A stretch of 64,000 nucleotides of DNA from Bacteroides sp. Marseille-P3684. Lineage in GTDB: Bacteria; Bacteroidota; Bacteroidia; Bacteroidales; Bacteroidaceae. The stretch is taken from assembly GCF_900291465.1 (NCBI RefSeq), contig NZ_LT985808.1, positions 3,110,539-3,174,538 of the forward strand. Reading direction: 5' to 3'. The notes below the pieces were generated by a model that saw only the letters and a program-made list of their open reading frames with translations, was not told where the DNA came from and made no database searches. A program made the position numbers and the translations under genes. Of the stretch, positions 1 through 64,000 are shown one piece after another; the first letter of the stretch is position 1; each line of letters starts with the position of its first letter.

Positions 1-1004
1 CTGAACCGGCTGAAGGCTTCCGCCTGGGGGATATACAGTTCGTCGAGCGTCCGGTGGATGACCCACAGACGGCTGAGGTCTCCCTTGACGAGTGTGACGT
101 CGCGCTTGACGCTGTTCTTCAGTGTGAGCAGTTCCTGCTGGAGGGCGGCAGTCTTCTGTGCGGCGTCGGTGTAGTGCGACACCATGTTGAGGGCAGCCAG
201 CACGAGTCCAGCCTGCTTGCTGCCTCCGCTGCGGTAGGATGCGCCCGCGCGCCGCACGGACTCCTGGAAGCTGTCGGAGATGTCGCTCATGAGGAGTGCA
301 CAGCGTTCGGTCACCTTGTCGTAGTCGAGCTGCACGCGTTGCAGCATGTCGCGCAGGTCGAGCCACTGGACGGAGTCGAAGTCGAAGAGTTCGGGGGCTA
401 CCGCCTTGACGGAGTCGCCGAAGGTGTCGGTCAGTGTGAGGGCGTACTCGCGGTAGATGTCGCAGATGTAGGTGCGGAGCCGCACGAAGTCCGCCATGAG
501 GGTCTTGATGTGCTGTTTGGCATCGTCATAGCCGGCGACCATCTGCGTGTATCCGTTGAACACGGCGGTGGCTTCGTTGCGCACCTTGACCACGCCCTGT
601 GTTCCCACCACGGTGTTGAGGAGGCTTCCTCCGCCGGCAATCTGCACGTTCATGGCTTGGGTGACGCGCTGTTCGAGTGCGCGCAGGGCATCGTTTCCTC
701 CGTCGAGCTGCTTGTGCAGGTAGGGGAAGAGTGCGTCGTCCTGTGTCTCGACGAGGTGTTCCACGCCATACTCGTCGACAAGCCCTCGTTTCCCGTCGTT
801 ATCGTAGAAGGCTTGCCGTATGGCCTTGTCATCGCGGAAGTTCTTGTATGCTTCCCAGACGAGCATGCCGACTTCGAACCCGTCTTTGGAGATGCCCATT
901 TCCTGAAGGTCGAACGCAAGGTCCGCCCGTGTATAGGTTCCTCCGTTCTGCTCCAGCCGATGGGCGATGTCGCGAATCTTCTGATAAATCTTTTGTTTGT
1001 CCAT
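1..1004 (-). CDS. Helical protein of the dynamin cluster, 3' end beyond the window
   Basis: An open frame reads leftwards from an ATG at 1004 (protein begins MDKQKIYQKIRDIAHRLEQN) to the window edge, about 334 residues without a stop. The first ~75 residues look like a small helical or winged-helix domain (TYTRADLAFDLQEMG). The rest is alpha-helical with Gln/Glu/Leu-rich stretches and no clear membrane segment or enzyme motif. It lies 78 bp downstream of the two-TM protein gene on the same strand, so it may be the last visible gene of the dynamin operon. Its base composition is GC-rich like the host genes, unlike the AT-rich dynamin genes before it, so it could instead be a resident gene. I do not recognise the family. 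A large plus-strand frame over the same DNA is its antisense shadow. Confidence 0.7.
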   Translation of the reverse strand, partial: MDKQKIYQKIRDIAHRLEQNGGTYTRADLAFDLQEMGISKDGFEVGMLVWEAYKNFRDDKAIRQAFYDNDGKRGLVDEYGVEHLVETQDDALFPYLHKQLDGGNDALRALEQRVTQAMNVQIAGGGSLLNTVVGTQGVVKVRNEATAVFNGYTQMVAGYDDAKQHIKTLMADFVRLRTYICDIYREYALTLTDTFGDSVKAVAPELFDFDSVQWLDLRDMLQRVQLDYDKVTERCALLMSDISDSFQESVRRAGASYRSGGSKQAGLVLAALNMVSHYTDAAQKTAALQQELLTLKNSVKRDVTLVKGDLSRLWVIHRTLDELYIPQAEAFSRF

Positions 1005-1082
1005 GGGTATGGGTTAAATGTGTTTTGTTTGCTGCGAAGTTAGGGGTGAGGTGTGCTAAAGGGAAGCATAGGGGGAAGAAAA

Positions 1083-1748
1083 TTACCCGCAAATGTCATA
1101 CATTGCCTGATAACGTTTCAGCTGCTCCTGGTAAGCCTGCTCGATGGCACCCACATATTGATTTTCAAACTGAGCACAATAATCCTTATACGATTGAATG
1201 TTATGCTCTTTCTCAATCTGGTTCAAAGCAGACAGCACATCCATCATTGAAAATTGAATCACTGAACGACGGATAGCCAAATCCATCATTTTATCTTTTT
1301 CAGATTCCGTCAAGGATGAAGTCTGGATGGCACGCTTCAGCTCCGTACCCTGCGCCATTGAGAACTCATCCCAGGAATTTACGGCAAGCGCATGAATCTC
1401 TCCCAGTTGGGCATTCAACTTTCCGGTGAACATTGCATAGTCTATCTGTTCACTTTCCATCTTTCTGGCACCTTTGCCTTTACTCATGCCGTATATCCCA
1501 ACAGCTGCGACCAATCCTCCTCCGACAGCTACGACATTGGACTTGGTTGCCAAACCAAGAATCAGCAGCAACGCCCCCACTCCAATACAAGATGGATATG
1601 CGGCAGATAATTTTGGCTTTTCAGGCACAAGTTCCGACGCCTGTTGCGGATAAGCAATCTGGCCAATCCGTGATTTCACCATGGATTGCAACTCATTCCT
1701 TTTAGAAGTCAGGGCTTCCATATAAGATTTAATTAATTCCTTGTTCAT
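1083..1748 (-). CDS. Two-TM membrane protein coupled to dynamin-like GTPase
   Basis: A 221-residue protein starting MNKELIKSYMEALTSKRN. Two adjacent hydrophobic segments lie at about residues 53-68 (CIGVGALLLILGLATK) and 71-86, forming a tight membrane hairpin with cytoplasmic helical flanks. The C-terminal ~130 residues are predicted helical and charged. Its ATG overlaps the TGA of the upstream dynamin-like gene as ATGA (1745-1748), a strong sign of translational coupling and of joint function. I do not recognise the family. A membrane adaptor or anchor for the GTPases is a reasonable inference, because bacterial dynamin-like proteins act on membranes and two of the three GTPases here show no obvious TM segment. 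Confidence 0.8.
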   Translation of the reverse strand: MNKELIKSYMEALTSKRNELQSMVKSRIGQIAYPQQASELVPEKPKLSAAYPSCIGVGALLLILGLATKSNVVAVGGGLVAAVGIYGMSKGKGARKMESEQIDYAMFTGKLNAQLGEIHALAVNSWDEFSMAQGTELKRAIQTSSLTESEKDKMMDLAIRRSVIQFSMMDVLSALNQIEKEHNIQSYKDYCAQFENQYVGAIEQAYQEQLKRYQAMYDICG

Positions 1749-3946
1749 AACTTTTCTGCAATCTTTACTAATCCGTTTATTACTTTTTCCATCATGTGCA
1801 GCTCCTGTTCCTTATTCATTAACTGCTGCTCCAACTCGCATCTAAGCTGTTCAGTCTTTTTTCTCACAGAATTCATGAATTCATCTTTTTTGGTGGATAA
1901 TACCGCCAATGTACTCTCACGCGCATTTCTCAGCTCCTGTGGTACCGAAGTTTCCGACATTGTCGACAGGAATTGCCTGATTTTAGTCACAACCCGTTCT
2001 TTAGCATAAGCGGCTTCCCTTTGCACAGCAACTTTCGCCTCAGCTTCTTTGCAATCATATTTCTTCGGTATACGCTCTCCTCCTTGTAACAAGGACGGCA
2101 ACGCCTCGTACCCTTTCTTTATGGCACGGATATCAAGAGTCAACTTATTACTCATGGCATCAAGAGTCTCCTCCAGAATGTAGCTCAGTTCGCGTCCATC
2201 CAAATAGCCTTCCTTATCCTTCGTCTCCACCTCAGTAATAGCCTCGCCTATACCTTTTTTTATACGTTCTTTCAGCTCGTCACTTTTACTCTTCCATTCA
2301 GATTTAATCTTGTCCAGTTGCTTATCCACCGCATTACGAACGTTGTCAATCGTACCCACAATATCAACCGCATCATATTCCACCTGAATCGTTCGACTTC
2401 CCCAAAGTCTCCCTTTGCATGTGACATTGTCACTCACATGACTCATGCTCACTTTTCCAATATTACTCAGGGTAAAGTTATTGAGGCATTCCTTTACATA
2501 CTGGTCAGCAATCTCATTTGCCCGATTCCGGATTGATTTCAGACTCATTTCTATCCCATTACAAACTTCATCCAAAATCCTCTTCCGTTCTTTTGCTCCA
2601 TTGATATCACTCTGTTTCAACTGATTCATCCGGTTTTCCAACCGTTCTTTTTTCTCAGACAGAATCTTATGAAGCTCGGCATTTGTGTTATTGAAATAAG
2701 CATTGACCTTGTTTTGAATAATCTGCTCCTTATTTCCCTTAAACGAACCTTCCACATACTTTGCACGAATATCCTCAATTTGAGAAAGATTCATAAAGAT
2801 CTCCTTGATTTCTTTAGAAGAGCTAAAGAAACTGGGATAAAAATACTTCATCTGCTTCACAACATGAGCCTCGATTTCATCCCAACGCTTTTCATCCTTT
2901 TGGGCTATTGAAAATCCGATACCGGAACTAAAATCAATGATCGGATCATCTCCTGTGTAATTGGACGTAGCCATATTGTTCCTGAATTGCTTCTTCAAAG
3001 AACGCTGGCAATACTCAATCGCACCTCCCAAATCATCCCCAAACTTCATTCCGACATCTTGTAAGACAGAATCAAACTTACTGCCGATCAATACGACAGT
3101 CCCGATACCTTGTGAACCGATTCGTTCTGAAAGGAAAGTGACATCCGTACTATCAAAGAAACGCCCGGAGTAACTCAGGAAGAAGACGCCATGACATCCC
3201 CTCAAAAAGTCACGCGTTCTCACCTCACGGGAAACAACAGGGTCATTCACTCCCGGGGTATCCACAATCTGTACACCGACCAGACGTTCATCCTTCAGTC
3301 TTATGGTCAAGCACTTCACAATGGGGGTGTATGTTCCTTCCGCACCCACATAATCTTCCAGAATGTCTTGAAGATCGGTGATATTGGAAAAGGAACGAGC
3401 CTCTATTTTCGATTGTTCTTGAATCTTACCACGCGCCATCCTGCTGCAGGACGATACTAAATCTTTTGCTGCAATCAGCGTATCATCCACCAATCCTGAA
3501 CGACGAATATCCTCCTCCGTCACAGAAGGATTCTGTTCCTTCTCAGCCTTCAGGATGTCATCATATTCCTTTGCCCTGTCTTCAAAAGAATGCCATTCAG
3601 AAGAATTATAATACTCTACCTCAAACTGATTTTCATCGCCATATTGCAGGACAGTAAGACCAGCAGTCATAGGAGTCGAAGCCCGGGGGAGTACATTTTC
3701 CCCATCGAAAAAGAGAGAATTCAAAAACGAAGACTTGCCGGCTTTTACCTGACCCACGACTCCGATTTTCAAGATTCCATTCTCACTTTTTACCAGGTCA
3801 GCACCTTGACGAACCTCAAGAATTTTATCTTTCAGTTCCTTGATTGGTTTCTTCAAGACATCGCCAATACCGGCATTTTCCAACGCAGACAAGTCATTGT
3901 CCAATGAGGCAAAAATCTGCTGATAATTATCAATCGTAACCTTCAT
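1745..3946 (-). CDS. Dynamin-like GTPase, third of the cluster
   Basis: A dynamin/Era-like large GTPase of 733 residues from the start at 3946 (MKVTIDNYQQIFASL). An in-frame upstream ATG at 3979 would overlap the preceding gene by 22 bp; 3946 lies just after that gene's stop and is preferred. Motifs in the 733-residue numbering: G1 GQVKAGKSS at about 65-73, a G2-like Thr in STPMTAGLT at about 90-98, G3 DTPG at about 229-232, and a G4-like SKFD at about 289-292. After the G domain comes a long helical, charged region with probable coiled coils (about 370-460 and 640-733), as expected for the stalk of dynamin-family proteins. No clear TM helix is seen. The gene is AT-rich compared with the flanking genome. 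GTP-dependent membrane remodelling is the family role; the target here is unknown. Confidence 0.88.
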   Translation of the reverse strand: MKVTIDNYQQIFASLDNDLSALENAGIGDVLKKPIKELKDKILEVRQGADLVKSENGILKIGVVGQVKAGKSSFLNSLFFDGENVLPRASTPMTAGLTVLQYGDENQFEVEYYNSSEWHSFEDRAKEYDDILKAEKEQNPSVTEEDIRRSGLVDDTLIAAKDLVSSCSRMARGKIQEQSKIEARSFSNITDLQDILEDYVGAEGTYTPIVKCLTIRLKDERLVGVQIVDTPGVNDPVVSREVRTRDFLRGCHGVFFLSYSGRFFDSTDVTFLSERIGSQGIGTVVLIGSKFDSVLQDVGMKFGDDLGGAIEYCQRSLKKQFRNNMATSNYTGDDPIIDFSSGIGFSIAQKDEKRWDEIEAHVVKQMKYFYPSFFSSSKEIKEIFMNLSQIEDIRAKYVEGSFKGNKEQIIQNKVNAYFNNTNAELHKILSEKKERLENRMNQLKQSDINGAKERKRILDEVCNGIEMSLKSIRNRANEIADQYVKECLNNFTLSNIGKVSMSHVSDNVTCKGRLWGSRTIQVEYDAVDIVGTIDNVRNAVDKQLDKIKSEWKSKSDELKERIKKGIGEAITEVETKDKEGYLDGRELSYILEETLDAMSNKLTLDIRAIKKGYEALPSLLQGGERIPKKYDCKEAEAKVAVQREAAYAKERVVTKIRQFLSTMSETSVPQELRNARESTLAVLSTKKDEFMNSVRKKTEQLRCELEQQLMNKEQELHMMEKVINGLVKIAEKL

Positions 3947-3957
3947 AATCGTATCTG

Positions 3958-5979
3958 TTATTGATATTGTGCAATCCACTTCGTAAACGTGTTCATACCT
4001 GCCAATTTGACTAATGGCTGAGACTCATAAACCAAAGATCGGTCTGCCTCGATAAGCATCTCACAGATGTCTTGATAATGGCACATGGCAGCTGTTTCCA
4101 GCGCATTATAGCCTCTCTTGTCTTTCATGGACAGGTCTGCATCATGCGTAATGAAGAATTTGACCATCTCATTATTGCCGGAACGTACAGCCCAAGTAAG
4201 CGGTGAGAATCCCCCATTATTGCAAACACTTAAATCGACCCCCTGAGAGAAACAAGACAAAAACCGTCCATAATCATCTCCACTAATCGCTGAAAAGATA
4301 TTCATATCCTGTTCTCTCTCTATCTGCTGCAATTCCTCCTGATGCTGTTTCACAGCCTTTACCGCTCTATTGTATGAATCCTTCAAGGTAGCAACAAGCT
4401 GAAACCGGTATTTTCCCAGTAGTTTTACCAACTCTTCCTCTTTCTTGCGACCCTCTATCGAGGTTTGATAAACATCCTCAAATTCTTTCAGCACGTCTTT
4501 ATATTTATCCAAAGAATCATCATAAAGCGTACAAATCTCATTATAAAGTTCTGTACGGAATTCTTCATCATAATATTGATAGTTAGCCTGGGAGTTACAT
4601 AGCTTATTAAATTTATCAATCGCAGAACTATATCGTCTACTTAGGTCGGAAGCATCACTGAAAAAGCCAACCTTATCGGCCCATTCAGCCTCCCTGTCCA
4701 ATGCCTCGCCCCAACCTTCCAGAGCCTTCTGAAAATAATCCATCCGTTTGTCCGCACAGCCCATTATCTCGTTATAATTAGACAAGATAACCTCTTCTAC
4801 TGCCCCCTTACTCGCCGAGTTCTCATCCTTTTTATCTTGGTAATACTTACGCCACTCTTGTTTGTCATTAACCAGTTCTAGTCTCTTAGCTTCATAATCC
4901 TTAATCATTTCATTGGAAGCATTGATCTCATCCATCAAAAGCCTTTCAATTTCTCCGGAGTAACGGCTTAACAGGCTCATAGTACTCCCGGATTTAGTCT
5001 TCACTGCTTGGATGATTTGTGAAAAGGTTGTATTGAATGTAGCATAGAGCTGTCTAGTAACACAAGAAAAAGAAAGTATTGCCAACGGAAATTTGTCTTT
5101 ATTAAATTCCTTTGCGCAAAGTTTTTCAGTATCCTGTATGATTTTCCTGACTGCTCCCACGTCTTTTTTGTCCATCTTAGTATACAAGATAACTATAGGT
5201 TTATCCTGTACCTTCTTCAGCATCTCCAAATCATTCTTGGTAATCGTTCCACTTTCCACATCAATGCACCAAAAGATGGCATCACATTTCTCCATTGCTT
5301 CAATTGCTTTTTCCCTGTCAGACTCGTTTTGCCCAACAGCATTGTTATAGCCCGGAGTATCAACAAACGTGATACCATCCAGATATTTATCTCTTACAGA
5401 AACATCTATAACAATTTTCTTTAGCACATTAGCGATGTATGTCTTTGACTTGGAAGAATGCTGGATGCAAGCTAAAACTTCATCATTCAACAAGACCAAT
5501 TCATCTTTCAAGTTTTCTCCCCGGATAACCAAGCGCTTATTAGGGGAGAAGACGCAATTCAGGTATGTATTGACCACGGACACCGGCTCCACACCCGTCG
5601 GCAACAAGTCTCCGATACCTGTAAGATAATTAAGCAAAGACGACTTTCCGGCGCTATATCCTCCTGCAACTGCAATTTTCAAAGAAGAAGACATTGTACT
5701 CACCAATTCATCCTCCAAAGCGATAACCTTCCAAAAGCAATCATCTATCAAATCAGAATTCAACAAATCATAGTTATCCAAATCCGGTTTCATTTGTTTG
5801 TTAAGCAAATCATATACCGGTTGAAAGCACGGTGTCAACTCCAAATCAGTGGAAGCGGTACAAATATGAGAAATCAAATTGAGAGCCATTTGTGGATTCT
5901 CATATTTGTTCACCTTGATAATCTGAGCCGTTTGCTTTCCCATGGCTGCACCTTTCCGTTTTATTGCATCAAGTCCCAT
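3958..5979 (-). CDS. Dynamin-like GTPase with C-terminal ankyrin repeats
   Basis: A 673-residue protein; a second in-frame ATG lies at residue 13 (MGKQTAQIIKVNK). GTPase motifs: G1 GGYSAGKSS at 106-114, G3 DTPG at 207-210, and a canonical G4 TKMD at 267-270, so of the three GTPases this has the most standard nucleotide pocket. A long helical/coiled region (about 340-560) follows. The last ~100 residues carry two to three ankyrin-type repeats, seen in FSPLTWAVRSGNNEMVKFF and GYNALETAAMCHYQDICEML. Ankyrin repeats bind proteins, so this member may be the recognition or regulatory subunit of a GTPase complex. Ankyrin fused to a bacterial dynamin is unusual to my knowledge. The gene lies 186 bp after the first dynamin gene and 11 bp before the third. 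Confidence 0.88.
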   Translation of the reverse strand: MGLDAIKRKGAAMGKQTAQIIKVNKYENPQMALNLISHICTASTDLELTPCFQPVYDLLNKQMKPDLDNYDLLNSDLIDDCFWKVIALEDELVSTMSSSLKIAVAGGYSAGKSSLLNYLTGIGDLLPTGVEPVSVVNTYLNCVFSPNKRLVIRGENLKDELVLLNDEVLACIQHSSKSKTYIANVLKKIVIDVSVRDKYLDGITFVDTPGYNNAVGQNESDREKAIEAMEKCDAIFWCIDVESGTITKNDLEMLKKVQDKPIVILYTKMDKKDVGAVRKIIQDTEKLCAKEFNKDKFPLAILSFSCVTRQLYATFNTTFSQIIQAVKTKSGSTMSLLSRYSGEIERLLMDEINASNEMIKDYEAKRLELVNDKQEWRKYYQDKKDENSASKGAVEEVILSNYNEIMGCADKRMDYFQKALEGWGEALDREAEWADKVGFFSDASDLSRRYSSAIDKFNKLCNSQANYQYYDEEFRTELYNEICTLYDDSLDKYKDVLKEFEDVYQTSIEGRKKEEELVKLLGKYRFQLVATLKDSYNRAVKAVKQHQEELQQIEREQDMNIFSAISGDDYGRFLSCFSQGVDLSVCNNGGFSPLTWAVRSGNNEMVKFFITHDADLSMKDKRGYNALETAAMCHYQDICEMLIEADRSLVYESQPLVKLAGMNTFTKWIAQYQ

Positions 5980-6054
5980 ATCTAAAGAAGTTTCAGTTTT
6001 CAGTAAATAATATCCTACTAAGATTCAACGTTTTGATAATACGCTCATTGATAT

Positions 6055-6128
6055 GCATGTTCTTTAGCCATCCTGTTCTTTTGCCTGAATCGCTATGCTT
6101 CCGAAACAAGATGGCTAAAGATACATGC
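6055..6128. repeat. Large inverted repeat between two dynamin genes
   Basis: The 186-bp gap between the first and second dynamin genes holds imperfect arms of about 25 bases, at 6055-6078 and 6103-6128, both containing CTTTAGCCATC or its complement. The arms are separated by 24 bases. No T-tract follows on the minus strand, so a simple intrinsic terminator is not obvious. It could be an attenuator or RNA-processing site that sets GTPase ratios, or a relic of an inserted element. Confidence 0.6.
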
Positions 6129-6165
6129 CTTACCAGACGCACCACAAAGGTGAGTCCATGCACAA

Positions 6166-7869
6166 TCAGCGTTTCAAATTCTCCAATTTATCAATGGCAA
6201 CCTGCAAAGCCTTAACCTTCAAAGCTGTGCTTTCTTCATCAGCACGCTGCTCCTGTTGAACCATTTTAACACTGTCATTGAACTTTTGAGCTTCTGAATT
6301 AATCAGTTGTTCCATACTATTCATAGCCTCCCGCCGTTGTTCATCCAACATAGTGGTAACCGGCTCACGCAAAGACTCAACAATTTTAGGAACAATTTCC
6401 GACACTATCTTCTGGCGAATAAGGTCAACCTTACTTTCTCTGCTCTTTCCAAAAATCAAACGAAGCAAATCCGGAATAATGTTCAGAAGAATAGTAACTA
6501 ATGGGGCGAGAATTTTACCCAAAGTACCCAATAAGGTTGACAGACCCTTATAAGCAATCAGTTTTTCCATTAGCTTATCCAAGCCCTTTTTCAAAAGGCC
6601 TTCCAAGACCTCCCTGCCTAACAGATTTCCTATAATCTCGTTGGCAGCATCCAATGCCTGATTCCCCTTATCCTGCAAGATATCATTGACTTTCAAGGAG
6701 AAATCTCTAACACTATCACCAATCACATTCTGATATTCAGAAATCTCACGTTTAAAGGAGGAGAACAATACCGGACGAATGATTGACAACAACTCAGCAC
6801 TGAATGCATCCGTACTATTATTATTGCTGATAAAATGCGCCAGATGAAGGCTATTCTTTACTAAAGCCTCACGAATGTCATTCAAAACGTCATCAGCAGA
6901 GTTTTCCAAAGATTGTGCTCCAGCAGCTTTCGCTCTCAGGCTTTCAAGAGTTTTCTCACGTTCTGCTCCCAATGCTGCAATCTTGCTTTGGAAATCCTTC
7001 TTATCAGAACATGCAAGTTTAATCTGCAACTGCAAATCTTCGATTATTTCATCAATAAATCCGCAAACCAGTTCTGAATACTTTTGGGTTATGAAGGTCT
7101 CGGCATCCAAGTTATCCAATAGTCTCAGCACATCATCATACTGCTTTGTTACAGAAGACACTGTTCCGACAACAGCATCAGGACCAATGATACGTTGAGC
7201 TATATCCTCAACATTCTTTACGATAGTGGGTACCTCGGATTCGGGCTTCCCCTCAACTTTTGAAAGGAAGATGGAACATTTCAAACCGTACTTCTTCAAT
7301 TCATCAATGAATCGAAGCGTAGATCTCGACAACGTACCTTGCTCTATCTCTGACAGAAGAATGAAATAAGAACCTTCCTGAATATAGCTGAGAATAGCAT
7401 TGTTATGTGCCTCTATTCCGGAATTGATTCCCGGCATGTCAACAAGAACAATTCCCCGGTCGTTCAACCTCTTCAGAAAATCATTCTTCAGATACACATA
7501 AACAACATCTCCAGGAACAGCCTTTAAAGCTCCTATTTGTGACAAAGGTGCAGTCCCCTGCTTTTCTCCCTTATGATAAATTTGAAGATATTCCTCTTCT
7601 GAATAGTACAATTCATAAGCGACTGCAGTAGTCGGAACGATATCCGTCGGCAGGAGGTTTATTCCCATCATCGTATTCAACAATGAACTTTTACCGGCAT
7701 TAAAATCTCCGACAAAAGGAACTTTGATGAAACGATTCGAAGCCAAATCATTCAATAGCCCTTTCTGCTCTTCTTCCAAACGGTGCATCAGAGCATCCGA
7801 CTTGATATACTCCCTAGCTATTTCAGTAGCTTGGCTGATTCTTTCTGTGTAAAATTTAGTTCTTTCCAT
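6166..7869 (-). CDS. Dynamin-like GTPase with hydrophobic C-terminal segment
   Basis: A 567-residue dynamin-family GTPase. G1 is GDFNAGKSS at 54-62, G2 probably the Thr pair in DIVPTTA (about 77-82), and G3 DMPG at 144-147. The usual (N/T)KxD is replaced by SKVE at about 203-206, so base recognition may be relaxed. Helical stalk regions follow. A strongly hydrophobic stretch at about 443-473 (LAPLVTILLNIIPDLLRLIF) is a likely membrane-inserting paddle or TM hairpin, as in bacterial dynamin-like proteins. This is the first GTPase of the cluster, starting 15 bp after the zinc-ribbon gene. AT-rich composition contrasts with the genes on both sides of the cluster. Confidence 0.88.
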   Translation of the reverse strand: MERTKFYTERISQATEIAREYIKSDALMHRLEEEQKGLLNDLASNRFIKVPFVGDFNAGKSSLLNTMMGINLLPTDIVPTTAVAYELYYSEEEYLQIYHKGEKQGTAPLSQIGALKAVPGDVVYVYLKNDFLKRLNDRGIVLVDMPGINSGIEAHNNAILSYIQEGSYFILLSEIEQGTLSRSTLRFIDELKKYGLKCSIFLSKVEGKPESEVPTIVKNVEDIAQRIIGPDAVVGTVSSVTKQYDDVLRLLDNLDAETFITQKYSELVCGFIDEIIEDLQLQIKLACSDKKDFQSKIAALGAEREKTLESLRAKAAGAQSLENSADDVLNDIREALVKNSLHLAHFISNNNSTDAFSAELLSIIRPVLFSSFKREISEYQNVIGDSVRDFSLKVNDILQDKGNQALDAANEIIGNLLGREVLEGLLKKGLDKLMEKLIAYKGLSTLLGTLGKILAPLVTILLNIIPDLLRLIFGKSRESKVDLIRQKIVSEIVPKIVESLREPVTTMLDEQRREAMNSMEQLINSEAQKFNDSVKMVQQEQRADEESTALKVKALQVAIDKLENLKR

Positions 7870-7884
7870 GGTGAGTTTATTTAA

Positions 7885-8115
7885 TCATTTTATTCCTTTT
7901 CTCATTTCCTTTTCTCTTTCTTCCATCCCTTCCCAAATCCCCCGGTACACCCATTCATGGAGTCTGCCCAGCCATCCTGCGGGGCGTGTACGTATGCTGC
8001 CGCAATGCGGGCAACGTTGGGGCATGGTGTAGAAGGTAGCGGCATACTCGATGTCCAGACCGGGGAACTTCTTGCCGCAATGGGTACACTTGAATTGGGT
8101 TATTCCGCGTAACAT
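7885..8115 (-). CDS. Small zinc-ribbon protein upstream of dynamin genes
   Basis: A 76-residue protein from the ATG at 8115 (MLRGITQFKCTHCGKKF). A longer in-frame start at 8181 would lie inside the upstream gene; 8115 sits 4 bp after that gene's stop and is preferred. Two Cys pairs, CTHC near residue 10 and CPHC near residue 35, form a rubredoxin-like zinc ribbon. The CGKKF tail of the first knuckle is the same as in both fingers of the upstream protein, suggesting shared ancestry or function. The C-terminus is an amphipathic charged helix rich in Glu, Arg and Trp. Function is unknown; its place between the zinc-finger protein and the GTPases suggests the same transcript. Confidence 0.7.
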   Translation of the reverse strand: MLRGITQFKCTHCGKKFPGLDIEYAATFYTMPQRCPHCGSIRTRPAGWLGRLHEWVYRGIWEGMEEREKEMRKGIK

Positions 8116-8119
8116 AACC

Positions 8120-8479
8120 TTACAATGCCGGGGAATGATGCCCCTTGTTCTTCCCCTTGGGATGGTGCACACACTGGCCACCGGTCATGACCTGGATGCT
8201 GGGGAACTTCTTGCCACAATATTTACACGTGTATTCACTCTTTTCCGTCCCTTCGTAGAGCTTGTGACGTCCCTTGTTCGGTCCGTCGGGGTGACGGACG
8301 CAGGTGGCGGAAGTCAACTGACGGACACTGGCGAACTTCTTGCCGCAGTATTCGCAATAACAGGTGGGGGTTGATGAAGACATGGCCACTCCTTTCCCGG
8401 GCAGCATGCCCGACGTGAAGAGCAGGTACAGACCGAAGGCTGCAACGCTCATGGATAAGATAGATACTCGGTTTTTCAT
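8120..8479 (-). CDS. Membrane-anchored protein with two zinc-finger-like repeats
   Basis: A 119-residue protein with one N-terminal hydrophobic segment (about residues 7-31, a signal anchor or uncleaved signal). It is followed by two tandem copies of a ~34-residue module: C-x2-C-G-K-K-F-x-S-x5-x-C-x2-H-P-x-G-x-N-K-G-x-H. The first begins CEYCGKKFASVRQL and the second CKYCGKKFPSIQVM. The Cys/His spacing suggests each binds a metal. This is the first gene after a consensus Bacteroides promoter and the likely head of the dynamin operon. I know no characterised homologue. If the signal anchor places the fingers in the periplasm, a metal-binding or redox sensing role is possible, but topology is not settled. 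Confidence 0.75.
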   Translation of the reverse strand: MKNRVSILSMSVAAFGLYLLFTSGMLPGKGVAMSSSTPTCYCEYCGKKFASVRQLTSATCVRHPDGPNKGRHKLYEGTEKSEYTCKYCGKKFPSIQVMTGGQCVHHPKGKNKGHHSPAL

Positions 8480-8522
8480 GCGTTCTTCCGTTTTTTTGGG
8501 TTATCATTCGGCATCGGTTTTT

Positions 8523-8554
8523 CAAAGTTATTTGTCTCGTGTACCACTGCCAAA
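8523..8554 (-). promoter_or_regulatory. Consensus Bacteroides promoter of the dynamin/zinc-finger cluster
   Basis: Read on the minus strand: TTTG (8554-8551), exactly 20 bases, then TAACTTTG (8530-8523). This matches the Bacteroides -33/-7 consensus in full. The -7 box lies 43 bp before the start codon at 8479. Confidence 0.85.
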
Positions 8555-8781
8555 TTATTTTAGGTTCAAGTAGGTTCACAAATGAAAGATTTTTTTAGCC
8601 CTCCGACAACGAGGATTTTTAGCCCATTGACTGATGCAAAGAAAAGGGCACCCTGTGCCAAAGCGTTGCACGGCTCGGATTTTTTTTCACACGGGACAAA
8701 GGGGCGTGTGGGGCGATTCATTTGACCGTTTGACGAATGACACAGCGGGGCATCCCCCCGGACAGGAATCTGAAAGGAAAA

Positions 8782-8813
8782 TTTGTCCGTCAACGGCAAA
8801 GCCGTTAATTTTG
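8782..8813 (+). promoter_or_regulatory. Promoter of mutS2
   Basis: TTTG at 8782-8785, 20 bases, then TAATTTTG at 8806-8813: a full match to TTTG-N19-21-TAnnTTTG. It lies about 70 bp before the chosen mutS2 start and supports that start over an upstream in-frame one. Confidence 0.85.
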
Positions 8814-8882
8814 CACCGCTTCTCAGGTGACGGGAAGAGGTCCCGTCGGCTGATGCATGCCTCAACTATACCTTATATATAT

Positions 8883-11387
8883 ATGATCTATCCACAGAAC
8901 TTTGAACAGAAGATAGGCTTTGACCAGATACGCGGACTGCTGAAAGGGCAGTGCCTCAGTTCGCTGGGACAGGAACGTGTCGACGCCCTTGCATTCTCCG
9001 ACCGTCGGGAGGACATCGGACGCCGGCTGGAAGAGACCGCCGAGTTCGTCCGCATCATTCAGGAGGAAGACAGCTTCCCCGACCAATATTTCTTCGACGT
9101 GCGTCCCTCGCTGCGCCGCATCCGCGTGGAAGGGCTCTACCTCGACGAGCAGGAGGTGTTCGACCTGCGCCGCTCGCTGGAGACCATCCACGGCATCGTC
9201 CGCTTCCTGCACTGGGAAGAGGAGGAGACGGGCGACTACCCCTACCCTGCCCTGCAGGCACTGGCAGGCGACGTGGCGGTGTTCCCCCAGCTCATCGGCG
9301 CCATCGACCGCATCCTGGACAACTACGGGAAAATCAAGGACTCTGCGTCCGCTGAGCTGCTGCGCATCCGTCGGGAGATACTCTCCACCACGAGCGGCAT
9401 CTCGCGCAGCCTCAACGCCATCCTCCGTTCGGCACAGTCGGAAGGTTATGTGGACAAGGACGTGGCACCCACCATGCGCGACGGCCGTCTGGTCATCCCC
9501 GTGGCTCCGGGCATGAAACGCAAGATACGCGGCATCGTGCACGATGAGTCCGCCACGGGCAAGACGGTCTTCATCGAACCGGCGGAAGTGGTGGAGGCGA
9601 ACAACCGCATCCGCGAGCTGGAAGGGGAGGAACGGCGCGAGGTCATCCGCATCCTGACGGAGTTCTCTGCCACGGTGCGTCCGCTGATACCGGACATCCT
9701 GCGCTCCTACGAGTTCCTGGCGGAAATAGACTTCATCCGTGCAAAGGCACGCTTTGCCATCCGCACGCACTCCATCAAGCCCCTGCTGGAGGACCGTCCG
9801 CTCATCGACTGGGCAACGGCGGTGCACCCCCTGCTGCAACTGTCGCTGGAGAAGCACGGCAAGAAGGTGGTTCCGCTGGACATCGAGCTGGACGAGAAAC
9901 AGCGCATCCTCATCATCTCGGGTCCGAACGCCGGCGGCAAGTCGGTGTGCCTGAAGACGGTGGGACTGCTGCAATACATGTTGCAATGCGGACTGCTCAT
10001 CCCGCTGCACGAGCGTAGCCGGACGGGCATCTTCGGTAGCATCTTCATCGACATCGGCGACGAGCAGAGCATCGAGAACGACCTGAGCACCTACTCCTCC
10101 CACCTGCTCAACATGAAGCAGACCATGAAGCACTGCGACGGACGGAGCCTCATCCTCATCGACGAGTTCGGCAGCGGCACGGAACCGCAGATAGGCGGCG
10201 CCATGGCGGAAGCAGTGCTGAAGCGGTTCAACGACCGGAAGGCGTTCGGCGTCATCACCACGCACTACCAGAACCTGAAGCACTTTGCGGATGCCCACGA
10301 AGGGGTGGTCAACGGGGCGATGCTCTATGACCGCCACCACATGCAGGCACTCTTCCAGCTCCAGATAGGCAACCCGGGCAGCTCGTTCGCCGTGGAGATT
10401 GCCCGCAAGATAGGCATCCCGGAGGAGGTGATTGCCGACGCGTCCGCCATCGTGGGCAGCGAGTACATCAACGCCGACAAGTATCTGCAGGACATCGTCC
10501 GCGACAAACGCTACTGGGAGACCAAGCGACAGAACATCCGCAAGCGGGAGAAGCAGATGGAGGAGACCATCGCCCGCTATGAGGCGCAGCTGAAGGAGCT
10601 GGAGGAGAGCCGCAAAGATATCCTGCGCCGGGCGAAGGAGGATGCACAGCACCTGCTGGAGGAGTCGAACGCCCGCATCGAAAACACCATCCGCACCATC
10701 AAGGAGTCGCAGGCGGAGAAGGAGAAGACACGGACTGCCCGTCAGGAACTGGACGAGTTCAAGGAGTCGGTGAAAGACATCGAGAAGCAGAAGGCGGAAG
10801 AGAAGATTGCCCGCAAGATGGAACAGCTGCTGGAGAAGCAGCGCCGGCGCGAGGAACGGAAGAAGCAACCGAAGGGGGAAACGGCACAGACGGTGGTGAA
10901 GCCACGCCCCGTGCAACCGCTGCAACCGGGCGACCCGGTACGCATCAAGGGACAGACGTCCGTGGGTGAGTTGCTGGACATCAGCGGAAAGAATGCGACG
11001 GTGGCATTCGGCATGATTAAGACGACGGTGAAGCTCGACCGCCTGGAGCGCACCGATGCTCCGGTGACAAAGACCGGACTGGAGAAGAGTTCATCGTTCG
11101 TCAGCACCAGCACGCAGGAGAGTGTATATGAGAAGAAGTTGCAGTTCAAACAGGACATCGACGTGCGCGGCATGCGTGGCGACGAGGCAATCCAGGCAGT
11201 GACCTACTTCATCGACGATGCCATCCTGCTGGGAGTAAGCCGTGTGCGTATCCTGCACGGGACGGGTACGGGCATCCTGCGCACGCTCATCCGCGACTAC
11301 CTGAAGACGGTGCCCGGCGTACGTCACTTCCAGGACGAACATGTGCAGTTCGGCGGTGCCGGGATTACGGTAGTGGATTTGGAGTGA
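8883..11387 (+). CDS. mutS2: Endonuclease MutS2
   Basis: An 834-residue MutS2 family ATPase/nuclease; start chosen at 8883 (MIYPQNFEQKIGF) because homology and the upstream promoter both point there. The MutS-type ATPase shows Walker A GPNAGGKS at about 347-354 and Walker B LILIDEFGSGTEP at about 420-433. A long coiled coil rich in Lys, Glu and Arg follows (about 540-680). The C-terminal Smr nuclease domain carries DVRG near 758 and HGTGTGILR near 792-800. Homologues suppress recombination, and in some bacteria split collided ribosomes. The length is normal. It is monocistronic, converging with the GH67 gene. Confidence 0.95.
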   Translation: MIYPQNFEQKIGFDQIRGLLKGQCLSSLGQERVDALAFSDRREDIGRRLEETAEFVRIIQEEDSFPDQYFFDVRPSLRRIRVEGLYLDEQEVFDLRRSLETIHGIVRFLHWEEEETGDYPYPALQALAGDVAVFPQLIGAIDRILDNYGKIKDSASAELLRIRREILSTTSGISRSLNAILRSAQSEGYVDKDVAPTMRDGRLVIPVAPGMKRKIRGIVHDESATGKTVFIEPAEVVEANNRIRELEGEERREVIRILTEFSATVRPLIPDILRSYEFLAEIDFIRAKARFAIRTHSIKPLLEDRPLIDWATAVHPLLQLSLEKHGKKVVPLDIELDEKQRILIISGPNAGGKSVCLKTVGLLQYMLQCGLLIPLHERSRTGIFGSIFIDIGDEQSIENDLSTYSSHLLNMKQTMKHCDGRSLILIDEFGSGTEPQIGGAMAEAVLKRFNDRKAFGVITTHYQNLKHFADAHEGVVNGAMLYDRHHMQALFQLQIGNPGSSFAVEIARKIGIPEEVIADASAIVGSEYINADKYLQDIVRDKRYWETKRQNIRKREKQMEETIARYEAQLKELEESRKDILRRAKEDAQHLLEESNARIENTIRTIKESQAEKEKTRTARQELDEFKESVKDIEKQKAEEKIARKMEQLLEKQRRREERKKQPKGETAQTVVKPRPVQPLQPGDPVRIKGQTSVGELLDISGKNATVAFGMIKTTVKLDRLERTDAPVTKTGLEKSSSFVSTSTQESVYEKKLQFKQDIDVRGMRGDEAIQAVTYFIDDAILLGVSRVRILHGTGTGILRTLIRDYLKTVPGVRHFQDEHVQFGGAGITVVDLE

Positions 11388-11414
11388 GAGCTGCGGACAG
11401 GAAATTAAAAGAAT

Positions 11415-11465
11415 GAAGAGTGAAGAATGAGGACCCCAAACAGGCTCCTGCATTCTTCACTCTTC
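11415..11465. terminator. Bidirectional hairpin between mutS2 and GH67
   Basis: Perfect 15-base arms GAAGAGTGAAGAATG (11415-11429) and its complement (11451-11465) with a 21-base loop. It sits between two converging genes and has A- or T-rich sequence on each side, fitting a shared terminator. Confidence 0.65.
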
Positions 11466-11474
11466 TTCATTTAT

Positions 11475-13489
<2,015 letters not shown>

Positions 13490-13493
<4 letters not shown>

Positions 13494-14464
13494 TCGGCAC
13501 CTCCGTCGATGGTGATAATCTTGCCGTCGGCATCATACTCCAGCTCAACGACCTTCAGGCTGCGGAGCCAGGTCTTCCCGTTGGAAGGTACACAGTCGTG
13601 GTGGAACAGATACCACTTGCCCTTGTACTCCACGATGGAGTGGTGGGTGGTCCAGCCTACGACCGGAGTCAGGATGACACCCTGATAGGTGAACGGTCCG
13701 TAAGGATTGTCACCGGTGGCATAGCACAGGAAGTGGGTGTCGCCGGTCGAATAGGAGAAGTAATACTTGCCGTTGTACTTGTGCATCCACGATGCCTCGA
13801 AGAAACGGTGGGGGTCAGAGGCGGTCAGCGGCTTGCCGTCGGCATCGACCACAACGACCGGTTTGGGTTCCTCGGCAAACTCCAGCATGTCGTCTGCCAG
13901 ACGCACCACACGTCCGGGCAATGCCGGCTCGTCTCCTTCGGGAAGCGAGGGATGCTCGACAGCCTTGTTGTCGCGGTAGCGTTGGAGCTGTCCGCCCCAG
14001 ATGCCGCCGAAGTACATATAGTAGGAGCCGTCGTCGTCACGGAACACGGCGGGGTCGATGCTGTAGCTGCCCTTTATGGGGTCCGGCTGCGGAGTGAACG
14101 GTCCTTCAGGACGGTCGGAGATTGCCACGCCCATGTGGAAGACATCGTTGCGGTCCTTCATCGGGAAGTACATATAGTACTTGCCATCCTTGAAAGCCAC
14201 GTCGCAGTCCCACAGCTGGCGTCCTGCCCAGGGCACATCCTCCACACGCAGCACCACGCCGTGGTCGGTCACCTCGCCGTGCATCACGTCGTCGGTCGAG
14301 AACACGTGGTAGTCCTTCATGTTGAAGTGGTCGCCGTTGTCATTCTCAGGCACACCGCTCTCCCAGTCATGGGACGGATAGATATAGACTTTGCCATTAA
14401 AGACATGTACCGAAGGGTCGGCCATGTAGTCACCCGGAACCAGGTATCTTGCTTCTTTCTTCAT
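13490..14464 (-). CDS. GH43 beta-xylosidase/alpha-L-arabinofuranosidase
   Basis: A 324-residue five-bladed beta-propeller glycosidase starting at 14464 (MKKEARYLVPGDYMADPSV); a 17-residue in-frame extension to 14515 would run into the GH10 coding end and is rejected. The three family acidic residues are visible: base D16 in ADPSV, pKa modulator D137 in SIDPAVF, and acid E223 in FFEASW. No signal peptide is evident, so it may act inside the cell on imported xylo-oligosaccharides. Start is 13 bp after the GH10 stop and the end overlaps the GH67 start, so translation is probably coupled. Xylosidase versus arabinofuranosidase cannot be told from sequence alone. Confidence 0.9.
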
Positions 14465-14477
14465 AGTGTTATTGGAT

Positions 14478-15623
14478 TTAATGCGTGTTGTTTTGATTCT
14501 TCTGTGCTTCGTCAATCAGTTCCAGCACGAAGGGCTTCGGCTGGCCGTCGCGGTCAATCAGCAGCGGGTAGTCCTTACGTCCGGGGACGGGGAAGTTGTT
14601 CTTCCAGGAACCGCGGTCGGTCAGTCCCCATGCCGTGACGCGCTGGATGACGTCGGAGTGCTTCTCGAACAGTTCGAAGAATGTCTTCATGCGTGCATTC
14701 CACTTCTCCGATACGGAGTCGGGCAATGCCTCGGGATAGGGATTCAGGCGTTGCTTGAACGCGACGGTGTCGCTCACATTGGCACTCCGGCTGACGGTGG
14801 GCAGGGCACTCATGTCCCACTCGGTAATCATCACCTTCACGCCTTCGGCAGCAAACGCCTCAATGCTGCGTTCGAACTCTTCGATGTCGGGGTGGTCCAT
14901 ACCCATGTGTCCCTGCATGCCGACAGCATCGATGCGCAAGCCTCTCTCCTTCAGCTGACGGATGAGCTTCACCACACCGTCGCGACGTCCCGGCACGTTC
15001 ATGCCGTAGTCGTTGTAATACAGCTCTGCATCGGGGTCTGCCTCGTGGGCATACTGGAAAGCCAGGGGAATGAACTCTTCGCCCAATATCTCGTAGAAGG
15101 GGCTCTTGCGGTAGGAGCCGTCTTCGAGGATGGCTTCGTTGACCACGTCGTAACCTTTGATTTTGCCTTTATAGTGGGTCAGGATGGTGGTGATGTGGTC
15201 CTTCATGCGCTGCTTCAGCACTTCGGGAGTGACGGGCTTGCCGTCCTTGTCCACACAGAACCACTTCGCCAGCTGGCTGTGCCAGATCAGGCAGTGACCG
15301 ATCATCTCCATGCCGTTCTCGTGGGCAAAGTTGACGATGGTATCGGCGGAAGCAAAGTTGTAGCGGTCTTCGGCAGGATGGATAATCATGCTCTTCATGA
15401 CGTTCTCCGCCACGATGGAGTTGAAGTGCTGCTTGATCAGCTTGACGGCATTCGTATCCGTGACTTCACGGGGTGTGACTGCCACGCCCATCGTGAATTT
15501 GCCTTCTACCACGTCTTTCAACCCCGGAGGTGGAGCGGTCGCCACCGTCTGCTGCTTGCAGGAGCAAGCCAAAGAAGCCACCAGGACGGCTCCCAACATC
15601 AGTTTCATCTGTTTCATACTCAT
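14478..15623 (-). CDS. GH10 endo-beta-1,4-xylanase lipoprotein
   Basis: A 381-residue GH10 xylanase with a lipoprotein signal (lipobox near SLACSC, Cys20 or Cys22). A start at the third residue is also possible. The acid/base is E163 in DVVNEAI and the nucleophile E268 in ITEWDM; the substrate-site [10 protein letters not shown] motif is intact. It cleaves the xylan backbone or long xylo-oligosaccharides. No carbohydrate-binding module is attached. Second gene of the operon, 52 bp after the transporter gene. Confidence 0.94.
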
Positions 15624-15675
15624 TAGTTGTTATAGGAATTCATCACACTTCTGTTTGATTCTGCGGACGAGCCGT

Positions 15676-17169
15676 TCACTCGTTCTCTTGCCGGCTTCTG
15701 CGTTCTGCCAGTTCAGCCTGCATCCGCTCGTTATACTGCTTCGTGATGGGATAGAAGCACAAGGCTACCACACCGACGGCAAAGGTCAATGCCGGAATCA
15801 GGCTCGACGACAGCACGATGCCGTCGATGGCGGATTCGCTCTGTACCACGCCGTGACCGGAAACGTAACCGAAGCCCGAGAGCAGGAAGCCCAGGATGGC
15901 ACCACCCACACCGAGACCGGCTTTCAGGGCGAACACCACACCGGCGAAGACAAAGCCTGTGGCACGACGGTGATGCACGTATTCGGAGTGGTCAGCCACG
16001 TCGGCAATCATCGCCCAGAGCAGAGGTACGGTGGGTGCATAGGCAAGGCTCTTCAGGAAGTTCAGGGTGAACATCAGCCCGATGCTGTCGGGAGCAGGCA
16101 AGTAGAACATGGCGGTGAAGACGGCTGTGAGTGCCAGGCAGACGATGAAGGTGTTGCGCTTGCCGAAACGGCCTGCCAGGTAGTTCGACAGCAGGATGAC
16201 GCCGAAGAACTGCACGATGGCTCCCACCATGTTGAACACGCCGAAGCCGACTTCATAGGCATGGTCGGGCGAGTTGAGCACCAGACCGAAGGCATTGAGG
16301 ATGGCATAGCCCACCGAACCGTCGTCAGCCGGCATCACCAGTCCGAGTGAACCCAGGAAAGAGTAGAGGGCGCCACGGTCCACGTAGTTCTCGAAGTAAT
16401 AGTTCATGGCACTGCCCCACATCGCCAGCGTGATGAACACGAACAGCGTCAGGATGAACATGGCACGCCAGGGCACACTGCTGAACACGTCCTTCACGTC
16501 TTCGCGGATGTTGGTCTTCTGACCGACGGGAGGCGTGATGCGCTCCTTTGCCGAGAAGAACACGACCACCAGGAAGACCAGACCGACAGCTGCAAACAGG
16601 CTGATGGTGCACAGCCAGCCGTGAGCCAGGTCTTCGCCTGCCGAGAACTTGTTCACCAACGGAAGGGTCAAGCCCTGTACAACGAACTGTCCGATGGTGG
16701 AGAAGACAAAGCGGACGGACGTGATGCTCGTGCGCTCCTTGATGTCAGCCGACATCACTCCACCCAACGAAGAATAGGGCGTGTTGTTGAACGAGTACAT
16801 CGTCATCAACAAGGTATAGGAGATGGTGGCGTAGAGGGCGACGAGTCCCTTGTCCTCGATGCCGGGATTGTAGAACGCCAATATGTAGAACACCATGAAG
16901 GGCAGCGCCGTCCACAGTACCCACGGACGGTATTTGCCCCAACGGGTATTGGTACGGTCGGAAAGGATTCCTACGGTCGGGTCGACAAAGGCATCCACGA
17001 TGCGGGCAACCAGCATCACCGTTCCGGCAATGGCGCCTTCGAGTCCAAACACGTCGGTGTAGAACTTGGTCTGATAAATCATCATCATCTGGAACACCAG
17101 ATTAGCGGAGCAGTCGCCAAGTCCGTAACCGACTTTCTCCACCAATGATACTTTTTGGTTCTGTAACAT
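15676..17169 (-). CDS. GPH-family sugar/xyloside:cation symporter
   Basis: A 497-residue, 12-TM inner-membrane transporter of the glycoside-pentoside-hexuronide family. The start is placed at 17169 (MLQNQKVSLVEKVGYGLGD), where family similarity begins; the frame stays open 71 codons upstream. The loop motif DRTNTRWGKYRPW is characteristic of MelB/XynB-type carriers. In this operon, with GH10, GH43 and GH67, it most likely imports xylo-oligosaccharides or aldouronic acids. It heads the operon but is 1.15 kb from the regulator gene, an unusually long leader region. Confidence 0.9.
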   Translation of the reverse strand: MLQNQKVSLVEKVGYGLGDCSANLVFQMMMIYQTKFYTDVFGLEGAIAGTVMLVARIVDAFVDPTVGILSDRTNTRWGKYRPWVLWTALPFMVFYILAFYNPGIEDKGLVALYATISYTLLMTMYSFNNTPYSSLGGVMSADIKERTSITSVRFVFSTIGQFVVQGLTLPLVNKFSAGEDLAHGWLCTISLFAAVGLVFLVVVFFSAKERITPPVGQKTNIREDVKDVFSSVPWRAMFILTLFVFITLAMWGSAMNYYFENYVDRGALYSFLGSLGLVMPADDGSVGYAILNAFGLVLNSPDHAYEVGFGVFNMVGAIVQFFGVILLSNYLAGRFGKRNTFIVCLALTAVFTAMFYLPAPDSIGLMFTLNFLKSLAYAPTVPLLWAMIADVADHSEYVHHRRATGFVFAGVVFALKAGLGVGGAILGFLLSGFGYVSGHGVVQSESAIDGIVLSSSLIPALTFAVGVVALCFYPITKQYNERMQAELAERRSRQENE

Positions 17170-17901
17170 TTTCACAGTATTAAATTGGTTTATGATTAAA
17201 CGCTTGTTCACTTGCTGCATACTACAAAGGGACACTGCTCCGACCGTTCGGGTCTCTTCAGCGTCCTGTGTCCGGCATCCGGTCCCCGGAGGGAGCCTGA
17301 CCGTATGCCGCCGGATGCAGGCGACGGCAACCTGATGTTCCTTCCTCCACACCCGGCGAAGGAAGCAGGCAGGACGAAACATCCTGCACGATATGAGGTT
17401 TCTAGCATACGCTACGTTTTTAGTCTGTTAAACAAAGCCTGCCGGGAAGTCCGATGTCGGACAAGACCCGGCAAGCTACCTGAAAAACCTATTACCTTTT
17501 AATACTATACTAACTATGAAGTCAGACCTCCGGATGCCGGAGAGCGGCACAAGTCCGTCTCCACTCCGACCGGAAGACCCGCCTCACGGCGACAACCAGC
17601 CAGCGCAAGCAGCCCGAAGCCTGCTTTATGTCTTTCTCATCAATTTCCATTCATAATGTTATCCTGACAATCTTCCTCCCTCTCACGGTCTACCCACTGA
17701 AAGCAATCTCTACATTCATGTAACTCTATCATCTCAGTAAGATAAACGATGAGGCGGATGCCTCGTTCGCCAGGAAGGAACCAAAGCTGTGTCTGATGCG
17801 CGGCTCCGGTCCTCCTGATACGAAACAAACACATATTACGAGCGGAAATCATGTCCATTCAGTCTTTCCATAGGGAACATTCATCCTGTTCCTTACGGAG
17901 G

Positions 17902-17909
17902 CAAAAGTA
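17902..17909 (-). promoter_or_regulatory. Candidate -7 element upstream of xylan operon
   Basis: TACTTTTG on the minus strand matches TAnnTTTG exactly. A -33-like CTTG lies 18 bases upstream. If used for the transporter operon, the leader would be about 730 bases. Confidence 0.4.
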
Positions 17910-18190
17910 CAAAAGGAATGGAATTCGCAAGCATTCTGGCGTTACATATCTTTCCGGGATTGTTTCATCCGCGTTTCTTCTCGTTTCTTTTTCGTTCAAT
18001 CTCGTTACACCGTTCCGTTAATACTCTCCCATTCAACGACTTGAATAATGTTTACCTTTTTGTCTTCCGGACGGAAAAATGCGGATGACACACCGACGAG
18101 AACGCATCGGCGTGCGGGCAGGAAGGGGACATCCCGGGGGTATGCAGGACACAGGCGGCGGTTAGACATGACAAGACCCGGGGATAGACA

Positions 18191-18257
18191 GACCAAAGTA
18201 TAATACTTAGCCTGCCTAAGTATTATACTTAGACCCCCTAAGTATTATACTTTGGTC
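18191..18257. repeat. Triple repeat forming alternative hairpins
   Basis: Arms GACCAAAGTATAATACTTAG (18191-18210) and its exact complement (18238-18257) enclose a third copy, CTAAGTATTATACTT (18216-18230). The first arm can pair with either the middle copy (15 bp, 5-base loop) or the outer copy (20 bp). It lies 65 bp after the hybrid regulator stop. It could be a terminator, a switching RNA or an operator cluster. Confidence 0.75.
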
Positions 18258-18321
18258 CGTTCATGCCGGGCTTCGTGCACACTGAGCCCCGGCATGGACA
18301 GCATCTGTCCCGGGCAGGGAC

Positions 18322-21300
18322 TCACTGGGAGACCTTCTCGATGTAGTCGGTCGGGGAAACGCCCCAATATTTGCGGAAGCAGGTGGAGAAGTACGTCTGG
18401 TTGGTATAGCCCACCGCATAAGCCACCTGGGCGATGTTCACCTTGTTCTCCTTGAGCAGGGTGGCGGCGTGCTTCATGCGGACGTTGCGTATCAGGTCGC
18501 TCGCGGGCAGTCCCGTCAGCTCCTTCAGCTTGCGGTGCAGCTGCACACGGCTCAGGCCGACCGCCTCGGCAAGGCTCTCCACGGAAAAGTCGGGGTTGGC
18601 GATGTTCTCCTGGATGGACCTCATCACACGCTCCATGAGGGCAGAGTCGTTCGACTTGATTTCGGGGAGCTTCACCTCGTCGCTTTCTGTCAGCCCCAGC
18701 AACTTGCCGCGCAGCTTCATGCGGTTGGTGAGCGTCGTGTATATCAGGCTCTCCAGCTCCTGCATCACGAAGGGCTTTGCCAGATAGGCATCCACCCCCG
18801 ACTCCAGCCCCTGCAGGCGGTCGGACAGTTCGCTCTTCGACGAGAGCAGGATGATGGGGATGTGGCTTGTCGCGTCATTGGTCTTCAGCATCTTCACCAG
18901 GGCGTAGCCATCCATCTCGGGCATCACGACATCCGACACCACCAGGTCGGGCTGCTCCGACAGGACGAGCTGCATCGCCTCCTTGCCGTTGCCGGCGGTC
19001 ACTACCTTATAGATAGGCTCCAGTTCGGTCCGGACAAAGGAGCAGACCTCCTCGTCGTCGTCCACCACCAGGACCTTGTAGGAGGTCTTGGCACGGACGG
19101 GCTTCCGGTTTTCCTCCTCCTGTCCCGTCCCTATCGCCGACAGTCCTGCCGGCTGCGGAAGCTCGAGCGAGTGGAAGTCCGGCTCCTCGGTGCACAGCTC
19201 GTCGGCACGCAGGTGGGCATTGCCCAGCGGGATGTGGATGACAAAGATGCTTCCGTGTGCGTCCTTGCGGTTCATTGCCACGATGGTCCCGTGATGCAGT
19301 TCCACCAGCAGACGTGCCAGGTTCAGCCCGATGCCGAAGCCCAGCGAATTGGTGTGCAGGGAGGAGGAAGCCTGATAGAAGCGTTCGAAGATGCGTTCCA
19401 GCTTGTTCTCGTCGATGCCCGAGCCGGTGTCCGACACGGCAATCTCGACATAATCCTTCAGGGCGCCGCTGCGCTTGGAGTCATGACCCTCGCGCAGGAC
19501 AATGCGGATATCTCCGCCGTCGGGCGTGTACTTGAGGGCATTGGAAAGGATGTTGACCAGGACCTTATCAAAGTTGTTGCGGTCAATCCAGGCATAGAGT
19601 TCGTCCGCCTCGTGCTCGAAGGAGAAGGTGATGTGCTTCTTCTCCGCCTGGAACGCAAAGAGCTGGTAGAGGTCGTCGATGAAGACCACGAGGTCCGTCC
19701 GGCTGAGCGCCATCTTCATCTGCCCCTTGTCGATGCGGCGGATGTCGAGCAGCTGGTTGAGCAGGGATAGGATGCGGTTAGAGTTGCGGTACATCGCCCG
19801 GAGTGCCTTGGTGGTCGCGGCATCATGAGGCTTGCCCAGCAGTGACTCCAGCGGACTGATGATGAGGGTCATCGGCGAACGCAGCTCGTGCGCCACATTG
19901 ATGAAGAAGCGCAACTTCTCCTCGCTCAGCTTCTCCTGCTGCTTGCGTCGGATGAAATAGTAGACCAGATAGAGGATTGCCAACAGCAGCAGGGCATACA
20001 CCAGATAGGCCCACCCGGACAGGTACCACACCGGACGCACCTCCAGCCAGAGCGTCTTCACCGGCGAATAGGAGCCGTTGAGGCAGGCCCTCACCTCCAG
20101 CTGATAGGTCCCGGCAGGCAGGTGCATGAAGGCGATGCGATTCTCGCCCGCCAGCGTACGGCTCCACACGGGCGTCCGGTTGACGAAGCGGTATTCATAG
20201 TAAATGTTCCCGGCATTGACAAAGTCCATGGTGGAGAAGACGAGGGAGAAGATGTTGTCCTCGTGTGCCAGCTCGATGTGCTCCACGTCTTCGATGCACC
20301 GGTCCACCTTGTATTTCCGTTCGGGAGTCGTCATCTGCTTGTCCACCGGAAGGTTGCCGATGAACACGTGGGTCAGCACCACGGGATGCCGGTATGCCTC
20401 CACCGCCATGCTGACGGGCTGGAAGCTGGTCACGCCGACGCTCTGCCCGAAATAGACCCGGTCATGCACGGCGTCGTAACCGTAGAGCCCGCGCATGTAC
20501 TCGGAGTTGCCCAGTTCGGAGGTGGAGAAATAGTTGATGATGGACGCCTCGCGCCCCTTCTCGCGGTGAATCCGGCTGATGCCCTTGAACGTGCTGCACC
20601 AGATGTTGCCCGCCTTGTCTTCCGCCAGTCCGCAGACCACGCCGCCCACCAGGCCTTCTTTTGCCGTATGGGCGGTGAAGGCGGCGCGAACCGGGTCATA
20701 CATCCACAGCCCCTTGTTCGTCCCAATCCAGATGTTCCCCTGACGGTCCTCCAGCAGTGAGTAGCAGATGCATCCGCCCAGAACCGAATCGCCCGGCAGC
20801 GTCACATAGCTGCGGCTGCCCATGTCATAACAGTCTATGCCCTGGTAATGTCCTATCCACAGCTTGTTGCCCCGCCCGCGCATCATCACGTTGACCCAAC
20901 GGTTCTTCAACGCGGGGTCGATGTCCGCCTGCTGTCCGTCGGCAGGAGTCAGCGAACGGTCGCCGATGGCAAAGCAGTTCACGCCGTAGCCGAAGTCGGC
21001 TACATATAAATAGTGTCCCGACTCGTCGGTCACCAGACTCTTGATGCGCCGGAACGACTCCTTGAACACCGGTGTAGCCGTTCCCCGACGGAGGTCCACC
21101 TCCAGCAATCCGTGTCCGTAGGTCCCCACCCAGAAGGTATGGTCGTCCTTACGGCACGCCGAGATGACCGTCTCCTTCATCGGGCACCGGAGCGTGAACC
21201 GCCCCTGTTCGTCAAACGAGCCGAAGCCTGCGGGGCTGACTCCGCCCCAGACCGTCCCGTCGCGGTCAACATACAGCCCGGACAGCGACTTGCCCTCCGG

Positions 21301-22311
21301 CACCGCCCAGCTGACGAAGTGGTCCGACTTATGGGGTATCTGGAGCAGACCGCTCTGGAAGCAGCCTATCCAGACGTTCTTGTCACGGTCCTCGCAGAAG
21401 CATACGGCATTGGCCTCGGGCAGGTAGAGCCAGGGATTGTCCACGTCGACGGACTCCAGCCTCCCTTCTTCCCGGTTGACCCGGTAGAAGCCCCGTCCGT
21501 AGGTCGCCACGTACACCTCGCCGTCAGACAACCTGTCGATGGCATGAATCTGGTAGCCGTCAGACTGACGTCCGCCCAACGGCACAAACTCCTTTCCGCC
21601 GGGAGCCAACAGGTAGACCCAGCCTCCGGCAGCCACCAGGATGGTCCCGTCGGCAGCCTCGGTCACGGCAGAAGCATTGTTATGGATGAACAGTCCTTCA
21701 GGCAGACGCTTCCACTGACCGTCCGTGTCCTTCTTAAGGGCAATCAGTCCGTTCTTCGACGTGGCAAGCCAGAGCCTGCCCCCAGCATCCTCAAACATGC
21801 GGTTGATGCCGGCAGGAGAACCGGCAGCCTGGTTCAGCGCCTCGTAACGTGAAAGCTCCCGGGTGTCTTCATCCAGCACCCCGACACCGTAGCCCGATGT
21901 TGCCACCAGCAGTTCGCCCGAACGCAGGGACAAGACATCCTGGATGCTGGGATAGACCACATCGTGGAAGGGGATGCTCTCGAAGCAGTTATACACCGGG
22001 TCGTAGCGTTGCAGGCCGACGTTCGTCCCCACCCACAGACGGTGCTGGCGGTCCTCGCAGAGTGACAGTACATTGTCGTCCATCAGCGACGAGGGGTCGG
22101 ACGCATCGTTGTAATAGCCTTCGAAGGTCATCCCGTCATAACGGTTCAACCCGTATCCGGTAGCTATCCACAGGTATCCCCGGGAGTCTTGAAGCATGTC
22201 GGTGAAGAGGCTGCACGACAGTTTGTCGGAGCCGTAGAAGCGGATATCGCCCGCCAACGCGGGGCATAAGGAGAGCAGGATGACAAACAGGAAGGCGAGG
22301 AGTTGTTTCAT
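18322..22311 (-). CDS. Hybrid two-component system sensor/regulator (xylan)
   Basis: A 1329-residue single-chain sensor typical of Bacteroides. Order: signal peptide (1-20), two seven-bladed Reg_prop beta-propellers in the periplasm (about 25-680), Y_Y_Y domain (about 690-755), TM helix (about 760-785), HisKA with phospho-acceptor H808 in NVAHELRSP, HATPase, receiver with D1127 in VVSDVVMPEMDG, and an AraC-type HTH at the C-terminus. It binds an oligosaccharide in the periplasm and activates the surrounding genes. Flanked by divergent GH115 and by the GH10/GH43/GH67 operon, so xylo-oligosaccharides or glucuronoxylan fragments are the likely signal. All phosphorelay residues are present. Confidence 0.95.
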   Translation of the reverse strand: MKQLLAFLFVILLSLCPALAGDIRFYGSDKLSCSLFTDMLQDSRGYLWIATGYGLNRYDGMTFEGYYNDASDPSSLMDDNVLSLCEDRQHRLWVGTNVGLQRYDPVYNCFESIPFHDVVYPSIQDVLSLRSGELLVATSGYGVGVLDEDTRELSRYEALNQAAGSPAGINRMFEDAGGRLWLATSKNGLIALKKDTDGQWKRLPEGLFIHNNASAVTEAADGTILVAAGGWVYLLAPGGKEFVPLGGRQSDGYQIHAIDRLSDGEVYVATYGRGFYRVNREEGRLESVDVDNPWLYLPEANAVCFCEDRDKNVWIGCFQSGLLQIPHKSDHFVSWAVPEGKSLSGLYVDRDGTVWGGVSPAGFGSFDEQGRFTLRCPMKETVISACRKDDHTFWVGTYGHGLLEVDLRRGTATPVFKESFRRIKSLVTDESGHYLYVADFGYGVNCFAIGDRSLTPADGQQADIDPALKNRWVNVMMRGRGNKLWIGHYQGIDCYDMGSRSYVTLPGDSVLGGCICYSLLEDRQGNIWIGTNKGLWMYDPVRAAFTAHTAKEGLVGGVVCGLAEDKAGNIWCSTFKGISRIHREKGREASIINYFSTSELGNSEYMRGLYGYDAVHDRVYFGQSVGVTSFQPVSMAVEAYRHPVVLTHVFIGNLPVDKQMTTPERKYKVDRCIEDVEHIELAHEDNIFSLVFSTMDFVNAGNIYYEYRFVNRTPVWSRTLAGENRIAFMHLPAGTYQLEVRACLNGSYSPVKTLWLEVRPVWYLSGWAYLVYALLLLAILYLVYYFIRRKQQEKLSEEKLRFFINVAHELRSPMTLIISPLESLLGKPHDAATTKALRAMYRNSNRILSLLNQLLDIRRIDKGQMKMALSRTDLVVFIDDLYQLFAFQAEKKHITFSFEHEADELYAWIDRNNFDKVLVNILSNALKYTPDGGDIRIVLREGHDSKRSGALKDYVEIAVSDTGSGIDENKLERIFERFYQASSSLHTNSLGFGIGLNLARLLVELHHGTIVAMNRKDAHGSIFVIHIPLGNAHLRADELCTEEPDFHSLELPQPAGLSAIGTGQEEENRKPVRAKTSYKVLVVDDDEEVCSFVRTELEPIYKVVTAGNGKEAMQLVLSEQPDLVVSDVVMPEMDGYALVKMLKTNDATSHIPIILLSSKSELSDRLQGLESGVDAYLAKPFVMQELESLIYTTLTNRMKLRGKLLGLTESDEVKLPEIKSNDSALMERVMRSIQENIANPDFSVESLAEAVGLSRVQLHRKLKELTGLPASDLIRNVRMKHAATLLKENKVNIAQVAYAVGYTNQTYFSTCFRKYWGVSPTDYIEKVSQ

Positions 22312-22543
22312 AGTTCGCTTGCAAGGTTTGAATGAGATGCTGCAATATTAAACATTTTTCGCTTATCGCGAAAGAACGGCACGTGCAAATTGCAGCCGGG
22401 ACACCCGATTTGTACAGCACAAGGGACTGCCGACCGCCCGTGTGAAACAAATTTAGGCGGTTTTTGTAACCTCGACAAAGCAGAATGTAACATCAACAAA
22501 TAAATGTGTAACGTTTCAGACCTCCCCTACGCCCATAAAGCCG

Positions 22544-22551
22544 TACCTTTG
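22544..22551 (+). promoter_or_regulatory. -7 element of GH115 gene
   Basis: TACCTTTG matches the Bacteroides -7 box 45 bp before the GH115 start; no good -33 TTTG is seen at the right distance, as expected for an activator-dependent promoter. Confidence 0.55.
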
Positions 22552-22596
22552 TAGAGACATGAACGAATCATTAACATCGAACAACCAACCAGCGAT

Positions 22597-25068
22597 ATGA
22601 ACAAACTATTCCTCTCCCTTGCCGCGCTGTCACTGAGCGTGGCTTCCTTCGGCGCCGAGCCTTTCATCACCTTCCGCCCGGACGCGGGTAGCTTGCCTCT
22701 CGTCCGTGCAGGCAAACCGCTGCCCATCCTGTCCGACGAACAGGAGGCGGGCATCCGCATGGCACTCGAAAGCCTCAGCGCGGACTTTGCCCGGGTGACC
22801 GGCACACGGGCGGCACTGACCGCCACCCCGTCGGACTCCCTGTGTATCCTCGTGGGCAGCCTGGAGTCGCCTCTCATCCGGCAACTCATCAAAGACAAGA
22901 AACTCGACGAAAAGATGCTGAAGGGCAAACGCGAGACGTACGTCCTGCAGACGGTCGACCGCCCCACGGAGGGCGTCAGCCGGGCATTGGTCATCGCCGG
23001 AAGCGACAAGCGGGGCACCATCTACGGCATCTACGAACTGTCGGAACAGCTGGGTGTGTCGCCCTGGTACTGGTGGGCAGACACGCCGGTGGTGCAACGG
23101 ACGGACGTGTACGCCCTGCCCGGCAGCTACACCGACGGAGAGCCTGCCGTGAAATACCGCGGCATCTTCATCAACGACGAATGGCCGTGCATGGGCAACT
23201 GGGCGCATGACAAGTTCGGCGGCTTCAACAGCAAGATGTACGCCCACGTGTTCGAGCTGCTGCTCCGTCTGAAAGGCAACTTCCTGTGGCCCGCCATGTG
23301 GGGGTCCGCCTTCTATGCCGACGATGCGGAGAACAGCGCACTCGCCGACCGCATGGGCATCGTCGTCGGCACGTCGCACCACGAGCCGATGGCACGCAAC
23401 CACCAGGAGTATGCACGCAACCGCAACAAGTACGGTGCGTGGGACTACCAGACCAACGCCAAAAACCTGAACCGCTTCTTCCGCGAGGGCATGGAGCGTG
23501 TCCAGGGGACGGAAGACCTCATCACCATCGGCATGCGGGGTGACGGTGACGAAGCGATGGGCGAGGACACGAACATCAAGCTGCTGGAGCGCATCGTCAA
23601 GGAGCAACGCAACATCATAGCCGACGTCACCGGGAAGTCCGCATCAAAGACTCCCCAGGTGTGGGCGCTCTACAAGGAGGTACAGGACTACTACGACCAG
23701 GGCATGAAGGTGCCCGACGACGTCACCCTGCTCTTCTGCGACGACAACTGGGGCAACGTCCGCCGTCTGCCTGACCTGGATGCCAAGCCGCGCAAGGGTG
23801 GATACGGCATGTATTACCACTTCGACTACGTGGGTGCTCCGCGCAACTCGAAGTGGATAAACATCAGCCCCATCCCCCGCGTATGGGAACAGCTGAACCT
23901 GACGTATGAATATGGCATCCGCGAGTTGTGGGTGGTCAATGTGGGCGACCTCAAACCGATGGAGTACCCCATCGACTTCTTCCTCGACATGGCGTGGAAC
24001 CCGCGCCGCTTCCATGCCGGCAACCTGCGGGAGCACACCGAACAGTTCTGCCGCCAGCAGTTTGGCGACGAGTATGCCAGTGAGGCAGCACGCCTGCTGT
24101 GGACCTATCCGAAGTACAACCGCCGCGTCACCCCCGAACTGCTCAATGCCGACACCTACAGCTTCAACTACGGTGAGTGGGAACGGGTGGTCAACGAATA
24201 CAATGCGCTGGCACAGGACGCCGAGAACCTCCGCTACCGCCTTCCGTCAGCCTACCAGGACACCTACGAGCAACTGGTGAACTACCCCGTGCAGGCGTCC
24301 GCCAACCTCTACAACCTGTACTACGCCCAGGCCATGAACCGGCGACTTGCCAAGGAGCACAACACGGAAGCCAACTTCTGGGCGGACCGTGTGGAGAGCT
24401 GCTACCTGCGCGACTCGCTCCTGAGCCACCACTATAATAAGGTAATGAGCGACGGCAAGTGGGACCACATGATGGACCAGATACACATCGGCTATACGTC
24501 CTGGAACAATCCGGACCATCCCGTCATGCCGAAGGTGACGCGCGTGGCTGTCCCGACGGCTCCCTACGCCTTTGCCGAGACGGACGGTCATGTCTCCATC
24601 GAGGCTGCCCACTACACCCGCGCCACAGCCGACGGTCAGACCCGTTGGCAGGTCATCCCCGACCTGGGCAAGACCCTGTCGGGCGTCACGACGCTGCCGG
24701 TGACGGAAAGTCCCGAACAGATGCAGCTGGAGTATGACATCGACTTCGCCAAAGGTGACACCGTGGAAGTAACCCTCCTCCTCGCCCCCACGCTCAACTT
24801 CAACCACAACAAGGGCATGCGCTACGCCGTCAGCTTCGACGGAGGTGAAGAGCAGGTAGTCAACTTCAACGGACACTACCGTGGCGAGCTGGGACGCTGG
24901 CAGGCGAACCCCATCATCGAGTCGAAGACGAAGCACACGGTGGGTGCCGGCAAGCACACGCTGCGCATCCGTCCGCTGGATGCCGGCATCGTCTTCGAGA
25001 AGATACTCATCGACTGCGGCGGACTGAAGCCCAGCTACCTGGGTGCGCCGGAAACCTTGAAAGACTGA
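22597..25068 (+). CDS. GH115 xylan alpha-1,2-glucuronidase
   Basis: An 823-residue secreted enzyme with a signal peptide (cleavage near ASFGA-EP). GH115 enzymes remove (4-O-methyl)glucuronic acid from internal positions of polymeric xylan, unlike GH67, which needs chain ends. Family features include YRGIFINDEWPCMGNWA, NFLWPAMWGSAF and GTSHHEPMARNHQEY; the C-terminal ~250 residues form the beta-sandwich domain common in this family. It is divergent from the hybrid regulator and followed by a strong hairpin, so it is probably monocistronic and co-regulated with the GH10 operon. Confidence 0.93.
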   Translation: MNKLFLSLAALSLSVASFGAEPFITFRPDAGSLPLVRAGKPLPILSDEQEAGIRMALESLSADFARVTGTRAALTATPSDSLCILVGSLESPLIRQLIKDKKLDEKMLKGKRETYVLQTVDRPTEGVSRALVIAGSDKRGTIYGIYELSEQLGVSPWYWWADTPVVQRTDVYALPGSYTDGEPAVKYRGIFINDEWPCMGNWAHDKFGGFNSKMYAHVFELLLRLKGNFLWPAMWGSAFYADDAENSALADRMGIVVGTSHHEPMARNHQEYARNRNKYGAWDYQTNAKNLNRFFREGMERVQGTEDLITIGMRGDGDEAMGEDTNIKLLERIVKEQRNIIADVTGKSASKTPQVWALYKEVQDYYDQGMKVPDDVTLLFCDDNWGNVRRLPDLDAKPRKGGYGMYYHFDYVGAPRNSKWINISPIPRVWEQLNLTYEYGIRELWVVNVGDLKPMEYPIDFFLDMAWNPRRFHAGNLREHTEQFCRQQFGDEYASEAARLLWTYPKYNRRVTPELLNADTYSFNYGEWERVVNEYNALAQDAENLRYRLPSAYQDTYEQLVNYPVQASANLYNLYYAQAMNRRLAKEHNTEANFWADRVESCYLRDSLLSHHYNKVMSDGKWDHMMDQIHIGYTSWNNPDHPVMPKVTRVAVPTAPYAFAETDGHVSIEAAHYTRATADGQTRWQVIPDLGKTLSGVTTLPVTESPEQMQLEYDIDFAKGDTVEVTLLLAPTLNFNHNKGMRYAVSFDGGEEQVVNFNGHYRGELGRWQANPIIESKTKHTVGAGKHTLRIRPLDAGIVFEKILIDCGGLKPSYLGAPETLKD

Positions 25069-25134
25069 GAAATCGCAAAACATCCAATACGAGCAGACTC
25101 TCCCGACGTGAGTCGTGAGGTCCGCGCCATCAAA

Positions 25135-25185
25135 ACCGGACACAGGGACCGCCCTCCGTAAGCGTGCCCCTGTGCCCGGTTTCTG
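25135..25185 (+). terminator. Terminator after GH115
   Basis: A 13-bp stem with one mismatch, ACCGGACACAGGG (25135-25147) with CCCTGTGCCCGGT (25168-25180), followed by TTCTGTT. Confidence 0.65.
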
Positions 25186-25224
25186 TTGTGCCTGCCGGAA
25201 GGGGAACGGTCTCTACTGACAAAA

Positions 25225-25316
25225 TGTCAAACGAAGGCCTCCACAGTGCCCTTCCTCGCACCAAAATACGGTTTGGTGGATTCCGAGGCCCTTCTCAGGC
25301 GATTCGCAAAATACAC
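25225..25316. repeat. Dispersed 92-bp repeat, copy A
   Basis: Matches the reverse complement of 49704-49795 with scattered differences. Shared blocks include GCACCAAAATACG and GGCGATTCGCAAAATACAC. In both places it lies within a few hundred bases of a 22-bp-period palindrome array. No coding potential is evident. Confidence 0.75.
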
Positions 25317-25485
25317 TTTGTCACCATATTCAACCGAACACAATCCCTTTGGGAGGTTTACCACCGTTCTCGCTTTCCAACAAACATCCGACCTTCCACA
25401 TCCCCCACTTTCTGAAACCTTCCGATTTGTTGACGCAGCACACCTTCCAGCGAATGAAACTCCGGATTTTTTGCTTTCACTTTCC

Positions 25486-25587
25486 AAAGATTTGACTTCT
25501 GCGGACGAAACAATCATGTTTGGCAGGTGAAACTATATTGTTTGACGCGGCAAACGATATTGTTTGGCGCGCGAAACAATATTCTTC
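25486..25587. repeat. 22-bp-period palindrome array, locus A
   Basis: Units start at 25486, 25508, 25530, 25552 and 25574, exactly 22 bp apart. Each has a 14-base near-palindrome related to AAACAATATTGTTT and an 8-base spacer. The best copies are AAACTATATTGTTT (25530) and AAACGATATTGTTT (25552). The same array type is at 49367-49556. Confidence 0.8.
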
Positions 25588-25830
25588 CGGGCACGTTTTG
25601 TCTGTTTTTCGAAAACAGAATGTATAGTTTTCTAAAATAAGAGTCCTTTTCCGTGCCTTTCATTAGCAGAATTTAGCATTTCCTCCCTGGTTTGTCGGAA
25701 TTACGTTCCATATACGTTAGCACGAAAAGGCGATTTTGCCGATTCCGTCAAGCAAATACGCCCATTCGGTTGCTTTTTGACAGACGTCTCACTAGACAAT
25801 CAACCGTGCAGCCCAATCAATCCCCCAAAA

Positions 25831-26029
25831 TGTAGGGGCGAGCGGTCTGCTCGCCCGGTCCAATCAGGATTGTTTCCCCACACAACAATACATAATACAA
25901 TTGCCGGACGATGCATGTTTGAACGTTTTTCAAACGCCTGTCGAACGTTTATTGAATGTTTGTTGGACGTTTGTTGGACGTTTGTTGGACATTGCATTGG
26001 ACCGGGCGACCAGACCGGTCGCCCCTACA
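25831..26029. mobile_element. MITE-like element with 34-bp terminal inverted repeats
   Basis: A 199-bp element bounded by near-identical inverted ends at 25831-25864 (starting TGTAGGGGCGAGCGG) and 25996-26029 (ending GTCGCCCCTACA), differing at two positions. The interior is AT-richer and has three exact tandem copies of GTTTGTTGGAC at 25958-25990, preceded by degenerate 11-bp units. No coding capacity. A degraded partial copy lies at 27205-27272. Confidence 0.75.
25958..25990. repeat. 11-bp tandem repeat inside the MITE-like element
   Basis: Three exact units of GTTTGTTGGAC. Degenerate units with the same period extend upstream to about 25921. Confidence 0.85.
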
Positions 26030-26118
26030 TTTATAATCAGAACAAGACCAAACATTATTTGCATTATATACCTCAGTCATAATAGAAAACACTACCTTCA
26101 CACAATAAAAGAAAATAT

Positions 26119-26985
26119 ATGAAGAAAGCATATACAATAGAAGAGCAAATAGCCAGACTTAAATCCAATGGAATGATATTTGACAACGAGGAGAAAGCGA
26201 AAGAGATTCTACTCGATGTCGGGTATTATCGGCTTGGTTTTTATTCTTTTCCTTATGAGATTCAGTTCCCTAATCTTGAGCATCGTGACCACCAACTGAA
26301 ACAAGGAACTACATTCAAAAGTGTCTATGATCTCTATGAGTTTGACACGAAACTCCGCAGGCTGTTGCTTAATGCCCTTGACCGCATAGAAGTCAACATC
26401 CGTACCAAACTAATCTATCATATATCCCTCCGATATAAAGAAGATCCGTGTTGGTTTGTAAACCGCAAGTATGTATCTTCTAAATTCGTCAACAATTTTG
26501 AAGAACAGGTTTATGCTCCTTTGCGTAAGAATCCCATCATTGAGCATCACCATGCCAATCATGCCGGCATATATGCGCCAGCGTGGAAAGCCATCGAATT
26601 TATGACCTTAGGTAATATCATACGATTGTACGATGCACTGAAAGAGACGGATGCAAAGAACTTAATCACCAATGAATACGGCTGTTCAAGAGGTGTGTTC
26701 TACAACTATCTTGAAACGATTCGTGTCCTTCGCAACAAATGTGCCCACGGTGGGTGCTTGTATCGTATGGATTTTCCCAAAGGTATCAAACGACTACCAG
26801 CGAATGTTTCGGAATACAACAGACACAATATTAAAGGTGGCATAGATGTTGTAAGATATTTGCTGGGGAAAATTTCTCAAAATCGAATGGCAGAGTTAGA
26901 TAATGAAATACGTATTCTTGTCAATTCCATCCAAACTACCGAGGCTAAAAACGTTATCGCTGAAGTGTCAAACATGAAAAATTAA
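26119..26985 (+). CDS. Abi family (AbiD/AbiF-type) HEPN ribonuclease-like protein
   Basis: A 288-residue Abi_2-family protein. Typical features are an N-terminal EEQIARLKSNGM, the VGYYRLGFYSFPYE block and the FDTKLRRLLLNALDRIEVNIRT helix. The HEPN RNase motif R-x4-H is seen as RNKCAH at 205-210. Family members cause abortive infection or act as RNA-cleaving toxins. The gene is clearly AT-rich compared with its GC-rich neighbours and lies between two MITE-like copies, a sign of transfer. A structured candidate RNA with its own promoter box and terminator starts about 60 bp after the stop. AbiF-type proteins have been proposed to work with a small RNA and to be related to the ancestors of Cas13, so this pairing matters. 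Confidence 0.9.
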   Translation: MKKAYTIEEQIARLKSNGMIFDNEEKAKEILLDVGYYRLGFYSFPYEIQFPNLEHRDHQLKQGTTFKSVYDLYEFDTKLRRLLLNALDRIEVNIRTKLIYHISLRYKEDPCWFVNRKYVSSKFVNNFEEQVYAPLRKNPIIEHHHANHAGIYAPAWKAIEFMTLGNIIRLYDALKETDAKNLITNEYGCSRGVFYNYLETIRVLRNKCAHGGCLYRMDFPKGIKRLPANVSEYNRHNIKGGIDVVRYLLGKISQNRMAELDNEIRILVNSIQTTEAKNVIAEVSNMKN

Positions 26986-27029
26986 AATGTTAAAGCCATA
27001 TTTATCATCGCCATTTAGGGGATAATGCT

Positions 27030-27037
27030 TACCTTTG
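27030..27037 (+). promoter_or_regulatory. -7 element of candidate Abi-linked small RNA
   Basis: TACCTTTG, an exact match to TAnnTTTG, 44 bp after the Abi stop codon. No clear TTTG lies 19-21 bases upstream. Confidence 0.55.
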
Positions 27038-27043
27038 CATCAG

Positions 27044-27134
27044 AATAAGTGCCCATACGAGCTTTGTCGTCGTATCTGCACTATAAAAAGGAAGTATAGA
27101 AATCTCAGTCTTTAGGCTGGGATTTCTTGTTTTT
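27044..27134 (+). ncRNA. Candidate structured RNA linked to the Abi/HEPN gene
   Basis: About 90 bases between a -7 box and a terminator. The 5' hairpin pairs AGTGC (27048-27052) with GCACT (27078-27082) and, inside it, ATACGA (27055-27060) with TCGTAT (27070-27075). The 3' hairpin is the terminator at 27099-27126. No open frame of note. The layout (HEPN toxin-like gene then a compact RNA) fits an RNA antitoxin or guide partner, but that is inference. Confidence 0.5.
27099..27133 (+). terminator. Terminator of candidate small RNA
   Basis: A 10-bp stem, GAAATCTCAG (27099-27108) with CTGGGATTTC (27117-27126), then TTGTTTTT. Confidence 0.75.
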
Positions 27135-27204
27135 GATACTTTTATATCGAGCAAACATCCCCTACATTGGGTTCACATACATTCACGCCATCATCAATGA
27201 GATA

Positions 27205-27272
27205 TGCCCAACCTGCCCGGTCCAATCAGGGTTGCTCCTCATACCAATACATAATACATTTGGCGGACGATG
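27205..27272. repeat. Partial degraded copy of the MITE-like element
   Basis: Resembles bases about 25841-25915 of the complete element in the same orientation; shared blocks are CCCGGTCCAATCAGG and CAATACATAATACA, then GGCGGACGATG. The other end was not found. Confidence 0.6.
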
Positions 27273-27480
27273 TGGGATGGGACGCAACATTGTGCGACAA
27301 TGACACAAGGCGGAGGTCCAACAAGGGCCACATCGGTTAAAAAAAAAACAGACACAAGAGGGCAGAAAGGAAGCAGACAGTGGGACAGAGGGAAAGAGAC
27401 AAAATTTGTCCGGAAAAGGGGATGAGAAAGCAAATTGTAAGAAAAAGAGGGGCGAAGAGGCAGAAAAAGTGTACAAAAAG

Positions 27481-27510
27481 TTTGTTTCTAGTGGGGAATC
27501 ACTATATTTG
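27481..27510 (+). promoter_or_regulatory. Promoter of mutA-mutB
   Basis: TTTG at 27481-27484 and TATATTTG at 27503-27510 with an 18-base spacer, one base under the usual range; 43 bp before the mutA ATG. Confidence 0.7.
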
Positions 27511-27553
27511 CATCATTTAGATACTTATTTTCATAATCTTAATCAGATAAATT

Positions 27554-29419
27554 ATGGCAGATAGCAAAGAGAAGCTCTTTTCAGATTTTGGACCGACCTC
27601 TACACAGGAGTGGATGGACAAAATCACAGTCGACCTTAAAGGCGCTGACTTTGAAAAGAAACTCGTTTGGAAAACAAACGAAGGTTTTAAAGTAAAGCCC
27701 TTCTATCGCAAGGAAGATTTGGAAGGACTGAAAACCACAGATGCACTACCGGGAACATTCCCTTATCTACGTGGTACCAAGAAAGACAACAACACCTGGT
27801 ATATCCGACAGGACATCGTGGTGGAAGATGCACAAACAGCTAACGCTAAGGCGCTGGACATCCTGAAACGCGGAGTCGACTCCCTCGGATTCCGACTCAA
27901 GGCAAAAGACCTCAGTGCCGACTACATAACCACACTGCTGAATGACATTTGTCCCGAATGCACCGAGCTGAACTTTGCCACCTGCCAACGCCACACCGTG
28001 GAACTTGCACACTTGCTGGTGGACTATTTCAAAGGTAAAGGCTACGACCTGAACAAACTGAAAGGCTCCATCAACTATGACCCGATGGAGAAGATGATGA
28101 CCAAGGGCAAGGACCTCAGCCAATTCGCCGCTACTGCCAAAGAGCTGGTGGAAGTCATGGAGGCGCTGCCCAACTACCGCTGCATCGGCGTGAACGCCCT
28201 CTCCCTCAACAATGCGGGCGCCTACATCTCCCAGGAACTGGGCTATGCACTGGCCTGGGGTAATGAATACCTGAACCAGTTGACCGAAGCCGGACTGCCG
28301 GTGGACAGCGTAGCGAAGAAAATCAAGTTCAACTTCGGCATCAGCTCAAACTACTTCCTCGAAATTGCCAAGTTCCGTGCCGCCCGCATGCTCTGGGCCG
28401 ACATCGTGAAACAATATGCTCCGGCTTGCGACTGCGCCTGCATGATGCTGGCACACGCCGAGACATCGACCTTCAACCTCACCCTGTATGATGCCTACGT
28501 CAACCTGCTCCGTACGCAGACCGAGACGATGAGTGCCGCCCTCGCCGGTGTGAACTCCATCACGGTGACTCCATTTGACAAGGCATACGAAGCACCCAAC
28601 GACTTCTCCGAGCGTCTGGCACGCAACCAGCAGCTGATCCTGAAGGAGGAGTGCCACTTCGACAAGGTGGTCGACCCGGCTGCCGGCTCCTATTACATCG
28701 AGAACCTGACCGTCTCCATCGCCAAGCAGGCATGGGACATCTTCCTGAAGGTGGAAGAGGAAGGCGGATTCCTGGAGGCTGTCAAGGCAGGACGTGTGCA
28801 GAACGACATCAACGAGAGCGGCAAGGCACGCCACATCGCCGTGTCCAGACGCAAAGAGGTGCTCCTGGGTACGAACCAGTATCCGAACTTCACGGAGACG
28901 GCTGGCGAGAAACGTCCCATCGAGGCAGGTGCATGCTGCCACCACCATGAAGGTACGTGCGAGCATCCGTTTGCTACCCTCAACACAACCCGTGCAGCGA
29001 GCGAGTTCGAAGCCCTGCGTCTGCAGACCGAACAGTCGGGCCGCCGTCCGAAGGCATTCATGCTGACCATCGGCAATCTCGCCATGCGTCAGGCCCGTGC
29101 ACAATTCTCATGCAACTTCCTGGCTTGTGCCGGCTATGAGGTCATCGACAACCTCGGCTTCAAGACTGTGGAAGAAGGTATCGAGGCTGCCCTGGCTGCC
29201 AAGGCTGACATCGTGGTGCTCTGCTCCAGCGATGACGAATATGCAGAATATGCCATCCCGGCATTCAAGGCGCTGGACGGACGTGCGATGTTCGTGGTTG
29301 CCGGTGCTCCTGCCTGCATGGATGACCTGAAGGCTGCCGGCATCGAGAACTTCATCCACGTACGTGTCAATGTGCTGGATACCTTGAAAGAATATAACGA
29401 GAAGTTGGGTATTAAATAA
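27554..29419 (+). CDS. mutA: Methylmalonyl-CoA mutase small subunit
   Basis: A 621-residue small (beta) subunit of the heterodimeric B12-dependent mutase that interconverts succinyl-CoA and (R)-methylmalonyl-CoA in the propionate-forming pathway of Bacteroides. It has the mutase barrel (about 40-430) and a cobalamin-binding-like fold at the C-terminus, but lacks the DxHxxG cobalt-ligand motif, as expected for this non-catalytic subunit. A Cys/His-rich insert [12 protein letters not shown] lies near residues 465-476. It is 17 bp upstream of mutB in the same operon. No cobalamin riboswitch was recognised before it. Confidence 0.95.
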
Positions 29420-29436
29420 GAAAGAAACAGTCTACT

Positions 29437-31584
29437 ATGAGAAAAGATTTCAAAAACATCGACATATACGCCGGCTTCCAACCGCAAGACGGCAAAGCTT
29501 GGCAAAAGGCTAACGGCATCGAGGCTAACTGGAAGACGCCCGAGCACATCGACGTGAAGCCTGTCTATACGAAAGAGGACCTCGAAGGCATGGAGCACCT
29601 GGACTATGCCGCCGGCATCCCGCCCTATCTGCGTGGTCCGTACTCCATGATGTACACCTTCCGCCCCTGGACCATCCGCCAGTATGCAGGATTCTCCACC
29701 GCTGAAGAGTCGAACGCCTTCTACCGCCGCAACCTTGCCTCGGGACAGAAGGGTCTGTCCGTAGCCTTCGACCTTCCGACACACCGCGGTTATGACCCGG
29801 ACAACGAACGTGTGGTAGGTGACGTGGGCAAGGCTGGTGTATCCATCTGCTCGCTGGAGAACATGAAGGTGCTCTTCAACGGAATCCCCTTGAACAAGAT
29901 GTCCGTCTCCATGACCATGAACGGAGCCGTGCTCCCCATCATGGCATTCTACATCAATGCCGGACTGGAACAGGGTGCCAAGCTGGAAGAGATGGCAGGT
30001 ACCATCCAGAACGACATCCTGAAGGAATTCATGGTGCGCAACACCTATATCTATCCACCTGCCTTCTCGATGAAGATTATCTCCGACATCTTCGAGTACA
30101 CCTCGCAGAAGATGCCGAAGTTCAACTCCATCTCCATCTCGGGCTACCACATGCAGGAAGCCGGAGCTACTGCCGACATCGAGCTTGCCTACACGCTTGC
30201 CGACGGACTGGAATACCTGCGTGCCGGTGTAGCTGCAGGCATCGACATCGACGCCTTTGCTCCGCGCCTCTCCTTCTTCTGGGCCATCGGCATGAACCAC
30301 TTCATGGAAATCGCCAAGATGCGTGCCGCCCGTATGTTGTGGGCAAAGATTGTGAAGCAGTTCAACCCGAAGAACCCGAAGTCACTCGCCCTGCGTACCC
30401 ACTCACAGACGTCCGGATGGTCGCTCACCGAGCAGGACCCGTTCAACAACGTGGGACGTACGTGTATCGAGGCGATGGCTGCTGCCCTGGGTCACACCCA
30501 GTCGCTCCACACCAATGCGCTTGACGAGGCCATTGCCCTGCCGACCGACTTCTCGGCACGTATTGCCCGCAACACGCAAATCTACATCCAGGAGGAGACC
30601 AACGTCTGCAAGAACGTCGACCCGTGGGGCGGTTCCTACTACGTGGAGGCACTGACCAACGAGATTGCCCACAAGGCTTGGGAACACATCCAGGAAATCG
30701 AACAGCTGGGCGGTATGGCAAAGGCCATCGAGACCGGTATCCCCAAGATGCGTATCGAAGAGGCTGCCGCACGCACCCAGGCACGCATCGACTCGGGTAC
30801 ACAGACGATTGTCGGCGTGAACAAGTACCGTCTGGACAAGGAGGCTCCCATCGACATCCTCGAAATCGACAATACTGCCGTACGTATGGAGCAGATCGAG
30901 AACCTGCGCATCCTCCGTGAAGGACGCAACCAGGCAGATGTCGACAAGGCACTGGCTGCCATCACTGAATGTGTGAGAACCGGCAAGGGCAACCTGCTCG
31001 AACTGGCTGTCGAGGCAGCACGTGTCCGCGCAACCTTGGGCGAGATTTCCGATGCCTGCGAGAAAGTGGTAGGACGTTATAAAGCAATCATCAGAACTAT
31101 ATCAGGCGTGTATTCATCAGAAAGCAAGAAAGACAAAGACTACGATCGTGCGTGTGAGCTCACCGAACGATTTGCAAAAGAAGAGGGTCGCCGTCCGCGT
31201 ATCATGATCGCCAAGATGGGTCAGGACGGACACGACCGCGGTGCGAAAGTGGTAGCTACGGGCTATGCCGACTGCGGCTTTGACGTCGACATGGGTCCGC
31301 TCTTCCAGACTCCGGCGGAAGCTGCCCGCGAGGCAGTGGAGAACGACGTGCATGTGCTCGGTGTGTCTTCCCTGGCAGCAGGTCACAAGACACTCGTCCC
31401 GCAAGTCATCGCCGAACTGAAGAAGCTGGGCCGCGAAGACATCATCGTGATTGCCGGCGGTGTCATTCCTCCGCAAGACTATGACTTCCTCTACAAGGCC
31501 GGCGTATCCGCCATCTTCGGTCCGGGTACCTCGGTAGCCACTTCAGCTTGTGAAATCATGAAGCTGTTGCTGGATGAAGAATAA
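29437..31584 (+). CDS. mutB: Methylmalonyl-CoA mutase large subunit
   Basis: The 715-residue catalytic subunit. The N-terminal substrate barrel has [24 protein letters not shown], with the radical-handling Tyr/Arg block, and [22 protein letters not shown]. The C-terminal B12 domain carries GQDGHDRG with cobalt-ligand H599. Length and motifs are normal. It acts with MutA in the cytoplasm in the succinate-propionate route. A strong terminator follows, so the transcript is mutA-mutB only; the epimerase and decarboxylase are not in this window. Confidence 0.97.
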
Positions 31585-31628
31585 TCGGGAAACAGGACCT
31601 TTCGTTTCCTGAACCGTATACAGAGCAG

Positions 31629-31670
31629 GGACGCAGCACGCTTATTCCGGTGCTGCGTCCTTCTTTTTTA
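31629..31670 (+). terminator. Terminator after mutB
   Basis: A perfect 11-bp stem, GGACGCAGCAC (31629-31639) with its complement (31650-31660), then TTCTTTTTTA. Confidence 0.9.
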
Positions 31671-31733
31671 TGTTTGGCAGCAGAAACAGTCTTTTTCCTG
31701 ACGGGAGAAGGGATGTGCTACGACCAGATTCCT

Positions 31734-31741
31734 TACCTTTG
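31734..31741 (+). promoter_or_regulatory. -7 element upstream of TonB-like gene
   Basis: TACCTTTG, 23 bp before the ATG at 31765. Confidence 0.5.
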
Positions 31742-31764
31742 AGGCAACCATTCCGCTTAGAGTC

Positions 31765-32580
31765 ATGAAAAAGACAGACGTCTCCTCCCGACTGCTCCGT
31801 CTCCTGACGGGGATTGTCCTCACACTAGCTTTCCACAGTATCTCTGCCCAAGAGGTTCCGGACTTCCTCCGCCCCTCCTATCCCGGCGGCGACACAGCCT
31901 TCTGCCGGCATCTCATGGACAAGTTCCGGATTCCTGCCCGCATGCTCACCAGGGCAGTCACAGGCACGACCCGATTCCGGTTTGTCGTTTCTCCCAAAGG
32001 ACACCTCAGCCGCATCCACATCATCAACTCCCTGCACCCGAAATGTGACATGGAACTGGGAAAAGCCATCGCCTCGACACAACCCTGGAGCCGTCCGCAG
32101 GCACAGACCGACACCCTGAGCTGCATCTTCGAAGGCTCGGCTACCATCGTAGCCTCACCGGACCTCCGCATCAAGTCTGTACACATCCACCCGCTCCGCA
32201 GGGCAGCCATCGCCTATACGGAAGCAGGCAGACGGACTGACTCCCTCCGGCTGTACCGTACCCTGATGGTAGAGAAGATGCCACAATTCCCTGTCGGAGG
32301 GGAAGAGAGCTTCCTCGCCATGCAACGATACATCGACGAAAGCCTATACTTCCCCCTGACAGCGATTTTCAACTGTGTTTCGGGACGCACCATCGTCAAC
32401 TTCATCGTCGATGCAGAGGGATTCATCCTGTATCCACACATTGCCAAAGGCTTTGACAAAGTCTGCGATGCCGAAGCCATACGGATTGTACGATTCATGC
32501 CACGCTGGATTCCCGGCGAAGAAGACGGAGCGAAGGTTCCGGTCATGTATACCATCCCGGTGAACTTCTGCCTTCCGTGA
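31765..32580 (+). CDS. Secreted protein with TonB C-terminal-like domain
   Basis: A 271-residue protein with an N-terminal signal sequence (about 1-28, ending ISAQE). The last ~100 residues resemble the TonB C-terminal domain of Bacteroidetes, with FPVGGEESFLAMQRYIDESLYFP, TIVNFIVDAEGFI and the closing VPVMYTIPVNF. The middle (about 60-130) resembles a second, weaker copy (FRFVVSPKGHLSRIHIINSL). It lacks the cytoplasmic anchor and Pro-rich linker of true TonB, so it may be a periplasmic protein that contacts receptors rather than an energy transducer. It stands alone, upstream of the ECF sigma gene. Confidence 0.7.
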   Translation: MKKTDVSSRLLRLLTGIVLTLAFHSISAQEVPDFLRPSYPGGDTAFCRHLMDKFRIPARMLTRAVTGTTRFRFVVSPKGHLSRIHIINSLHPKCDMELGKAIASTQPWSRPQAQTDTLSCIFEGSATIVASPDLRIKSVHIHPLRRAAIAYTEAGRRTDSLRLYRTLMVEKMPQFPVGGEESFLAMQRYIDESLYFPLTAIFNCVSGRTIVNFIVDAEGFILYPHIAKGFDKVCDAEAIRIVRFMPRWIPGEEDGAKVPVMYTIPVNFCLP

Positions 32581-32633
32581 CATCCAAAGAAAGAAATGGA
32601 CAGACAGTATTATCGTTTATTCCGATTTTTCTA

Positions 32634-32641
32634 TACCTTTG
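32634..32641 (+). promoter_or_regulatory. -7 element of ECF sigma gene
   Basis: TACCTTTG, 55 bp before the sigma factor start; no clear -33. Confidence 0.5.
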
Positions 32642-32696
32642 CAACCGTTCCCGACGAATCACCCGCACCGGGAACCGTGTAAAAGTATAGACATTA

Positions 32697-33257
32697 ATGA
32701 GTTTGAGAGAGGACATATTCCTGCAAGGCATCAACCGGCAAGAAGTTCCGGCATACCGTGAACTGTACAGTGATTACTACCGTTCGCTGGTGATGTATGC
32801 GCTCCATTTTGTGACACGGCAAGATGTGGCGGAGGATATTGTGCAGGAGCTTTTCGTGACAATGTGGAACAAGCAGATGGTGTTCCTCTCCTATCCTTCC
32901 TTCAAGACTTATCTTTACACTTCCGTACGCAATGCCGCCTTTGACTACCTGAAGCATCAGGACATCAAGCAACGTTACGCCGAACAATGGGCAGCCCTGC
33001 ATGAAGAGGAACGGCGTGCCACAGCCGCCTTCGACGAAGAAGTCTACCGCCAACTTTACAAGGCCATCGACCGGCTGGCACCCAAGTGCCGCGAAATCTT
33101 CCTCATGGCGATGGACGGCAAGCGCAACGAGGAAATCGCCGAAACGCTCCACATCGCCATCGAGACCGTCAAGACCCAGAAGAAACGTGCCATCAAGCAA
33201 CTGCGTGAACAGACCGCCCTGTCCGTCTGGATGCTCCTGTTCCTGCTGAAGGGATGA
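32697..33257 (+). CDS. ECF RNA polymerase sigma factor (FecI-like)
   Basis: A 186-residue ECF sigma factor of the Bacteroidetes type. Region 2 has YYRSLVMYALHFVTRQDVAEDIVQELFVTMW and region 4 LAPKCREIFLMAMDGKRNEEIAETLHIAIETVKTQ. It is followed by a FecR anti-sigma gene and a SusC/SusD pair, the usual trans-envelope signalling arrangement in which ligand import releases the sigma factor. 216 bp separate it from fecR, and that gap holds an inverted repeat and a candidate sigma-dependent promoter. Confidence 0.93.
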   Translation: MSLREDIFLQGINRQEVPAYRELYSDYYRSLVMYALHFVTRQDVAEDIVQELFVTMWNKQMVFLSYPSFKTYLYTSVRNAAFDYLKHQDIKQRYAEQWAALHEEERRATAAFDEEVYRQLYKAIDRLAPKCREIFLMAMDGKRNEEIAETLHIAIETVKTQKKRAIKQLREQTALSVWMLLFLLKG

Positions 33258-33288
33258 GAGCCGCTCATCTATCCGCCACTTGGATCGC

Positions 33289-33329
33289 ATCTAACCGCCA
33301 CATAGACCGCATCTATACGGCGGTTAGAT
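33289..33329. repeat. Inverted repeat between sigma and fecR genes
   Basis: Perfect 11-base arms ATCTAACCGCC (33289-33299) and GGCGGTTAGAT (33319-33329) around a 19-base loop. It may end the sigma transcript or bind a regulator; there is no long T-tract. Confidence 0.6.
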
Positions 33330-33414
33330 ACGGTCTGTTCCGGGACCTCTGACGGCGTATCCAGTTCCCCGACTCCCATTTCTTAACTTTTCCATAAAAA
33401 TATTCAGAAGTGTT

Positions 33415-33444
33415 GTACCCCTTTTCGGCGTCTGAATCGTCTTA
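33415..33444 (+). promoter_or_regulatory. Candidate ECF-dependent promoter of fecR-susCD operon
   Basis: GTACCCC (33415-33421) and CGTCTTA (33438-33444), spaced 16 bases and preceded by an A/T tract. This differs from the housekeeping promoter and resembles, from memory, the sequences found before fecR genes in Bacteroides. It fits control by the sigma factor encoded just upstream. Confidence 0.45.
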
Positions 33445-33473
33445 GCTATACCAACCAAGTTAAAAAGCATCCC

Positions 33474-34640
33474 ATGAAACAACCGGACATGGAGAAACTG
33501 ATAGCCGAAGAGTTACTGGGCAAGGCACTCAATGACGAGGAGCGCCGCCAGCTGGAGGATTGGCTGAATGCCGACCCTGCCAACCGGGAACAGTATGCCC
33601 GCATCTGTGCGGGACGTTTCTCCGCCACACGCTATGATACCTACCGGCAGCTCGATGCTGACAAAGCCTTCCGGGGATTCCTGAAGAAGACACGACGCAC
33701 CTCCCGCCTGAAGACAACCATGTGGGCGGTGGCTGCCTGCCTCATCCCGCTGTTCCTCATCGGGAGCACCATCTGGCTGAGCTTCCGCCAGCAACCTTCC
33801 ACCCAACCGGTCGCCGCCATTGCTCCAGGAACCACGCATGCCGTCCTGCAAACGGCAGAAGGCGATTCCGTAGTGCTCGACAAAGCCATGCTGGCACAGG
33901 CTGTCGTTCCGCTGGGCAACGGTGTCCTGCACACGACCCCGCAAGGCATCGTCATGCCGCAAGCCGACGACACGGACGCATCCCCGGCAGCCAACGGGAC
34001 AACTCCACAGAACATCCTCCGCACTGCCGACAACGGCGAATTCCTCATCACCCTGGAAGACGGGACGACCGTCCACCTGAACTACAACACCACCTTACGC
34101 TATCCGGAGCGCTTCGCTGCAGAAGAGCGCATGGTCTACCTGGAGGGAGAAGCCTACTTCGAAGTGGCACCCGACGCACAACGCCCCTTCAAGGTGATGA
34201 CGCGCGACGTGACCATCCGCCAGTACGGCACTTCCTTCAATGTGAACACCTTCTCGAAGCGTTACACCGACGTGGTGCTGGTCGAGGGCAGCATCAGCGT
34301 ACTCACCGGAGACGAGGAATACCGTCTGCGACCCAACGAACGGATGCGGCTGGACAAGACCTCCGCACGGCTATCCATCCGTCCGGTGGACGTGAAGCCC
34401 TACATCGCCTGGCACGAGGGACGCTTCATCTTCGACAACGAGAGCCTGGGCGACATCATGGAGACCCTCTCCCACTGGTACGGGGTCGATGTCGTGTTTG
34501 ACGAACCCACCCTGCGCTACCTCCACTTCACAGGCAACATGAGCCGGTATGACAGCCTCACGCCCTTGCTGCGCTCCATCTGCCAGACCGTGGGACTGCG
34601 CATCGTCATCAAGAACCGCACAATCTACATCTATCAATAA
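33474..34640 (+). CDS. FecR-family anti-sigma factor
   Basis: A 388-residue inner-membrane anti-sigma regulator. Cytoplasmic part about 1-85, one TM helix about 86-104 (WAVAACLIPLFLIGSTIWL), then the periplasmic FecR domain with FLITLEDGTTVHLNYNTTLRYPERF and VYLEGEAYFEVA, and the C-terminal DUF4974 domain that receives the receptor's N-terminal signal. It controls the upstream sigma factor. The next gene, a receptor with an STN domain, starts 18 bp downstream and is the expected partner. Confidence 0.93.
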   Translation: MKQPDMEKLIAEELLGKALNDEERRQLEDWLNADPANREQYARICAGRFSATRYDTYRQLDADKAFRGFLKKTRRTSRLKTTMWAVAACLIPLFLIGSTIWLSFRQQPSTQPVAAIAPGTTHAVLQTAEGDSVVLDKAMLAQAVVPLGNGVLHTTPQGIVMPQADDTDASPAANGTTPQNILRTADNGEFLITLEDGTTVHLNYNTTLRYPERFAAEERMVYLEGEAYFEVAPDAQRPFKVMTRDVTIRQYGTSFNVNTFSKRYTDVVLVEGSISVLTGDEEYRLRPNERMRLDKTSARLSIRPVDVKPYIAWHEGRFIFDNESLGDIMETLSHWYGVDVVFDEPTLRYLHFTGNMSRYDSLTPLLRSICQTVGLRIVIKNRTIYIYQ

Positions 34641-34658
34641 CTTTAAAGTATCAACATC

Positions 34659-37600
34659 ATGAGAAAGAGAAAAATCATCATGCTCCTGCTCATCGGCTGG
34701 CTGGTGCCCTTCCTCGCGTTCGCACAGGCGGACAGCAAGAGGGTGACGCTCCGACTGCAAAATGCAACCGTGAAAGTCTTCTTCGATGCACTGCACGAAC
34801 AGACGGGCCTGAACTTTGTCTACAACAACGAACAGGCAAAGGAACTTCCGCCCATCACCCTCAACGTGAAAGACGCCAAGGTGAGCGAGGTGCTCGACCA
34901 GGTGCTGGGCTCCACCGCCTTCGGCTACAGCATCGAGAACAACACCGTGACTCTCTACAAGGGCAATGCCCGTCAGGGAGAGGTCAAGACGGTCAAGGGA
35001 CGTGTGGTCGACGGGAACGGCGACCCGCTGCCGGGTGTGAACATCTCCATCGAGGGCACCAAGCAGGGATGCACCACGAACTTCAACGGTGAGTATACGC
35101 TGAAGGTGCCTGCACAGTGCCGGCTGGTGGCATCGTTCATCGGTATGGAGACACAGACACTCGCCTACAACGGGCAGTCACAGCTCAACATCACCATGAC
35201 CGAAGACTCCAACGTCATCAGCGAAGTGGTGGTCGACGGTTACTTCACCCGTAAGACCGAAGGTTTCGCCGGTGCCGTAACGACCATCAAGAAGGAGGAC
35301 CTGCAGAAAGTACATACGGGCAACATCTTCACCACGCTGAGTGCCCTTGATGCCGGCTTCAAGATTACGGAGAACAACCTCGCCGGTTCGAACCCGAACG
35401 CCCTGCCCGACTTCACCATCCGCGGACGCGGCTCGTTCCAGGAGGGCTCGTCGGCTCCGCTCTTCATACTCGACGGTTTCGAGACCACCGCACAGAAGGT
35501 CTACGATATGGACGTCAACCGCATCGAGAGCATCACCATCCTGAAGGATGCTTCCGCAACCATCCTCTACGGTTCGCGTGCCGCCAACGGTGTGGTAGTC
35601 ATCGAGACGGTGAAGCCGAAGCCGGGTCAACTGCGCGTGACCTACGACTTCAAGCCGACAGTCGCCATCGCCGACCTGACGGACTATGACCTGATGAATG
35701 CCAGCGAGAAGCTGGAGTACGAACGCCTCGCCGGACTCTATGACCCGGTGGAAGGTGACCTGTTGACGACCTACAACCGTCAGCAGAAGTACTACAACAA
35801 GTACAAGAACGTACTCGAAGGTGTCGACACGGACTGGCTTGCCCAACCGGTGACCAACTCCTTCAGCCAGACACACTCCATCCTCGTGGAAGGTGGTGCC
35901 GAGAACGTCATCTACAGCATCGACGGATACTTCGACAAGAACAAGGGTGTCATGAAGAAGTCGGGCCGTGACCGCTATGGCCTGGGCTTCAGCCTGCAAT
36001 ACCGCATCAAGGACAAGATTATCATCCGCAACTATGCGAGCTACTCGAACACACACGCTTATGACTCACCCTACGGGGAATTCAGCACGTATGCCCAAGC
36101 CAATCCCTACGAACGGCCCTGGGCATCCAACGGCGAACTCGCCCCGACACTGACCGACGGAAGTCCCAACCCACTCTACGAGGCAAACCTGCCCAACCGC
36201 AGCAACAACGACACGGAATACTTCGCCGACGAACTGAGCGCCGACTGGATTATCGGTAACGGATGGCGCCTCATCGGACAGTTCCGCATCGAGAAGGGCA
36301 ACACCGCGTCAGACTACTACCGCTCACCGCTGTCGTCGGAGTTCCTGACGACGGAACGCGACCCGAACGACTCGGAAGGACAGGTATGGGTTCCCGTGGA
36401 CATCAACGAACGCGGACAGCTCGTCCTGGGCAACGGCGAATACCTGAACTACAGCGGCAAACTCACCGTGAACTACAACAAGCAACTGGACAAGCACATG
36501 CTCTTCTTCGGCGGTGGCGCTGAAATCAACCAGCAGGAGTCCAGCTCCCACTCGTTCACTGCCACGGGATTTGCCGACGACCGCTACTCGGACCCCGCCT
36601 TTGCCATCCAGTATCTCGACAACGGACGTCCGGGCAGCAGCGAGAGCACCGTCCGCTCCATGGGCTTCCTTGCCAACTTCAACTACATCTATGACGACCG
36701 TTACTTCCTCGACCTCTCCGGCCGTTACGACGGTTCATCCCAGTTCGGTGCCGACCGTCGCTGGGCTCCCTTCTGGAGTGTCGGCGGTGGATGGAACGTT
36801 CACGAAGAGCACTTCTGGTCGGCCGGCTCCGTGCTCGACCTGCTGAAGATACGTGCTTCCTACGGTGTGACCGGTAACCAGGAGTTCTCCGCCTACCAGG
36901 CACAGACGATGTACCAGTATCAGACTGGCCGTCTGTACAACTCTTCCGTTCCCGCCACACTTATGGGCTATGGCAACCCCGACCTGAAATGGCAGAACCA
37001 GTACAGCACCAACATCGGTCTTGACCTCGGTCTGTGGAAGAACCGCCTGTCACTGACCTTCAACTACTACTGGAAGCGTACCGACGGCATGCTGACCACC
37101 ATCACCGTGGCTCCGTCACTGGGCTTCCCCCAGAACTCGTTCACCAGCAACCTGGGCGAAATCTCCAACCGCGGTTGGGAAGTCAACCTGGGTGCGTCCA
37201 TCCTGCGCGACCCCGCCAACGACCTCGAATGGCGTGTCAACATACAGGCAACACAGAACAAGAACAAGCTGACCAAAATCAACAACCAGTTGCGTGGTCT
37301 GAACGACCAGAACAACCAGAACGACAAGATTCCCGGCGCCGTGTATGAGGAAGGCGAGTCGCTGAGCGCCATCAAGGCTGTGCCGTCGCTCGGCATCGAC
37401 CCCGCCACAGGACAGGAAATCTATGTCAAGAAGGACGGCAGCCTCACCTATGAGTGGGATGCAGCCGACAAGGTGCTCTGCGGCGACACCGAGCCGAAAG
37501 TCTATGGCAACATCTCGACCAACCTCTACTGGAAGGGCTGGAACCTGAACGCCATCTTCCAGTACAGCGTGGGAGGCGACACCTACAACTCCACCCTCGC

Positions 37601-37943
37601 CCAGCGTGTGGAAGGTGCCAACCCGACGTACAATGCCGACCGCCGCGTGCTGAATGACCGCTGGACCACACCGGGACAACACGCCCTCTACCGCAACATC
37701 CGGGACTACGAGCAGAACTACATCTCCACCCGCTTCGTTCAGCGCGACAACTACCTGGAGTTCAGTTCACTCTCCTTGTCGTATGACTTCCCGAAGGCAT
37801 GGATTAATCCCTACAAGATCAGCACCCTGCGTCTGTCCTTCTATGCCAACGACCTGTTCCACCTGTCCACAGTCAAGCAGGAGCGCGGTCTGGACTACCC
37901 GTTTGCCCGCAGCTTCGTCTTTGGCTTGAACTTCAGTATTTAA
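34659..37943 (+). CDS. SusC-like TonB-dependent receptor with STN signalling domain
   Basis: A 1094-residue outer-membrane receptor. Order: signal peptide (1-23, ending AFAQA), STN/secretin domain (about 27-105, LQNATVKVFFDALHEQTGL) that contacts FecR, carboxypeptidase-regulatory-like beta domain (about 113-195, GRVVDGNGDPLPGVNISIEG), plug (about 200-320, with SGSRAANGVVVIET-like motif as YGSRAANGVVVIET) and a 22-strand barrel ending NFSI. It forms the import complex with the SusD-like lipoprotein encoded 17 bp downstream. No glycosidase is nearby, so the ligand is not deducible; peptides, a host glycan or a metal complex are possible. Confidence 0.95.
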   Translation: MRKRKIIMLLLIGWLVPFLAFAQADSKRVTLRLQNATVKVFFDALHEQTGLNFVYNNEQAKELPPITLNVKDAKVSEVLDQVLGSTAFGYSIENNTVTLYKGNARQGEVKTVKGRVVDGNGDPLPGVNISIEGTKQGCTTNFNGEYTLKVPAQCRLVASFIGMETQTLAYNGQSQLNITMTEDSNVISEVVVDGYFTRKTEGFAGAVTTIKKEDLQKVHTGNIFTTLSALDAGFKITENNLAGSNPNALPDFTIRGRGSFQEGSSAPLFILDGFETTAQKVYDMDVNRIESITILKDASATILYGSRAANGVVVIETVKPKPGQLRVTYDFKPTVAIADLTDYDLMNASEKLEYERLAGLYDPVEGDLLTTYNRQQKYYNKYKNVLEGVDTDWLAQPVTNSFSQTHSILVEGGAENVIYSIDGYFDKNKGVMKKSGRDRYGLGFSLQYRIKDKIIIRNYASYSNTHAYDSPYGEFSTYAQANPYERPWASNGELAPTLTDGSPNPLYEANLPNRSNNDTEYFADELSADWIIGNGWRLIGQFRIEKGNTASDYYRSPLSSEFLTTERDPNDSEGQVWVPVDINERGQLVLGNGEYLNYSGKLTVNYNKQLDKHMLFFGGGAEINQQESSSHSFTATGFADDRYSDPAFAIQYLDNGRPGSSESTVRSMGFLANFNYIYDDRYFLDLSGRYDGSSQFGADRRWAPFWSVGGGWNVHEEHFWSAGSVLDLLKIRASYGVTGNQEFSAYQAQTMYQYQTGRLYNSSVPATLMGYGNPDLKWQNQYSTNIGLDLGLWKNRLSLTFNYYWKRTDGMLTTITVAPSLGFPQNSFTSNLGEISNRGWEVNLGASILRDPANDLEWRVNIQATQNKNKLTKINNQLRGLNDQNNQNDKIPGAVYEEGESLSAIKAVPSLGIDPATGQEIYVKKDGSLTYEWDAADKVLCGDTEPKVYGNISTNLYWKGWNLNAIFQYSVGGDTYNSTLAQRVEGANPTYNADRRVLNDRWTTPGQHALYRNIRDYEQNYISTRFVQRDNYLEFSSLSLSYDFPKAWINPYKISTLRLSFYANDLFHLSTVKQERGLDYPFARSFVFGLNFSI

Positions 37944-37960
37944 CCACGTAACAAGACACA

Positions 37961-39481
37961 ATGAACATGAAAAAGTTATTATCCATACTCTCCATAGCCT
38001 GCCTGACACTGTTCCCTTCCTGCAATGATTGGCTGGACGTCACCCCGCAAGGACAGGTCGAAGCAGAAGAACTCTATGAAACGACCCAGGGCTGCAACTC
38101 CGTGGTGACCGGCATCTACCACACCCTGTCCAGCTCCAGCCTGTTCGGACAGAACCTTTCCTACGGCCTGATTGACATCATGGCACAGTACTGGGACTTC
38201 TCCACCAACACGTCGCACATCTACTATCCGGCAACGCAGTTCGACTACGACGATACCAACGTGGACGGCCAAATCACCACCATGTGGCAGCAGCTCTACT
38301 ATGCCATCACGCAGTGCAACGCCTTCATCTACTACTCCGACCCGTACAAGGAGAACATCAAGCACTATGACCTCCTGCTGGGCGAAGTCTACGGCTTGCG
38401 CGCTCTGGCCCACATGACCCTGTTCGAGCTTTACGGACCGGTCATCCACTCGACAGCAGACCTGCAGAAGTCTGCCATCGCCTACCGCACGGAGTACAAC
38501 AACGTGAGCAAGAACTTCGACACGGGTGAAGTGGTCCTGCAAAAGGCCGCCGAAGACCTCAACCGCGCCATCGAACTGTTCGCCGAGGACCCCATCCGTG
38601 ACCCCGAGAACAGCCGCCGGGCAGACCTGAACACCTCCGTACTTGACTATGAAGACGTCCTGAACTTCCGCGGGGCACGCATGAACTACTTCTGCGCCCT
38701 CGGACTGATGGCACGTCTGGAGATGCTCCGCAAGAACCCGACTGCTGCCTATACCTACGCCACCCGCGTCATCCAGGAGAGCGAAGGCATCCTCTCGCTC
38801 ATCGATACCAACAACATCGCCAACAACACCAACATGAGCGACTGGAACTTCAGTACGGAAATCCTCGGCTCGTTCTACACGAACAACCTCTATGACCTGA
38901 CCGACGACTTCTTCCAGATGGGCGAGAATGCCGGTAATACCAACAACGTCATCTTCATCGACAACAACCGGGTCGAGGCACTCACCAACTATGTCTACGG
39001 ACGTACCCCCGACGGAAGCGGACAGGACATCCGTCTCTTCTGGTTCCAGGGCAACCAGGAAACCGGCCGTAACGATTTCATGAAGCTCAAGGAGTCGCCC
39101 GTGCTGACCACCATCGACCCCTATGCCTATTACCCCGAGGTGCCCATCATGCGGCTTTCGGAGATTTACTACATCGCTTGCGAAGCACAGATTGGCGTCA
39201 ACAACACCCTCGCGCTGGAATACCTGAACGACCTGCGCAGCACACGCCGTCTGGACGCACTGACCGGACCGTATGACGACGCCACACTGCTGGAATACCT
39301 CGTCCGCGAAGCACGCAAGGACTTCATCGGCGAGGGACGCATGTTCTTCATGTACAAACGGCTCTTCTACGACATCTACACCGTGCGTGGCCTGACCGTT
39401 CCTGCCACTGACGCCATCTACGTGCTCCCCATCCCCGATGAGGAATATGAATACACCGGGCAACAGAAACCCGCCAACTAA
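37961..39481 (+). CDS. SusD/RagB-like surface lipoprotein
   Basis: A 506-residue lipoprotein with lipobox near FPSC (Cys23) and the family opening CNDWLDVTPQGQVEAEELY. The helical TPR-like core has LLGEVYGLRALAHMTLFELYG, and the C-terminal half ends with a typical RRLDALTG...VREARKDFIGEGRMFF block. It is the lid of the SusCD complex and binds the ligand outside the cell. The gene is third in the fecR-susC-susD-lipoprotein operon. Confidence 0.94.
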   Translation: MNMKKLLSILSIACLTLFPSCNDWLDVTPQGQVEAEELYETTQGCNSVVTGIYHTLSSSSLFGQNLSYGLIDIMAQYWDFSTNTSHIYYPATQFDYDDTNVDGQITTMWQQLYYAITQCNAFIYYSDPYKENIKHYDLLLGEVYGLRALAHMTLFELYGPVIHSTADLQKSAIAYRTEYNNVSKNFDTGEVVLQKAAEDLNRAIELFAEDPIRDPENSRRADLNTSVLDYEDVLNFRGARMNYFCALGLMARLEMLRKNPTAAYTYATRVIQESEGILSLIDTNNIANNTNMSDWNFSTEILGSFYTNNLYDLTDDFFQMGENAGNTNNVIFIDNNRVEALTNYVYGRTPDGSGQDIRLFWFQGNQETGRNDFMKLKESPVLTTIDPYAYYPEVPIMRLSEIYYIACEAQIGVNNTLALEYLNDLRSTRRLDALTGPYDDATLLEYLVREARKDFIGEGRMFFMYKRLFYDIYTVRGLTVPATDAIYVLPIPDEEYEYTGQQKPAN

Positions 39482-39501
39482 CTTCCTAACATGACAAGAT
39501 T

Positions 39502-40293
39502 ATGAAACTGAAGAATCTCCTATACACCACCCTCCTCTGCCTGACGGGCACCCTTGCCTCATGCAGCAACGAGGAAATCGACGCATTCGACAACGGCAAG
39601 AGCTACATCTACTTCGACGTACCCTACCAGCTCGATGCCTTCGGCAATGCGACCACCTTCCGTTCCGACAGCATCTCCTACTCCTTCGCCCTCGACGAAC
39701 TGAGCATCACCAACACGACCCTCAACGTCGTGGTGAAGGTCATCGGTACACCGGTCGACTATGACCGTCCCTACGACATCGAACTCATCAGCGACCAGAC
39801 CAACGCCATCTCCACGGCGTGGGACGAGAGCATCCTCAACAACCGTTCCATCAAGGCAGGCGAGCTGACCGACACCATCCGCATGGTCATCTCACGTGAA
39901 CCTGAACTGCAGGAACGCTGGATGCAGGTCTGCATGCGTATCCTCCCCAACGACAATTTCCGTCTGGGCTACGGCAACCTGGAGACCGTCAAAGTGTCGT
40001 TCTCGGACATCCTCAGCGAACCGAGCTGGTGGAGCAGCTGGGCAAACGTCTTCGGACCGTTCTACCGTGAGGTCTACCTGAAGTGGATTGAAATCTACTA
40101 CGAAGGGGCGGACACGACCACCAGCCTGGAGAACGGAGAACCGCTGTGGTGGGGCAACATGCCCTCGACGTCCACCTACCTCAACTGGTATCCGGTCATG
40201 AACATGTATGTGACCCAGCTGAGAGAGTACTTCGAGGTGAACGACATCTATCCCGATGGAGACACGTCGGTACCGCCCATCAAACTACCCTGA
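39502..40293 (+). CDS. DUF4843-family lipoprotein
   Basis: A 263-residue lipoprotein (lipobox LASC, Cys21) that starts the mature chain with SNEEIDAFDNGKSYIYFD, the DUF4843 signature, and has beta-rich repeats. It sits 20 bp after susD. Such proteins accompany particular SusC/SusD pairs together with PKD-like lipoproteins and are probably surface ligand-binding accessories. No catalytic motif is seen. Confidence 0.85.
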   Translation: MKLKNLLYTTLLCLTGTLASCSNEEIDAFDNGKSYIYFDVPYQLDAFGNATTFRSDSISYSFALDELSITNTTLNVVVKVIGTPVDYDRPYDIELISDQTNAISTAWDESILNNRSIKAGELTDTIRMVISREPELQERWMQVCMRILPNDNFRLGYGNLETVKVSFSDILSEPSWWSSWANVFGPFYREVYLKWIEIYYEGADTTTSLENGEPLWWGNMPSTSTYLNWYPVMNMYVTQLREYFEVNDIYPDGDTSVPPIKLP

Positions 40294-40319
40294 TTCCATA
40301 ACCTCAACAATCATCGAAT

Positions 40320-41834
40320 ATGAAACGAACAACCTTATTATATTCCACAATCCTCTCCCTCGGACTGCTCATGGGAGCCTGCGCCGAGGATGACGGGAAC
40401 TACGACTACACGCCCATCAACTCCGTGACCATCGAAGGGCTGGAGGAAGACCTGCTGGTGGAAGCCGGCTCCCGGCTGCAACTCACTCCCGTCCTGAACA
40501 TCACGGACGAGAGCAGCATCAACCTGAGTTATGAATGGACCATCGGGGAGACCGTCGTCTCGAACGAGCGTAACCTCGACATCGCCCTGCCGCCGCTCGA
40601 CTATGGCGAGCACCTCTGTGCCCTGACCATCCGCGACCTTGACAACGGCATGCAGTACCGCATGACCTTCAGCCTGACCATCACCAACCCGTTCAACTAC
40701 GGCTACTACTTCCTGACCCGCATGGACGACGGCTCAACCGAAATGGCATACATCCCCGCCAACTCGGAAGACGCCTCCACGGCGGAAGATGTCATGTACG
40801 CTACCGGTGTGGGTGAGTACCCCTTCGGCAAGGAACCCGCACAGATTTATGGCGGCTACACCTACGTCAACGGCACTTCCTGCTGGCAGATGACCTTCCT
40901 GACCAATGAGGGAGACAACCCCGTCATCATCACCAACAACAATACCTTCCAGCCGATGTACCTCATCACGGATGCGAACTTCATCAACGAGGACCAGGGC
41001 TACCGGTTCCTGCCCGAATGTACGGTGGTCAGCATGCGTCAGGAGCAGTTCTTCATCAGCCAGGGACAGTACATCCGCTACGTCGACGGCAAGCTCTACC
41101 GTCCGGCAAGACACCTTCAGGACTACTACTGGAGCCATCCGGTCATGGGTGCCAGCGGTGCCTCGTTCGCATGGGTGTTCGACGAACTGAGCAAGCGCAT
41201 CTACTCCATCGCCCCGTACAGCAGCGACAATCCCGAGCTGGGCATCGTCGCCGACTCGTATGCGTATGATGAAGTGACCGAACCGGAGAACAACGTCACC
41301 ATCGACGGTACCCTGCTCTACGCATCGGATGCCTACAGAGGAGGCGGACACCTCTTCAACGCTTATGCTGCCGAGTCGGACGGCATCCACCTCTACACCT
41401 TCAAAAAGGCGGTATGGAATGCCAAAGAGTCGACCTTCAGCGGCGAGACTGTCCTGCCGCTGCCCGGCGCCGGTGAGAACACGAAGATTGCAGCCGGAAC
41501 CACCGGTATCAGCAACGGCATGTTCTACGTCGGAAGTGGAACCGAAATCTATTCTTCACCGACGACCCTGCCGACGCTCAGCTCCTTCTGCACCCTGCCT
41601 TCCGACCTGGGAGAAGTGGAGTATCTCGGACTCTCGGCACGGGGCAACCGTCTGGTGGTCGTGATGTATGACAAGAACAGCTCCGAGGAGCGCAAGGGAA
41701 GCGTGGTCTACGTAGACCTCTCCTCACACGCCGTCACACACACCTTCCCGCACATCCTGCACCACTGCGCAGGCTACTGGGGTGCCAACGACAGCACCAG
41801 CTCGGGATTCGGTGACTTCGGTGACACCCTCTGA
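40320..41834 (+). CDS. PKD-like surface lipoprotein
   Basis: A 504-residue lipoprotein (lipobox MGAC, Cys21). The N-terminal ~100 residues form one or two Ig/PKD-like folds (YEWTIGETVVSNERNLDIALPPLDYGEHLCALTIRD). The remainder (about 125-490) has repeated beta-strand units (GYYFLTRMDDGSTEMAYI, RLVVVMYDKNSSEERKGSVVYVDL) consistent with a beta-propeller. It closes the operon; a strong terminator follows. A surface-exposed ligand-binding role is inferred from context; no enzyme motif is evident. Confidence 0.82.
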   Translation: MKRTTLLYSTILSLGLLMGACAEDDGNYDYTPINSVTIEGLEEDLLVEAGSRLQLTPVLNITDESSINLSYEWTIGETVVSNERNLDIALPPLDYGEHLCALTIRDLDNGMQYRMTFSLTITNPFNYGYYFLTRMDDGSTEMAYIPANSEDASTAEDVMYATGVGEYPFGKEPAQIYGGYTYVNGTSCWQMTFLTNEGDNPVIITNNNTFQPMYLITDANFINEDQGYRFLPECTVVSMRQEQFFISQGQYIRYVDGKLYRPARHLQDYYWSHPVMGASGASFAWVFDELSKRIYSIAPYSSDNPELGIVADSYAYDEVTEPENNVTIDGTLLYASDAYRGGGHLFNAYAAESDGIHLYTFKKAVWNAKESTFSGETVLPLPGAGENTKIAAGTTGISNGMFYVGSGTEIYSSPTTLPTLSSFCTLPSDLGEVEYLGLSARGNRLVVVMYDKNSSEERKGSVVYVDLSSHAVTHTFPHILHHCAGYWGANDSTSSGFGDFGDTL

Positions 41835-41885
41835 CGGCTGAATACACCTTCAGACATTCCTTCCCGTTTCCCCTCTCTTTCTTTC

Positions 41886-41924
41886 GCCCCCGTCCGCCGG
41901 TCATCAGCGGACGGGGGCTTTTAT
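41886..41924 (+). terminator. Terminator of the SusCD operon
   Basis: A perfect 12-bp GC-rich stem, GCCCCCGTCCGC (41886-41897) with its complement (41907-41918), then TTTTAT. Confidence 0.9.
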
Positions 41925-42008
41925 CTTCCCGCACTCCGGCGACCGGCATCAGCAGCCCCGGAAGCAAGAAAATCGGGACAAGGGCGAAAGTCCGTGGAAG
42001 AAAAGCTG

Positions 42009-42016
42009 TATCTTTG
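42009..42016 (+). promoter_or_regulatory. -7 element of topB
   Basis: TATCTTTG, 33 bp before the topB ATG; it overlaps the start of a TTG-initiated extension of the frame, arguing against that extension. Confidence 0.6.
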
Positions 42017-42049
42017 CGCATCTCATCAGACAGAAAAAAGAACATACGC

Positions 42050-44182
42050 ATGATAGTTTGCATCGCTGAAAAGCCGAGTGTGGCTAAAGACATCGCCGAC
42101 ATCCTGGGAGCACGCACACGCCACGAAGGATATCTGGAAGGCAACGGCTACCAGGTGACCTGGACCTTCGGCCACCTCTGCACATTGAAAGAACCCCACG
42201 AATATACCCCCTCATGGAAGACCTGGAGCCTGGGCAGCCTGCCCATGATTCCGCCTCGCTTCGGCATCAAGCTGATTGCCGACCCGGGCATCGAGAAGCA
42301 GTTCAAGGTCATCGAACGCCTCATGCAGGCTGCCGACGGCATCATCAACTGCGGCGATGCCGGACAGGAGGGAGAGCTCATCCAACGGTGGGTGATGCAG
42401 AAGGCGGGGGCGAAGTGCCCCGTGAAGCGTCTGTGGATTTCCTCGCTCACCGAGGAGTCCATCCGCGAAGGGTTCGCCCACCTGAAGGACCAGAAAGAGT
42501 TCCAGCCGCTCTACGAGGCAGGACTCTCCCGTGCCATCGGCGACTGGGTGCTGGGCATGAACGCCACACGCCTCTACACGCTGAAGTACGGGCAGAACCG
42601 TCAGGTGCTTTCCATCGGACGGGTGCAGACACCTACGCTGGCACTCATTGTCAACCGTCAGCTGGAAATCGAGAACTTCGTGCCGAAACAATACTGGGAA
42701 TTGAAGACCACCTATCGCGACACGGTCTTCTCTGCCCTCGTCCGCAAGAGCGACGAAGAGCTGGCTGAAGAGGAAGCCAAGGAGAAAGAGAACCCGCAGC
42801 CGAAGAAGAAAGCCCGGAAGGAGGATGCCAACCGGGGCATTCCGCCCATCATGGACGCTGCGACGGGACAGGCCCTGCTCGACCGCATCAAGGACAAGCC
42901 GTTCACCGTAACCGAGGTGACCAAGAAGAACGGCACGGAAGCACCGCCCCGCCTCTTCGACCTCACGTCGCTGCAAGTGGAGTGCAACAAGAAGTTCGCC
43001 TACTCCGCCGACGATACCCTGCGTACCATCCAGTCGCTCTATGAGAAGAAGGTGACGACCTATCCGCGTGTCGACACGACCTACCTGAGCGACGACATCT
43101 ACCCCAAGTGCCCCGGCATCCTGAAGGGACTGACGGACTACCAGGTGCTCACCGCCCCGCTCGAAGGACAGAAGCTCAACAAGTCGAAGAAGGTGTTCGA
43201 CAACTCCAAGGTGACCGACCACCACGCCATCATCCCCACAGGTGTTCCGCCGACGAACCTGACGGACATGGAACGACGTGTGTTCGACCTCGTGGCACGC
43301 CGCTTCATCGCGGTGTTCTATCCCGACTGCAAGTTTGCCACCACCACCGTGTTCGGAGAGGCGGACGGCATCGAGTTCAAGGTGACGGGCAAGCAGATTC
43401 TTGACCAAGGCTGGCGCGTCGTCTTCAGCAAGGATGCTCTCACGGCCAACACCGACGACAGTGACAAGGGCAACGACAGCGACAGGAACACGGACGAAGA
43501 GCGCACGCTGCCTGCCTTCACCCGAGGAGAAAGCGGACCGCACCTCCCCGAACTGAACGAGAAGTGGACGCAACCTCCCCGTCCCTACACCGAAGCGACC
43601 CTGCTGCGTGCCATGGAGACTGCCGGCAAGCTGGTGGACAACGATGAGCTGCGCGATGCGCTGAAGGAGAACGGAATCGGCCGCCCGTCTACCCGCGCCG
43701 CCATCATCGAGACACTCTTCAAGCGCCGCTACATCCGCAAGGAGAAGAAGAACCTCATCGCCACCTCGACGGGCATCGAGCTCATCGGACTGATCCACGA
43801 GGAGCTGTTGAAGTCTGCCGAGCTGACAGGCATCTGGGAAAAGAAGCTGCGCGAAATCGAACGCCGCAGCTACGACCCGCGCCAGTTCCTCGACGAGCTG
43901 AAGCAGATGGTGGCAGACATTGTCTACCAGGTGCTGAGCGACAACACCAACCGCCGCGTCTCCACGCAGGAGAACATAGTCGAGGTGGTAGAGAAAGGGG
44001 TGAAACGCCGCGCCGCTGCCAAGCGGAAGACCTCACCCAAGCCCCAGCCGCGTCCGGTGTTCGAAGGACAACCCTGCCCCCTCTGCGGCAAAGGCCACAT
44101 CATCAAGGGCAAGACTGCCTACGGCTGTTCGGAGTGGAAGAACGGCTGCACGTTCCGGCAGGCATTCTCCGTGGAGAGCTGA
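42050..44182 (+). CDS. topB: DNA topoisomerase III (type IA)
   Basis: A 710-residue type IA topoisomerase; start at 42050 (MIVCIAEKPSVAKDIADIL), since a longer frame from 42014 would cross the promoter. The Toprim domain has EKPSVAK and the acidic NCGDAGQEGELI. The active-site tyrosine is Y338 in TYPRVDTTYLS. A Lys/Glu-rich insert lies at about 245-265 and an Asp-rich one near 470-485. The C-terminus has a CxxC zinc finger (CPLCGKGH...YGCSEWKNGC, about 675-702). Chromosomal or mobile-element-borne copies both occur in Bacteroides; here the GC-rich setting suggests the chromosomal one. Confidence 0.95.
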   Translation: MIVCIAEKPSVAKDIADILGARTRHEGYLEGNGYQVTWTFGHLCTLKEPHEYTPSWKTWSLGSLPMIPPRFGIKLIADPGIEKQFKVIERLMQAADGIINCGDAGQEGELIQRWVMQKAGAKCPVKRLWISSLTEESIREGFAHLKDQKEFQPLYEAGLSRAIGDWVLGMNATRLYTLKYGQNRQVLSIGRVQTPTLALIVNRQLEIENFVPKQYWELKTTYRDTVFSALVRKSDEELAEEEAKEKENPQPKKKARKEDANRGIPPIMDAATGQALLDRIKDKPFTVTEVTKKNGTEAPPRLFDLTSLQVECNKKFAYSADDTLRTIQSLYEKKVTTYPRVDTTYLSDDIYPKCPGILKGLTDYQVLTAPLEGQKLNKSKKVFDNSKVTDHHAIIPTGVPPTNLTDMERRVFDLVARRFIAVFYPDCKFATTTVFGEADGIEFKVTGKQILDQGWRVVFSKDALTANTDDSDKGNDSDRNTDEERTLPAFTRGESGPHLPELNEKWTQPPRPYTEATLLRAMETAGKLVDNDELRDALKENGIGRPSTRAAIIETLFKRRYIRKEKKNLIATSTGIELIGLIHEELLKSAELTGIWEKKLREIERRSYDPRQFLDELKQMVADIVYQVLSDNTNRRVSTQENIVEVVEKGVKRRAAAKRKTSPKPQPRPVFEGQPCPLCGKGHIIKGKTAYGCSEWKNGCTFRQAFSVES

Positions 44183-44202
44183 ACGCACCCCCTCCCATAC
44201 GA

Positions 44203-44256
44203 CGATTCCCCGTGAAGGACGCACAGCGCGTACATCCTTCACGGGGAATCGTTTTA
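44203..44256 (+). terminator. Terminator after topB
   Basis: A perfect 17-bp stem, CGATTCCCCGTGAAGGA (44203-44219) and complement (44235-44251), then TTTTAG. It lies between converging genes and may serve both. Confidence 0.88.
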
Positions 44257-44269
44257 GTATGGGGTCGGG

Positions 44270-45388
44270 TTAATCCCGCTCCAATGAGAGCAGCTCTGCC
44301 TTTGCCGACGAATTGCCCAGCCGGGCTGCAGCACGGAAACACTCGATAGCGTTCGCCTCGCTGGCAGTCACTCCGCGTCCTTCCAGGTAGCAGCGTCCCA
44401 AGCGGTAGATACCCGGCGCATAGCCCTGCTCTGCCGCACGGCGGAACCAGAAGTACGCCAGACTGTCGTCCTGCTTCACCCCTTCCCCGTTCTGGTAGAG
44501 CACACCCAAGTGATACTGGGCACGTTCATGGCTCTGTGCGGCAGCCTGCGAAAGCCAGTGGAAAGACATCCCGTAATCGGGCTTCGTATCCAGCAACCCG
44601 TAATAGTAGCAGCGTCCCAGACGGTACTGGGCATCCATGTCCCCGTTCTCGGCAGCCTTGCGGTACCATTCCTTGGCTTGCGCATAGTCGCGCGTGCAGC
44701 CCCTACCGGTCTCGTAGTAGTTGCCCAACTTGTACTGTGCCTTCGCATAGTCCATGTCGGCAGCCTTCCGGAAGTTGTCGAATGCCTTCCGTGCGTCAGG
44801 CGTCCATCCCTCACGTTCCGACTCATAGATGGAACCAAGCATGTAGTATGCGGCAGCCAGACTGTCGGCAGCCGCCTTCTCAAAGAGTTCGACCGCCTTC
44901 GGATAGTTGACGGGTACTCCGTCGCCGTCCTTGTAGCAACATCCCAGTCCGAAGTTCGCCATACCATAGCCCTTCTCGGCAGCCAGCCGGTACCAAGCAG
45001 CCGCCTGCTTCCCGTCGCGGTGCGTGCCACGCCCGTAGTAGTAACAGCGTCCGATGCTGTACTCTGCCACGGTGTTCCCCCGCTCAGCCGCCTTGTAGAA
45101 CCAGCGGTATGCCTTGTCATAGTCGCACGAGGTGCCGTAACCGAAGTAGTAGCAGTTGCCCAATGCCAGGCAAGCCGACGGCGAGTCGTAGCGCACGGCA
45201 CGCCGGTACCAGCGGTAGGCAGCTTCGGGGCGCTGCGCCAGCAACGCCTTCTGTGCCTGCTTCATGCAGTAGTTCAGTGAATCTTGTGCTGTGAATGTTC
45301 TCTCTTTGTCCTTATCCTGGGCACAAAGCGTCCCTGCACCCACCAGCCAGAGGACGGCGGCAAGGACGATGTTCATCATTTTTCTCAT
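44270..45388 (-). CDS. Secreted Sel1-repeat protein
   Basis: A 372-residue protein with signal peptide (1-23, ending TLCAQ) followed by about eight Sel1-like TPR repeats of 36 residues. Repeats are seen as ALGNCYYFGYGTSCDYDKAYRWFYKAAERG, with many GxCYYxGxG cores and several Cys residues (GLGCCYKDGDG). Sel1 repeats form a superhelical protein-binding scaffold, here in the periplasm or on the surface. It has its own consensus promoter and converges with topB. Binding partner unknown. Confidence 0.9.
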   Translation of the reverse strand: MRKMMNIVLAAVLWLVGAGTLCAQDKDKERTFTAQDSLNYCMKQAQKALLAQRPEAAYRWYRRAVRYDSPSACLALGNCYYFGYGTSCDYDKAYRWFYKAAERGNTVAEYSIGRCYYYGRGTHRDGKQAAAWYRLAAEKGYGMANFGLGCCYKDGDGVPVNYPKAVELFEKAAADSLAAAYYMLGSIYESEREGWTPDARKAFDNFRKAADMDYAKAQYKLGNYYETGRGCTRDYAQAKEWYRKAAENGDMDAQYRLGRCYYYGLLDTKPDYGMSFHWLSQAAAQSHERAQYHLGVLYQNGEGVKQDDSLAYFWFRRAAEQGYAPGIYRLGRCYLEGRGVTASEANAIECFRAAARLGNSSAKAELLSLERD

Positions 45389-45429
45389 AGTTGTTCCTCC
45401 GATAAAAGGTTCCTAATTGTATTTGCTTC

Positions 45430-45461
45430 CAAATATATGGATTAATCGGCAAAGTCTCAAA
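45430..45461 (-). promoter_or_regulatory. Promoter of Sel1-repeat gene
   Basis: On the minus strand TTTG (45461-45458), 20 bases, TATATTTG (45437-45430): a full consensus match 42 bp before the start codon. Confidence 0.85.
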
Positions 45462-45475
45462 CGAACGGAGTATGT

Positions 45476-46879
45476 TTATAAACATCTGACTTCTTCAGGC
45501 AGATAACCGCTGCGAATCCTCCACTCCGCCGGATAGAGGTTGTTGGCACGGTTGCCCAGCTGCTTGGCAAAGCCCAGGGGTACCTCCCGATAGGTCAGGA
45601 GGACATATCCGCGCGGTGTCTCCGAGGGAAGCTGGAGGGCCTCCTTGCGCAGGTAGGCGATTGCCTGCTCATACGTCAGCGGGCAACGGGGGAAGGCGTC
45701 GGCACACCTCACACTCATTGCCAACGCATGGGCTGGCAGACAGTCCTTGCCTTTCACCTCTCCCACCTCCACGCCGGCACACACCACGCGCAGGTGTTGC
45801 TTCAGCAGCCCAATCGTCTCCTTATGGGCGAGCGGAAGGGCGGTGATGCGTTCCCCGTCACAGGTCCATTCCCAGTCAGCCGGGTCACGCAGCCAGGTAC
45901 GGCAGACAGCAGGCACGGCAGGAGCAGCAGCCTTCCGGTCTTTCTTCTTCTCACGCCGCGGCGAAGGGACATCTTCCACTTCTTCGTCCGCCGGTTTGCG
46001 CAGGACGGCAAGGAAGAATCCTTCCCCCGACGTGCGATGAGGCAGAAAACGGTAGACCGGCAGTCCGCGTCCGGACAAATCGGAAGTAATGCCCCAGGAG
46101 GGTTCCGTGGGCACAGGCAGCGGCTCCGCCCCGTATTCCTCACACAGCCACGCCACGTTGTCCTCATCCTCATGGAGGTTGTAGGTACACGTGCTGTAGA
46201 CCAGGATGCCGCCGGGCTTGAGGCTGCCCCAGATGTCGGTGAGGATACGGCGTTGGCGTTGCCAGCAGAGCGAGACGTTGTCTTCACTCCACTCGTCCAC
46301 AGCCACCGGGTCTTTGCGGAACATGCCTTCGCCGGAGCAGGGGACGTCGGTCAGCACCACATCGAAGACGTGTCGCAAGGGACGGAAGTCCGCCGGGTCG
46401 TTGTTGGTCACCACCACGTCGGGATGCCCCCACTTCACCAGGTTCTCCGCCAGCACCTGCACCCGGGAGCGCATCACCTCGTTGCTCACCAGCAGACTGC
46501 CTTCAGGCAGCAACGAACGGACGTGCGTTGACTTGCCACCCGGGGCGGCACAAAGGTCGAGCACCACGGAGGGGCGGGTCACATAACGGCGTAACGCCTG
46601 TTCCAGAAACATCGACGATGCCTCCTGCACGTAGTAGCAGCCGGCATGAAACAACGGGTCGAAAGTGAACGTGGGACGTTCGGCGGCATAATAGCCGTCC
46701 GTCGCCCAGGGGACGGGTGTCAGGCGGACGGGAGATGACGCCGCCTCTACAGCAGACTTGCCGGGATTGGTGCGGAGACTGACGACCGGGTCGGTCTGCA
46801 AGGCAGCCTCGAAGGCGTCGTAGTCCGTATCGCCCAGGAGCGAACGGGTGTAAGTGGTGAATGCTTCAGGTAACTTCAT
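45476..46879 (-). CDS. rsmF: 16S rRNA (cytosine-C5)-methyltransferase, RsmF/NOL1-NOP2-Sun type
   Basis: A 467-residue SAM-dependent RNA m5C methyltransferase. SAM motif VLDLCAAPGGKSTHV, the Cys that assists release in TDVPCSGEGMF, and the catalytic Cys in YSTCTYNLHEDEDNVAWL are all present. The C-terminal ~170 residues form the RsmF-type PUA-like extension, separated by a Lys/Arg-rich linker (RREKKKDRK). Its start overlaps the ogt stop as ATGA (46876-46879), so both are on one transcript. The exact target cytosine is inferred from the E. coli relative. Confidence 0.9.
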   Translation of the reverse strand: MKLPEAFTTYTRSLLGDTDYDAFEAALQTDPVVSLRTNPGKSAVEAASSPVRLTPVPWATDGYYAAERPTFTFDPLFHAGCYYVQEASSMFLEQALRRYVTRPSVVLDLCAAPGGKSTHVRSLLPEGSLLVSNEVMRSRVQVLAENLVKWGHPDVVVTNNDPADFRPLRHVFDVVLTDVPCSGEGMFRKDPVAVDEWSEDNVSLCWQRQRRILTDIWGSLKPGGILVYSTCTYNLHEDEDNVAWLCEEYGAEPLPVPTEPSWGITSDLSGRGLPVYRFLPHRTSGEGFFLAVLRKPADEEVEDVPSPRREKKKDRKAAAPAVPAVCRTWLRDPADWEWTCDGERITALPLAHKETIGLLKQHLRVVCAGVEVGEVKGKDCLPAHALAMSVRCADAFPRCPLTYEQAIAYLRKEALQLPSETPRGYVLLTYREVPLGFAKQLGNRANNLYPAEWRIRSGYLPEEVRCL

Positions 46880-47415
46880 GAGTGGGATATCGCTTGTTTG
46901 GGAATATACAGTTCAGTCATGTCGGCGCCTTCCAGACGGAGGAGTCTCTCTTTCAGGCGGACGCCACCGGCATAGCCCGTCAGGCTTCCGTCACTGCCCA
47001 CCACCCGATGACAGGGGATGAATAGGCTCAAGGGATTATGCCCGACTGCCCCTCCCACAGCCTGGGCAGAGACATTGCGTCCCGTCCGTCGGGCAAGCTC
47101 ACGGGCAAGGGCGCCGTAGGTCCGCATCGTCCCATAGGGAATGTCCTTCAGCAGGTCCCACACGGCAAGACGGAAGACGGAACCCTCCGGACGCAGGGGT
47201 GGCAGGTCATCGGGGAGCTCTCCACTGAAATAGCGGTCCAGCCATGCCCGGCTCAGGCGAAAGACCGGGAGGTCTGCCGTCACAGGAGAACCGTGCAGGG
47301 TCGAGCCGAAATACTTCTGTCCGTCGAACCACGCACCGGTGAGTGCATCGCCGTCGGATGCCAGGGTCATGTCCCCCAAAGGGGAACGGTAATGGCAGGC
47401 GTAGTGTTGTATCAT
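46876..47415 (-). CDS. ogt: Methylated-DNA-protein-cysteine S-methyltransferase
   Basis: A 179-residue suicidal DNA-repair protein that moves the alkyl group of O6-alkylguanine to its own cysteine. The active site is C135 in PCHRVVGSDGSLTGYAGG, and the helix-turn-helix has GALARELARRTGRNVSAQAVGGAVGHNP. The N-terminal half is the short alpha/beta domain. First gene of the ogt-rsmF pair. Confidence 0.95.
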   Translation of the reverse strand: MIQHYACHYRSPLGDMTLASDGDALTGAWFDGQKYFGSTLHGSPVTADLPVFRLSRAWLDRYFSGELPDDLPPLRPEGSVFRLAVWDLLKDIPYGTMRTYGALARELARRTGRNVSAQAVGGAVGHNPLSLFIPCHRVVGSDGSLTGYAGGVRLKERLLRLEGADMTELYIPKQAISHS

Positions 47416-47447
47416 GACTTCTAAACGGATTGGGGGGTTGACGCCTG

Positions 47448-47455
47448 CAAAGGTA
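47448..47455 (-). promoter_or_regulatory. -7 element of ogt-rsmF
   Basis: TACCTTTG on the minus strand, 32 bp before the ogt start. Confidence 0.6.
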
Positions 47456-47487
47456 ATTCATTTTTCAGGAACAGCGGACATTTTCGC

Positions 47488-49205
47488 TCAATGCCCGAAC
47501 CGGGACGTGTCCACTTTCTTCACCTCCTTCTGTTTGTAGCCTCCCAGGCGGTAGACCAGCTTCAGGGAGACAGTGCGCAGATAGAAATGGTTGTCCATCG
47601 TCATGTACTGACCGGCATAATCGAGCGTGCACCGGGGGAGCGACCTGTTGAAGAGATCCGTGCAATAGAGGCTGCACGACATCCTGCCCTTCGCCAACGT
47701 CCAACGCATGCCCGCCGTCACCGACATGATGCTACCCAAATCAAGATTCCCCTGTATCGCCGGGCTCTGCACCCGTGCCGCCAGTTCGAACAACAGGTCC
47801 TTGCCCACCAGGAACGAGTTGCTCAAGTTGCCGAATCCCACCCACTTCTTCCGGTCAAAAGACAGGTCGAAAAAGTCGTCACACCGTACATGCTGGTAAA
47901 GTCCGCCAACCTCAAGTCTGGATTCCAGCCATTTGGCTACCGGGACAGGCACCACGCACACCACGCCGGCATGACTCTGGTAATTCAAGTTCCGGGTCTG
48001 GTAAATCAAGGTCAGCCGTTCCGGCGACTGGTAGGGCAACTGCATGAAACAGTCATCCTGAAAGGAATAAAAGAGGTTGACGATGTAGTTCCGGTTATAC
48101 ACGTACGTCGCGTTCAGGGCATAGTCCGTAAACGGGCGCAACCCTTCCTCCTGCCGCACCTCGGAATAGCCGTCAATGTACCCTACCGACGACTGCATCT
48201 GCCAGAAGCTGGGATAGGTCTTGTCGGTAGCAAATGTCAGCTGGAAGACATGCTTCCCGCCCGGGACATAGCTCAATGAGAAACGCGGATAGGCTGTCCA
48301 CTTCCGGTAATCCGCAATGCGGTAATACTCGCCCTTGAGCGAAGCCTCCATCGCAAGTCCTTTCCCGAACTGCTTCGACACGGACCCGTAGACTTCACCC
48401 CGTTGCTCGCGCAGCTTGGAGCGCGTGTCGTATGCCTGCTGCATCCCCTCGTTCTGCTGATAGACCTGCGAGTCCCGGTCGTAAGAATAACTGTAAGCCA
48501 AACCATAACCCACATTCCATCCGTTCTTCAGCGGACGGTCACGGTCGGCATACAACGTCAGACGGTCTATGACCTGCCTGCCTACGGCTACGGTCCGGAC
48601 GGACGTCCCGTCATGGAAAGCGGCGGACAGATGCTGGTCGTCGTCGGAATGAAAGCATGTATAGTCTGCCCCGAGTGAGACGCCCGGTCCCAGCCGTACA
48701 CTCCAGGCAAGGTTATGCAGACGGGAGTCAGCCCCCTCTCGTTGAGACTCTGCTGGAAACCGCCTTCGCTCCGGCTGGAAGACTTCTTGTCAGGAGAAAA
48801 CATGCCGGTATAAGTGAAATCCATGTCCCAATGCTCCTTCCACCGGTAATTGAACGACGCACGCAGGTCATGTGCCCAGGCTTTGCCCACGATGTGCTCC
48901 TCCTGACGGATGTCATGCCGTTCGTCGTGCAGCCTGTGGAGGGAATAAAGGCGGTAATGCTGTACATGGGGGCGGTTGTTGAGTCCGTACATCAGGTCAA
49001 AAGTCGCCTTGGGAGTGGCGTAACGCATACTGGCATTCACGCCCCCTCCGCTGTAATAACGGTTCTGATAGTCCGCCATAAACTCCCCTTCCAATCCTTG
49101 TTCCGGGTTCCGCATGACCAGATTGATTACCGCTCCGCTGACATGATACCGGGGCGGAGCATTGTAAATGACCTCCACCTTTGCCACCCGGTCCGCAGAC
49201 TCCGA
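47488..49205 (-). pseudogene. Broken outer-membrane beta-barrel receptor
   Basis: Two adjacent minus-strand frames (49187-48588 and 48555-47488) together match one TonB-dependent-receptor-like outer-membrane barrel protein. The first begins inside the plug-like region (RVAKVEVIYNAPPRYHVSGAVINLVM); an in-frame stop precedes it near 49214, and signal peptide and N-terminal domains are absent. The frame changes at a C5 run (48732-48736): adding one base there joins NERG to ADSRLHNLAWSV and gives a continuous barrel through to the end. So the gene has both a 5' truncation and a -1 frameshift and is almost surely inactive. Homology stops sharply at about 49205, where another gene fragment begins. 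Confidence 0.85.
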
Positions 49206-49320
49206 GAGCTACAATTACACGAAGAAAGCAACATCCGGCTTTTACTTGACAGATTTCATCAAAGAGCCTTTTTCAGCTAACGCAACTTTTGAAGAAATCG
49301 GGCAAAGTAGGTTATTTTAA
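49204..49320 (+). pseudogene. 3' fragment of an unknown gene
   Basis: A plus-strand frame of 38 codons that reads like real protein (SYNYTKKATSGFYLTDFIKE) and ends at TAA (49318-49320), starting where the receptor homology ends. No start codon or upstream part of the same gene remains. Composition is AT-richer than the receptor. Probably a deletion or insertion joint. Confidence 0.4.
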
Positions 49321-49366
49321 GAATATTCATTCACTCCCGGCTGCATAAACATTCCATACAGAGGGT

Positions 49367-49556
49367 AAAGATGAATATTTATGCCACGAAACAATATTGT
49401 TTCACTTGCGAAACAATATTGTTTCACTTGCCAAACAATATTGTTTGACGCACCAAACACAAGTATTTCATGTCCCAAACAATATTGTTTCATCCGCCGA
49501 AGTCAAGTTTTCCGAAGCCAAAACGCTTGTTTTAAGGTTTGGAGACAATAGTTTAA
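49367..49556. repeat. 22-bp-period palindrome array, locus B
   Basis: Units begin at 49367, 49389, 49411, 49433, 49455 and 49477, exactly 22 bp apart, with degenerate units continuing at 49499, 49521 and 49543. The exact 14-base palindrome AAACAATATTGTTT occurs at 49389, 49411, 49433 and 49477, with 8-base spacers such as CACTTGCG and CACTTGCC. 22 bp is close to two helical turns, so the palindromes lie on one face of the DNA. Confidence 0.9.
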
Positions 49557-49703
49557 TGTTTTTCACCTCTAGTTTGTACGAGGTAGCGCACGTTTGAGAA
49601 CTATTATTTTGCTCAGCCTGCACCGCATGCAGTCATCCTTTTTAACGCCTCACCAACCTTTTCCCATCCATTCAGACAGCCTCATCGCCATCTTTGCATC
49701 AAT

Positions 49704-49795
49704 GTGTATTTTGCGAATCGCCCGAGAATGCCCGTTTTACTCACCGACTCGTATTTTGGTGCAAGGAAGGCCCTTCTCAGGCGATTCATTTGACA
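49704..49795. repeat. Dispersed 92-bp repeat, copy B
   Basis: Reverse-complement partner of 25225-25316, of equal length. Its flank at 49780-49812 also resembles 8712-8746. Confidence 0.75.
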
Positions 49796-49853
49796 CTTTG
49801 ACAGAATGACAGAAAGGTAAGCTGGCGTTTACAAATAAACCCAAGCTGTTTCT

Positions 49854-51125
49854 CTAGAGAGACCGACTCGGTTTTAATCTACTATCCAACACACTGGCAA
49901 ACACATCCATTTCCCTTTTGGAAATACCTAGGCGTAGGGCTTGGCTACGCCAATCCTGTACAGCATCAGTTACCTCCTGTATGATGATTTCAGCTACATT
50001 ACGCCCTATCATATATTCCTCGCAAGCATCCAGTAAGGTTTGTAAATCAGCCTTATTTGATGTGGAAGTGATGAGCAGGCTTTGATATTCATTCAGCGTT
50101 GGATTCATGTCGTATGCTGGAGATAACGTCCAGCCTTTGGGTGTCAAAAGAAAACCATGATTACGGAAATGGTCATCGCTATTGCCGATGCAAACATTGA
50201 AAACCACCCGACGATAGAGCTCTTGTAAGTTATCTTCTACATTGGTACAATTTTGAAGGATGAAATCAACGATATTCAGATAGCCATGTCCCGTTGTGGC
50301 ATTATCCCCGTCAGAAAGTCCCAACAAGGTCATTGCGGAAGCAAAGTGAATCCGACGACCTTCAGTGTTACGGTCGAAACGTCTGGAAAGTAGTGTGTGA
50401 AATTTCTCTCCAACTGACAAGACTTCAGTGTGTGCAGCATTGATACCGGCTTTGTGTGCAAGCAGGTGGGTAAAATGCTCCCATAATCCGATGTCATAAT
50501 CATCCTTACGCGAAGGAAATTTAGCGACATAAAGTGTTTTATTTTCACCGATGACACTGGCTTTCGGTCTTGCTCCCCCCAATGAAGATCCCGGCATTAC
50601 AAGCTGATTTATCCACTTCTTGGAAGGTAGTTGACTTTCTTCTTCACTTCTCTCTATCTCCATACTGGCTGCTATCAGATTACGGACGTCCGTCAAAGGA
50701 GGAATCTGCAAGGATTTCTCCACGTTGATAAATTCTCCATTTTTATCTTTTTTGAAACGGAGTCCTCCCATACGAGAGAAATCATCTATACCCGTTAGGA
50801 AATCAAAAGATGACAACCTACGTATCGGTCTACCTTCTTCCGACGCAGCTATTTGCTCACGTCGCAAAAGTAATGTACGTCCCCATCGATCAGGCAAAGC
50901 GTCTGAGAAGCACCCAAAAATATCTTTTCCCGGTTCCGTATATTGCATCCCCGGATAGTTATTCAAATCCTCACACAAGAATAAATCGCCATGTTTCCTC
51001 AACCATTCATCATGGAATGAAAAACTATAACTATCTGAGCCTCGAAGAGATTCATATCCGAGTTCTCCGATGAGCTCCACTCCCTTGAGCCAATCAAAAT
51101 CAGCATATACATAAAGTTTCTTCAT
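49854..51125 (-). CDS. HipA-like serine/threonine kinase toxin
   Basis: A 423-residue HipA-family protein. The N-terminal HipA_N-like part contains PGMQYTEPGKDIFGCFSDALPDRWGR. The kinase core has the Gly-rich SLGGARPKAS (181-190), catalytic loop NSDDHFRNHG (315-324) and metal-binding YDMNP (338-342). HipA kinases inactivate targets such as aminoacyl-tRNA synthetases by phosphorylation and cause growth arrest; here the target is unknown. It starts 3 bp after a small XRE repressor gene, the expected HipB-like antitoxin. All catalytic motifs are intact. AT-rich relative to neighbours. Confidence 0.92.
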   Translation of the reverse strand: MKKLYVYADFDWLKGVELIGELGYESLRGSDSYSFSFHDEWLRKHGDLFLCEDLNNYPGMQYTEPGKDIFGCFSDALPDRWGRTLLLRREQIAASEEGRPIRRLSSFDFLTGIDDFSRMGGLRFKKDKNGEFINVEKSLQIPPLTDVRNLIAASMEIERSEEESQLPSKKWINQLVMPGSSLGGARPKASVIGENKTLYVAKFPSRKDDYDIGLWEHFTHLLAHKAGINAAHTEVLSVGEKFHTLLSRRFDRNTEGRRIHFASAMTLLGLSDGDNATTGHGYLNIVDFILQNCTNVEDNLQELYRRVVFNVCIGNSDDHFRNHGFLLTPKGWTLSPAYDMNPTLNEYQSLLITSTSNKADLQTLLDACEEYMIGRNVAEIIIQEVTDAVQDWRSQALRLGISKREMDVFASVLDSRLKPSRSL

Positions 51126-51128
51126 AGC

Positions 51129-51449
51129 TTATTCCTTTTTAGACGCTCGCATTCTGGTCTTCAAGCTCAAATCTTGCAAGGCCTTTCCCAACTTATCTTC
51201 TTTGGCAAGCCACAAGATGTCATCATCTAATTGTAAAGCATAAAGTACCCGAAGGTAAATGCCTATAGCTACCGTTGAGACACCTTTTTCTATACGCGAC
51301 ACAGTCAGAGGGGAACAAGTAGCTCGTTCTGCCACTTGGGCTACACTCAGATTTCTCCGTAATCGAGCCATCTTGATTTGTTCTCCTACTATCTGCATCT
51401 TTTGTTCTAATTTCCGTGGTAACTTTGTGCCCATTGTGCTTTTAGTCAT
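51129..51449 (-). CDS. XRE-family antitoxin/repressor (HipB-like)
   Basis: A 106-residue DNA-binding protein. The Cro/C1-type HTH is seen in IKMARLRRNLSVAQVAERATCSPLTVSRIEKG. The C-terminal tail is helical and basic. It directly precedes the HipA-like gene and probably represses its own operon and neutralises the kinase. A short palindrome and a promoter-like box lie just upstream. A start at the sixth codon (51434) is also possible. Confidence 0.9.
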   Translation of the reverse strand: MTKSTMGTKLPRKLEQKMQIVGEQIKMARLRRNLSVAQVAERATCSPLTVSRIEKGVSTVAIGIYLRVLYALQLDDDILWLAKEDKLGKALQDLSLKTRMRASKKE

Positions 51450-51456
51450 AACTTAT

Positions 51457-51475
51457 CATATAATATGCAAAGATG
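51457..51475 (-). promoter_or_regulatory. Promoter and possible operator of the hip pair
   Basis: On the minus strand CATCTTTG (51475-51468) resembles the -7 box with one change. It is followed by the palindromic CATAT/ATATG arms (51457-51467), placed where a repressor would block initiation. Confidence 0.45.
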
Positions 51476-51585
51476 GCACTTTTTATTTATTCAATGATAT
51501 GTTGTATGCAAAAAATAACAGTCAGTATAGCTGCCTCTGATTTATAACATCATGAATCTAACCTTTATGATTCCGAAAGACTAGT

Positions 51586-51638
51586 TAGGGACTGTCGTAT
51601 TATTCCATCATTATGAGTAATTCGGCTGACAGTCCCTA
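51586..51638. repeat. 53-bp repeat with inverted ends, left copy
   Basis: TAGGGACTGTC (51586-51596) and its exact complement (51628-51638) bound the unit; the middle contains TTCCATCATTATGAGTAATT. A second copy is at 53675-53727 in the same orientation. Confidence 0.85.
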
Positions 51639-51761
51639 TATAGTACAGATAAACTTGCAGAACCACTAGATTTAGTTCCAGCCAATTATTATAAAAAGAT
51701 TTAGTGGTATATGCAATGATACGAGGACGAATAGTGACAATTGTTTTACTGTACAGAATAA

Positions 51762-52046
51762 GAGCATTGGACAAAAACACGCAAACCACATCAATCTCTT
51801 GCCCTGCTTGCCTTTGGCAATAAGCGGTACACACTAGAAAAGCTGGTAACAACGACACAGACGGACATGAATGAGGTGCGCAAGGCGGAGGAAATAAAGG
51901 ACATCGAAGCATTGGATAATTGGGTACACCATTTGATAAGCTCGTGGATGCTGATAAAGGCGGAACAGCCGTTGAAAATGTTGTACGATGCCATCCATAA
52001 GGAGAATACATCAAATAAAAGTATCGGCAATGGGGTGCGGATTTAG
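51762..52046 (+). pseudogene. Remnant of an unknown gene
   Basis: An open frame of 94 codons from just after a stop to TAG (52044-52046). It reads like the C-terminal part of a helical protein (LAFGNKRYTLEKLVTTTQTD, then HLISSWMLIKAEQPLKMLYD). No good start or upstream part is visible. Family not recognised. Confidence 0.4.
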
Positions 52047-52246
52047 AGGGGTAGAGTTTGGGTGATGTAAATCGGTGGCGCAATGTATTCGTTTATCAAT
52101 GTGGCGATATACCAATGCCAAACGACAGATTAGAATAAAAAACATCCTAAAGTTCTTTTTAATCCAAGAAAAAGTGTACGTTTGCAAACGTAATAATCTT
52201 GAATATGTGAAATATCAATAACAAAATAAAGGCGAATACGTGAATT

Positions 52247-53617
52247 ATGAGAAGAAAGATATACGATAAACTGCTGGAATGGAAGAAGAACCATAAAGGT
52301 GATACCGCCCTTCTGATAGAAGGAGCCAGACGTATAGGGAAAAGCTATATCGTGGAAGAATTCGCCCGCAAGGAATATACATCTTACATACTGGTGGACT
52401 TCAGCAAGGTAAATCCGCAAGTGATGGAGTTTTTCAACCTTTATCTGGACGACCTCGACATGCTTTTCATGAACCTGGAGCTTTATTTCAGACGAAAACT
52501 TACCCCACGTCAGACAAAAGACGAAGAAGCCCGTTCCCTGGTCATATTCGATGAAGTGCAGTTTTGCCCCCGTGCCCGTGCAGCCATCAAGCATTTGGTG
52601 GCAGACCGTCGCTATGATTACATTGAGACAGGCTCGCTCATTTCCATCAAGAAGAATGTCAAGGACATCATGCTGCCTTCCGAAGAACACGCCATCGAAA
52701 TGTTTCCGATGGACTTTGAGGAATTTTTGTGGGCTATGGGAGACGAGATGCTGATGCCTTACATACGGATGCGGTTTGACAAACGTCTTCCTATGGAGAC
52801 TTTTCATCGTCGGGCAATGGATTATTTCCGGCAATACCTGATTGTCGGAGGTATGCCGCAGGCTGTCGCCAAATATGTGGAAACGCGGGATTTTGAAAAG
52901 GTGGATGAGGTGAAGCGTGACATATTGGCCCTTTATCGCAATGACATTCACAAATATGCCGACAATCAGGAAACCAAAGTTGCCGCTATTTTTGAGGAAA
53001 TACCGGGTCAATTGCAGAAACATGAAAAGAAGTTTGTCTTGTCCGCCTTGCAGAGCGAAGCCCGTATGCGTGACTATTCGCAGGCTTTCTTTTGGTTGAG
53101 TGACGCCAAAATCATTAACTGCTGCTATAACTCAACAGAGCCGAGTATCGGACTGAAACTGAATGAAGAACGCACCACGCTGAAATGCTACATGGGCGAT
53201 ACCGGACTGCTCATCAGTCATGCTTTCGACGAACGGGGAATAGTAAGCGCAGACCTTTATCGGAAGCTGATGTTTGACAAGCTGGAAGTGAACGAGGGGA
53301 TGTTGGTAGAGAACATCGTGGCGCAGATGCTTCGTGCGGCAGGACACAGACTTTATTTCTTCAGCAACAGTTCCCGGACATCGGCTGACGACCGTATGGA
53401 GATAGATTTCCTGATAGCCAAACCTGTAACGACCAGCAGGCATAATATTTCCCCCATAGAGGTGAAGTCCGGGCAACGTTACACACTGAATTCATTGAGA
53501 AAGTGCATAGCCAAGTATGGCTCCCAGTTATCCACACCCTACGTGCTTCATGACAAGGATGTGAAAACAGAAGATGGCATTGTGTACCTGCCTTTATATA
53601 TGACACCGTTGCTTTGA
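52247..53617 (+). CDS. AAA ATPase with DUF4143 domain
   Basis: A 456-residue AAA_14/DUF4143 protein. Walker A-type GARRIGKS at about 26-33, Walker B-like LVIFDEVQFCP near 101-111, and the C-terminal DUF4143 with a restriction-nuclease-like D/E...K core (MEIDFLIAKP...ISPIEVKSG). Such genes are frequent, variable accessory genes in Bacteroides and archaea; the molecular role is not established. It stands alone between two 53-bp repeats, which suggests a mobile cassette. Confidence 0.9.
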   Translation: MRRKIYDKLLEWKKNHKGDTALLIEGARRIGKSYIVEEFARKEYTSYILVDFSKVNPQVMEFFNLYLDDLDMLFMNLELYFRRKLTPRQTKDEEARSLVIFDEVQFCPRARAAIKHLVADRRYDYIETGSLISIKKNVKDIMLPSEEHAIEMFPMDFEEFLWAMGDEMLMPYIRMRFDKRLPMETFHRRAMDYFRQYLIVGGMPQAVAKYVETRDFEKVDEVKRDILALYRNDIHKYADNQETKVAAIFEEIPGQLQKHEKKFVLSALQSEARMRDYSQAFFWLSDAKIINCCYNSTEPSIGLKLNEERTTLKCYMGDTGLLISHAFDERGIVSADLYRKLMFDKLEVNEGMLVENIVAQMLRAAGHRLYFFSNSSRTSADDRMEIDFLIAKPVTTSRHNISPIEVKSGQRYTLNSLRKCIAKYGSQLSTPYVLHDKDVKTEDGIVYLPLYMTPLL

Positions 53618-53674
53618 ATGATATGGGAAAACAGCCTACATAGGGATTGTCGTATAACGACTGAAATTTTATAA

Positions 53675-53727
53675 TAGGGATTGTCGTTTAATTCCATCAT
53701 TATGAGTAATTCGGCAGACAGTCCCTA
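53675..53727. repeat. 53-bp repeat with inverted ends, right copy
   Basis: Begins TAGGGATTGTC and ends GACAGTCCCTA; about 90% like the left copy at 51586-51638. A third, partial copy (TAGGGATTGTCGT) starts at 53641. Confidence 0.85.
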
Positions 53728-53850
53728 TTTAAACCTTTGCAAACAAATAAAAATGAGAAGTATAACACAAAAGCCCAAATTATCCTCAACATATACAGGA
53801 TACATTGGAACGCCACCTAAACCGACTGGTAAAGAACTGGTGTGAGACTC

Positions 53851-54237
53851 TTACAATTTACTACTCAGCTGGTTCTTCAGCTCTTGCATGTATGATGCAT
53901 CCAATGTCCCTATATAGAATCTTTTCATATCTCCATTTTTCAGGTAAACATTGATTCCTAAAGTCTTCCCATAAAAAAAGGCATCTTTAAATAGTTCGAA
54001 TTTACGAACATCCTTCCAATAGAATACATCTGTTTTGTACAATCCCCGGACCGAAAGACGGTCTTTGTCGAAATCTATTTTCTTTGCACGTTTCACTAGA
54101 ATAACCCCACTTAGTATACAAGGAATTATATATGCATACCAAACATGCTCATTAGCTGATATGGCAGACAGCAATGATGTGCAAATAAACAGGAGGATTA
54201 TTGCAATGCTTATGTATTTATAGGTAAAGCGTATCAT
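53851..54237 (-). CDS. Small membrane protein, PH-like
   Basis: A 128-residue protein with two N-terminal TM helices (about 8-26 and 32-49) and a C-terminal ~75-residue beta-rich domain (RLSVRGLYKTDVFYWKDVRKFEL...GINVYLKNGDMKRFYIG) like bacterial PH-domain membrane proteins. AT-rich. It stands alone next to the repeat-bounded ATPase segment. Function unknown. Confidence 0.7.
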   Translation of the reverse strand: MIRFTYKYISIAIILLFICTSLLSAISANEHVWYAYIIPCILSGVILVKRAKKIDFDKDRLSVRGLYKTDVFYWKDVRKFELFKDAFFYGKTLGINVYLKNGDMKRFYIGTLDASYMQELKNQLSSKL

Positions 54238-54546
54238 CAGAAGTAGTGTTGTAAAAAAACAAATAGAGTCTTTTCATAATTGACTTCTCAAATATAGACA
54301 CTATTCTAATATATTGTATTATTGTCATCTGTTTTACATTATTTTAACCCATCCATTATACAGTTTCATAACTACAAAACTACCGTATGCTTTTGCTGAC
54401 CCTACACAAGAAGAAATAAACAATAGCTCTTGTGACTTAGCTTGCCAAACACGTCGTAGCATAAAATCAAAAAATTCCCCACCTTTGCAACCATCCGGTC
54501 CTCTCGCCGCGTCTAATGTACAGAACAAACATAAAGCACAAACGAT
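54238..54546. other. Intergenic region, AT-rich to GC-rich transition
   Basis: About 310 bp between divergent genes. A -7-like CACCTTTG at 54480-54487, 60 bp before the next gene, may drive the sigma operon. Nothing else recognised. Confidence 0.5.
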
Positions 54547-55203
54547 ATGAAAAAGACATTAGCCATCCTCGCTGCCTGCCTCACACTGGGAGTGGGCACA
54601 CCTTCCGCTTCCGCAACAGCACAAGACACAACCGCCGTCACCACCGCAATGAAGGCGGATTCCACCGTAACAAATCAGCGAGAACCGACAGAGCTCGAAC
54701 TGGCACAAGCCGAAATAGCCGAACTGCGAAACAAAGTAAGGCAACTCAGCCAGAAAAACGATATCGGCGACAACCTCGTAGACCTGACAGCCATCATCCT
54801 GACTTTTACCTTCCCCTTCGTTATGGTATTCTGCTGGTTCTACTTCCGTTCGAAAAACCGACGTGCCAAATATGCGCTCATCGACCGGATGGTCACATCG
54901 GGACAAGCGGGCTCGGTAGAGCTGCTACAGAAGCTGCTACAAGAGGATGAGAAGAAACAGAAAGACCTCCGCATGCACGGCATCCGCATGATTTGCATGG
55001 GCATCGGAATGACCATCTTCCTTGCGATACTGGCTGGAGAGGAACTGGCTGCCATCGGTATCCTGGTCGCCTGTATCGGGCTCGGAGAACTCCTTGCAGG
55101 CGAGCTGCAACGCCGCGAACAGAGACAGCTCCATCAGGAACAGCAACCTCGTGAGACTCCTCAGGACACGTCTGCCAAAGATTCCTCCACCGACGAACAA
55201 TGA
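54547..55203 (+). CDS. DUF6249-like membrane protein of sigma operon
   Basis: A 218-residue protein with a signal sequence (1-26), a Glu/Ala-rich coiled coil (about 48-75), a TM helix near 80-100 (VDLTAIILTFTFPFVMVFCWFYF) and two more near 142-158 and 163-180, then a Gln/Glu-rich tail. It resembles the DUF6249 family. Its stop overlaps the ECF sigma start as ATGA (55200-55203), and a small membrane protein follows the sigma gene. The three probably form a membrane stress-sensing unit. Confidence 0.75.
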   Translation: MKKTLAILAACLTLGVGTPSASATAQDTTAVTTAMKADSTVTNQREPTELELAQAEIAELRNKVRQLSQKNDIGDNLVDLTAIILTFTFPFVMVFCWFYFRSKNRRAKYALIDRMVTSGQAGSVELLQKLLQEDEKKQKDLRMHGIRMICMGIGMTIFLAILAGEELAAIGILVACIGLGELLAGELQRREQRQLHQEQQPRETPQDTSAKDSSTDEQ

Positions 55204-55745
55204 AGACGCTGACCGACCTATCGCTCATCGCACAGGCTGTCATAGGGCACAACCGCCGGGCGTTCGACACGCTGGTCAGGAAGTACCAGTCACAGGTCCG
55301 ACGGTTCTTCCTGCACCAGACGCTGGGCAACGAATTTCTCAGCGACGACCTGGCACAGGAGACTTTCATACGTGCATGGCTCGGGCTGGGGTCGTTTCGC
55401 GGACTGTCGGACTTCTCCACCTGGCTGCTGCGCATTGCATACAACGTGCATTATGACTATCTTCGCAACCGGAAGGAGACGACAGGGCTGGACTCACTGC
55501 CTCCGGGCGGCGAAGGAATGTGCGAACAGCCTCCGCTGGATGCACATGTCGACCTCTATCAGGCACTCGCCCTCCTGCGCCCTGACGAGCGGACGTGCAT
55601 GACACTCTTCTACATGGAAGACCTGACCATCGCGAAGATTGCCTCCGTGACCGGACTGCCCGAGGGGACGGTGAAGTCGCACCTCTCCCGTGGAAAAGCC
55701 AAATTGTCGAACTACTTAAAACAGCATGGCTATGAATCAGCATAA
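55200..55745 (+). CDS. ECF RNA polymerase sigma factor
   Basis: A 181-residue sigma-70 family ECF factor. Region 2 has FDTLVRKYQSQVRRFFLHQTLG and LAQETFIRAWLGLGSFRG; region 4 has DERTCMTLFYMEDLTIAKIASVTGLPEGTVKSHLSRGKAKL. It is coupled to the upstream membrane-protein gene by ATGA and overlaps the downstream DUF5056-like gene, which is probably its anti-sigma factor. Confidence 0.93.
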   Translation: MKTLTDLSLIAQAVIGHNRRAFDTLVRKYQSQVRRFFLHQTLGNEFLSDDLAQETFIRAWLGLGSFRGLSDFSTWLLRIAYNVHYDYLRNRKETTGLDSLPPGGEGMCEQPPLDAHVDLYQALALLRPDERTCMTLFYMEDLTIAKIASVTGLPEGTVKSHLSRGKAKLSNYLKQHGYESA

Positions 55746-56067
55746 CGAACCCGACTCCGTGGCACGCTTCCTGCGGGAAAACCGCCGTGAAGTGGCGGAC
55801 AACGGATTTACCGAAAAGGTGATGGAACGTCTTCCGCGCCGCTACGAGCAACTGGCAACCCTCATCCGATGGATTGGCGGGGCGGCAGCCGTAATTCTCT
55901 TCATCATTTTGGGAGGAATGGAATGGCTCGTCGCCTCGGGCGAGCACATCTGGCACAGCTTCTGTGCACAGCAATGGGGTGACCCCCAACTGCATGCCTT
56001 TCTCACACTCCTTGCCGGACTGGCCATCGTGGGGCTCAGCAACCTCCTGCTGCACGATGACTGCTGA
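55726..56067 (+). CDS. Small membrane protein, probable anti-sigma (DUF5056-like)
   Basis: A 113-residue protein overlapping the sigma gene by 20 bp (14 bp if the second Met at 55732 is used). The cytoplasmic N-terminus has FTEKVMERLPRRYEQLATLIRW, followed by two TM helices (about 47-68 and 88-107). Position, topology and overlap match small anti-sigma factors of Bacteroidetes. Confidence 0.75.
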   Translation: MAMNQHNEPDSVARFLRENRREVADNGFTEKVMERLPRRYEQLATLIRWIGGAAAVILFIILGGMEWLVASGEHIWHSFCAQQWGDPQLHAFLTLLAGLAIVGLSNLLLHDDC

Positions 56068-56111
56068 CAAGCGACAAGGCTCTCGCTGTGCCCTATTCCA
56101 AAAATAATGCG

Positions 56112-56119
56112 TACTTTTG
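56112..56119 (+). promoter_or_regulatory. -7 element of thyA-folA
   Basis: TACTTTTG, 24 bp before the thyA start; no strong -33. Confidence 0.6.
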
Positions 56120-56143
56120 CAGCCGACTATCAAGCAAACAGCA

Positions 56144-56938
56144 ATGAAACAATACCTCGACCTACTCAACCGTATCCTCACCGAGGGGGAACGCAAGGAG
56201 GACCGCACGGGGACGGGCACCATCAGCGTGTTCGGCCATCAGATGCGGTTCAACCTCGACGACGGTTTCCCCTGCCTGACGACAAAGAAGCTCCATCTGA
56301 AATCCATCATCTACGAACTGCTGTGGTTCCTGCGCGGCGACACCAACGTGCACTTCCTTCAGGAGCATGGCGTCCGCATCTGGAACGAATGGGCAGACCC
56401 TGACGGAGACCTGGGACATATCTACGGCTACCAGTGGCGTTCGTGGCCTGACTATGACGGGGGCTTCATCGACCAGATACAGGAGGCGGTCGAGACCATC
56501 AAGCATAACCCGGACTCGCGCCGCATCATCGTGAGCGCCTGGAACGTGGCTGACCTGAAACGCATGAACCTGCCTCCCTGCCACCTGCTCTTCCAGTTCT
56601 ATGTTGCCAACGGACGGCTCAGCCTGCAACTCTACCAGCGCAGCGCCGACACGTTTCTGGGAGTACCGTTCAACATCGCGTCGTATGCCCTGTTGCTGAT
56701 GATGATGGCTCAGGTGACGGGACTGAAGGCGGGCGACTTCATCCATACACTGGGCGACGCACACATCTACCTGAACCACCTCGACCAGGTACATCTGCAA
56801 CTGACGCGCGAACCGCGCCCCCTGCCGAAGATGCACATCAATCCCGACGTGAAGGACATCTTCAGCTTCCGCTACGAGGACTTCGAACTGACAGACTACA
56901 ACCCCTATCCGCACATTGCGGGCAAAGTATCCGTATAA
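56144..56938 (+). CDS. thyA: Thymidylate synthase
   Basis: A 264-residue ThyA, the same length as the E. coli enzyme, from the start at 56144 ([25 protein letters not shown]). The nucleophile is C146 in [12 protein letters not shown]; folate- and dUMP-binding residues in [23 protein letters not shown] are intact. It makes dTMP from dUMP with methylene-THF, producing dihydrofolate, which the folA product encoded 5 bp downstream reduces. The promoter box upstream argues against a nine-codon longer start. Confidence 0.97.
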
Positions 56939-56943
56939 CCTCC

Positions 56944-57435
56944 ATGAGAATCTCCATCATTGCCGCCGTGGCTGCCAACCGCGCCATCGGCTACCGGAAC
57001 CGGCTGCTCTACTGGCTGCCCAACGACCTGAAGCGTTTCAAGGCACTCACCACGGGACACACCATCATCATGGGACGCCGTACCTTCGAGTCGCTCCCCA
57101 AAGGGGCACTCCCCAACCGACGCAACATCGTGCTTACCCGACAACCGGACCTTGTCTGTCCGGGAGCGGAGTGCTTCGCTTCCATCGAGGAGGCTTTGGA
57201 GCATTGCAGTCCGACGGAGGATGTCTACATCATCGGCGGTGCAAGTGTCTATGCCGACACCCTGCGTCTTGCCGACCGTCTCTGCCTGACCCACATCGCA
57301 GACACACCGGCAGAGGCTGATGCCTTCTTCCCGGAAGTGGACCCTTCCGTGTGGCAGGAGGTGGCACGCGAATGCCATGAGCCGGACGAGAGACATGCCT
57401 GTGCCTACAGCTTCGTGGACTACGAACGGCGCTAA
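56944..57435 (+). CDS. folA: Dihydrofolate reductase
   Basis: A 163-residue DHFR. Seen are the N-terminal MRISIIAAVAANRAIGYRN, LPNDLKRFKALTTGHTIIMGRRTFESLP with its NADPH-binding region, and the later VYIIGGASVYADTL. It regenerates tetrahydrofolate after ThyA. Second gene of the thyA-folA operon. Confidence 0.96.
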   Translation: MRISIIAAVAANRAIGYRNRLLYWLPNDLKRFKALTTGHTIIMGRRTFESLPKGALPNRRNIVLTRQPDLVCPGAECFASIEEALEHCSPTEDVYIIGGASVYADTLRLADRLCLTHIADTPAEADAFFPEVDPSVWQEVARECHEPDERHACAYSFVDYERR

Positions 57436-57483
57436 GCCTGCTTTTTCCGCCCGTGCGCTGTCAGAGGTATTTATTTTTCTCCG

Positions 57484-57491
57484 TATCTTTG
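57484..57491 (+). promoter_or_regulatory. -7 element of orphan ECF sigma gene
   Basis: TATCTTTG, 33 bp before the start. Confidence 0.5.
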
Positions 57492-57524
57492 CAGTGACCT
57501 TAGCAGGAAGAGCAACAAACACTT

Positions 57525-58139
57525 ATGACAGCCATGACACACGACAGGGAAGACGAACGCACGCTGGTTCTCCGTCTGATTGACGGAGACGAGGATGCCT
57601 TTTGCGAACTGTATGCCCGTTACAAGAACCAGCTCGTCTATTTTGCCCTGCGCTACCTGAAGTCGCAAGCGTATGCCGAGGACATCTTTCAGGATACTTT
57701 TGCTGCCGTCTGGCAAAGCCGGCGTTTCATCGACCCCGACACGTCTTTCTCCTCCTATCTTTATACGATTGTGCGCAACCGCGTGCTCAACCAGTTACGC
57801 AGCCTGGAGCAGGAAAGTTCCCTGAAAGAAGCCATCCTCTCCCAGGCTGTCGACTACAGCAACAGCACCTCACAGGCCATTGCCGTCGCCGAACTGGAGG
57901 CTGTCGTCAACGAAGCCCTCGGCAAGCTGACGCCCCGCCAACGGGAAGTGTTCGAGCTGAGCCGGCGGCAACGTCTGTCGCACAAAGAGATTGCTCAGGC
58001 GTTGGGCATCTCGGTCAACACGGTGCAGGAATACATATCCGCCTCGCTCCACACCATCCGTCACTACCTCTCCCACAAATACTCCAAGGAGGTCGACTTG
58101 CTCCTTATCTTCCTACTTTCCTGCGAATTCTGCCGGTAA
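57525..58139 (+). CDS. ECF RNA polymerase sigma factor without nearby FecR
   Basis: A 204-residue Bacteroides-type ECF sigma. Region 2: FCELYARYKNQLVYFALRYLKSQAYAEDIFQDTFAAVW. Region 4: LTPRQREVFELSRRQRLSHKEIAQALGISVNTVQEYISASL. The C-terminus ends with a hydrophobic, Cys-containing tail (VDLLLIFLLSCEFCR). Unlike its relatives, it is not followed by an anti-sigma or susC gene; the next gene, 150 bp on, is an amino-sugar kinase with its own promoter box. Confidence 0.92.
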   Translation: MTAMTHDREDERTLVLRLIDGDEDAFCELYARYKNQLVYFALRYLKSQAYAEDIFQDTFAAVWQSRRFIDPDTSFSSYLYTIVRNRVLNQLRSLEQESSLKEAILSQAVDYSNSTSQAIAVAELEAVVNEALGKLTPRQREVFELSRRQRLSHKEIAQALGISVNTVQEYISASLHTIRHYLSHKYSKEVDLLLIFLLSCEFCR

Positions 58140-58264
58140 AAGAGAGGCTTCCGGCAAAAAAACAACTCGAATTAAGACACCGAAAACAACTGGTACCGGG
58201 TAGGGAACACGGTGCAAAAGCAATAAAAGCCACCCGACGCACCACACATCTGAAGGGAATTACG

Positions 58265-58272
58265 TACTTTTG
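58265..58272 (+). promoter_or_regulatory. -7 element of kinase-murQ operon
   Basis: TACTTTTG, 18 bp before the kinase ATG; overlaps a TTG-initiated extension of the frame, which is therefore rejected. Confidence 0.6.
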
Positions 58273-58290
58273 CCAAAAGTTCTGAACATT

Positions 58291-59121
58291 ATGATACTGA
58301 TAGCTGACAGTGGCTCGACCAAGACCGATTGGTGTGCATGGCGAGGGGATGCTCCCCTGTTTGTCCATACGCAGGGCATCAATCCCTTTCACCAGAAAGC
58401 CGATGAAATCCTGAAGATTCTCCACAAGGAACTCTACCCGCAGCTTCCCGTGGAACCCATCGAAAGCATTTTCTTCTACGGCGCCGGAAACACGACGCTA
58501 GGTAGCCGCATCCTGCGCGGATGCTTGCGCAAGGTATTCGGCGAGCAGGTGCACCGTGAGGTGGAAAGCGACCTGTTGGGAGCTGCCCGTGCCCTCTGCG
58601 GACACCAGCCCGGCATCGCCTGCATCCTGGGGACAGGCTCGAACTCCTGCTTCTACGACGGGGAGAAAATCGCCGCCCACACTCCTGCCCTAGGCTATAT
58701 CCTGGGCGATGAAGGCAGTGGCGCCTACCTGGGCCGACGCCTCGTGGGGGATGTCCTGAAAGAGCAGCTGCCCGAACACATCTGCCTGGCTTTTGCCAAC
58801 CGCACCCAGCTGACACAGGAGGAAATCATCCACCATGTCTACCGGCGTCCGCTGGCGCACCGTTTCCTGGCAAGCTTCGCACCTTTCCTGGCGGAACAGC
58901 GGGAGGACCCTGCCATCCACCGCCTGCTGACCGACTCGTTCGATGCCTTCATCGAGCGGAACCTGAAGACGTATCCCAAGGAATATCCCGTCAGCGCGGT
59001 TGGCTCCATTGCTTACCATTTCCGTCCGGAACTGACCGAAAGCCTGGAGAGACGGGGCTACACCGTGGGCGTCATTGCCCAAAGTCCGATGGAAGGGCTC
59101 ATCCGCTATCACCGGATGTAA
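58291..59121 (+). CDS. BadF/BcrA-type amino-sugar kinase (GlcNAc/MurNAc kinase-like)
   Basis: A 276-residue ASKHA-fold kinase starting at 58291 (MILIADSGSTKTDWCAW). Phosphate-1 motif ADSGSTKTDW, phosphate-2 ILGTGSNSCFYDG, and GYILGDEGSGAYLG are intact. Relatives phosphorylate N-acetylglucosamine or N-acetylmuramic acid. It is 54 bp upstream of murQ, so cell-wall amino-sugar recycling is the likely role; a MurNAc kinase role would feed MurQ directly. Substrate cannot be fixed from sequence. Confidence 0.88.
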   Translation: MILIADSGSTKTDWCAWRGDAPLFVHTQGINPFHQKADEILKILHKELYPQLPVEPIESIFFYGAGNTTLGSRILRGCLRKVFGEQVHREVESDLLGAARALCGHQPGIACILGTGSNSCFYDGEKIAAHTPALGYILGDEGSGAYLGRRLVGDVLKEQLPEHICLAFANRTQLTQEEIIHHVYRRPLAHRFLASFAPFLAEQREDPAIHRLLTDSFDAFIERNLKTYPKEYPVSAVGSIAYHFRPELTESLERRGYTVGVIAQSPMEGLIRYHRM

Positions 59122-59175
59122 ACGCCGGCAACCAGTCATCGTACATCCTTTCACACAGGAAAAAAACATTCCATC

Positions 59176-60033
59176 ATGAGTTTCATCAAAATCACCGAAC
59201 AACCCTCTCTGCACGACGGACTCGACCGTCAGTCGGTGCACGAACTGCTGGAGGGCATCAACGAAGAAGACTGCAAGGTGGCTCTGGCAGTCCATCAGTG
59301 CATCCCCCAAATCGAACGTCTGGTCACTGCCATCGTCGAACGGATGCAACGGGGCGGACGCCTCTTCTATATGGGAGCAGGCACCAGCGGACGGTTGGGC
59401 GTGCTCGACGCCTCCGAGATTCCACCCACCTTCGGCATGCCTCCGGGCAGGGTCATCGGACTGATTGCCGGCGGCGACCGTGCACTCCGTCATCCGGTAG
59501 AGAACGCCGAGGACAATCCGATGCGCGGATGGGAGGAACTGCAGGAGCACGGCATCAATACCGACGACACCGTGGTAGGCATCGCCGCCTCGGGCACGAC
59601 CCCCTATGTGGTCCATGCCCTCCATGAGGCACGTGCACACGGCATCCTGACGGCATCCATCTGCAGCAACCCCGACGCCCCCATCTCCCGGGAAGCCGAC
59701 ATCCCCATCGAGATGATTGTCGGTCCGGAGTTTGTCACCGGCAGCTCCCGCATGAAAAGCGGCACGGGACAGAAGATGATCCTCAACATGATCAGCACCG
59801 CCACCATGATACGGCTGGGACGTGTGAAAGGCAACCGCATGGTCAACATGCAGCTCAGCAACCGGAAACTGGTCGACCGCGGCACACGGATGCTGGTCGA
59901 TGAACTGGGATTGCCCTACGAGGAGGCACAAGCCCTGCTCCTGCGCCACGGTTCAGTCCGCAAGGTCCTCGATGCGGCAAGGACGGACCGTCCGCTCACC
60001 TCCTCCCCCGAAACACGCAACCATAATTATTAA
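59176..60033 (+). CDS. murQ: N-acetylmuramic acid 6-phosphate etherase
   Basis: A 285-residue SIS-domain lyase that splits MurNAc-6-P into GlcNAc-6-P and lactate during peptidoglycan recycling. Motifs: GRLFYMGAGTSGRLGVLDASEIPPTF with the catalytic Glu, GGDRALRHPVENAEDNP with the second Glu, and GPEFVTGSSRMKSGTGQKMILNM. Between the kinase and SIMPL genes in one direction with short gaps. Confidence 0.96.
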   Translation: MSFIKITEQPSLHDGLDRQSVHELLEGINEEDCKVALAVHQCIPQIERLVTAIVERMQRGGRLFYMGAGTSGRLGVLDASEIPPTFGMPPGRVIGLIAGGDRALRHPVENAEDNPMRGWEELQEHGINTDDTVVGIAASGTTPYVVHALHEARAHGILTASICSNPDAPISREADIPIEMIVGPEFVTGSSRMKSGTGQKMILNMISTATMIRLGRVKGNRMVNMQLSNRKLVDRGTRMLVDELGLPYEEAQALLLRHGSVRKVLDAARTDRPLTSSPETRNHNY

Positions 60034-60044
60034 GGTATAAGCCT

Positions 60045-60746
60045 ATGAAAAATCTAAGAATTGAAGCCGTCATCCTCGCCATCGGACTGGCACTGACGGG
60101 CTATTTTGTCAAAGCGGGCATCGACACACTGGCAACCCGCGACCGTGTGGTCACCGTGAAAGGTCTGGCAGAGATGGAAGTCCCCGCCGACAAAGTGACG
60201 TGGCCGCTGATGTACAAGAGCATCGGCAACGACCTGCCTGCCCTCTACAGCCAGATTGAAGCCACCAACCAGAAGATTCAGGCCTTCCTGACCTCCAAAG
60301 GCATCGACGCCGGCGAAATCAGCATCAATGCCCCCGAGATTGTGGACCTGCAAGCCGAACGATACAGCAACAACGACAAGCCTTACCGCTACAACATCAC
60401 GACCGTCATCACCGTCACATCCGGCAAGGTCGACCTGGTACGCGGACTCATCGCCTCACAGGGCGAGCTGCTGAAACAAGGCATTGCCATCAGCGGAGGC
60501 GACTACCGCTACAACGTGTCCTACGACTACACCAGCCTGAACTCCATCAAGCCCAAGATGATCGAAGAAGCGACCAAGAACGCCCGCGCCGCTGCCGAAA
60601 AGTTCGCCAAGGACTCCGACAGCAAACTGGGTAAAATCAAGAAAGCCTATCAGGGCCAGTTCTCCATCGACGACCGCGACGCCAACACGCCTTACATTAA
60701 AAAAATACGTGTGGTGACCACCATCGACTACTCGTTGGAAGACTAA
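60045..60746 (+). CDS. SIMPL (DUF541) domain protein
   Basis: A 233-residue protein with an N-terminal TM or signal anchor (about 7-25) and a SIMPL domain beginning VVTVKGLAEMEVPADKVTW. The family forms periplasmic assemblies of unclear function. It starts 11 bp after murQ, so it is in the recycling operon; a terminator follows. Confidence 0.9.
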   Translation: MKNLRIEAVILAIGLALTGYFVKAGIDTLATRDRVVTVKGLAEMEVPADKVTWPLMYKSIGNDLPALYSQIEATNQKIQAFLTSKGIDAGEISINAPEIVDLQAERYSNNDKPYRYNITTVITVTSGKVDLVRGLIASQGELLKQGIAISGGDYRYNVSYDYTSLNSIKPKMIEEATKNARAAAEKFAKDSDSKLGKIKKAYQGQFSIDDRDANTPYIKKIRVVTTIDYSLED

Positions 60747-60767
60747 GCCTCACAAAAAAGCTAAAAT

Positions 60768-60820
60768 AATCGGCGCAACTATCACAAAATTGAGTGAATA
60801 GGTGCGCCGATTCATTTTTT
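60768..60820 (+). terminator. Terminator before rpsA
   Basis: A 15-bp stem with one mismatch, AATCGGCGCAACTAT (60768-60782) and ATAGGTGCGCCGATT (60798-60812), then CATTTTTTT. Confidence 0.85.
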
Positions 60821-60898
60821 TGCAGTATCTTCGCGGCCGATTATTATAGCGATATAATGTCTAACCCATTTAATTACTAAAAACAACTTTATCTATTA

Positions 60899-62689
60899 AT
60901 GGAAAATCTGAAGAACGTAGCTCCCTTGGAAGACTTCAACTGGGATGCGTATGAAAATGGCGAGGCTACTACCAGCATGAGCCATGACGAGCTTGAAAAA
61001 GCTTATGACAACACCCTGAACAAAGTCAATGACCACGAAGTTGTTGACGGAACCGTAATCTCAATCGACAAACGCAACGTCGTTGTCAACATCGGTTACA
61101 AATCAGACGGTATCATTCCTTTGAATGAGTTCCGTTACAACCCCGACCTGAAGGTAGGTGACACCGTAGAAGTGTACATCGAGAATCAGGAAGACAAGAA
61201 GGGACAACTCATCCTCTCTCACAAGAAAGCACGCGCAGCCCGCTCTTGGGACCGCATCAACGCTGCTCTCGAAAACGACGAAATCATCAAGGGTTACATC
61301 AAGTGCCGCACGAAGGGCGGTATGATTGTCGACGTATTCGGCATCGAAGCCTTCCTGCCGGGTTCTCAAATCGACGTGAAGCCCATCCGCGACTACGATG
61401 TATTCGTCGGCAAGACCATGGAATTCAAGGTTGTCAAGATCAACCAGGAATTCAAGAATGTCGTTGTTTCGCACAAGGCTCTCATCGAGGCTGAACTGGA
61501 ACAGCAGAAGAAAGAAATCATCAGCAAACTTGAAAAAGGTCAGGTTCTCGAAGGAACCGTTAAAAATATCACCTCTTACGGTGTATTCATCGACTTGGGT
61601 GGCGTAGACGGTCTGATCCACATCACCGACTTGTCTTGGGGCCGCGTAAGCGATCCGAAGGAAGTGGTTCAGCTCGACCAGAAGTTGAATGTCGTTATCC
61701 TCGACTTCGACGACGAGAAGAAGCGCATCGCCCTCGGTTTGAAACAACTCACCCCGCATCCTTGGGATGCTCTCGACCCGAACTTGAAGGTCGGCGACCA
61801 CGTGAAGGGCAAAGTTGTCGTGATGGCAGACTACGGTGCATTCATCGAAATCGCTCCGGGCGTAGAAGGTCTGATCCACGTATCGGAAATGTCCTGGTCA
61901 CAACACCTGCGTTCTGCTCAGGACTTCATGAAGGTGGGCGACGAGGTAGAGGCTGTCATCCTGACTCTCGACCGCGAAGAGCGCAAGATGTCCTTGGGTA
62001 TCAAACAGCTCAAGGCAGACCCCTGGGAGACTATCGAAGAGAAATATCCGGTTGGTTCCAAGCACACTGCCAAAGTGCGCAACTTCACCAACTTCGGTGT
62101 ATTTGTTGAAATCGAGGAAGGCGTTGACGGCCTGATCCACATCTCCGACCTTTCTTGGACCAAGAAGATCAAACACCCGTCAGAGTTCACTCAGATCGGT
62201 GCGGACATCGACGTGATGGTGCTCGAAATCGACAAGGAAAACCGTCGCTTGAGCCTCGGCCACAAGCAACTCGAAGAGAATCCCTGGGATGTATTCGAGA
62301 CTGTCTTCACCGTTGGTTCCATCCACGAAGGTACCATCATCGAAATGCTCGACAAGGGTGCTGTCATCGCTTTGCCTTACGGCGTAGAAGGTTTCGCTAC
62401 TCCGAAACACCTGGTGAAGGAAGATGGCTCGCAAGCTCAGCTCGACGAGAAGTTGCCGTTCAAGGTCATCGAGTTCAACAAGGACGCAAAACGCATCATC
62501 CTCTCTCACAGCCGTATCTTCGAAGATGCTGCAAAGGCTGAAGAAAGAGCAGAGAAGAGAGCTTCCAAGAAGGCTTCCAAGAAGGAAGAGACTCCGATGA
62601 TTCAGAACCAGGCTGCTTCTACAACCCTGGGCGACATCGACGCTCTGGCTGCATTGAAAGAGCAGATGGAAGCTGACAGCAAGAAGTAA
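60899..62689 (+). CDS. rpsA: 30S ribosomal protein S1
   Basis: A 596-residue S1 with six S1/OB-fold repeats. The core GLIHxxxLSW is best kept in repeats three to five (VDGLIHITDLSWGR, VEGLIHVSEMSWSQ, VDGLIHISDLSWTKK); repeats one, two and six are more divergent. A Lys/Ala/Glu-rich tail follows (AEERAEKRASKKASKKEE). It binds mRNA at the ribosome. Bacteroidetes rely little on Shine-Dalgarno pairing, which fits the weak ribosome sites seen through this window. Confidence 0.97.
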   Translation: MENLKNVAPLEDFNWDAYENGEATTSMSHDELEKAYDNTLNKVNDHEVVDGTVISIDKRNVVVNIGYKSDGIIPLNEFRYNPDLKVGDTVEVYIENQEDKKGQLILSHKKARAARSWDRINAALENDEIIKGYIKCRTKGGMIVDVFGIEAFLPGSQIDVKPIRDYDVFVGKTMEFKVVKINQEFKNVVVSHKALIEAELEQQKKEIISKLEKGQVLEGTVKNITSYGVFIDLGGVDGLIHITDLSWGRVSDPKEVVQLDQKLNVVILDFDDEKKRIALGLKQLTPHPWDALDPNLKVGDHVKGKVVVMADYGAFIEIAPGVEGLIHVSEMSWSQHLRSAQDFMKVGDEVEAVILTLDREERKMSLGIKQLKADPWETIEEKYPVGSKHTAKVRNFTNFGVFVEIEEGVDGLIHISDLSWTKKIKHPSEFTQIGADIDVMVLEIDKENRRLSLGHKQLEENPWDVFETVFTVGSIHEGTIIEMLDKGAVIALPYGVEGFATPKHLVKEDGSQAQLDEKLPFKVIEFNKDAKRIILSHSRIFEDAAKAEERAEKRASKKASKKEETPMIQNQAASTTLGDIDALAALKEQMEADSKK

Positions 62690-62723
62690 TAGCAAGACGC
62701 ATTACATTCATTACAATCTGATA

Positions 62724-62766
62724 AAGGCAGGTTCACTCCCACAAGGTTTGAACCTGCCTTCTTTTT
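62724..62766 (+). terminator. Terminator after rpsA
   Basis: A perfect 12-bp stem, AAGGCAGGTTCA (62724-62735) with its complement (62749-62760), then CTTTTT. Confidence 0.9.
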
Positions 62767-62832
62767 ATAGCGGAGTGCAAGCCAAACCCAATTTTCTCCC
62801 CTTCGACGGACTGAAAACACAAAAATCTTGTG

Positions 62833-62840
62833 TATTTTTG
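62833..62840 (+). promoter_or_regulatory. -7 element of rnz
   Basis: TATTTTTG, 8 bp before the chosen ATG at 62848; it overlaps an earlier in-frame start at 62830. Confidence 0.5.
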
Positions 62841-62847
62841 CCACACT

Positions 62848-63762
62848 ATGGAAAAGTTCGAGGTCAACATATTGGGATGTGGTTCTGCACTGCCCACCAC
62901 CAAGCATTATCCAAGCTCGCAAGTGGTGAACATCCGCGAAAAGCTGTTCATGATCGACTGCGGTGAAGGCACACAGACACAACTGCGCCGTTCACGGCTG
63001 AAATTCACCCGGCTGAACCACATCTTCATCTCCCACCTCCACGGCGACCACTGCTTCGGACTCATCGGACTGCTCTCCACCTTCGGACTGCTGGGACGCA
63101 CCGCCACCATGCACATCTATGCCCCCGCCGAACTGGAAAGGCTCATGCAACCCCAACTGGACTTCTTCTGCAAAGGGATGGACTACAAGGTGGAGTTCCA
63201 CTCCCACGACACCCGTACCCCGGCAGTCATCTATGAAGACCGTTCGGTGACCGTGAGCACCCTTCCGCTGAAGCACCGCATCGACTGCTGCGGCTTCCTC
63301 TTCCGCGAGAAACCGACTCCCAACCACATCCTCCGCGACATGATCGACTTCTATGAAGTCCCCACGTATGCCATCAACCGCATCAAGAACGGTGAAGACT
63401 ACGTCCTGCCCGACGGCACGGTTGTCCCCAACGGAAGACTGACCCGACCCTCCGACCCTCCACGCAGCTATGCCTACTGTTCCGACACCATCTACCTGCC
63501 GGAACTTGCCGGACTGGTGCACGGCGTCGACCTGCTCTACCACGAAGCGACCTTTGCCAACAGCGAGTCGGCACGAGCCAAAGAGACGTTCCACACCACC
63601 GCCGCCCAGGCAGCCCGGCTTGCCAAGGATGCCGAAGTCAAGCAGCTCGTGATCGGGCACTATTCCGCGCGCTATGAAGATGAGAACATCCTCCTGCAGG
63701 AAGCACGCGAAGTGTTCCCCTCGACCCTTGCCGCCAAGGAGAACCTGTGCATTGCCTTATAA
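62848..63762 (+). CDS. rnz: Ribonuclease Z
   Basis: A 304-residue metallo-beta-lactamase-fold endonuclease that trims tRNA 3' ends. Start at 62848 (MEKFEVNILGCGSALPT). Metal motif SHLHGDH (H63, H65, D67, H68), PTNHILRD-like exosite region PTPNHILRDMIDFYEVP, and the later LLYHEATFANS and HTTAAQAARLAKDA are intact. Length is usual. A sigma factor gene starts 31 bp downstream. Confidence 0.95.
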   Translation: MEKFEVNILGCGSALPTTKHYPSSQVVNIREKLFMIDCGEGTQTQLRRSRLKFTRLNHIFISHLHGDHCFGLIGLLSTFGLLGRTATMHIYAPAELERLMQPQLDFFCKGMDYKVEFHSHDTRTPAVIYEDRSVTVSTLPLKHRIDCCGFLFREKPTPNHILRDMIDFYEVPTYAINRIKNGEDYVLPDGTVVPNGRLTRPSDPPRSYAYCSDTIYLPELAGLVHGVDLLYHEATFANSESARAKETFHTTAAQAARLAKDAEVKQLVIGHYSARYEDENILLQEAREVFPSTLAAKENLCIAL

Positions 63763-63793
63763 CCTCTGTCTAATCTGACGCAACCCCGACTGC

Positions 63794-64000
63794 ATGAAGA
63801 ACTACGATGAACATATAATCATAGAGCAACTCCGAGACCCCGCCACACAACGCGCTGCCTTCGAGACCATCGTAAAACAGTACAGCGAACAGCTCTACTG
63901 GCAGATACGCCGCATGGTCCTGTCGCACGACGACGCCAACGACCTCCTGCAAAACACCTTCATCAAGGCATGGATACACATCGACTACTTCCGGGGTGAC
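63794..64000 (+). CDS. RNA polymerase sigma factor, 5' part
   Basis: An open frame from ATG at 63794 (MKNYDEHIIIEQLRDPATQR) to the window edge, 69 codons. Region 2 of an ECF/sigma-70 factor is clear: FETIVKQYSEQLYWQIRRMV and DDANDLLQNTFIKAWIHID. Partner genes lie outside the window. It follows rnz closely and may share its transcript. Confidence 0.85.
   Translation, partial: MKNYDEHIIIEQLRDPATQRAAFETIVKQYSEQLYWQIRRMVLSHDDANDLLQNTFIKAWIHIDYFRGD

Follow-up and report, generated by a model that had tools for sequence, protein, structure and literature searches.

Do three dynamin-like GTPases encoded side by side constitute one bacterial system, which of their neighbors belong to it, and what might it do? 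To our knowledge, bacterial dynamins have been studied as single proteins or pairs. The locus in question lies at the start of the window, i.e., the whole 64-kb stretch of DNA analyzed here, and its features are collected in Table 1. All three GTPases score above the Pfam cut-off of 27 bits for Dynamin_N (DLP3, 77.0; DLP2, 62.0; DLP1, 72.8 bits), a helical neck/trunk fold lies behind the G domain as in the dynamin superfamily, and the G1 motifs read exactly as the first-pass annotation had quoted them; its description of three divergent, full-length dynamin GTPases in tandem therefore stands.

DLP1, DLP2, DLP3, TM221, Zn98, and Zn119 are all encoded on the minus strand. The TM221 and DLP3 reading frames share 4 bases, which bears out the reported joining of a membrane protein gene to a dynamin gene by an overlap. 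The same protein had been described as spanning the membrane twice: one hydrophobic segment, from residue 49, is over the threshold, and a second, weaker one was judged by eye only. The listed GTG start of DLP3 is probably too early, since relatives begin at or near an ATG 12 codons further in, and the real start of Zn98 is probably the ATG given in Table 1. A consensus promoter had been noted ahead of the Cys-rich genes, and a pattern that we take to be a Bacteroides-type promoter is indeed found there; the window has 4 occurrences of it, the expectation being 0.25. GC content is 0.40-0.45 in DLP1, DLP2, DLP3, and TM221 compared with 0.53-0.62 in surrounding genes, which fits acquisition.

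Table 1. Features of the locus, in window coordinates
Feature	Position	Strand	Description
Right part of 11.3-kb insertion	1..7917	.	extends leftward a further 3.4 kb beyond the window edge, as far as L006:6615
N-terminal part of 700-aa helical protein	3..1004	-	insertion passenger, not cassette
TM221	1083..1748	-	small membrane protein; fourth cassette member, ankyrin subtype
DLP3	1745..3979	-	dynamin-like GTPase, BDLP1/Cj-DLP1-like; 744 aa listed, about 733 from likely ATG
DLP2	3958..5979	-	673 aa; dynamin-like GTPase, ankyrin repeats at its C-terminus; putative adaptor/variable subunit
DLP1	6166..7869	-	567 aa; dynamin-like GTPase; a hydrophobic, paddle-like segment starts near residue 446
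Zn98	7885..8181	-	zinc-ribbon protein; older locus, not core; likely 76 aa from ATG 8115
Zn119	8120..8479	-	two-finger Cys/His protein; neighboring unit, not core
Bacteroides-type promoter pattern TTTG-N20-TAACTTTG	8523..8554	-	upstream of Zn119

Three dynamin classes occur together across phyla

With the window DLP2 as the sole query, 9 of 201 family genomes matched at E ≤ 1.3e-17, our own included, and in all 8 others DLP1 and DLP3 adjoin DLP2 in the same order. DLP1 and DLP3 profiles built from the nine triad loci, whose recovery is by construction while the absence of others is the test, turned up nothing else close to either class in the 201 genomes, apart from a partial DLP1 where a contig ends (G106). 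A more distant DLP3-like match (1.4e-31) is present in genome G158, which gave no DLP1 match. A first contig scan with DLP2 as the sole query gave no match; the contig scan for relatives kept the best 80 of 323, and duplicates (L040, L053, L057, and L006) were removed before loci were counted. All three classes are present in 41 of the 43 loci with at least 6 kb on both sides, a figure conditional on DLP3, by which most loci were gathered (the 201-genome DLP2 search is not so conditioned), and in 69/86 when truncated loci count too. The two exceptions despite enough flank hold DLP3 and DLP1 only (L062) or DLP3 only (L096). Successive dynamin genes lie on the same strand in 153 of 155 pairs, and 103 of those 153 overlap or sit no more than 30 bp apart. 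Hence, gene content and order are conserved, as the first-pass proposal of a multi-subunit system held, and homologs are not scattered without order.

In a tree of 224 rows, each class forms one clade across six phyla (SH-like support 83, 85, and 100), with classes assigned beforehand by profile score and with some long branches; ORFs below 400 aa or 60 bits were left out, as were 3 of 227 sequences in which no P-loop was matched. The distance matrices of the classes mirror each other (r = 0.95, 0.94, and 0.91; 62 loci), with none of 2000 shuffles as high, and this holds within phyla too. Chance adjacency is ruled out by the co-occurrence of the trio in family genomes and its conserved order, and recent local duplication by each class being a single clade across phyla. 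Thus, in different phyla, three orthologous dynamin classes are found as neighbors, usually tightly packed on one strand, and they diverge in step.

The three classes also differ in class-specific features. A hydrophobic segment behind the G domain is found in 58/67 DLP1, 2/75 DLP2, and 3/85 DLP3 proteins (ORFs below 400 aa or 60 bits left out). The window DLP2 carries ankyrin repeats at residues 576-645 (Pfam Ank_2, 44.8 bits), and the class has swappable modules, with TPR or coiled coil replacing ankyrin in other members. The ankyrin GTPase had been proposed as sensor or adaptor, and these other modules make the adaptor role likelier. Among PDB profiles, DLP3 matches BDLP (3.3e-21) and Cj-DLP1 (5.9e-19) and DLP2 matches Cj-DLP2 (5e-12); DLP1 lies at a similar distance from Cj-DLP2 (4.5e-11), BDLP (8.5e-11), and Cj-DLP1 (1.2e-10). 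By clustering, the TM221 family spans 19 loci including the window. TM221 occurs in 3 of the 201 family genomes, every time beside a triad, in a search that missed a distant relative recovered by clustering (G156/L032).

Neighboring genes and mobility

The Cys-rich pair had been counted among the system members and turns out to belong to another unit. Zn119 is present in 11/201 family genomes, 9 of them without the triad, and Zn98 in 21/201; in 7 genomes they are separated by no more than about 1 kb. In each of these sets, the triad is confined to G000 and G117, and the carriers without a triad rule out the pair as core. Zn119 is also found near triads at L031, L058, L110, and plasmid L131, while Zn98 adjoins mutS2 in the triad-less sister genome G008 (L118, 72% DNA identity). 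Both also head other gene sets, one of which has a different dynamin-like pair (L150), with a TerB match below cut-off in one member.

The "helical protein" reported beside the cassette is present but cut by the window edge; complete, it has 700 aa and is followed by a 198-aa DUF4112 protein. Neither is core, nor is the helical protein a system member as had been proposed: of 15 genus genomes, the 14 besides our own gave no match to it at E ≤ 1e-20, and no relative of it was seen in the cassette loci searched. L044 has a weak DUF4112 relative. The 268-aa protein of our locus that looks "UDG-like" by eye was dropped as a member of recurring family 10, which it did not match.

The cassette is rare and mobile. 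In a phylum sample, DLP3 was found at E ≤ 1e-15 in 2/395 genomes, our own included, and the 11.3-kb insertion (L006:6615 to window position 7917) corresponds to 183 bp in sister genome G008. Cassette matches occur in 15 of 72,556 plasmid records, on plasmids of five genera. A megablast search with a single plasmid triad as query hit 5 of 5426 E. coli genomes, each time on a plasmid; a complete triad resides on an E. albertii plasmid and on near-identical E. coli plasmids (L126), where a CFI-box gene comes next. None of 50,697 phage records matched and none of 105 pattern matches in IMG/VR was a confirmed relative, which rules out a phage-borne unit. Some Bacteroidota cassettes sit amid housekeeping genes named by eye (ribosomal proteins at L036, aroE at L032). 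The assignment of L038 to Alphaproteobacteria may reflect a binning error.

Possible roles of the cassette

A defense role of the locus appears plausible. A patatin phospholipase is fused to DLP1 in L104 and L112 (Massilia). WYL-type regulator families 5 and 8 (the latter named by eye) occur in 19/86 loci, four flank proteins match the PADLOC WYL model, and on a Pseudomonas plasmid the triad has the Zorya genes ZorC/ZorD together with WYL next to it. A weak test of the flanks took, at 29 Bacteroidota loci, as many as three proteins of at least 150 aa per side, cassette partners excluded, and gave 90 PADLOC families among 139 flank proteins compared with 20 among 103 controls from 16 stretches of other Bacteroidota genomes; matches are counted as families, which overlap, rather than as hits per protein, and the control held defense genes too. 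The cassettes amid housekeeping genes in some Bacteroidota and the absence of matches in phage records count against a defense role. In the excerpted text of PMC8844932, B. subtilis DynA protects against phage with a lysis-delaying effect.

We lean toward the view that the locus encodes a mobile three-dynamin hetero-oligomeric membrane machine with a role in conflict, most likely anti-phage in Bacteroidota. Judging from gene content, the three GTPases would form one hetero-oligomer, with the BDLP1/Cj-DLP1-like DLP3 as its core, DLP1 entering the membrane via its paddle, and DLP2 as an adaptor through whose ankyrin, TPR, or coiled-coil modules the trigger would be read; TM221 or an equivalent small membrane protein would anchor the complex at the inner membrane. 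The trigger would lead to assembly and GTP hydrolysis, and these to membrane remodeling, ending in local membrane damage that aborts infection (which we favor) or in sealing that delays lysis. Some lineages may add payloads, i.e., a phospholipase on DLP1 or nuclease modules. More tentatively, the cassettes at large might be a mobile modular conflict machine in which an obligate three-dynamin core is combined with swappable sensors (ankyrin, TPR, and coiled coil) and payloads (patatin phospholipase and HerA-linked polymorphic nuclease toxins with immunity), serving perhaps as a new dynamin-driven toxin delivery in Bacillota and as membrane-attacking immunity in Gram-negatives.

The main rival to the anti-phage reading is toxin release, which we consider unlikely: antibacterial toxins would be exported by membrane remodeling or budding through the triad, along the lines proposed for vesicle release by LeoABC (PMC4159319, excerpt), and a HerA/FtsK-like ATPase, where present, would feed nuclease toxins followed by immunity genes. 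A 1047-aa HerA-like gene occurs in 19 loci (18 labeled as Bacillota families or orders and 1 as Synergistaceae), and in 17 of these, all but L074 and L089, two genes follow it, mostly at -16 to +73 bp, the first resembling a nuclease toxin gene and the second small. Scanned toxins exceed Pfam cut-offs at L063 (LHH), L069 and L083 (WHH), and L077 (Endonuclea_NS_2); that of L080 (HNH) falls just below, and the first toxin of L085 has no Pfam match. Three of four small partners in one set match SUKH families, and another partner matches DUF6985. A short N-terminal motif, chosen after seeing the toxins, is common to 10/18 of them despite differing C-termini and to 11/1357 ORFs overall, and type VII export is driven by FtsK/HerA ATPases (PMC3482391, excerpt). 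Neighbors that look like exported toxins with immunity suggest another role for the cassettes with a HerA-like gene, mainly those of Bacillota. However, no recognizable toxin/immunity pair of the polymorphic-toxin arrangement adjoins the window cassette, only 2 Bacteroidota triads (L109 and L113) have an LHH-family nuclease nearby, and the nearest solved relatives of the HerA-like ATPase are HerA helicases (weak, partial match). About half of the 17 toxin-bearing loci are Lachnospiraceae, some of them near-copies (L068, L069, L071, and L087).

Membrane repair under envelope stress, in which the triad would tether and seal damaged inner membrane in a DynA- or Cj-DLP-like manner with no part in conflict, seems improbable: the rare, patchy, and partly plasmid-borne distribution is unlike housekeeping repair, and the patatin fusion to DLP1 also speaks against it. 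We strongly doubt that the cassette is an Eleos/LeoABC-type system with one extra paralog and hence already known. Eleos, which we take to be LeoA/LeoBC, does supply the best weak PADLOC matches, from a library that gives no cut-off: DLP1 reaches 36.6 bits with LeoA, the best stretch covering 42 residues (31-72), and DLP2 33.4 bits with LeoBC, low but long (97-582). No LeoA or LeoBC match exceeds 49.9 bits, however, and LeoA is missing from the PDB profile matches (E ≤ 0.01) of both DLP1 and DLP2. It is row 27 among the matches listed for DLP3; from its absence among the 50 listed for DLP1 we draw no conclusion. LeoABC comprises two dynamins, of which one is encoded in two pieces, LeoB and LeoC (PMC4159319, excerpt), whereas the cassette has three complete, unsplit dynamin genes. 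Moreover, the same family carries separate dynamin-like genes, two per contig, apart from triads (G113, G190, and G196).

Returning to the conflict machine that we favor, the recurrence of a mobile three-dynamin cassette in many unrelated bacteria, frequently next to defense or toxin genes, suggests a little-noticed membrane machine of bacterial conflict. A trio so deeply conserved, each class having features of its own, would mean that heterotypic dynamin machines can reach greater complexity. It would also provide a small bacterial system in which to study mitofusin-like cooperation and, depending on its role, would bring to light an immune system acting on membranes or a new way of releasing toxins.

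Likeness to known systems

We found no description of this gene set in the open-access literature searched, in agreement with the first-pass annotation, which knew of no such system. Cj-DLP1/Cj-DLP2 of Campylobacter jejuni (5OWV) are likewise encoded by side-by-side dynamin genes, and the cassette places a BDLP1-like (DLP3) and a Cj-DLP2-like (DLP2) subunit next to each other; the Campylobacter set has two dynamin genes rather than three and, in the excerpted source, no reported ankyrin, TPR, or patatin modules, unlike the cassette classes. E. coli LeoA, LeoB, and LeoC form a dynamin operon on an island and, like the cassette, a multi-dynamin set; Eleos is listed among dynamin-like defense systems (PMC11811056, excerpt). 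DynA of Bacillus subtilis is a bacterial dynamin like the cassette members but a single fused two-dynamin protein, and cassette proteins reach at most 27.4 bits with the NCBIfam DynA model versus a cut-off of 1600.

A Helicobacter pylori genomic island holds three DLP-helical proteins together (PMC8935386). That source reads it as a pathogenicity island, one that includes a "labile enterotoxin output A" gene, and the excerpt describes no such three-dynamin system in connection with it; the island is possibly the same triad as our cassette. The GTPase-centered conflict systems of the DO-GTPase/GAP1 type (PMC7159879) belong to another GTPase family, the word "dynamin" being absent from that text, but like the cassette they combine GTPases with variable effectors and TM parts.

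Conservation of the dynamin-like trio

The three divergent dynamin-like GTPases of the window (DLP1, DLP2, and DLP3) all passed the Pfam Dynamin_N cut-off, and two further, weaker Dynamin_N matches lie elsewhere in this 3.7-Mb genome, of which the window covers G000:C1:3110539-3174538. DLP2 by itself served as query against 201 genomes from the family to which this genome belongs. Nine genomes (G000, the window's own, and G044, G049, G050, G074, G117, G142, G156, and G192) matched at E ≤ 1.3e-17, and nine more matching genomes gave 6e-9 or worse. Gene order is DLP1-DLP2-DLP3 in the neighborhoods of 8/8 other genomes at the lower E-value (L030-L037). Profiles for DLP1 and DLP3 were built from the nine triad loci and run on the same 201 genomes. 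Both necessarily recover their nine source genomes (DLP1 at E ≤ 1.2e-133 and DLP3 at E ≤ 1.7e-242), so the informative part is the other matches. Apart from a contig-end fragment of DLP1 in G106 (6e-50) and a distantly DLP3-like gene in G158 (1.4e-31), no close DLP1 or DLP3 occurred outside these nine. Weaker profile matches were other GTPases.

We also ran a DLP3 profile on species genomes, took the best 80 of 323 relatives, and added the family loci, giving 86 loci after removal of duplicates (32 Bacillota, 26 Bacteroidota, 10 Campylobacterota, 6 Pseudomonadota, 2 Synergistota, 1 Spirochaetota, and 9 from the family sample). All three classes are present in 69/86, and in 41 of the 43 with at least 6 kb on either side of DLP3 (the exceptions being L062 and L096). 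Gene order in the 69 complete loci is 1-2-3 in 55, 1-3-2 in 5, and another permutation in 9. Every class forms one side of a branch in the G-domain tree, which has 224 rows (SH-like support 83, 85, and 100 for DLP1, DLP2, and DLP3, respectively). Pairwise distances at 62 loci correlate between classes at 0.95 (1-3), 0.94 (2-3), and 0.91 (1-2), values reached in 0/2,000 shuffles, within-phylum shuffling included. The trio is thus old, and its members diverge together also at loci with a rearranged order.

Cassette variants and accessory genes

Subtype A, to which the window belongs, carries ankyrin repeats on DLP2 wherever scanned (window, L041, L044, and L051); the family of TM221, the small membrane protein beside the triad, occurs at 19 loci, the window among them. 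In subtype B, 12 loci have a 121-135 aa coiled-coil protein, in most cases with a hydrophobic N-terminus, between DLP1 and DLP2, and 5/12 have a 72-aa DUF6140 protein directly ahead of DLP1. In 28 loci, chiefly of Bacillota, one to three members of protein family F0 accompany the DLPs; four scanned members gave no Pfam match, and some (L069, L063, and L105) seem by eye to end in beta-helix-like repeats. A HerA/DUF87-like ATPase of ~1,047 aa lies behind DLP3 in 19 loci. TPR repeats stand at the C-terminal end of DLP2 in L061, and a patatin phospholipase domain is fused to the start of DLP1 in two Massilia loci. Small proteins of family 11, without a Pfam match, lie close behind triads in six loci of both Bacteroidota subtypes.

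Features of the window and of related loci
Feature	Locus	Coordinates	Strand	Remark
Zn119, Zn98, DLP1, DLP2 (ankyrin repeats), DLP3, TM221	window		-	transcription order
Zn119 and Zn98, at the head of variable gene sets	window	7885-8479		also L149-L156; LHH-like nucleases, DUF6140, and WYL nearby, by eye
Abi_2 abortive-infection protein	window	26119-26985	+	158.4 bits; low-GC patch
HipA-like toxin and HTH partner	window	49854-51449	-	low-GC patch
AAA_14/DUF4143 ATPase	window	52247-53617	+	adjoins HipA pair
Patatin-DLP1 fusion	L104	2908-6675		patatin 89.3 bits (cut-off 27.7)
Patatin-DLP1 fusion	L112	2785-6543		patatin 87.5 bits (cut-off 27.7)
Family 11 small protein	L031	15051-15323
Family 11 small protein	L035	11392-11799
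Family 11 small protein	L107	8247-8642		131 aa
Nuclease-toxin-like genes after HerA-like gene	L063, L064, L066, L068-L071, L073, L075, L077, L080, L081, L083, L085-L087, L100

The first-pass annotation had counted the Cys-rich, zinc-finger-type proteins Zn119 and Zn98 as cassette parts. They are found in 11/201 and 21/201 family genomes, respectively, and are separated by no more than about 1 kb in seven. Only G000 and G117 of either set have the triad, which rules the pair out as core; mostly they occur without it and head differing gene sets in Bacteroidota, one of them a dynamin-like pair other than the triad (L150). On a plasmid from Deferribacterota (L131), too, the triad has a relative of Zn119 nearby. 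Our reading is that Zn119 and Zn98 form an accessory unit of their own within a variable locus. The "helical protein" of the same annotation is a 700-aa protein, seen there in incomplete form because the window edge cuts its gene.

Insertion, plasmids, and decay

At the same place, sister genome G008 reads exo-WYL-AAA-Zn98-mutS2, and 183 bp there correspond to 11.3 kb of the window's own genome (L006:6615 to window 7917); in G036, AAA-WYL-exo adjoins mutS2. The 11.3-kb insertion holds DLP1-3, TM221, a DUF4112 protein, a 268-aa protein, and the 700-aa protein, which a search of 14 further genomes in the genus did not find.

DLP3 matched 15/72,556 plasmid records, from Escherichia (10), Pseudomonas (2), Photobacterium, Calditerrivibrio, and Moraxella. 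Of six plasmid loci inspected, five hold the complete trio by profile, with the DLP1 of L130 cut short by the start of its record. An E. albertii plasmid triad used as megablast query matched 5/5,426 E. coli genomes, all plasmid-borne, a search that more diverged copies would escape. The triad of one Pseudomonas aeruginosa plasmid stands behind a WYL gene and close to ZorC (702 bits), ZorD (1,662 bits), and an integrase; that of a Photobacterium plasmid is flanked by traU and traN. DLP3 is in three pieces on the sixth plasmid inspected, L127 of E. coli, and an IS3 element sits inside the triad of plasmid NZ_CP148386.1. Such decay suggests that the cassette may be costly or dispensable.

Proposed role in conflict and likeness to known systems

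A putative anti-phage action is the most likely role for the window's cassette. Counted toward a conflict role are the patchy distribution, plasmids, insertion, WYL-type families (19/86 loci, some identified by eye), a triad with Zorya nearby, the patatin fusion, and the anti-phage effect described for DynA (PMC8844932). Against a firm claim stands a comparison of flanks, in which 139 flank proteins gave 90 PADLOC families and 103 control proteins gave 20, with families that overlap and defense genes present in the control too. The chief rival is that the triad is toxin-release machinery, for which the HerA-type cassettes speak: behind 17/19 HerA-like genes come a toxin gene of nuclease type and a small partner. 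Among toxin-like genes scanned, WHH, LHH, and Endonuclea_NS_2 were confirmed, and 4/5 scanned partners are immunity-like (SUKH or DUF6985). The toxin-like genes differ at their C-termini, and 10/18 share a short N-terminal motif, picked after inspection and with several loci near-copies. No toxin/immunity-like pair was recognized beside the window's own cassette, and together with the conflict signs this favors anti-phage action there over toxin release.

The first-pass annotation knew of no described system with this gene set, and the matches listed in open-access literature agree, containing no description of the trio as a system; most subscription papers and bioRxiv lie outside that literature, so absence is unproven. 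An H. pylori island is mentioned with three DLP-helical proteins in a passage of PMC8935386. We file the locus as a putative heterotypic bacterial dynamin system of three members. PADLOC 2023 gave no more than weak LeoA/LeoBC matches. The toxin-like gene and small partner of the HerA-type cassettes are arranged as in polymorphic toxin systems, among which those of type VII are driven by FtsK/HerA motors (PMC3482391), and this layout also recalls the vesicle-borne toxin release proposed for LeoABC.
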